This document shows, one piece after another, positions 1-24,810 of a stretch of DNA of 24,810 bases. The stretch's first letter is position 1. Every line of letters begins with the position of its first letter. The notes under the pieces were generated by a model. It had not been told where the DNA came from. It saw nothing but the letters and a program-made list of their open reading frames with translations, and did no database searches. This DNA comes from a virus. The stretch lies in IMG/VR virus record IMGVR_UViG_3300031787_000787, positions 1 through 24,810 of that record. The stretch is one strand, 5' to 3'. A program made the position numbers and the translations under genes.

Positions 1-104
1 CCGACCGCTGGAAGATCAGAAGCAAGACCTACGAAGGGATCGCAGCGGCGATGGCCGACCAGTGGGGCGCGTACATTGAGACTCCGCTACTGTCGGCGGT
101 GTGA
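1..104 (+). CDS. Phage neck/head-tail protein, C-terminal end only
   Basis: The window opens inside a gene. Reading from base 3 gives 33 codons, beginning DRWKIRSKTYEG and ending PLLSAV, before TGA at 102-104. GC-rich third positions and its place directly before the neck and tail genes suggest a phage connector or head-tail protein. Too little remains to name a family. The N-terminal part lies outside the window. Confidence 0.6.
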   Translation, partial: DRWKIRSKTYEGIAAAMADQWGAYIETPLLSAV

Positions 105-154
105 AGAGGCGTTACCGAGCGAAAGTGTTGCCGCTCGCGTGGTCTAATAAGGGT

Positions 155-658
155 ATGCCAACCGACCCGCACCTCTCCCGTCAGATCGGCACCGGCCTCG
201 CTGCCGCCATGTCGGACCACACCTGGACCGACTCCCTGCCGGCCATCACGGCGGTCTACCGCCGGACGCCGGACTACAAGCTCGAGGATCTCGGCACGCT
301 CAAGGTTTCGGTGGTGCCGGGTCCGGTGGCCGTCAACCAGGCCAACGAACGGGCTCCGCGCGGGTGCGACTTCTTCGAAATCACGCTGGGCGTCGTGATC
401 GCCAAACACGTCGGCAGCGAGGACGACATCGCCGACCTCGAGGATCTCAACCAGGCGATTCTCGACGCGATCCGGTCGCACATCGTCGAGCCGGAGGACG
501 CCCCGGAGGGGACCGATTGGAGCGAGCTGGCCCTGCCGATGCCCTATGACAGGGACGCCCTGCAAGACCGCAACGTGTTCATGTCGCAGATCGAGGTGAC
601 CTACCTCGTCCCGAAGGATAAGGTCGCCGCACCGCCGGCCGTGCTTGGGGGTGGCTGA
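155..658 (+). CDS. Probable tail terminator / neck protein
   Basis: A 167-residue protein without a signature I recognise with certainty. The order (neck gene, this gene, gp10-like protein, tail-tube proteins) and the mixed alpha/beta pattern (LKVSVVPGP, then ITLGVVIAKHV, then a helix DLNQAILDAIRSHI, then a final strand IEVTYLVP) fit a tail terminator-type protein that caps the tail tube and joins it to the head. I chose ATG 155. A GTG at 101 would give a 4-bp overlap with the upstream gene, but codons 101-154 (agg, cgt, cga, aaa, ttg, aat) are unlike the GC-rich codons that start just after 155. The stop overlaps the next start (TGATG). The function is an inference from position. Confidence 0.55.
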   Translation: MPTDPHLSRQIGTGLAAAMSDHTWTDSLPAITAVYRRTPDYKLEDLGTLKVSVVPGPVAVNQANERAPRGCDFFEITLGVVIAKHVGSEDDIADLEDLNQAILDAIRSHIVEPEDAPEGTDWSELALPMPYDRDALQDRNVFMSQIEVTYLVPKDKVAAPPAVLGGG

Positions 659-1404
659 TGGGGGCCCTGCTGCCTTCGATGCCCAACCTAGGGGCCGGGC
701 TGAGCCTCAACGCCGGCGCGAGGATTCCGGCCGGGATCAACTACGAGTATTTCTTCGACCGGTCGCGGGTCATCAACGCGATGTCGAAGGCAAAGCGGGC
801 GGCCCTCTACAAGGGCGGGTCGGTGGTGATGCAGATCGCCCGCCGGTCGATCAAGCGGCAGGGCATGGCCCGGCCGAAGCTACAGGTGATGAACGAGAAC
901 CCGGACCAGACGATCCGCGACCTGATCGGCATGAGCGAGGCCAGCGGAAACCGCCGGCAGGCGAACCAGCTGCGGCGTAGGCTGCTCGAGATCCAGGCCA
1001 AGGCCCCGTCGGCTCCGGGCACACCGCCGCACACCCACCGCGGAAACCTCCGCGACCGGCCCGGCATCGTCTACGCCTACGATCCGACCTCGGAATCGGT
1101 GGTCGTTGGGCAAGGCTCGCCGAGCATCGCGTGGCTGGCCGCCCTGCACGAGTTCGGCGGCACCGAGCAAATGATCGGGTGGGCGTGGATCCCGCGGTGG
1201 CCGCGAAGCTACCGGGCCGGCATCATCGGCTACTGGCGCGTGGGCCGCAGCCCGAAGCGGCTCAACCGCTGGGAGCAGACGAGCTTCCGCGAGAACGTGC
1301 CCTATCCGGAGCGGCCCTACATGCGGCCCGCTTTCGCGAAGGCCATCTCGACGGGACGCATCGCCAAAGAGTTCGCCAACCGCTTCAAGGTCGGCGGGTT
1401 GTGA
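658..1404 (+). CDS. HK97 gp10-like tail completion protein
   Basis: A 248-residue protein. The motif LHEFGGTEQ around residues 164-172 followed by RPYMRPAF near residue 220 is the hallmark of the HK97 gp10-like family, which completes the neck/tail junction in siphoviruses. Before it lies a basic helical region (AKRAALYKGGSVVMQIARRS) matching the family's helix leading to Arg/Lys-rich sequence, and a PGTPPHTHRGNLRD segment typical of gp10-like proteins. The protein is longer than the usual 120-170 residues because of an insertion between the LHEFGG and RPYMRPAF motifs. The start ATG shares one base with the previous stop. The function follows from the family; the exact neck position is inferred. 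Confidence 0.8.
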   Translation: MGALLPSMPNLGAGLSLNAGARIPAGINYEYFFDRSRVINAMSKAKRAALYKGGSVVMQIARRSIKRQGMARPKLQVMNENPDQTIRDLIGMSEASGNRRQANQLRRRLLEIQAKAPSAPGTPPHTHRGNLRDRPGIVYAYDPTSESVVVGQGSPSIAWLAALHEFGGTEQMIGWAWIPRWPRSYRAGIIGYWRVGRSPKRLNRWEQTSFRENVPYPERPYMRPAFAKAISTGRIAKEFANRFKVGGL

Positions 1405-1472
1405 CACACTCACCGGTATACTGACGTATAGGTGGCCAGCGAGCCGCCATACCGTCAACCGGCGAGGGCACA

Positions 1473-1832
1473 GTGGCCACGATCAGCCTCGGCAAGGATT
1501 TCACGATTTCGGGCGCTTTGTCGAACGTGAGCGATCTCACGCTCACCCACGGCGGCGACACGATCGACGCCACGACCCGCTCCGGCTCAAAGCCCGTAAA
1601 GCACGTCGAGGCGGGCCTGACCAAGATCACGCTTGAGGCCACGATCCTCGTGGACGACACCACGAGCTACAAGCTCGGGCAGAGCGTTGCGGTCACCTCA
1701 TCTGCGTACAGCGGAACGGTGATCGTGCTCGACGCCCAGTACGACGAGCCGGACGACGGCGTCGTGAGCGTGAAGCTCACGCTCACCCCGGGCACGCCGC
1801 TCGACACGGCCGATCAGATCGACTTCATCTGA
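1473..1832 (+). CDS. Tail-tube-like protein, copy A
   Basis: A 119-residue, mostly beta protein. It starts ATISLGKDF and carries SDLTLTHGGDTIDATTRSG. This resembles the 'beta strand then DxTTR' region of siphovirus major tail proteins, where an Asp-x-Thr-Thr-Arg turn follows the first tube strands. A second strand pair (KITLEATILVDD) and the end strand VVSVKLTLTPG complete a tube-like fold. The start is GTG 1473 with GCGAGGG just upstream; there is no ATG option. It is the first of three adjacent genes of nearly equal length with the same layout. Which of the three forms the tube lumen cannot be told from sequence. Confidence 0.6.
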   Translation: MATISLGKDFTISGALSNVSDLTLTHGGDTIDATTRSGSKPVKHVEAGLTKITLEATILVDDTTSYKLGQSVAVTSSAYSGTVIVLDAQYDEPDDGVVSVKLTLTPGTPLDTADQIDFI

Positions 1833-1851
1833 CGAAAGGACAACTCCGCAC

Positions 1852-2208
1852 ATGCCTACGTACAAGATCGGCCGCAAGCAGATCACCACGGCCCCTGGCG
1901 TCGATAACGACGACATCAAGTCGGCGTCGCTCAAGGTTTCAGGCAGCGAGCAGGACGTGACGGTGTTCAAGGCCACGCCGCTCACCCAGATCGAAACGAT
2001 GATCGGCCTCGTCGACATCACGTTCGAGATCGTTTGCACGGACACGGACGCACAGCGAGGCGACAGCGGCGCATTCGTCATCGGCGGCCTGGACGGAAGC
2101 ACGATGCAGCTCGATGCCATCGTCACCGAGGTGAAGATGGGCGTAACGCCGAAGGGCATGCGGGAATACACGGTCTCCTACGGCATGAAGGCAGCCCCAG
2201 AGGCTTGA
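1852..2208 (+). CDS. Tail-tube-like protein, copy B
   Basis: A 118-residue beta-rich protein beginning MPTYKIGRKQI. The motif IKSASLKVSGSEQDVTVF matches the layout of its neighbours (strand, turn, then D-x-T). It is followed by VDITFEIVCTDTDAQ and a C-terminal strand REYTVSYGMKA. It starts at ATG 1852 with GAAAGGA upstream, 20 bases after copy A. A role as a tail tube or tube-associated subunit is inferred from gene order and shared architecture. A head or tail decoration protein is an alternative. Confidence 0.55.
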   Translation: MPTYKIGRKQITTAPGVDNDDIKSASLKVSGSEQDVTVFKATPLTQIETMIGLVDITFEIVCTDTDAQRGDSGAFVIGGLDGSTMQLDAIVTEVKMGVTPKGMREYTVSYGMKAAPEA

Positions 2209-2211
2209 CGC

Positions 2212-2580
2212 ATGGCCCGCATCGTCCTCGGCCACAACCAAGTGATGACGCTCAATGGAGCGGCCATCCAGGGAATGCGGGACTTTGACCTCGACCTGTC
2301 CGGCAAGGAGTTCGACATCACCAACTGGCAGCACGCATGGACGAGCAGCATCGTCATCTGCGCGAGCGCCACGGTGAAACTACTCATCTACTGGGAAGAG
2401 AACTACGCGACCTTCGCAAGCAAGTTCAACAAACACCCAGCCACAGGCCAGCTCCTCACCTTGGCGGTCGCTGGGCTGTTCAGTGCCCAATTTTCGGTCA
2501 GCAACGTGCAGGTGAAGTCGCCGATCAACGGTAACGTCGCCTGGGAAGTCACGCTCAAGAGCATGGTGTACGGCACATGA
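2212..2580 (+). CDS. Tail-tube-like protein, copy C
   Basis: A 122-residue protein beginning MARIVLGHNQV. The segment MRDFDLDLSGKEFDITNW has the same strand-turn-DxT layout as copies A and B. The last part (SVSNVQVKSPINGNVAWEV) repeats the terminal 'VxxVxxxxPxxxxxxxxV' strand pattern. It lies directly before the tail assembly chaperone, the usual position of the major tail protein, and the two genes overlap by 4 bp (ATGA at 2577). Of the three copies this is the best positional candidate for the major tail protein. The confidence reflects that no clear family signature is visible. Confidence 0.55.
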   Translation: MARIVLGHNQVMTLNGAAIQGMRDFDLDLSGKEFDITNWQHAWTSSIVICASATVKLLIYWEENYATFASKFNKHPATGQLLTLAVAGLFSAQFSVSNVQVKSPINGNVAWEVTLKSMVYGT

Positions 2581-3050
2581 GAACGTTCAAGACGAAGGAT
2601 GGAGCCGAGTGGACGGTCGACGTGACCGTCGGCACCGTCAAGCGGTGTCTCGACGAAACGGGCCTGAAACTCACCGACCTGTTTGCGACAGATCGACAGG
2701 TTCAGGGTTTCTTCTCCGACGACGTGCAATTCTGCCTTGTGCTGGCTGCGGTGATCCGCCCGCAGCTCGAGGCCGCCGGCAAGACGACTGAAGACTTCCT
2801 GTCGGTCATCGACGGCACCTGCATCGAGCAGGCAGTGGAGGCGCTGATCGGCGAAGTTGCCGATTTTTTCCAGGAGCCCCGGAAGGGGCTGCTGAAGAGG
2901 ATGCTGGCGAAGTATCAGGCCGCCCACGCAAAGGTTCGCGCCGAAGACCTCGCAAAGGTGGAGACGAAGCTGGAGACGATCGACTTCGAGACGTTGATCC
3001 GCCAGACCCATACGAGCTCTGCTTCGAGCTCGCAGGACAATGCGGCGTAG
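2577..3050 (+). CDS. Tail assembly chaperone, G-type (zero-frame product)
   Basis: A 157-residue, largely helical protein beginning MRTFKTKDGAEWTVDVTVG. It sits between the tube genes and the tape measure gene, exactly where siphoviruses encode the G/GT tail chaperones. G-type chaperones coat the tape measure protein during tail assembly and are not part of the virion. A run of six T's in frame (GAT TTT TTC, 2862-2870) inside an otherwise GC-rich gene creates a canonical slippery heptamer. The alternative frame is open from 2792 to 3295 and encodes a T-type domain. The start ATG overlaps the previous stop. Confidence 0.75.
   Translation: MRTFKTKDGAEWTVDVTVGTVKRCLDETGLKLTDLFATDRQVQGFFSDDVQFCLVLAAVIRPQLEAAGKTTEDFLSVIDGTCIEQAVEALIGEVADFFQEPRKGLLKRMLAKYQAAHAKVRAEDLAKVETKLETIDFETLIRQTHTSSASSSQDNAA
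2864..2870 (+). promoter_or_regulatory. Slippery heptamer T TTT TTC for -1 frameshifting
   Basis: The zero frame reads GAT TTT TTC CAG, so both tRNAs can re-pair after slipping back one base. This is the only X-XXY-YYZ heptamer in correct phase in the overlap between the G frame and the T frame (2792-3050). Its low-GC run stands out in this gene. The function is inferred from the chaperone context. Confidence 0.65.
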
Positions 3051-3295
3051 ACCCGTGGCCGTACACACTGCGGCAGTTGGAGTGGATGGCCTGGGGCCGC
3101 AGTAACGAAACGTGGAATCACACGAGCAGCCTCATGGCCCTCTTCGCCGCGATGCACACCGATCCGGACAAGGGCACGCCGCCGCAGCCGGCCGATTTCC
3201 ACCCGTACCTCCCCTCCCCTGAACTCCCTGAAGCCACGCCCGCCATGCTGCGGGCTCTCGGCCTGGGCAAGTTCGTGCCGAAGGAGGCGAAGTAA
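2870..3295 (+). CDS. Tail assembly chaperone T domain (GT extension, -1 frame)
   Basis: The frame -1 relative to the G gene is open from 2792 to 3295. From about 3011 it reads a typical T-domain: YELCFELAGQCGVDPWPY, then TLRQLEWMAWGR, WNHTSSLMALFAAMH and PADFHPYLP. This 'YTLRxLxWMAxGRxxxxWxHTSxLMA' pattern is characteristic of the C-terminal half of frameshifted chaperones. No good independent start exists: TTG 3077 falls inside the conserved motif and has no ribosome binding site. I therefore read it as the -1 extension of the G protein, giving a fusion of about 239 residues. The stop TAA overlaps the tape measure start. The stretch between 2870 and about 3005 reads as low-complexity Gly/Arg/Asp in this frame, so the exact switch point needs proof. 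Confidence 0.75.
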   Translation, partial: PGAPEGAAEEDAGEVSGRPRKGSRRRPRKGGDEAGDDRLRDVDPPDPYELCFELAGQCGVDPWPYTLRQLEWMAWGRSNETWNHTSSLMALFAAMHTDPDKGTPPQPADFHPYLPSPELPEATPAMLRALGLGKFVPKEAK

Positions 3296-5904
3296 TGGCA
3301 GCCGGTGCCGGTGCCGTTCGTGCGGGTGGAGCCTACGTTGAAATCTTCGCCAAGGACGGCGCGTTTCAGCAGGCGATGACCCGCGTGCAAAACAAGCTGA
3401 AGGCCGTGGGGACGGCCATGCGGCAGATGGGGACGAATCTGTCGCTGGGCGGGGCTGCGCTCGGGGCTCCGTTCGTGATCGCGGCCCGCGAGGCGGCGAA
3501 CTTCACGCTGTCGATGGCGCAGGTTCGGGCCAACACGAAGGCCACCGAGGACCAGTTCGCCAAGCTCAACGCCGCCGCCCGGCAGATGGGCGTGCAGATG
3601 GGCCAGAGCCCGACGGAAGTGGCCAACGCCATGAACGAACTGGCGAAGGCCGGCGTGAACGCGGACGGCGTCATCGCCGGTATCGGGCCGGTGCTCGCCC
3701 TGGCCGCGGCCGACAACATGGAGCTCGCCCGTGCCGTCGAGGTCGTGATCGGCACGATGAGCCAGTTTGGGCTTTCGACCGGCGACTTCGGCAGCATCGC
3801 CGACCGGCTCCAGGCGGCGGCCAATGCGTCGGTGACGAGCGTGGACCTGATCGGCGAGTCGCTCAGCTACGTGGGCCCGCAGGCTCAGGCCGCAGGCCAA
3901 TCGCTCGACGACGTGCTCGCGGCCATGGGTGCCCTCGCACAGGGCGGCATCCGCGGCAGCATGGCCGGCACGCAGCTCGCCCGCGTGCTCGAGGCGATGA
4001 CCTCCGAGGAGGCCAAGTTCAACGCCCTGGGCGTGAGCGTGCGGGACGCCACCGGCAACCTCCGGCCCTTCATGGACGTGATCCGCGACCTCGGTGGCGC
4101 GACGGCCGGCATGAACAACGCCGACCGGCTGGCGGCCTTCATGGACATCTTCGACATCCGCGGGGCGAGGGCCGCGATCACGCTTTCGAATCTGGGCGGC
4201 GAGTTCGCCCGGATCATGGGCGAGATCCAAAATTCCGCAGGAGCGGCCAGCGGCAAGGCGGCCCAGGTGCTCGACTCGTTTGGCGGTGCCGTCCGGCGGC
4301 TGGGAGCCCTGTTTGCCGACCTGAAGATCGCAACGATCACGAGCATGGGCGAGACGGCAACGGCCACTGTCAACGGCCTCGGCCGGATGCTGCAAGTTGT
4401 CACGATGTTCATCGAGCGGAACCCGCAGCTCGTCGCCACGGTTGCCGCGGTCGCCGGCGGCATGCTGGGGCTCGGGGCCGCGGCCATCGTCGGAGGCATT
4501 GGCCTGCAAGTGATGAGCAAGGGAGCCAGCCTGATCGCCGCCGGCGTGCGGCTGCTCCCGGCCCTGTTCACACCCGCTGGACTCGCCGCCGCGGTGTTTG
4601 CCTCGGGCGTCACGGCGGCGATCGTGATTGGCCGTCAGTTGAGCCCGACGTTTCGCCGCGAGACCGACGCGATCGGAGCGGCCCTGTCGAGGCTCGACTT
4701 TGGGGCCGCGTTTGGTCTGCTCCAGGCCAACATGAACATCGTGCTGACGAGGATCGTCGCCGGATGGGACATGGCATTCCGAGACATCCGCACGCTCGTC
4801 ACGAATGCCGCGGCATTCATCGGCGACAAGCTGGCCGATGGACTCGACCGGTTCATGGGCCTTTTTGGGGCCGACATTCTCACGCTCCAGAGCGGCTTCC
4901 AAAAGCTCGGGCTCTACTTCCAGGCGGCTTTCGATTGGAACTTCGCCATCAACGGGCTGCGCCGGGCATTGAAGGAGGTCGATGCCGAGGTGGCCCGTGC
5001 CCGCGAGCGGGCCCCGACGGCAGACGCCCGCGCGGCAGACCGAGACGCGGCTCGTGGGGCGGCTGCCGGGAAGCGGCAGGCTGCCGACGATAAGAACGCA
5101 CAAGGTTGGCTCGACACGATCGCAGAAATGCAGAAAGACGCGGACCGCGCTCGCGACCGGGCCAACGGTGTGGTGCGGGGAAGCATTGAGGCCACAGCTG
5201 CCGGTGGTGCCGCCGCAGCGGCTGCGGTGGATCGTGGCGTGATGCCAGTGGGTGCCACCGCTGATGACAAGGCTGGGGCGGCTGGCGGAAGTCGATCGGT
5301 CGGCACGTTCGGCTCCGGCGAGGGCCTCGGCATCGGGCCGGAACTGAACACGCTCGAAGACTCGTCTAAGGCCACGGCCGAGAACACCGCCCAGATGGTG
5401 CAGCAGTTGGCCAACCGCGACGAGATCGAGGCCCAGATCGCCGCCTTGCGGGCCAAGGCCGCCGGCGGGGCCCTGGACGCGATGCCAAACCCAGACGCCC
5501 TCGACCCCGCCCGCCGGACGGCTCCCGGCGTGATGCCAGACACGGCGGAGATCGAGGCCCAGATAGCCGCCTTACAGCAGCAACTTGCCATGGGGGCGGT
5601 GGCAGGCTCGCCGGCGGCAACTGCCATGGGGGCCGTGAGGACCGCCCTGCCTGCCGTAGGACCGGCAACTGGCGGCTCTGTTGCGGCAGGCGCATCGGCA
5701 CCAGCAATCGAACGACAGGCCGGCGGCGTGCAGGCAGGCATGCAGGTGTTTGAGGAACTGCGAAGGCTCAGCCAAGTCACGAGCGACGGACTCAATGCAG
5801 TTGTGCAGGCAGTCGCGCAAGGAACGGCCGCGACCGTCGCCAACGGACAAATCCTGAAGGTCATCGCCAACAACACGGCTCGCACCGGGGAAACGTTTGC
5901 ATGA
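3295..5904 (+). CDS. Tail tape measure protein
   Basis: An 869-residue tape measure protein, which sets tail length and is ejected with the DNA. Residues about 70-330 form the phage tail tape measure domain (TIGR01760 type): ANAMNELAKAGVNADGVIAG, AVEVVIGTMSQFGL and the GIRGSMAGTQLARVLE motif. A hydrophobic stretch at about 376-450 (ATVAAVAGGMLGLGAAAIVG) could cross the host inner membrane during ejection. The rest is Ala-rich helix, and the EIEAQIAAL motif is repeated near residues 710 and 752. The start ATG 3295 has AAGGAGG eight bases upstream and overlaps the chaperone stop. At about 150 A per 100 residues, as known for the family, 869 residues predicts a tail of roughly 130 nm. Confidence 0.93.
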   Translation: MAAGAGAVRAGGAYVEIFAKDGAFQQAMTRVQNKLKAVGTAMRQMGTNLSLGGAALGAPFVIAAREAANFTLSMAQVRANTKATEDQFAKLNAAARQMGVQMGQSPTEVANAMNELAKAGVNADGVIAGIGPVLALAAADNMELARAVEVVIGTMSQFGLSTGDFGSIADRLQAAANASVTSVDLIGESLSYVGPQAQAAGQSLDDVLAAMGALAQGGIRGSMAGTQLARVLEAMTSEEAKFNALGVSVRDATGNLRPFMDVIRDLGGATAGMNNADRLAAFMDIFDIRGARAAITLSNLGGEFARIMGEIQNSAGAASGKAAQVLDSFGGAVRRLGALFADLKIATITSMGETATATVNGLGRMLQVVTMFIERNPQLVATVAAVAGGMLGLGAAAIVGGIGLQVMSKGASLIAAGVRLLPALFTPAGLAAAVFASGVTAAIVIGRQLSPTFRRETDAIGAALSRLDFGAAFGLLQANMNIVLTRIVAGWDMAFRDIRTLVTNAAAFIGDKLADGLDRFMGLFGADILTLQSGFQKLGLYFQAAFDWNFAINGLRRALKEVDAEVARARERAPTADARAADRDAARGAAAGKRQAADDKNAQGWLDTIAEMQKDADRARDRANGVVRGSIEATAAGGAAAAAAVDRGVMPVGATADDKAGAAGGSRSVGTFGSGEGLGIGPELNTLEDSSKATAENTAQMVQQLANRDEIEAQIAALRAKAAGGALDAMPNPDALDPARRTAPGVMPDTAEIEAQIAALQQQLAMGAVAGSPAATAMGAVRTALPAVGPATGGSVAAGASAPAIERQAGGVQAGMQVFEELRRLSQVTSDGLNAVVQAVAQGTAATVANGQILKVIANNTARTGETFA

Positions 5905-6881
5905 GCGTGGAAGTTTGCTACGAGCTTCAGGATTCAATGTCCGGCTCCGTCACCAACGAGATGGAGTCTGGCGAAACCCTCGAGGTGAAGCGGCGATACC
6001 TCATCGGGCGATGCTTTGGCTTCAACGACTGCGTCACTCAAATCAGCCTCTACGCACCGCCATACGTGCTGAGCGACGGAGCCGGAATTTTCTGGGTGCG
6101 GAAGCGGCTCGACGTGGCCGGCGTCGGAAACCGCTACTTCGACTGCACGGCGACCTACCAGACGCTGGTTCCGAAGTTTGACAACAACGACAGCGGCGGT
6201 GGTGGCGGCGGCGGCGGCGGAGGAATTGAAAAACCGCAGCCAGGTGGAATCGCGTGGGACACGACAGGCCATACGGAACGGATCTATCAGGCCCTCGAGG
6301 AGACGAAGTATCCGGAGGATCCGGAAACACCAACCATGGAGGGCGCTATCAACGTGTCTGGTAACGCCGTCGAAGGCATCGACGTCGTGCGCCCCAGCAT
6401 GCGGTATTCGGAAACGTGGATTTTGCCGGCGTCTATTGCACTGTCTGACGCATTCGTGGGAGCCGTTCACAAGCTCACTGGCACCGTGAACAACGCGAAG
6501 TTTCGAGTGTTTGAGCCCGGGGAATCACTATTCATGGGAGGCCGCTGCCAATGGCAGGGAGACCAGCCGTATGCCCCGGTGACGTTTGAGTTTGAGTGCC
6601 GACCAAACCAGATGGCACCAAACGCAGAGTGGTATACGCCTGGCATTGGCTACACCATCCCAAAGGAAGGCTGGGAATACATCTGGATCAAATACGAAGA
6701 CGCGGTGAGCGGCAGCACGCTCATTCGACGGCCAAAGTACGTCTACAAAAACAAAGTCTTTGAGAAAAAGAACTGGTTTGCCGAAGGGTTGCTAATTGCA
6801 GACCCTGCCAAGAAGGTCGGCAGGGCCAGGGCTGGCGTCCAAGGTCAGCAGGCTCCGGCCGGCGGCGGCAACATCGCGTGA
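5901..6881 (+). CDS. Probable distal tail / baseplate protein with polyglycine hinge
   Basis: A 326-residue protein whose start overlaps the tape measure stop by 4 bp (ATGA). Two parts are separated by a run of ten glycines near residue 100 (after DNNDSG), which looks like a flexible linker. The N-terminal part carries RRYLIGRCFGFNDC and a tube-like beta pattern. The C-terminal part is beta-rich and aromatic (RYSETWILPASIA, GEGW-like turns, WIKYEDAVSG), and ends in a Gly/Ala/Gln-rich tail. Its place directly after the tape measure gene is where distal tail proteins are normally encoded. I recognise no specific family. The GGC/GGT repeat behind the polyglycine is prone to length change. Confidence 0.55.
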   Translation: MSVEVCYELQDSMSGSVTNEMESGETLEVKRRYLIGRCFGFNDCVTQISLYAPPYVLSDGAGIFWVRKRLDVAGVGNRYFDCTATYQTLVPKFDNNDSGGGGGGGGGGIEKPQPGGIAWDTTGHTERIYQALEETKYPEDPETPTMEGAINVSGNAVEGIDVVRPSMRYSETWILPASIALSDAFVGAVHKLTGTVNNAKFRVFEPGESLFMGGRCQWQGDQPYAPVTFEFECRPNQMAPNAEWYTPGIGYTIPKEGWEYIWIKYEDAVSGSTLIRRPKYVYKNKVFEKKNWFAEGLLIADPAKKVGRARAGVQGQQAPAGGGNIA

Positions 6882-6892
6882 GGTGGTGACTG

Positions 6893-7573
6893 ATGGCATC
6901 TGACCCACGTCACAACGTTCTGCCAGGGCAGCGGCTTCGGCTAGCCGCCGAGCAGGTGAACGGACTGAATCGCCTGCTGCGGGTAAACGCTGGATTTGGC
7001 GGCAGTGGAATACCTTCCGGACCACACGCTCCGTATTCGTGGATATACGCAAGCAGCGCGGCGGCAGTACCGCGATGGGGCGTGAAGGCAATCACCGGCA
7101 TGGCCGTCGTTCCAACGAACACAGACAGCGATGCCGAGACGGTTCAATTTCAAGAGGTGCCGATTGCCACAATCGACAACCCGACTTCTTCAACAACTGC
7201 GTTTTGCGTGGCGATTGAGCCAATCGCGGCCAACGGCATCGGGCGAGTTGCCGTTGCTGGGGTTGTTCAGGTCCGCGACGAAGACCTTGAGTCCCTTGCG
7301 ATCAAGTCCGTGATCTGGAAAGGTTCGGATTGGTCGCTGGTAATGCTTGGCGATGGAGGGGCGAGATTTGGAGAAGTGTCGTCGGCCTGGAATAAAGGTG
7401 CCGTGGCAACCGTGACGCGACTGTACCCAGACGGGAGCGAATACACGCCGTCGCAGACATTTTCGGCGTTGAACCAGTTTGCAACCCTGGCTGCACCGGC
7501 GGAAGCGGGTACGCGGTTTGTGATGTGCACCCTTGTCGAAACGACGTGGATGCTCGTCGCTGCGGAGTGCTGA
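6893..7573 (+). CDS. Phage virion-associated protein, unknown
   Basis: A 226-residue protein. A short N-terminal amphipathic helix (RLRLAAEQVNGLNRLL) could serve as a trimerisation segment. It is followed by a beta domain containing VKAITGMAVVPTNTD and IEPIAANGIGRVAVAG. The 'EPI..NGIGRV.V.G' pattern suits small tail or decoration proteins that lie next to fibre genes. It starts at ATG 6893, twelve bases after the upstream gene, with GAGGTGGTG ahead. The function is unproven and position is the only real clue. Confidence 0.5.
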   Translation: MASDPRHNVLPGQRLRLAAEQVNGLNRLLRVNAGFGGSGIPSGPHAPYSWIYASSAAAVPRWGVKAITGMAVVPTNTDSDAETVQFQEVPIATIDNPTSSTTAFCVAIEPIAANGIGRVAVAGVVQVRDEDLESLAIKSVIWKGSDWSLVMLGDGGARFGEVSSAWNKGAVATVTRLYPDGSEYTPSQTFSALNQFATLAAPAEAGTRFVMCTLVETTWMLVAAEC

Positions 7574-7574
7574 G

Positions 7575-10500
7575 ATGTTCCTACCCGGCACGCCATGCGG
7601 ATGCTGCGGCGGTGGCGAGCCGCCATGCCAGCCATGCCCCCGCTGCGCTCCGCTCTGCCTCACGGCAACGTTCTCGGGTTTCGCCCACGGCACCGAGAAC
7701 TGCAACGAGTGCTCGTTCCTTGACAACGTGACGTTCCAGTTGAAGCGGCCGCCAGACCCGACACTGTCGGTAACGGCGTCGGTGCCATCAGCGACCGGAT
7801 CGGGAGCGACGTTCTCGGTCACAACGGCCCGTAGCGCGACGGACGGCAGCTACGCCGTGACAGGAATCAAGCTCACCAACGGCGGGGCGAACTACTCCAT
7901 CGGCGACAAGGTCGTGTTTTCGTCAAATGGCTGCATCACAGAACAGCCAGAGGCGACGATCACGATTGCCACGACGCAGCCGGCGGCGACTTCGCTGCGG
8001 ATGACGCCGGCTGTAGTGCCTTCAGGCATGAGTGTTGCCAGCGTCCCGGTAACGTATGAGCAACAGGCCGCAGAAGACGGCAACCCGTACTGGCGGGTTG
8101 CAAGCATCGGATCGGCGATTGGAGGGTCTGGGTACACAGAAGGGGCCACCGTCACGCTGACGCCAGCGATTGTCTACATACCATCGACATTTAGTTATGT
8201 ACCCGAGCCGGGCGTGGTTGTTCAGGAAGCCGCCACGGTGCGGATCACGCAGATCAACCGCGCCGCCCCGACATTCGGCGTCCGCATAAATCGCGCTGGC
8301 GGTGGCGCGTTCGACGGCGGGCTGGTTGTGGGCCGCACGCAAGGAACCGACGCGAACGGACGCGAGGTGTGGTCTGTCTCGTCTGTCGGGATTGGGTGGT
8401 GGTTCCCCAGCGACTTCACCGCGTCTGACACCGTCTCGTTTTACATGACCGGAACCACTGCGACCACGGTACGGGCAGCGACGGCAACGATAGCCGTGAA
8501 TGAAAGCGGAGCTATCACATCGTTCACGATCACTGACGGTGGCGAGTATTACGACACGAATGGGCGTCCAACTGCCGTCGAGCTTCTCACCGCTGGCCGC
8601 TACTACAAGCCGGGTGTCATCACGGCGGTTAAGCTTGTGGATGGCGGTCAGATATTCGGGCAGAACGCCTGCGAGTATGTCAGCGATCGCGTGTGTTCAG
8701 TCTGCCCAGACAACTACGGCGGCACGCTTCAGATGTCGTTGAGCCTTGGTGCGACGAATCACACGATGACAGTCGTGCGGAGGGCGGCGAACAATGCGGC
8801 AACAACCTTGCTGTCGGGATCGCGGCCATCGCTTGACGACGAGGGCAACCCAATCCCTTGCACCGACCTGACGTTCGACGCCGAACACTTCTCGGGACAA
8901 TACTCGTGCATGACGAATGGCACGGTGACGATTGCCGAAGGGGAGTGCGGGGAGTCGTCGCAAAGTGGGTGCGACTTGCCAGAACAGATAACCCTAACGC
9001 TGTCCGGCATGGGGGATATCTACGTCTGGGGGTCGCGTAATAGCGGCGTCGTTGGAATGCAGCCGTGTCCAGACCCGGCTGGAGGCACTTACGAGAGAGA
9101 CGGCCAGCAGTGGCCGAATTTCGTTCCTTACAGTCCATTTTGCGACCAATGCGGAAAGACCTACACGATGCTGCTTCGTGGCGGCGGCACGTTGTCTGGC
9201 ATAAGCGGATGGAGCGGCAGCCTTGTTCAGCAGGACTGCACGGTAGTCCTCGACCGCCTGGAAGGCTGCGGAATTGAATACACGGGCTTTATGCCGTTGC
9301 CGCCTAGCGAGTCCGGCTTCTCGGGGAATTTCACATCAGTCAGTTGCGGCGGCGGGCTGGACGTTCCGGTCAGTGTTTCAATAGTGCCGGTCGGCCTTGC
9401 AACCACCGTAAACATTGCCGCGCCGACAAATGCTGGATTCGCAGCAACGGCCGAGGTTACGTCAGTTGACGGCGAGGGCGGCATAACTGGAATCACGATC
9501 ACGAATCCAGGCGAAGGCTACGCCCGCGAAATCTTCACGCGGACAGAGCCAGACATGACCGTCACGTTGTCTGGTGGCACTGGCAGCGGGGCCGCGCTGA
9601 CGGCCACGCTGACGCAGAGCGGCACCGGCGAGTCGGCGACGTGGGGCGTGAAGTCCGTAGCCGTCAAAAATGGCGGCACCGGATACGCCGGAAACGAAGC
9701 GGTCGTGTTCACGCCAGAAGAAGGGGCGACAACGGACTATCCGGCATCGGCCTATATCGTGACCGGGCGAGTCGAGCCAACGGTAAAGGCGTCTGTTTCT
9801 GGCGGTTCGGGGGCTAGTCTTTCCGTCACGCTCGGGCAATCAACGGACTGGAACGGCCTCGATATTTGGAGCGTGTCGTCGGTCACTGTAACCAACGGTG
9901 GCACTGGCTATACAGACGGCACAAACGTCACGTTCACCGTGACTGACGGTACGGAGGTCTACGGCGCGTCGGCCACGATCAGTACTGTGCGAAGCCAACC
10001 GGACGTAACCGCAAGCCTGCCGTACAGCAGCGGAAGCGGTGCGGTGCTGGCCCCGTCGCTGTCGGCGTCTGGCGACTCGTGGACGGTGTCGTCGGTCGCC
10101 ATCACCAACGGCGGCAGCGGATACAGCCAGTGGGATCAGGTGCTTATCTCCACGGGCGACATTGAGGCGTCTGGCTCGTACCTCTACGTCTCGTCGGTCG
10201 ATGGCAGCGGGGCCATCACTGGAATTGGCATTTCGCAGGGTGGTTCGTATTACCGCGATACTGGGGTGATTTCGTCGGTCAATTTCCCGTGGTATGGCGG
10301 CGGCGGCGAATACTACAAATCGACTGGAATTATTGAGTCGGTGACGGTCTGGGAGCCAGGGTCGTATTACCTGTCTGAATCGACTGGCACGGCTGATGTT
10401 GACGAGCCGGCCGTGTTTATTATCAGCCTCGTAGGCTCTGGAGCGGAGGCGACCGCGACCGTAGATGGCGAAGTCGGCTCGCCGACGTTCGGGCAGGTTA

Positions 10501-10913
10501 CGTCAATCTCTGTTACGCAGCCGGGGTCCGATTACAAAACGTCTGGCACCGGGTGGGGGCTGACAATCAACTCGCCTGTCGGGCATCTTGCGACGCTGAC
10601 TGGCAACGAGACGCCACCAACGCCAGACCCACAAGACCCTCTCGATTGCGGTCATTTCTGGGACAAAAGAGAGCCGTATCAAAACCGCGTCTCGCTCAAT
10701 CCATGCCCAAGCGAACTGCTGTCAAAGGACTACAGCATGGCGTGGGGTGGGTCGTCGCCTCACGGCGACGCTTATGGAGACGGCCTTGAAGGGGCCGAGT
10801 GGTGCCACACCATCGTGCAGGTGCCGACCTTCTACGGAAACGCGCCGCGCTGGGATGTCACGTTTTTCGACTTTGGAAACGGGCCAATCAAATGCACGAT
10901 CGCTCCGTCATAA
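7575..10913 (+). CDS. Large repeat-rich tail protein (fibre / receptor-binding candidate)
   Basis: A 1112-residue protein. ATG 7575 follows the previous stop by one base. The N-terminus is strikingly Cys-rich (CGCCGGGEPPCQPCPRC, then CNEC), suggesting metal binding or disulfides. Most of the protein is beta, with at least eight diverged copies of a motif of the form 'VxSVxVTNGGxGYxxGxxVxF'. Clear copies are VSSVTVTNGGTGYTDG, VKSVAVKNGGTGYAGN, VSSVAITNGGSGYSQW and ITGITITNPGEGY. Such Gly-Gly-x-Gly-Tyr repeats occur in long phage tail proteins that reach outward. The last 100 residues lack repeats and contain Cys (NPCPSELL, GAEWCH). Size, repeats and position suggest a tail fibre or host-recognition protein. 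No enzymatic motif is seen. Confidence 0.7.
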   Translation: MFLPGTPCGCCGGGEPPCQPCPRCAPLCLTATFSGFAHGTENCNECSFLDNVTFQLKRPPDPTLSVTASVPSATGSGATFSVTTARSATDGSYAVTGIKLTNGGANYSIGDKVVFSSNGCITEQPEATITIATTQPAATSLRMTPAVVPSGMSVASVPVTYEQQAAEDGNPYWRVASIGSAIGGSGYTEGATVTLTPAIVYIPSTFSYVPEPGVVVQEAATVRITQINRAAPTFGVRINRAGGGAFDGGLVVGRTQGTDANGREVWSVSSVGIGWWFPSDFTASDTVSFYMTGTTATTVRAATATIAVNESGAITSFTITDGGEYYDTNGRPTAVELLTAGRYYKPGVITAVKLVDGGQIFGQNACEYVSDRVCSVCPDNYGGTLQMSLSLGATNHTMTVVRRAANNAATTLLSGSRPSLDDEGNPIPCTDLTFDAEHFSGQYSCMTNGTVTIAEGECGESSQSGCDLPEQITLTLSGMGDIYVWGSRNSGVVGMQPCPDPAGGTYERDGQQWPNFVPYSPFCDQCGKTYTMLLRGGGTLSGISGWSGSLVQQDCTVVLDRLEGCGIEYTGFMPLPPSESGFSGNFTSVSCGGGLDVPVSVSIVPVGLATTVNIAAPTNAGFAATAEVTSVDGEGGITGITITNPGEGYAREIFTRTEPDMTVTLSGGTGSGAALTATLTQSGTGESATWGVKSVAVKNGGTGYAGNEAVVFTPEEGATTDYPASAYIVTGRVEPTVKASVSGGSGASLSVTLGQSTDWNGLDIWSVSSVTVTNGGTGYTDGTNVTFTVTDGTEVYGASATISTVRSQPDVTASLPYSSGSGAVLAPSLSASGDSWTVSSVAITNGGSGYSQWDQVLISTGDIEASGSYLYVSSVDGSGAITGIGISQGGSYYRDTGVISSVNFPWYGGGGEYYKSTGIIESVTVWEPGSYYLSESTGTADVDEPAVFIISLVGSGAEATATVDGEVGSPTFGQVTSISVTQPGSDYKTSGTGWGLTINSPVGHLATLTGNETPPTPDPQDPLDCGHFWDKREPYQNRVSLNPCPSELLSKDYSMAWGGSSPHGDAYGDGLEGAEWCHTIVQVPTFYGNAPRWDVTFFDFGNGPIKCTIAPS

Positions 10914-11338
10914 CGCCATGCGACTTTCGCCGCGATGATGATGCGTGGCTTTGCGGCGTGTGCGGCAGGCGAGTGCGGCTTCAGTCCGAAAGGCCGCCTG
11001 TTGCCGTATGCCGGATGAGCCAAGGCTATGGCGCTGCCAGGGAAAAGCCGACTCGCAGGCCACTCCCAGGCGACGAACTTGCCGCCATCCTCCGAGATTG
11101 GCTTGGCATCGAGGCCGACGCTGGATGCGGGTGCAAGTCGATGGCGTCGCGAATGAACGCCCTTGGCCCCGACTGGTGCGAGTCTGAGGCGGGCCTAGCG
11201 GAAATACTCGGCGTCATGCGGACGGAGCACGCCAAGCGGTGGTCAGACGGCCGCACGCGGCTGCCGTGGACTGACTTCGGGGCGACGCAACTGGTGCTGC
11301 TCGCCTGCCGCAGGGCCGGGGCGAAGGCAAAAGACTGA
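10892..11338 (+). CDS. Small zinc-ribbon-like phage protein
   Basis: A 148-residue protein starting at ATG 10892, inside the end of the tail gene (22-bp overlap). Residues 10-40 hold a likely zinc ribbon (CDFRR, LCGVCGRRV, VAVC). A second Cys cluster follows near residue 85: CGCKSMASRMNALGPDWC, then a helix. The 'CGCK..A.RMN..GP.WC' pattern looks like a conserved small phage domain, but I cannot name its function. DNA or virion binding through zinc is a guess. Earlier in-frame starts would overlap the tail gene far more. Confidence 0.65.
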   Translation: MHDRSVITPCDFRRDDDAWLCGVCGRRVRLQSERPPVAVCRMSQGYGAAREKPTRRPLPGDELAAILRDWLGIEADAGCGCKSMASRMNALGPDWCESEAGLAEILGVMRTEHAKRWSDGRTRLPWTDFGATQLVLLACRRAGAKAKD

Positions 11339-11405
11339 TTCCGGCATTGACCACGTTTTCAGGTGTGGCAGTCTGTCATGCGACACCCCCACCTGCGGAG
11401 GAGCG

Positions 11406-11654
11406 ATGGGAAAGCCGAACGCCGTCGAAATGGTCCTCGCACATCTGCCGGGCCCGCGGCTGCTCGGATGGTGGCACCGGATCGATCCCAAACACCAGCC
11501 GACGCTCGACGAGCTCGAAGCCGCATGGAAGGCCGGCAAGCTCGGCACGCGGCTGGCTCCGGCGGCGGATGCGATCGCAAAGACGCTGAAGGAACTGGGT
11601 ATTGCGACCGTGCAGCGACAGGGGGTGCAGAATTGGCTCCGACGAAAAGCGTAG
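11406..11654 (+). CDS. Small helix-turn-helix protein
   Basis: An 82-residue protein with a strong ribosome binding site (GGAGGAG just before ATG 11406). The C-terminal half looks like a helix-turn-helix: DAIAKTLKELGIATV then RQGVQNWLRRKA, with the second helix as DNA-recognition helix. It overlaps the next gene by 22 bp. Position before a phosphoesterase suggests the two act together. A small terminase-like or regulatory role is possible, but neither is shown. Confidence 0.65.
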   Translation: MGKPNAVEMVLAHLPGPRLLGWWHRIDPKHQPTLDELEAAWKAGKLGTRLAPAADAIAKTLKELGIATVQRQGVQNWLRRKA

Positions 11655-12817
11655 TTGCCAAGGCCGCGGTGGCGGCCGGTGACATCACGATCGAAGAGGT
11701 CAACACGAAGGACACCGAAGGCGGCTGCCGTGAGGCCCGCAGTGTGTCCACGCGGATCCGCACAGTCGACGACCTCCTGAGGCACATCGAAGCCGACCTC
11801 ACCAAGTTTGAGGTGGCGACGAGCGAGGCTACGAAGTGGGAGGGTCTGACGGCGGACAAGGCCACTGGCGAGCCGGTGGTGACCGAGCTGCACCGCGTGT
11901 TCGTGCGGCTGAAGCCGCGGCCTGGGCCGACCGTTCGGGAATGCGTCGAGGCGATGATTCAGGCGGCGAAGGGTGAGATTCGCCAGCCAATTCGCCCAAA
12001 GGCCAAACGAGAGAAGCATGCCGACGGCTGGGCAGTGCTCATCGTGGCCGACCCCCACTTCGGCAAGTATGCCTGGCGGCGGACGGCCGGGGCAGACTAC
12101 GACCTCGACATCGCGGCGCGGCTCGTGCGCGAGGCATCGGAACAACTGCTCGAGGTCGCGGCCGTGCATGCCCCGGAGCGGATCACGGTGGCAATGCTTG
12201 GCGATGTCTTCCATTACGATTCGCCGCACGGCACCACCACGGGCGGCACGCCGCTGGAACGAGACGGACGGCTGCCGAAGATGCTCGGCACCGGCACCGA
12301 CGCGATGCTCGCCCTGGTCGATGCGGCTTCCGGCGTGGCCCAGTGCGACACGCTGGTCGTCGCCGGCAATCACGACGAAGCGATGACGTTCGCCTTTCAG
12401 CGCATCCTCGCCGAGCGGTTCCGAAACGATAAGCGGGTGCGGGTCGAGGGGGAATTCACGCCGCGGAAGTACCTGACCCACGGCCGAAATCTTTTGGGCT
12501 TTACCCACGGCCACACGAAGGCCCGCAAGAAGCTGCCGCAGCTTATGGCGATCGAGGCCGCCGACCGGTGGTCTAAGTGCCCATATCGCGAATGGCACAC
12601 CGCCCACCTCCACCACCAGGCCGCAGAGGTCACGCGGCCGATCGACACGATCGACGGCGTGATCGTGCGGACGGCCCCGGCCATCTGCCCGGCAGACGAT
12701 TGGCACGCGAGCGAGGGCTACATCGGCCCGCGGCAGGCGATGGAACTGTTTCTCTACGACACGGCCGGCGGGCTGGCGTCGATGCACGTGGCCGGCCCGA
12801 GGATGACGACGCGATGA
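11633..12817 (+). CDS. Calcineurin-like metallophosphoesterase
   Basis: A protein of about 394 residues. All metal-binding motifs of the calcineurin-like phosphoesterase fold are present: DPHFGK (D140, H142), GDVFHYDS (D191), GNHDE (N246, H247), THGH (H294) and TAHLHH (H325, H327). The first 130 residues are a charged helical region of unknown role. I prefer TTG 11633, preceded by CAGGGGGTGC at good spacing and overlapping the HTH gene. GTG 11669 is the alternative. Everything upstream of 11633 in this frame is out-of-frame sequence of the HTH gene. The substrate is unknown; phage members may act on nucleotides, DNA ends or phosphoproteins. It lies beside a nucleotide kinase. Confidence 0.88.
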   Translation: MAPTKSVVAKAAVAAGDITIEEVNTKDTEGGCREARSVSTRIRTVDDLLRHIEADLTKFEVATSEATKWEGLTADKATGEPVVTELHRVFVRLKPRPGPTVRECVEAMIQAAKGEIRQPIRPKAKREKHADGWAVLIVADPHFGKYAWRRTAGADYDLDIAARLVREASEQLLEVAAVHAPERITVAMLGDVFHYDSPHGTTTGGTPLERDGRLPKMLGTGTDAMLALVDAASGVAQCDTLVVAGNHDEAMTFAFQRILAERFRNDKRVRVEGEFTPRKYLTHGRNLLGFTHGHTKARKKLPQLMAIEAADRWSKCPYREWHTAHLHHQAAEVTRPIDTIDGVIVRTAPAICPADDWHASEGYIGPRQAMELFLYDTAGGLASMHVAGPRMTTR

Positions 12818-13689
12818 GCAACATGGACGAAATCAACCGCACGCTCCGGGAGGCCGTCGCGGCCCGGATGGCGGCTACGGCTGCAAAGGATGCCGCCCAG
12901 GCTGCGGCCATCCTGCCCGACGTGCCGCAAGCGTTTCTCGACTCGATCGCAGGCATCGAACTGACGCCGGTCCAGCCCGTCGAGGTCCGCGAGCCTGAGC
13001 CGTTCCTGCTCGGCGCGACAATGCCAGAAGGGCAACTCGCCGCCGCCTGGGCCGGGATCCGCGAGAAGGCCGACCGCACGCGGCAGATGGCCCGCGAGCC
13101 GGAGGCCGCCGCGGAGACGGCCGAGCTGGTCTGGTCGGCCGACGCCGGCGTGGAGGCCACGGTCATCGGAATCACCGGCCGGGCCGGGGCCGGGAAAAAC
13201 GCGGTCGCGTCCATGATCCCTGGAGCGTTCGTGATCGGCTTGGCCGATCCGCTCTACGCCATGCTCTCGACCATGCTCGACATTCCGGAGGCGATTCTTC
13301 GGCAGCGGAAGTTCAAGGAGTCGCCGATCCCGTGGGTTGGCAAGAGCGTGCGGCAGCTGCTCCAGACTCTCGGCACGGAATGGGGTCGCGGGCACGTGTG
13401 CGACGACATCTGGATCAGGCTCCTCGATCGGCGGATCACGAAGCTGATCGAGTCCGGCATCACGACGATTGCCGTGGCCGACGTACGGTTTGAAAACGAG
13501 GCCGACTACATCCGCCAGGACCGCGGAGGGAGCGTGTGGCATGTGCTGCGGCCAGGGGTCGAAGGGCCTGCGGAGCACGCGAGCGAGCACGGCATCATGC
13601 AGGCAATCTGGGACCGCGTGATCGACAACGACGGCACGCTCGACGATCTGCGCAAGGTCGTGCTCGAGGCGTGGGGGCCGGAACTCTAG
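12814..13689 (+). CDS. Deoxynucleoside monophosphate kinase
   Basis: A 291-residue protein, ATGA overlap with the phosphoesterase gene. From residue about 117 it is a phage-type dNMP kinase: P-loop GITGRAGAGKNAVAS (K128), LADPLYAMLS, LQTLGTEWGR, VADVRFENEAD (the conserved D-R-F-x-N-E-A core) and a final SEHGI...VIDNDGTLDDL, all as in the family. It would phosphorylate dNMPs to dNDPs using ATP for phage DNA synthesis. The first 110 residues are an Ala-rich helical extension absent from typical family members of about 180-200 residues; its role is unknown. Confidence 0.88.
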   Translation: MSNMDEINRTLREAVAARMAATAAKDAAQAAAILPDVPQAFLDSIAGIELTPVQPVEVREPEPFLLGATMPEGQLAAAWAGIREKADRTRQMAREPEAAAETAELVWSADAGVEATVIGITGRAGAGKNAVASMIPGAFVIGLADPLYAMLSTMLDIPEAILRQRKFKESPIPWVGKSVRQLLQTLGTEWGRGHVCDDIWIRLLDRRITKLIESGITTIAVADVRFENEADYIRQDRGGSVWHVLRPGVEGPAEHASEHGIMQAIWDRVIDNDGTLDDLRKVVLEAWGPEL

Positions 13690-13776
13690 GCGGCCTACTC
13701 CAGGCCCGCGACGACGGGGAGCACTGCAACCATGGGCAAACGTGGACAAACGTACAATGGTGGTAGGAGAGCCGAC

Positions 13777-14019
13777 GTGATCTCACGGGCCCGAATCAAC
13801 GAGTCGATGTTCCGCCACACGGCTCACGGCCGGGAGGCTCTCGCGCCCCCGGGCGAAGGCGGCGAGCACGTTCACTACCAGCCAAAGAAGTCGGTCGGCA
13901 TCGGGTGCATCACGAGCCGGCCGAAGCCCACGGTCACCTTCTTCGAGGTGCTCGCTTACGAACTGGGCTGCAACGTCGACACGGCAAAGAAACTCTGGGA
14001 ACAAGGGCTCATCAAATGA
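13777..14019 (+). CDS. Small phage protein, unknown
   Basis: An 80-residue protein if started at GTG 13777, which has TAGGAGA seven bases upstream. ATG 13732 would add 15 residues (MGKRGQ...) with a weaker site. A TACAAT hexamer at 13753-13758 might be a promoter -10 element, but no matching -35 is seen. The C-terminal part TFFEVLAYELGCNVDTAKKL ends in a probable helix pair. The stop overlaps the next start by 4 bp. It opens a long run of overlapping small genes. I do not recognise the family. Confidence 0.6.
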   Translation: MISRARINESMFRHTAHGREALAPPGEGGEHVHYQPKKSVGIGCITSRPKPTVTFFEVLAYELGCNVDTAKKLWEQGLIK

Positions 14020-14399
14020 CCACAGGATCGATCGCAAACCCGCCGCTCGCCGCCGCCAGCCACTACACCGACATCGCCCAGCGTGTCTCCGCGTTCCTGC
14101 AATCCGCGAAGGCGGCCGCCGCCGACGGCCTGTCGTGGCGTGAGTTCGGCGAGCTGCTCGTGGCGCTGCTGCGGGTGAGCTGCGAAACGCTCGACCACGT
14201 GAGCGGGCTCACCGGGGCCGAGAAGAAGGCGATCGTGCTCGAGGCGGCCGGCAGCCTGTTCGACCTCGTCGCCGATAAGGCCGTGCCGTCGGCCGTGTAC
14301 CCGCTCTGGGTGCTCGCCCGCCCGGCCGTCCGTTCGCTCGTTCTCGCAATCGCGAGCGGTGCCGTGGAGCAAGTGCTACCGCTCGTGAGGACCGCCTGA
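14016..14399 (+). CDS. Small helical phage protein, unknown
   Basis: A 127-residue all-helical protein with ATGA overlap upstream. The second half is hydrophobic: VYPLWVLARPAVRSLVLAIA then VEQVLPLVRTA. This could be a weak membrane segment or a buried helix. EKKAIVLEAAGSLFDLVADK is amphipathic. It sits next to several membrane genes, so a role in lysis or membrane remodelling is possible. I cannot assign a family. Confidence 0.6.
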   Translation: MTTGSIANPPLAAASHYTDIAQRVSAFLQSAKAAAADGLSWREFGELLVALLRVSCETLDHVSGLTGAEKKAIVLEAAGSLFDLVADKAVPSAVYPLWVLARPAVRSLVLAIASGAVEQVLPLVRTA

Positions 14400-14400
14400 C

Positions 14401-14667
14401 ATGCCGCTCCAGGCGATCGAAAACATCCGGCTCCTCGCCGAGTGGGCTCCCCTGCTCGGCTACGCCCGGCGGTTCTCTGCCGAGACCGACGCCGGCAAGC
14501 GAAACGTCATCATCGGCGACGCCCTCGAATGGCTGGCGTCGAAGACCGAAAGCCGGGTCGATGACGAATTGGCCGGCCACGTGGCCGCCATCCTGAAGAC
14601 CGCGGAGGGCGCGGCCCTCGTCCGCTGGTTCGTCGCCCTCGCCGCCGATCTGGAGAAGACGCCGTGA
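14401..14667 (+). CDS. Small helical protein, unknown
   Basis: An 88-residue predicted helical protein (IENIRLLAEWAPLLGYARRF, then ALEWLASK). One base separates it from the previous stop, and its stop overlaps the next GTG start. There is no transmembrane segment or signal peptide. The tight spacing indicates translation from the same message as its neighbours. The function is unknown. Confidence 0.6.
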   Translation: MPLQAIENIRLLAEWAPLLGYARRFSAETDAGKRNVIIGDALEWLASKTESRVDDELAGHVAAILKTAEGAALVRWFVALAADLEKTP

Positions 14668-14918
14668 ACTACTTGACGATAGCCCAATACGCCCTCGCCG
14701 CGGCATGCGTCGGCTACGGCCTGATCCTGCTCGCCACCAAGGGCGGCCAGTGGATCCGCGGACTGCTCGGCCGCCGCCGCGAGCGGGCCCCGGTGGACGA
14801 CCTTCGGCTCGTGATCGACCTCGCGGCCCGGCTCCGCGACGCCGGGAAGACGCAGGCCGTGGCCGTGTGCCAGCAGCTCCTCGACGAGCTGCTGAAGCCG
14901 GAGGCACCGAAGCCGTGA
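14664..14918 (+). CDS. Small membrane protein with one transmembrane helix
   Basis: An 84-residue protein starting at GTG 14664 (GTGA overlap). Residues 5-24 (TIAQYALAAACVGYGLILLA) form one transmembrane helix, followed by a basic stretch (RGLLGRRRERAP) and a cytoplasmic helix ending DELLKPEAPKP. This could be a holin- or spanin-like accessory component, but a single-helix protein of this size is not diagnostic. Confidence 0.62.
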   Translation: MNYLTIAQYALAAACVGYGLILLATKGGQWIRGLLGRRRERAPVDDLRLVIDLAARLRDAGKTQAVAVCQQLLDELLKPEAPKP

Positions 14919-15292
14919 GGCCGTTCGCCTTCATCGTCGCTGGCCTGCTGCTGCTCACTCTGCCGCGTGTGGAGGGCTGCCGCGCCACGACTCAGCAGAC
15001 AGCCGGGCCGGCAACCGCCGCTGTGTACGTCTACGAAAAGGACGACCACGCGATCCCGGCCTACGTGACCGTGGCGGTCAACCGGCTGAACCGTGAACGG
15101 AAGATCGTGGCCACGCTCCTCGAGGACGACACGACCAACGGCGACGGAGAGATTCCGACGCAGTATCGGCTCGCCCTGGAGGCGGCCCGCAAGGCCGGGC
15201 TGCCCGCGGTCGTGGCCCTGGCTGGCGGGCAGGTGATCCGCGTGACGCCGGCCCCGGCGAGCGAAGCCGCGGTGATGGAGGCCGTGCCGTGA
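14915..15292 (+). CDS. Secreted or lipid-anchored small protein
   Basis: A 125-residue protein starting at GTG 14915 with a 4-bp overlap. The N-terminus is a signal peptide: MRPFAFIVAGLLLLTLP followed by VEGC, a near-lipobox with Cys at position 22. The mature part starts RATTQQTAGPAT and has a compact domain (YVYEKDDHAIPAYVTVAVN, then GLPAVVALAGGQ). If the Cys is lipidated the protein would sit at a membrane or the outer face. An outer spanin-like or host-surface function is possible but not shown. Confidence 0.62.
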   Translation: MRPFAFIVAGLLLLTLPRVEGCRATTQQTAGPATAAVYVYEKDDHAIPAYVTVAVNRLNRERKIVATLLEDDTTNGDGEIPTQYRLALEAARKAGLPAVVALAGGQVIRVTPAPASEAAVMEAVP

Positions 15293-16155
15293 TTGACCCC
15301 TCCCTGATCGACTTCTTTCCGCACGAGCACGACGGCTACCCGGCCGAGCTGGCCGCGGAGGACACGACCGACGCTCTCCGCGACGCATGCGGGGACGCCT
15401 CGCGCGAGTTCCCGGAGTCGCTCTGGATCGAGCCGCGCGACTGGGTCGCCAAGGCCCGTGAGAACGACGCGGCCGGATCGTGGGGTATGAACTTCCTCGA
15501 CCGGTTCACGAACCAGAATCCGACCCACGAATGCACGTGCCACAGTCTCCGGGCGAACGCGGAAGCGGCCCGCAACCGGGCCCGCGGCGTGAACTACGGC
15601 GGCCCGAAAAAGGACTTCCGTTACCAGGAATCGAAAGACTTCGGGTCCGTCTGGCTCTCGCCGCTGTCGGTCTATGCGGATGCCAACCCGCGGAAGTGGG
15701 GCGGGGCCAACGTCCGGGCCGTGCTCGAAATCGCCGTCCGTCGCGGCATGCTCCCCGAGACGGTGCAGCCGCGCGACTACCAGTTCAAGCATGCGATCGT
15801 GGGCACGTCCGGCAAGGGCGGACTCAACCAGGCCGGCGGGCCGTGGGTGTCGGTGTCGCGGTTCCCGGAGGGCTGGGAGGAAACCGCCAGGCAGTTCCGC
15901 CCGCTCGAGGTGATCTTTCCCGAGAGCTATGAGCAGGCCGTGTGCCTCGTGCTGCACGGCCTGGTCGTGAGCGTGGGCCGCAACGGCCACGCGGTGCCGT
16001 GGGCCCAGTGGATTCCCGATCAACGGCTCATGGCCTACCCAGACTCCTACGACATCGTCCGCTACGACTCGGAGCGCACTGCCCGCTCCGCGTGGAAGGG
16101 GTCGTTTGCGATCGCGTCCATGACCCTCCCCGACGACTGGAGCAAGCCAGCATGA
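15289..16155 (+). CDS. Papain-like cysteine protease-fold protein (endolysin candidate)
   Basis: A 288-residue protein starting at GTG 15289 (GTGA overlap). The motif NQNPTHECTCHS places Q76 six residues before C82, the same spacing as the papain oxyanion Gln and catalytic Cys. GHAVPW supplies the His (H234, 'HAV' as in papain), and YPDSYD (D252) takes the place of the Asn. These four elements in order support a peptidase C1-like fold. No signal peptide is present, so export would need a holin or virion packaging. It may cut peptidoglycan peptide bridges or proteins. No other lysin appears nearby. Confidence 0.68.
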   Translation: MIDPSLIDFFPHEHDGYPAELAAEDTTDALRDACGDASREFPESLWIEPRDWVAKARENDAAGSWGMNFLDRFTNQNPTHECTCHSLRANAEAARNRARGVNYGGPKKDFRYQESKDFGSVWLSPLSVYADANPRKWGGANVRAVLEIAVRRGMLPETVQPRDYQFKHAIVGTSGKGGLNQAGGPWVSVSRFPEGWEETARQFRPLEVIFPESYEQAVCLVLHGLVVSVGRNGHAVPWAQWIPDQRLMAYPDSYDIVRYDSERTARSAWKGSFAIASMTLPDDWSKPA

Positions 16156-16970
16156 TCGCGATCAAAGCCGACACCCGGCCGTTCTTCCGTGCTCTCCGGC
16201 GGGCTGCCGCACTGCTCGCCGTCTGGGCCGCCACGGTCGCCGCGGCCAACCCGTGCGAAAACTGCCACGGCGATCGAGTTGTCGGGCGCGGGCCTGTGCG
16301 GTTCGTGTGCCCGCTCTGCGAAGGGGCTGGCGTGCTCTCCGCTCCGCCTGCGCCCCCGGCTCCGCCGCCAACTGCCGTGGCCGGCGGCCCCCGCCAGGCC
16401 GTGCCACGAATCATCTGCGGCTCCGGCCCAAGCCTCGACTGCGGTTCCGGCGTGCTCGTCGGGGTTCGCGATCGACAGGCCCTCGTGCTCACGGCATGGC
16501 ACGTCGTCCGTGGCCAGCGCGACGCGATCACCATCCGCTGGCCGGACGGCAGCTCAGCCCCGGCCCGCGTGGTGGCCAGCGACGACGCCTTCGACCTGGC
16601 GGCCCTCGTGACGGCTGCCACGGAGGCCGCCCCGGTGCGGCTTGCGCCACGACCACCGGCCCCGGGCGACAGCCTCACGATCGCCGGCTACGGCCCGCCG
16701 CCGTTCGCCTACCGAGAGGTCACCGGCAAGATGACCCAGTTCCTCGCGCCAACCGGCCGTCACCCGATGCACATGGTCGAACTGCGGGCCGGCGCGAGGA
16801 AGGGCGATTCCGGCGGGCCCGTGTTCAACGCCGACGGCGAGCTGGCGGCCGTGCTGTTTGGCAGCAATGGCGAGATCACCATTGGCAGTCACGCCACCGA
16901 AATCCGGTCGCTCCTCTCGCGTGCGAAGTGGCCGACCGACTGCCCGGACGGGAGGTGTGCCAAGCGATGA
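16152..16970 (+). CDS. Secreted trypsin-like serine protease with CxxCxG zinc motifs
   Basis: A 272-residue protein, ATGA overlap upstream. Residues 8-31 (RPFFRALRRAAALLAVWAAT) form a signal peptide or anchor. Next come two DnaJ-type half-sites, CENCHG (C34, C37) and CPLCEGAG (C53, C56), then a Pro-rich linker. The chymotrypsin-fold domain carries the full triad: TAWHVV (H117), DAFDLAAL (D148) and KGDSGGPVF (S220). HtrA/trypsin-type enzymes act in the periplasm on proteins. The zinc motif may hold the protease or a partner. It is unusual for a phage and resembles planctomycete host proteins, so recent acquisition is possible. Confidence 0.85.
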   Translation: MIAIKADTRPFFRALRRAAALLAVWAATVAAANPCENCHGDRVVGRGPVRFVCPLCEGAGVLSAPPAPPAPPPTAVAGGPRQAVPRIICGSGPSLDCGSGVLVGVRDRQALVLTAWHVVRGQRDAITIRWPDGSSAPARVVASDDAFDLAALVTAATEAAPVRLAPRPPAPGDSLTIAGYGPPPFAYREVTGKMTQFLAPTGRHPMHMVELRAGARKGDSGGPVFNADGELAAVLFGSNGEITIGSHATEIRSLLSRAKWPTDCPDGRCAKR

Positions 16971-17269
16971 GTTCGACCGACCTCGAGGAGCACGTCTGGC
17001 AGGCCCTTTCGGCCTACCCCGTCCGCCGGTCCCTGCTCGGGCGAGAGCGGTGCGACGCCGTCGTGGCGACCGCTGTCGACGAGTCACCAAAGGGCAGCGA
17101 ATCGCTGTTCGCCGGCCACGACAGCGCGGCCATGCGGGAGCGGTGGGAGCAGCGCGTCCGTCTCGTCTACCGGGATCGCTGCGGCTCGCCACTGTTGTCG
17201 ATGCTCCTGTTCTGGGCAATCGGAAAGATCGTGGAGATCATCGTTCAGCGGTGGTGGGAAAAGCAATGA
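16967..17269 (+). CDS. Small membrane-associated protein, unknown
   Basis: A 100-residue protein with ATGA overlap. The final 25 residues (PLLSMLLFWAIGKIVEIIVQ then RWWEKQ) form a hydrophobic or amphipathic helix that should insert into membrane near the C-terminus. The first 75 residues are charged and soluble. A tail-anchored layout next to two proteases suggests a membrane-located partner. The function is unknown. Confidence 0.6.
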   Translation: MSSTDLEEHVWQALSAYPVRRSLLGRERCDAVVATAVDESPKGSESLFAGHDSAAMRERWEQRVRLVYRDRCGSPLLSMLLFWAIGKIVEIIVQRWWEKQ

Positions 17270-17556
17270 CGCAACGGACAAGTGACATGATCGACGTAGG
17301 CATCCGCGTGGCCCGTGAATTTGGTTTCCCCTGCCTGATGCTGGGCCTGCTGCTATTTGGCCTCCGCGAGGCCGCACAGGCCCTCCACCGCACGGTCGTC
17401 GTTCCGGTGGTCGAATCACACTCCGCATTCCTCCGCCAGACCACCGCCACACTCGAAGGGCTTGGCCGCACCCAGGAGCAGCAGGCCGAGACGCTCCAAG
17501 AGCTGGCTGCCGGCCAGCGTGAGATCCTCGAGATCGTGGTAGGCCGCGACAAATGA
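17266..17556 (+). CDS. Membrane protein with coiled coil (holin/spanin-like candidate)
   Basis: A 96-residue protein with ATGA overlaps on both sides. One transmembrane helix (FGFPCLMLGLLLFGLREAAQ) is followed by a long heptad-like helix (TTATLEGLGRTQEQQAETLQ, then LAAGQREILEIVV). One transmembrane helix plus a coiled coil is typical of inner spanins and of accessory holin-like proteins, but also of other small phage membrane proteins. It lies in the cassette that should carry lysis functions. Confidence 0.62.
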   Translation: MTQRTSDMIDVGIRVAREFGFPCLMLGLLLFGLREAAQALHRTVVVPVVESHSAFLRQTTATLEGLGRTQEQQAETLQELAAGQREILEIVVGRDK

Positions 17557-17921
17557 CGCAAACAGACGCCCCTCTCTCCCAGCTGCAAGCCCACATCCGC
17601 TACCGGCTCGCCCACCGGGTCGAGGCGACGGGCGCGTGGCGGATGGACGAACTGACGCGGCTCGTGATTTGGCACTGGCCGCATTCGCACCTCGACGCCG
17701 CCGACCGGGCCGGGGGCCGCCGCCACAAGGCGGTCGATCACGCCATGGCTCTCGTGCGGGCCCAGGTCCGCGAGCGATGGGAGGCGATGCACGGCGTGGG
17801 GCCGCTCTGGGGCATGGTGCTTGCCGACACCGTCGGCGGCATCTGCGAATGCGTGCTCGATCTCTGGTTTGCCGACACGCGATGGCGTGATCGTCTAGAA
17901 GAAATGAGAGAGGTGATTTGA
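17553..17921 (+). CDS. Small soluble protein, unknown
   Basis: A 122-residue protein, ATGA overlap upstream; its stop shares one base with the next ATG. It is mainly helical, with Trp and His residues (LVIWHWPHSHLDAADRAGG) and a hydrophobic core region (PLWGMVLADTVGGICECVL). No signal peptide or known motif is visible. Operon membership is clear, the function is not. Confidence 0.58.
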   Translation: MTQTDAPLSQLQAHIRYRLAHRVEATGAWRMDELTRLVIWHWPHSHLDAADRAGGRRHKAVDHAMALVRAQVRERWEAMHGVGPLWGMVLADTVGGICECVLDLWFADTRWRDRLEEMREVI

Positions 17922-18604
17922 TGAGTTTTTCCATGCAGGGCTCCGTGCAAATTGTCCCGCGACTGACGGACGGGAACGCCACCGTGCAGGTGAACGCAAA
18001 CCGGCAGCTCGTCTTCATCGACGGCACGGGTGCCGGCGAGGCTGATGCCTACTGGTCCAAGACATACGAAATCTCAGCCGGACAATCGCAGGCCGTTGAC
18101 CTTCGTGCCCTGGTGGTAACCGTGCTGGGCGCAACCGGCACGCTGGTTCTCGACACGGTGAAACATTTGCTCGTGTTCAACCAATCGGCTGACACAAGCC
18201 TGACCGTCGGCCCCGGTGCCGTCGATGGCTGGGACGGCCTCGCCGGAGACATTCCTGTCGGCCGATCCGGGACGCTGATGCTTCACTCGCCTGTGTCTGG
18301 TGTGGCTGCATCGTCTGTAAGTAGGACTGTTGCAATCACAAACACCGACGTGGTCCACACGTTGAACGGCAACACGACCAGCGGCCAAAAGGCGATCACT
18401 GGCCTATCATCCACAACGAGCCTCGAGGTGGGGATGCTGGTGGCCGGAACCGGTATTCCGTCGGGAGCGACGATCGCAAGCATCACCAACGGCACCTCGG
18501 TGCAGCTGTCGGCCAACGCGACTGCGACCGGCACGGGCGTGTCGCTCACGTTTCGTCGGCCTCCGGCGACGGTCGAGATCCACGTAGTGGGCGTGGAAGA
18601 CTGA
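17921..18604 (+). CDS. Virion-surface/decoration-type beta protein
   Basis: A 227-residue beta-rich protein starting at ATG 17921 after AGAGAGGTG. The N-terminal 120 residues are a Thr/Val-rich beta domain. Residues about 140-210 contain LNGNTTSGQKAITGLSS, LEVGMLVAGTGIPSGATIAS and VQLSANATATGTGVSLTF. This is a module I recognise from phage tail fibres and surface proteins ('G..I..GT.I.sit..t.i.lS..at.tgt'). It probably forms an extended surface domain of the particle. It is the last rightward gene before the tRNA and terminator region. Confidence 0.68.
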   Translation: MSFSMQGSVQIVPRLTDGNATVQVNANRQLVFIDGTGAGEADAYWSKTYEISAGQSQAVDLRALVVTVLGATGTLVLDTVKHLLVFNQSADTSLTVGPGAVDGWDGLAGDIPVGRSGTLMLHSPVSGVAASSVSRTVAITNTDVVHTLNGNTTSGQKAITGLSSTTSLEVGMLVAGTGIPSGATIASITNGTSVQLSANATATGTGVSLTFRRPPATVEIHVVGVED

Positions 18605-18616
18605 TAAACTGGCGGT

Positions 18617-18692
18617 AGCAGCGTGGAGAAGCCCAGTTGTTCTCGCCGGCCTCATAAGCCGGAGATCGTCGGTGCGAATCCGACCGCTGCCA
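18617..18692 (+). tRNA. tRNA with CAT anticodon (Met, initiator-like)
   Basis: The cloverleaf can be drawn by hand. The acceptor arms are AGCAGCG/CGCTGCC, with six pairs and an unpaired first position (A1 opposite C72). The D stem is GAGA/TCTC, and the anticodon stem is CCGGC/GCCGG around loop CTCATAA, with CAT at 18653-18655. The T stem is GTCGG/CCGAC around TGCGAAT. CCA is not encoded. The unpaired 1:72 position and the D-arm sequence TGGAGAAGCCCAG resemble bacterial initiator tRNA, although the anticodon stem has GGC/GCC rather than GGG/CCC. The T loop has G at position 55 instead of the usual pseudouridine site. Confidence 0.85.
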
Positions 18693-18759
18693 TTCAAATC
18701 CCGAGCCGCTGAAACACGCGGCCGGGTCGCCGGCGGGAGCCCCCATCCACGCCGCTGCG

Positions 18760-18794
18760 GCCGCTGCCGGGTGGGGGCGAAGCCCGGCAGCGGC
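18760..18794 (+). repeat. Strong 12-bp hairpin downstream of the tRNA
   Basis: GCCGCTGCCGGG (18760-18771) and CCCGGCAGCGGC (18783-18794) are perfect inverted repeats around an 11-base loop TGGGGGCGAAG. No T run follows, so it is not an intrinsic terminator. It might be a tRNA-processing or stability element, or part of a larger structured RNA. A CCCCCA at about 18740 could pair with TGGGGG in the loop. Confidence 0.7.
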
Positions 18795-18903
18795 ACCAAT
18801 TCAACACACCGGGCCCGCCTCTCGCCCACTGCCGGGGGCTGACGCGGATCAAGGCCCGGTCAGTTCAACGCCCGGCGGCGGCCGGCAGGCCCCGCCGGGT
18901 GTT

Positions 18904-19019
18904 GGACATCCGGCGGACAACTGGCGTGACACTGGCGTGACGTGTCACGCCAGTTTTTCAGCGACGCACGGTGGTTTTCGCGTTTTTGGCGTGACATCGG
19001 CCGGACATCCGGCGGACAA
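18904..19019. repeat. 17-bp direct repeat flanking the terminator
   Basis: GGACATCCGGCGGACAA occurs at 18904-18920 and again at 19003-19019, an exact repeat 99 bases apart. Each copy has a short internal inverted pair (CCGGCGG, TCCGG). GGCGTGAC also occurs three times nearby (18923, 18934, 18989). The copies could be protein-binding sites, origin iterons or a duplicated transcription signal; I cannot tell which. Confidence 0.75.
18931..18958 (+). terminator. Rho-independent terminator for the rightward block
   Basis: Arms CTGGCGTGAC and GTCACGCCAG form a 9-10 bp stem with a short loop, followed by TTTTT at 18954-18958. It lies about 330 bases after the last rightward gene and ahead of genes coming from the other side, where a terminator is expected. 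On the opposite strand no U run follows, so it acts on rightward transcripts. Confidence 0.8.
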
Positions 19020-19022
19020 AAG

Positions 19023-19071
19023 TGTTGGCCAACAGTGTTGGATTGTTGGGCATCGGATATTCAACGTTGAA
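19023..19071. promoter_or_regulatory. Two 12-bp perfect palindromes (possible operators)
   Basis: TGTTGGCCAACA (19023-19034) and TTCAACGTTGAA (19060-19071) are perfect palindromes 26 bases apart, with TTCAAC repeated again at about 19088. They lie beyond the end of both converging gene blocks. Dimeric DNA-binding protein sites or an origin element are plausible. There is no gene between 18605 and 19096. Confidence 0.5.
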
Positions 19072-19096
19072 CATGATGCTCAACGATTCAACGCCA

Positions 19097-19231
19097 CTAC
19101 CGCCAGACCGCCACGACGAGCTCGATCAGGTCGTGGATTGCCCGGGCCAGCCGGGAGTCGGTGCCGAGCTCCTGGCCGATCCGGATCAGGACCAGGGCGT
19201 GGAGGATCGACGACCAATTCAGGTGTGGCAT
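19097..19231 (-). CDS. Very small helical protein after the Prim-Pol gene
   Basis: A 44-residue product from ATG 19231 (MPHLNWSSILHALVLIRIGQ, then a helix with LARAIHDLIELVVAVW). It overlaps the Prim-Pol stop by 13 bp, which suggests coupled translation at the end of the leftward operon. It is amphipathic helical with no known motif. It may be a real small partner, or a leftover of a longer primase C-terminus. Confidence 0.45.
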   Translation of the reverse strand: MPHLNWSSILHALVLIRIGQELGTDSRLARAIHDLIELVVAVWR

Positions 19232-19716
19232 GGGACACCCGCGAGCAACTGAGCAGGAAATCCAGCCACGGCAACCTCGCACGGGCTGACGATCCATTCG
19301 TACCGGCTGCCGTCCGGATGCCGCGACGGCGGGAGCACGCTCTGCGCCGCCCGTCCACCGATCCGGACCTCGAGGTCGTCCACATGCACGACGGCCGAGG
19401 CCGGCATCCACGGCTCCCAGCGGAAGAGTCGATGCTCGCCGCGGGACGACCGCCACGTGGGCGTGGGGATGTCGAGCACGCCGAATGCCGACAGCTGCTC
19501 CCGGCCGGCTTCGGCGTCGAACTCAACGTCGATCACCCCGGACGCCGGGCCGAGCAGGAGCCCGACGTTCGATCCGGCGGCGAGCCACTGATTGACATAC
19601 GTCAAGTCGCCGGTGGCTTTTGTCTGCCATGCGACCCCGACGGGCCGTTTTTCGCCACGGGCCAGCCGCACGAAGCGGCAGCCGATGGACGCGAGGTGTG
19701 CAAGTTCTGCGGTCAT
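19219..19716 (-). CDS. Stand-alone bifunctional primase/polymerase N-terminal (Prim-Pol) domain protein
   Basis: 165 residues, the size of a single Prim-Pol domain (PF09250 type). Motifs: VGLLLGPASGVIDVEFD (metal-binding D63 and E65), STR-like SSRGEHRLFRW (H95) and LEVRIGGRAAQSVLPPSRH near the end. These match the archaeo-eukaryotic primase core. It would make primers or polymerise DNA during replication. No helicase or C-terminal primase domain is fused, unlike many phage primases. ATG 19716 has GAAGGAGG upstream and overlaps the previous gene by 4 bp. It belongs to a five-gene leftward operon. Confidence 0.82.
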   Translation of the reverse strand: MTAELAHLASIGCRFVRLARGEKRPVGVAWQTKATGDLTYVNQWLAAGSNVGLLLGPASGVIDVEFDAEAGREQLSAFGVLDIPTPTWRSSRGEHRLFRWEPWMPASAVVHVDDLEVRIGGRAAQSVLPPSRHPDGSRYEWIVSPCEVAVAGFPAQLLAGVPCHT

Positions 19717-19976
19717 GCTGCGGCCTCCTTCACCATAGCGGACTCGATCATCCGCACGGCCTCGCGTGCGGTCACCCACGTGCCGGGCTCCAGGCCGGCA
19801 TCGGGGCAGACAACGGAATAGGCGGCCGGCCCAGGCTGCCAGCCGAGCCGGCCTGTCGGCATCATCGTCTCGACGAACGGCCGGCGGCAGTACACGTGGA
19901 TGTCTTCGCGGCCGACCCAGCGGCACTCGCCGGAGGCCAGCCGGCAGACGGCGGCGGTGATTGCGGAGGCGGTCAT
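19713..19976 (-). CDS. Small phage protein, unknown
   Basis: An 87-residue protein between two overlapping genes (4-bp overlaps on both sides). It contains Cys residues (VCRLASGECRW, HVYCRRPF) and ends in a helix (TAREAVRMIESAMVKEAAA). It is encoded directly before the Prim-Pol protein and may be a small replication partner, but no motif shows this. Confidence 0.6.
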   Translation of the reverse strand: MTASAITAAVCRLASGECRWVGREDIHVYCRRPFVETMMPTGRLGWQPGPAAYSVVCPDAGLEPGTWVTAREAVRMIESAMVKEAAA

Positions 19977-20170
19977 GCTGTGGCCTCCAGTTCGCCGCAG
20001 AGGGCGAGGAACGCGGCCGACTCCATGCGGGCCTGGGCGACCCGCATGCAGGCGTCGAACACGATGTCGGACTCCGGGCGGAAGTCGGGCATCAGGCCGC
20101 ACATCACATCACGGATCTGGTCGTCGGTCATGGCTTCGATGCGGGCGGTCATGGTTTCGGCGGCGGTCAT
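19973..20170 (-). CDS. Small helical phage protein, unknown
   Basis: A 65-residue, helical, acidic protein (MTAAETMTARIEAMTDDQIR, then SDIVFDACMRVAQARMES). Its stop overlaps the next start (ATGA type). It follows a 10-bp hairpin upstream. No function can be named. Confidence 0.58.
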   Translation of the reverse strand: MTAAETMTARIEAMTDDQIRDVMCGLMPDFRPESDIVFDACMRVAQARMESAAFLALCGELEATA

Positions 20171-20201
20171 GGGTTGGGTTCCGTGGTTTTGGGGTGGTGT
20201 T

Positions 20202-20226
20202 GCCCGCCGGCCCCGTGCCGGCGGGC
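20202..20226 (-). repeat. 10-bp perfect hairpin between leftward genes
   Basis: GCCCGCCGGC and GCCGGCGGGC are perfect inverted repeats around CCCGT. In the leftward transcript it falls between the 66-residue and 65-residue genes. No U run follows, so it more likely affects mRNA processing or relative expression than termination. Confidence 0.6.
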
Positions 20227-20233
20227 GTGGAGG

Positions 20234-20434
20234 TCAAGCGGCCGTGCATCGAAACTCGCGGACATCACGACCAAGGCCCATCGTGCAAGTCCAATCCTCG
20301 GTCATTCTGTTGCCATGCCACCGATAGCACTTGTTGACGGTAATGATTGCCGTCGCAATCTCGGCTTCAGTTGCGGCCCGCCAAACATCGGAACCAAGCT
20401 GGCGAACTTCATAGGTCTTTGTTGATGAGGTCAT
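20234..20434 (-). CDS. Small phage protein, first gene of the Prim-Pol operon
   Basis: A 66-residue protein from ATG 20434, with GGAG about 8 bases upstream and a promoter about 54 bases ahead. It contains YEVRQLGSDVWRAATEAEIA and a Cys near each half (NKCYRWHGN, DWTCTMG). It reads as a compact alpha/beta protein of unknown function. Confidence 0.58.
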   Translation of the reverse strand: MTSSTKTYEVRQLGSDVWRAATEAEIATAIITVNKCYRWHGNRMTEDWTCTMGLGRDVREFRCTAA

Positions 20435-20487
20435 CGTTTTGTCTCCATGCTTGTCGGCCGCGGGTCACTCGCCCGCGTCATGCCCAC

Positions 20488-20515
20488 AGTATATCCATTC
20501 GGCAATACCATGCAA
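20488..20515 (-). promoter_or_regulatory. Leftward promoter for the Prim-Pol operon
   Basis: On the minus strand TTGCAT (20515-20510) and TATACT (20493-20488) are separated by 16 bases. TATACT matches TATAAT at five of six positions. The expected transcript start near 20481 is about 47 bases ahead of the 20434 start codon. The surroundings are locally less GC-rich than the coding sequence. Inferred from sequence only. Confidence 0.6.
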
Positions 20516-20543
20516 GTGCATTGAGCGGATTTTCTTTGGTGGT

Positions 20544-20563
20544 CGTTTTCCAGCGAGAAAACG
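20544..20563 (-). repeat. 7-bp hairpin abutting the excisionase-like stop codon
   Basis: CGTTTTC (20544-20550) and GAAAACG (20557-20563) with loop CAGCGA directly follow the stop codon of the leftward gene. There is no U tract, so it is only a weak terminator candidate. Confidence 0.45.
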
Positions 20564-20782
20564 CTACTTCTTCGGCTTTCGACCACCGGACACCCGGGGC
20601 CGTCCGGCGGTCGGGTGCCGCTCAAAAGCCTCGGCGGCCGAGCGGAGCACGAACCAGATGCCATCGATCTCGACGGCCGGAATGCGGCCCGCCTGGGCCT
20701 GAGTCCGCATCCACATCCGCGACACGTCCGCGAGCTCCGCGGCGTGGCCGACCGTGACATAGAGGGAGGGGTCGATCTTCAT
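20564..20782 (-). CDS. Excisionase-like / MerR-type winged helix DNA-binding protein
   Basis: 72 residues. The pattern YVTVGHAAELADVSRMWM (helix-turn-helix), then AQAGRIPAVEIDGIWFVLRS, matches the short HTH_17/excisionase family ('tv.eAAel.gvs...v....G.ipavri...w...r'). The basic tail GGRKPKK supports DNA binding. Lying between the replication operon and the integrase module, it could direct excision or regulate the operon. Planctomycete chromosomal proteins of this type also exist. Confidence 0.75.
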   Translation of the reverse strand: MKIDPSLYVTVGHAAELADVSRMWMRTQAQAGRIPAVEIDGIWFVLRSAAEAFERHPTAGRPRVSGGRKPKK

Positions 20783-20819
20783 GCGAGCCAGTATTGCCGA
20801 CCGGAAGCGTGGGTCAATG

Positions 20820-21290
20820 CTACTCGAGCAATTCGGCTTCGATCACGGTCGCGTTCCCTGATTGGTGCAGCTGGAGTCGCACCACATACCACGTGCGGAT
20901 CATGGCACCAAACGAGTTTTGTGAGTCCACAAACGACCTCACGACGTAGGTGCCATCGGCCATTTTCGTGGCATGCTGGCGGCCGTCTGGAACGTCGAAC
21001 ATTCCCGGCCACTTCGCAGACCTTGGCGCTTTCAGCATGTCTTTGATGTGTGACTGAGCGCAGACCAAGGCGAGCGAACGGTTGTCGGCTTGCTCGAATT
21101 GTTCCGGCGTTTCCTTCGGAAGATTTTGCAGCCAGTACGTGCATCCGCCGACGAGTAGCAGCGCCATCAGGCATCCGGCCGCCTTTGATGGTTTGGGTTT
21201 CTTCGCAGGCGGTGGACGGCTCTGGGCTGTGTTGATTCGGATAGTTCCGTCGTCTTGGCCGTGATCGTGCAGAAACGAAAAATCAGGCAT
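20820..21290 (-). CDS. Membrane-anchored protein of the lysogeny region
   Basis: 156 residues from ATG 21290, with GAGGAGG upstream. An N-terminal soluble part with PPPAKKPKPSKAAG precedes one transmembrane helix (CLMALLLVGGCTYWLQ). The C-terminal domain has ALVCAQSHIKDMLKAPRSAK and then YVVRSFVDSQNSFGAMIRTW. The 'V.SQNSFGA..R..' pattern is a widespread small domain I know from bacterial membrane-tethered proteins but cannot name. Encoded between the integrase and the excisionase-like gene, it may be a superinfection-exclusion or lysogenic-conversion protein. That is a guess from position. Confidence 0.6.
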   Translation of the reverse strand: MPDFSFLHDHGQDDGTIRINTAQSRPPPAKKPKPSKAAGCLMALLLVGGCTYWLQNLPKETPEQFEQADNRSLALVCAQSHIKDMLKAPRSAKWPGMFDVPDGRQHATKMADGTYVVRSFVDSQNSFGAMIRTWYVVRLQLHQSGNATVIEAELLE

Positions 21291-21330
21291 GACAACCTCC
21301 TCGTTGGGGTGGTGTGATCCTACTCCGGAA

Positions 21331-22203
21331 TCACCCCGCATCCAACCGCGGGAGCATGTCGGCCGGCCGAGGCCCGCGATTCAAGTAGCGTGGGTCGATG
21401 TACCACTTGCGAGTCGTGGCCGCTTGGGCGTGGCCGGCGAAGGCCACCGCGGTCGCGTCGTTCGTCGCCTTCGCCATGTGGCTGATTGCCGACCGCCTCA
21501 CCTGCTGAAATGCCATCCGCTTTCCGGCCAGCCCAGCCGTGGAGAGGATTTGTTTCACCTTGTCCCACAGATACGTTCGCGTTTTCGGCCACGCGAAAAT
21601 CTTGGCCTTGTTGACCCGAAGGAGCCGCTCGATCCGGTCGCATGCTTCTGGCGACAGTTCGTAGACGCGGGCCCGCCTGCCTCCCTTCCTGATCTCGCCG
21701 GGCACGGTCAGGAAAGGCCGTGCGTAATGCTTCGGCTCGACATCGAGCAGAGCCCCGATCCGCTCCGTCGTCTCGAAGCACACGGTGATGATGGCTGGGA
21801 AATACTCCCCTGCCGGCACAAGGCCGACGTAGCCGCTGGCAGCAGCTGCTGCCTTGAACGCTCGCCGCAGCTCGTCTGCCGACCATGCGACCGGTACGCG
21901 GTCTGGCAACGGCGAAGGCTCGCACGACGGGAGCGAAGGAATCATCCGCCTGTCATTCGCCAGCCGGGCCATGGCCATAAGCTGCGATCGCTCTTTCTCG
22001 GCCGTGTACGGCGACACCGTGGATTGCCGGTGATCCATGAAGCCGGCAAGGGTGATTTCCTCGAGGTCTGCCAACATCGGCGTTCGCTCAAGGAACTTGG
22101 CAAACGCTCGGATCGTGGCAGCGTACAGCCGCGACGTTCCGGGCGACTTGCCGCGCAGTTTCAGCGGACGATAGTAGCGGTCGAAAAACTGTTGAAGAGT
22201 CAT
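21331..22203 (-). CDS. Site-specific tyrosine recombinase (integrase)
   Basis: 290 residues from ATG 22203, chosen because CAGGAGG lies seven bases upstream; the earlier TTG would include that site. An N-terminal SAM-like DNA-binding domain spans about residues 4-90 (QFFDRYYRPLKLRGKSPGTS). Catalytic residues: R148 (FETTERIGALL), K173 (GEIRKGGRR), R236 in FQQVRRS, H258 (AFAGHAQAATT) and nucleophile Y268 (RKWYID). The usual first His of the HxxR box is Gln (Q233). It integrates and excises the phage DNA. The attachment site is not identified. Confidence 0.9.
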   Translation of the reverse strand: MTLQQFFDRYYRPLKLRGKSPGTSRLYAATIRAFAKFLERTPMLADLEEITLAGFMDHRQSTVSPYTAEKERSQLMAMARLANDRRMIPSLPSCEPSPLPDRVPVAWSADELRRAFKAAAAASGYVGLVPAGEYFPAIITVCFETTERIGALLDVEPKHYARPFLTVPGEIRKGGRRARVYELSPEACDRIERLLRVNKAKIFAWPKTRTYLWDKVKQILSTAGLAGKRMAFQQVRRSAISHMAKATNDATAVAFAGHAQAATTRKWYIDPRYLNRGPRPADMLPRLDAG

Positions 22204-22297
22204 GGCGTGTACCTCCTGCAAGGGGATAGTTCACGCTTCCGTGCCATGCAAACCGCCCCCCTCCTTTGGGTCGGTTCGTGGCGGTTATGACACTTTT

Positions 22298-22423
22298 CCG
22301 AGACACCGTTGGTCGGTGAACCCGAAGGGCGTCCCCGCCACTCGGGTCGTCGCGATGGTCCTTCCGGAGGGCCATCGCGGCGACTTCTATCTCGACGATT
22401 GCTTCGGGATCGCACCGAAGCAA
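22298..22423 (+). ncRNA. Highly structured leader RNA upstream of the repressor
   Basis: Three nested or consecutive structures stand on the plus strand. (1) CCGAG (22298) pairs with CTCGG (22341), enclosing a hairpin CACCG-TTGGT-CGGTG and CCC-GAA-GGG. (2) A 17-bp stem, 22346-22362 with 22368-22384, including two G-U wobbles that pair only in plus-strand RNA. (3) A perfect 9-bp stem TTGCTTCGG/CCGAAGCAA (22399-22423). The start codon follows 24 bases later, with GGAGGG at 22433. This is a strong candidate for a regulatory RNA, attenuator or riboswitch-like leader. Confidence 0.55.
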
Positions 22424-22447
22424 GCATTGGCATGGAGGGCCGCGAAA

Positions 22448-22711
22448 ATGGCTACGGTGAGCGAGAGACACCCGGGCGGGAGGCCACCGAAGCACAAGCG
22501 GTCAGCTATGTTTTTGCGTGTCAAGGAAATGGCACGCCGGAAAGGCCTGCATCTAGACGAGTTGGCTTCCAGGTCCGGGCTGTCAGACACGGCCTTCTAC
22601 AAACTGAAAGACCCGCGACTATCGACGTTGCGGAAATTGTCCAACGCCCTTGGCGTCACGATCGACAAACTGACTCGCGACGTGAATCTCGAAGAAGCAT
22701 CGCAGCAGTGA
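22448..22711 (+). CDS. XRE-family transcriptional repressor (CI-like)
   Basis: An 87-residue DNA-binding protein. ATG 22448 follows GGAGGG at good spacing; longer upstream reading frames run through the structured leader. Residues 10-17 (GGRPPKHK) form a basic arm. Residues 22-75 form the XRE helix-turn-helix: RVKEMARRKGLHLDELASRS, then GLSDTAFYKLKDPRLSTLRK, then LSNALGVTIDKL. There is no peptidase or dimerisation domain, so it is a minimal repressor. Divergent from the integrase and near divergent early promoters, it is the likely lysogeny repressor. The nearby palindrome at 23163-23195 is its best operator candidate. Confidence 0.85.
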   Translation: MATVSERHPGGRPPKHKRSAMFLRVKEMARRKGLHLDELASRSGLSDTAFYKLKDPRLSTLRKLSNALGVTIDKLTRDVNLEEASQQ

Positions 22712-22730
22712 AGCTCAGCGACGGTCAATT

Positions 22731-23099
22731 TCATTCGCTAGCTTGAAGCGAATGCCCAGTTGACCGAGAGGCCTTGATGGCGGCGATCTTCGCCCGTGCC
22801 CGCTCAAAGAGTTCTTCGCTTTCGAGCATAATCCGCACTCTGCGATTCACTTGTTCTTCCGTAACTCGCGGAGACAAGTCCTCTCTTTCGACGCCGACAA
22901 ATCCGTCGGAGTGGTCTCGAATCAGCTGAGCAAGCTGCAGGGCCTCCTCCTTTTCAAGCCGGACGTACGCCCGCTCGCCGCTTGCGAGCGTGAATCCCAC
23001 GCCGACTGATCCATGCCAGAACGGCGTGACGACCGTCAGGCTTGCCGCCTTGAAGATCGGTGGAATTCGGTCTTGGGTTTCTGTGGCTTCGTTGCTCAT
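22731..23099 (-). CDS. Small phage protein next to the repressor, unknown
   Basis: 122 residues from ATG 23099, preceded by CAGGAGGTACA, the same leader sequence as in front of the integrase. A beta segment (VGVGFTLASGERAYVRLEK) is followed by a long charged helix (EEQVNRRVRIMLESEELFER, then ARAKIAAIKAS). It is transcribed leftward from the divergent promoter pair and ends facing the repressor with 19 bases between. An antirepressor, Cro-like or host-modifying protein is possible; no motif decides. Confidence 0.6.
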   Translation of the reverse strand: MSNEATETQDRIPPIFKAASLTVVTPFWHGSVGVGFTLASGERAYVRLEKEEALQLAQLIRDHSDGFVGVEREDLSPRVTEEQVNRRVRIMLESEELFERARAKIAAIKASRSTGHSLQASE

Positions 23100-23143
23100 C
23101 GTCTGTACCTCCTGTGGAGTGGTGGATCCTAAAAACGCAGCGG

Positions 23144-23171
23144 ATTCTAGCATCTTTGACGTTTATCAGAA
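23144..23171 (-). promoter_or_regulatory. Leftward promoter of the divergent early pair
   Basis: On the minus strand TTCTGA (23171-23166) and TAGAAT (23149-23144) are 16 bases apart. TAGAAT matches five of six consensus bases and the -35 is weaker. It leads to the 23099 gene. Its -35 overlaps the left arm of the palindrome. Confidence 0.5.
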
Positions 23172-23195
23172 CTCATGTTGACAGAGTTTTGATAA
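23163..23195. promoter_or_regulatory. Imperfect palindrome, likely operator of the divergent promoters
   Basis: The 12-base arms 23163-23174 (TTATCAGAACTC) and 23184-23195 (GAGTTTTGATAA) are inverted repeats with one mismatch around ATGTTGACA. The centre overlaps the rightward -35 and the left arm covers the leftward -35. One bound dimer could therefore shut both promoters. Repressor binding is an inference. Confidence 0.55.
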
Positions 23196-23206
23196 CCGGA
23201 TAAAAC
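23178..23206 (+). promoter_or_regulatory. Rightward early promoter
   Basis: TTGACA (23178-23183), a perfect -35, then 17 bases, then TAAAAC (23201-23206), four of six at -10. The start of transcription would be near 23213. It drives the operon with CsrA and the ATPase. Confidence 0.65.
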
Positions 23207-23252
23207 CTCGCCCCAACGTCGATCACCGCGATCGACGGGACACGTGGCGAGG
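23206..23252 (+). repeat. Nested inverted repeat in the early leader
   Basis: CGTCGATC (23217-23224) and GATCGACG (23230-23237) form a perfect 8-bp stem with loop ACCGC. They are enclosed by CCTCGCC (23206-23212) and GGCGAGG (23246-23252). Only the inner stem lies fully in the predicted transcript. It could be a DNA site or a leader hairpin. Confidence 0.55.
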
Positions 23253-23315
23253 GATTGCCGGTGGCACGCAAACAGCAGGACGCGACGCGGCAAGCCCCAT
23301 GCACCGGAGGCTGCC

Positions 23316-23540
23316 ATGAGCGATGCGGAACGGATCGATCACAACGGGCCCGCGGCCAACCGCGGCCGGCGGGGCGGACAGATGAAGCCCGCCCCGGTGC
23401 CGAACGAGCTGCTGATCCAGCTCACGACAAGCGGGCTGCGGCTGAACGCGGCCAAGCTCGAGCCGGAACGTGCGGCCTCGCCGGTGTTCCTGACGACTCT
23501 GCCCGCGGATCTATCGCGGCTGATGCTCGCGACCGGCTGA
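23316..23540 (+). CDS. Small early protein, unknown
   Basis: 74 residues from ATG 23316, with GGAGG upstream. Basic Gly/Arg-rich N-terminal part (NRGRRGGQMKP), then a helical region (NELLIQLTTSGLRLNAAKLE). Codon use is clearly coding and ends at the TGA at 23538-23540, where the next gene's coding signal starts in another frame. The function is unknown. Confidence 0.62.
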   Translation: MSDAERIDHNGPAANRGRRGGQMKPAPVPNELLIQLTTSGLRLNAAKLEPERAASPVFLTTLPADLSRLMLATG

Positions 23541-23932
23541 TCCGCGAAGTCCACTCGATCGCGTGGGGGCTCTGCACGCGGGCTCTCAACTCGGCCGGTA
23601 GCGTGCGGGCGATCCCCGTCGATCAGCAGGCCGACATGAGCCTCGACGAGCGGATCGACGCTGGAGATCGCGAAGCCATCTACGACGCGGTCGTCGAAGC
23701 CCAAGAGCAACTCCGCGAGGTGCGGTCCAAGCTCGGATCGCTCCTCGTCGAGGACGCCGACGTTCTGGACCGCCTGGCCGCAGTGAAGCGGGCCCGGCTC
23801 ACCAATGGCGATCCGCCCATCGTGCGGCCACGCCGACGCAAGCAAAAGGAGACCGCTGGTACGGACGCCGGCGGGAAGGAGCGGCATAGGAGCCGCATCA
23901 ACAGGAGTCAACCCGCCAGCCACGGTCGGTGA
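23537..23932 (+). CDS. Early protein with helical core; start codon unusual
   Basis: The coding signal begins right at the previous stop: CTG 23537 gives a CTGA overlap. No ATG, GTG or TTG occurs in this frame between 23261 and GTG 23600. ATG 23637 is the next option. From 23537 the product is about 131 residues: REVHSIAWGLCTRALN, then helices (DREAIYDAVVEAQEQLREV), then a basic tail (RPRRRKQKE). Either a CTG start, or translation carried over from the preceding gene by -1 slippage, or a shorter protein is possible. The function is unknown; the basic tail suggests nucleic-acid binding. Confidence 0.5.
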   Translation: MIREVHSIAWGLCTRALNSAGSVRAIPVDQQADMSLDERIDAGDREAIYDAVVEAQEQLREVRSKLGSLLVEDADVLDRLAAVKRARLTNGDPPIVRPRRRKQKETAGTDAGGKERHRSRINRSQPASHGR

Positions 23933-23948
23933 AGCGGGAGCGAAACAC

Positions 23949-24134
23949 ATGCTTTTGGTCGCGTGCAAGTTGGACGACGGCGTCACGGTGGAGGTGCCAG
24001 GGCACGGCACGATTCACGTGCTCATCACGCGGATCAGGGCGGGCGAAGTTCGGCTGGGAATCACGGCACCGCGGGAATGGCCCGTCGTGCGTGATGAGGT
24101 TCGGAGGCGTTTGTCACAGGAGGTGAAGCGATGA
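23949..24134 (+). CDS. csrA: CsrA-like translational regulator
   Basis: 61 residues from ATG 23949, with GGGAG about nine bases upstream. The C-terminal half VRLGITAPREWPVVRDEV aligns with the CsrA core 'VRIGV.APKEV.V.REEI', including the RNA-binding Arg (R48). The N-terminal strand (MLLVACKLDDGVTVEV) has drifted: the usual R-K-x-GE after the first strand is missing. CsrA dimers bind GGA motifs in mRNA leaders and block or stabilise translation. This copy likely alters host or phage mRNA use early in infection. It overlaps the next gene by 4 bp. Confidence 0.8.
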   Translation: MLLVACKLDDGVTVEVPGHGTIHVLITRIRAGEVRLGITAPREWPVVRDEVRRRLSQEVKR

Positions 24135-24436
24135 GACATGCACGTGGTGCGGTGATGGCGAGCCGCGTCGATGGCGGCGTGGCCGACATGGCGAGGCAGC
24201 GGAGCACGGTGGAGCGGTGCAAGCTGCTCACGGCGGTGCGGGCGGCGCGGCGAGTGGCGATCGACGGCCGGCGAGTGGCCGGCGGGCTCTACGAGATCGA
24301 TTCGACGGCGTGGCTGGCGATGCTCCACGCGATCGACGAGGCGAGCGACTACGTGGCTGGCCTCGGCTACGGCACCCACCCTGGCGACGCGGAGGCCGAC
24401 GGTGCCGCGGCCGGCATGCAGGAGGTCTACGGATGA
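24131..24436 (+). CDS. Small early phage protein, unknown
   Basis: 101 residues, ATGA overlap. Basic N-terminus (RQRSTVERCKLLTAVRAARR) and helical remainder (STAWLAMLHAIDEASDYVAG). Its stop overlaps the next start. It sits in a chain of overlapping early genes between csrA and the ATPase. No family assigned. Confidence 0.58.
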   Translation: MRHARGAVMASRVDGGVADMARQRSTVERCKLLTAVRAARRVAIDGRRVAGGLYEIDSTAWLAMLHAIDEASDYVAGLGYGTHPGDAEADGAAAGMQEVYG

Positions 24437-24543
24437 CATCGCACATCGTGACCGCCGTCCTGGCGGTGGCAGGAACTCTCGCAGTGATTGGTGTGGCCGT
24501 TCTGGTTTTGGTGGTTTTGCAACTCAACAAGGAGGTGAAGTGA
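24433..24543 (+). CDS. Membrane micropeptide (36 residues)
   Basis: From ATG 24433 (ATGA overlap) to TGA 24541-24543. Nearly the whole peptide is one transmembrane helix (TAVLAVAGTLAVIGVAVLVL) ending QLNKEVK. The last codons carry AAGGAGG, the ribosome binding site of the next gene, and the stop shares a base with the next ATG, so their translation is coupled. The exact 4-bp overlaps argue that it is real despite its size. Confidence 0.55.
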   Translation: MTSHIVTAVLAVAGTLAVIGVAVLVLVVLQLNKEVK

Positions 24544-24810
24544 TGGCTCTGAAGATCGTGAAAGGCAGGCAGCGTCCGCCGCTGCGTGGTGTGATCTACG
24601 GCGTTGAGGGCATCGGAAAAACGACGCTTTGTTCGAGGTTCCCGAAGCCGCTGTTCCTCGACACTGAGGACGGGTCGGCGCACCTCGACGTGGATCGTGT
24701 GCCGTGCCGCACGCTTGCGGCCCTAGAGGGTGCGATGCACTCGCTGTATCGCGATGCGGAGGGCTACCAGACGGTGGTCATTGATTCGGCCGACTGGGCC
24801 GAGCGGATGG
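24543..24810 (+). CDS. Sak4-like RecA-fold ATPase, cut by the window end
   Basis: 89 codons are visible. Walker A is YGVEGIGKTTL (K26, T27), then FPKPLFLDTEDG (D40, E42), and Walker B TVVIDSADW (D81). The 'RGVIYG.EGIGKTT...FPKPLFLDTE' pattern is that of phage Sak4 single-strand annealing ATPases, which load on phage single-strand-binding protein to promote recombination. It has a near-perfect ribosome binding site (AAGGAGGTGA). The start overlaps the micropeptide stop. The rest lies beyond the window. Confidence 0.8.
   Translation, partial: MALKIVKGRQRPPLRGVIYGVEGIGKTTLCSRFPKPLFLDTEDGSAHLDVDRVPCRTLAALEGAMHSLYRDAEGYQTVVIDSADWAERM

Follow-up and report, generated by a model that had tools for sequence, protein, structure and literature searches.

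Positions 22298-22447 of this phage genome contain, judged by sequence, an attachment site (attP), followed by a hairpin that would form the trailer of a tRNA and by a further stem, specific to one clade, for which leader and promoter are the two candidate roles. The structures in this stretch are real and conserved, and are largely explained. We interpret the whole as an attachment region in which integration would set the regulator gene behind the host initiator tRNA, with hairpin II attenuating read-through from it. We regard the chances for and against this interpretation as evenly balanced.

The window, that is the whole stretch of DNA analysed, is the complete IMG/VR record IMGVR_UViG_3300031787_000787 of 24,810 bases, which comes without a host assembly. 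The stem-bearing stretch lies between an integrase gene and a divergent gene for an 87-aa regulator:

21331-22203, minus strand: tyrosine integrase gene with its ATG at 22203 (PF00589 over cut-off; PHROG integrase 3.1e-23)
22448-22711, plus strand: Cro/C1-type HTH regulator of 87 aa, putative lysogeny repressor (HTH_3 and HTH_26 over cut-off; PHROG transcriptional regulators)

The original prediction was of a single elaborate leader RNA in front of the regulator, with three successive elements. All the complementarities are present in the sequence. CCGAG at 22298-22302 is complementary to CTCGG at 22341-22345, the 17-nt arms of hairpin II (22346-22362 and 22368-22384) pair with two non-Watson-Crick pairs, both G-U, and the perfect 9-bp stem of hairpin III is formed by TTGCTTCGG at 22399-22407 and CCGAAGCAA at 22415-22423. 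Folded as plus-strand RNA, 22290-22449 has an energy of −83 kcal/mol, whereas 200 shuffles that keep the dinucleotides average −59.87 ± 4.08 kcal/mol (z = −5.67). For the minus strand z is −2.82, and in neither strand is any shuffle as low. The stems are real, but the 5' third of the stretch holds the attP core, so that the idea of one leader does not stand. Nor is the multi-hairpin element closed by CCGAG/CTCGG in the minimum-energy structure, where CACCG/CGGTG and ACCCGA/TCGGGT form instead. An Rfam 15 search of the window at gathering score gave a single match, to a tRNA elsewhere, and nothing in 22298-22447; blastn against the phage collection gave no match. The regulator frame is open from 22202, and an N-terminal extension of the protein through the leader was considered; it was rejected because in L015 the frame has a stop shortly before the regulator start.

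The 5' third of the stretch, element 1, contains the following features:

22307-22314, plus strand: CGTTGGTC motif, inside the CACCG/CGGTG hairpin, between integrase gene and core
22320-22347, plus strand: inverted repeat ACCCGA/TCGGGT that flanks the core; from their complementarity its arms are probably bound by the integrase
22331-22340, plus strand: attP core GTCCCCGCCA, identical to the 3'-terminal ten bases of a planctomycete initiator tRNA

Judged by its identity with this tRNA end, 22331-22340 is the attP core of the window's integrase lineage. It ends 107 bases upstream of the regulator start codon. The identity with initiator tRNA covers ten bases in the window and at least 18 in L105 and L015 (compared with the G001 initiator tRNA). 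Many upstream regions have (C)GAATCCTGTCCCCGCCA(T/C)T or a near form, which is the planctomycete initiator-tRNA end as found in the G001 tRNA, and 106 of the 296 genomes scanned in the order have this pattern. A profile of the window integrase matched 191 relatives, of which the best 80, viral loci, were considered; identity to the window integrase is 85% for L015, 65% for L017 and 40-42% for L020-L026 and L098. For comparison of the core we took 61 of the 80 loci plus the window, L020, L024, L025 and L098. The core is present in all 66 regions, a set picked after the presence of the core had been inspected. Omitted were repeats of the window, L105 or L107 (L102-L104, L106, L108), the incomplete L113, eight loci taken to lack the core (L149, L151-L153, L158, L160, L171 and, as a near-duplicate of L158, L159), and L173, L175-L177 and L179.

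Element 1 is, as far as sequence goes, DNA around the core, made up of the CGTTGGTC motif and the ACCCGA/TCGGGT inverted repeat. The motif occurs in 9 of 40 non-redundant relatives, lying 33-36 bases from the core end in 7 of these 9, and the first half of the element is absent from L015 and L017. The arms are probable candidates for the integrase core-binding sites, with a complementarity that is modest: over 40 sites 3.9 of six pairs can form, compared with 3.58 for re-dealt partners (p = 0.0018; outer three pairs p = 0.0004). Shifting the register by one abolishes the signal (mean 1.3 versus 1.45 re-dealt, p = 0.975). As the core lies in this third, most of element 1 would separate from the regulator upon integration, and the regulator would keep only the part from the crossover onward. 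A clean recombination break at the core was not found between L021 and L024. These are 99.7% identical over 300 nt on the regulator side; on the other side identity is 65-88% over the 160 nt adjoining the core and 85-100% beyond.

The phage has a tRNA-Met(CAT) of its own at 18616-18693, with initiator-like marks (by reading, the first acceptor pair is mismatched). Aligned to the host initiator tRNA it is of the same isotype, so that the phage carries the tRNA type whose gene would be its integration target. L014, L015 and L016 also have a tRNA-Met(CAT), and the L015 copy carries GGGCTCATAACCC.

Directly behind the core lie a hairpin and its tail:

22346-22384, plus strand: hairpin II, candidate RNA trailer behind the tRNA after integration and probable leaky terminator or attenuator
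22385-22392, plus strand: U-enriched tail TTCTATCT behind hairpin II, of which the first three bases can pair with GGG at 22344-22346

Hairpins were scored over 40 non-redundant regions by a method giving G-U no advantage over A-C. In 30 of the 40 the best hairpin begins no further than ten bases past the core. It reaches z ≥ 2 in 36, and in 27 none of 40 shuffles is as good. Its sequence varies among the relatives and its pairing is kept. The wobble pairs had been taken to point to selection on the plus-strand RNA, and the relatives bear this out. On the plus strand of the 40 leaders the non-Watson-Crick pairs comprise 39 G-U, 7 A-C and 10 others; composition-matched shuffles lead to an expectation of 54% G-U, and the excess has p = 2e-5, a value calculated over pairs that are not independent within a leader or between related leaders. 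Counted by leader the excess is 21 versus 2. L144, one of the 40 regions, is host-side sequence and contributes no G-U and no A-C. A more lenient scorer gave 134 G-U and 97 A-C (p = 0.018) and was superseded by the stricter scoring. The excess of G-U over A-C indicates that hairpin II is selected as RNA in the tRNA-to-regulator direction. It also speaks against stems II and III being DNA palindromes bound by integrase, excisionase or regulator, as does the variable sequence of hairpin II. Such binding would be in keeping with stems that adjoin attP, with an element 1 that fits integrase core arms and with the TTGC...CAA retained in the primary sequence of hairpin III. Yet by eye hairpin III is unlike the palindromes over the downstream promoters in the window or in L015, and we consider protein-bound DNA palindromes very improbable.

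The eight bases behind a strong early hairpin (34 leaders) are 39% T, compared with 22% A in the mirror position (Wilcoxon p = 0.001), and T falls to 16% in the following 22 bases. A strong hairpin with at least five T in the tail is found for 8 of 40 phage hairpins and for 6 of 31 native initiator-tRNA trailers; 14 of the latter have a strong hairpin. That so few phage hairpins are strong and have such a tail counts against tRNA read-through controlled by termination. A terminator scan of the window did not list hairpin II with its tail. From these properties hairpin II is perhaps an RNA trailer behind the tRNA, and a leaky terminator. Eight of the 34 leaders (window, L105, L107, L109, L111, L112, L020 and L165) stand before a gene for an HTH_3-type regulator, and in most of the others an HTH_17 excisionase-like gene follows the hairpin (by eye; L130 was scanned, giving HTH_17 at 3.7e-10). 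Since hairpin II also precedes excisionase-like genes, we assign it to the end of the tRNA and not to the repressor. The riboswitch-like control that had been suggested is not supported.

These observations can be combined as follows. The integrase would recombine 22331-22340 with the 3' end of the host initiator-tRNA gene. In the resulting prophage the host tRNA would be restored, its own terminator would be displaced to the far end, and phage sequence from 22341 onward would come to lie directly behind the tRNA. Hairpin II, now three to five bases behind the tRNA, would act as a weak leaky terminator or attenuator, at which most tRNA transcripts would end and some pass. The read-through RNA, running through hairpin III and the Shine-Dalgarno sequence, would be the message of the 87-aa regulator. 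The host tRNA promoter would therefore drive the regulator, and would do so chiefly in the integrated state.

A junction of this kind is present in a sister lineage integrated at tRNA-Arg. In L005, L006, L008 and L010, all found by their regulator, the 3' half of tRNA-Arg lies directly before the hairpin and the regulator start. A search with the window integrase did not match L005, L008, L010 or L034/L035, so that this is a separate lineage. L034, contig JAIXPT010000413.1 of a Planctomycetaceae genome, contains an intact tRNA-Arg (L034:5643-5718) with the regulator ATG 68 bases behind it; inspection of the reading frames by eye places host genes before it and phage genes behind. Near the far end of the contig is an integrase gene, and outside it a second copy of the tRNA-Arg 3' half. 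The intact tRNA-Arg and the repeated core thus mark a prophage of ~34 kb with the regulator directly behind the restored host tRNA. Between tRNA and regulator no promoter-like site stands out in L034 (best score 2.9, reached by 0.46 of shuffles), and upstream of the tRNA a site scores 7.9 (0.04 of shuffles). The promoter-like scores are 6.0 for L005 and L010 (0.06 and 0.07 of shuffles) and 4.2 for L008 (0.17). With no conspicuous promoter-like site between tRNA and regulator in L034, and hairpin II weakly terminator-like, read-through is the simplest reading. Among ten non-redundant members of the tRNA-Arg lineage the hairpin reaches z ≥ 2.5 in 7, with 8 G-U and 2 A-C pairs. The hairpins are weak in L226 (z = 1.5), L097 (−0.7) and the integrated L034 itself (1.9), all of which counts against tRNA read-through.

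Taking both lineages together, we tentatively suggest, while thinking it rather less than probable, that widespread planctomycete phages have a lysogeny regulator without its own promoter, switched on by integration behind a host tRNA (initiator or tRNA-Arg), the leak being set by a phage-specific, sequence-unrelated hairpin.

In the window's own lineage the integrase of L144 is 44% identical, and beyond its core this locus passes into DNA sharing 88% identity, over 60 bases, with the flank behind the G001 initiator tRNA. We take L144 to show where an integrated phage of the window lineage joins host DNA at the initiator tRNA. The flank match starts 73 bases behind the core in L144 and 13 behind the tRNA in G001, an offset that we count against read-through from the tRNA. 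Searches of Planctomycetota genomes with the regulator and integrase profiles revealed no lysogen of the window phage itself, which also counts against the read-through model. The regulator profile matched 47 of 392 genomes at E 1e-6, G001 giving 8.8e-41 and the next 1.1e-11. ARAGORN on 29 other regulator-profile loci gave one tRNA in total (tRNA-Asp, L075, minus strand). Within the G001 family (72 genomes) there was one further regulator match, L097 in G406, which has a tRNA-Arg 3' half upstream but lacks an intact tRNA and a hairpin better than those of shuffles. The window integrase was found in three of the 72 genomes, and the core only in L098 (G459), where the arrangement around it is phage-like. 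Over the 392 genomes the integrase profile gave two matches, neither with the core, and an HTH_17 profile gave an uninformative absence of matches in 382 genomes.

The region between the tail and the regulator contains:

22392-22430, plus strand: hairpin III, with an inner stem of 9 bp and an outer stem TCGA/TTGG; the same bases hold TTGCTT-N17-AAGCAT
22434-22438, plus strand: Shine-Dalgarno sequence GGAGG of the regulator

Hairpin III is confined to the window clade. Covariation was analysed in seven sequences, six of them distinct (L110 is close to L109), using the structure of the window, and the check proposed with the original prediction came out in its favour: compensatory changes preserve the pairing of both stem II and stem III. 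Twelve pairs are changed on both sides (6.9 ± 1.7 in shuffles), 77.8% of cells are paired (69.8% in shuffles) and the covariation score is 0.337 (0.206 in shuffles). None of 500 shuffles reaches these three values, and 6 of 500 reach that of one further measure. Slid versions of the structure have at most 47.8% paired cells, a comparison in which a structure derived from the window is at an advantage. The outer stem of hairpin III becomes CCGA/TCGG in L109 and CTGA/TCAG in L112. This outer stem and the uneven loop would favour RNA rather than promoter DNA.

TTGCTT-N17-AAGCAT occupies 22399-22427, and if it is a promoter the RNA would start near 22434, so that there would be no long leader. TTGCYY, then 17 bases (18 in L107), then an AAGNAT-like hexamer is found in all six distinct clade members, and the distance from the site to the start codon is constant at 19-21 bases. 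The promoter score is reached by none of 200 shuffles in L109 and L112, and by 0.045 in L111. Such a site would suit an order of tRNA end, terminator, own promoter and regulator, in which hairpin II insulates, replacing the displaced terminator, and hairpin III is a weak promoter over a palindrome. The strong hairpins of the native initiator-tRNA trailers fit this order, as do L114, L117 and L119, where a strong promoter lies between hairpin II and the excisionase-like gene. However, the −10 hexamer is poor, and the score is matched by 0.10 of shuffles in L105, 0.11 in the window and 0.155 in L107. No promoter-like site stands out in L020 or L165, L034 has no such site, and hairpin III covaries, with a form better suited to RNA. 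An own promoter is possible, if somewhat doubtful; this site and the strong promoters of the three relatives do count against tRNA read-through.

A structured 5' leader could alternatively control translation of the regulator, by Shine-Dalgarno sequestering, an sRNA, CsrA or a ligand. The Shine-Dalgarno sequence is mostly paired in the window (unpaired 0.16) and L105 (0.22), but it is half open in L107 and L109-L112 (0.46-0.58), which rules out sequestering as a conserved property. The phage has a CsrA-family gene at 23949-24134 (PF02599 at 8.5e-10, over cut-off), and the tip of hairpin II is GGA in three of eight leaders (window, L105, L107). Yet apart from the Shine-Dalgarno sequence the eight leaders compared share no GGA, so that binding of the leader by CsrA, as once proposed, is not supported by these motifs. 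Given in addition that Rfam has no match and that hairpin II precedes other types of gene, we think translational control by a leader unlikely. Between leader and promoter as the role of hairpin III we make no choice. A CsrA-similar frame was seen by eye in L008.

The preferred reading, transcription of the regulator from the host tRNA promoter, has a near parallel in ICEKp1 of Klebsiella pneumoniae. According to the portion of that report drawn on here, int transcription is state-dependent and its co-transcription with the tRNA was measured; integration behind the tRNA displaces the tRNA terminator, and stem-loops in the 5'-UTR are a potential terminator (PMC13023037). In the window, too, the gene concerned would be the first in the direction of the tRNA, with stem-loops in between. 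In ICEKp1 that gene is the integrase (PMC13023037), whereas in the window it is an HTH_3 regulator, and the integrase would lie at the opposite prophage end. The layout is seen in L034, where the gene stands directly behind the tRNA with a weak hairpin; for the window we infer it. In mycobacteriophage BPs, going by the passages cited, attP lies inside the repressor gene and integration removes a degradation tag (PMC4557955). Integration would alter regulator expression in both cases; unlike in BPs, the attP of the window is upstream of the regulator and the gene stays whole. Integration in tRNA-dependent lysogeny, as far as the cited section describes it, uses a ten-base core and a phage tRNA of the same isotype, and the host tRNA is not reconstructed (PMC10865867). 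The window likewise has a ten-base core and a same-isotype phage tRNA, but its core reaches the last base of the tRNA, so that the host tRNA would be restored. Like intrinsic terminators behind bacterial tRNA genes, the hairpin would closely follow the tRNA, at a distance of a few bases, and it has a U-enriched tail; unlike in these, most phage copies have a poor U-tract or none.

That elements may be coupled to tRNA promoters has been suggested earlier (PMC2951348, in the part cited), and an excerpt of another study has a possible archaeal case (PMC8371274). In the excerpts of the literature covered, ICEKp1 is the nearest case and no repressor read from a tRNA promoter was met, though one may exist. 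The new part would be that a phage captures the promoter of a host tRNA to drive its lysogeny regulator. If true, immunity would depend on integration through promoter capture, a second route besides placing attP inside the repressor gene as in BPs, and maintenance of the prophage would be coupled to transcription of the host initiator tRNA. It would also explain stem-loops at attP that are readily taken for riboswitches. One integrase lineage with the same layout and different regulators is amenable to reporter swaps.

The regulator is a Cro/C1-type HTH protein adjoining int, with a possible early promoter downstream (by eye):

23161-23206, plus strand: imperfect palindrome over a TTGACA-N17-TAAAAC promoter, possible early promoter and regulator operator, found by eye

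The palindrome lies 450 bases behind the regulator gene, and L015 has a different palindrome over a promoter at a like place. On the grounds of family, place and the palindrome over the TTGACA promoter the protein is a putative lysogeny repressor; it may instead be an excision factor or Cro. In the regulators of L005, L008, L010, L034, L020 and the window the N-terminal 13 residues (MATVSERHPGGRP or a close form) are conserved and the remainder differs widely. At 20564-20782 on the minus strand is an HTH_17-like protein below the Pfam cut-off (21.6, cut-off 27), whose end, ERHPTAGRPR, resembles ERHPGGRP at the regulator start. Upstream of int, L155 has two tandem initiator-tRNA cores ~30 bases apart, and in L156, L161, L163 and L180 hairpin arms contain the core-like GAATCCTGTTCC and its complement. 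G546, G511, G555, G661 and other genomes have multiple initiator-tRNA copies, some of them tens of kb apart.
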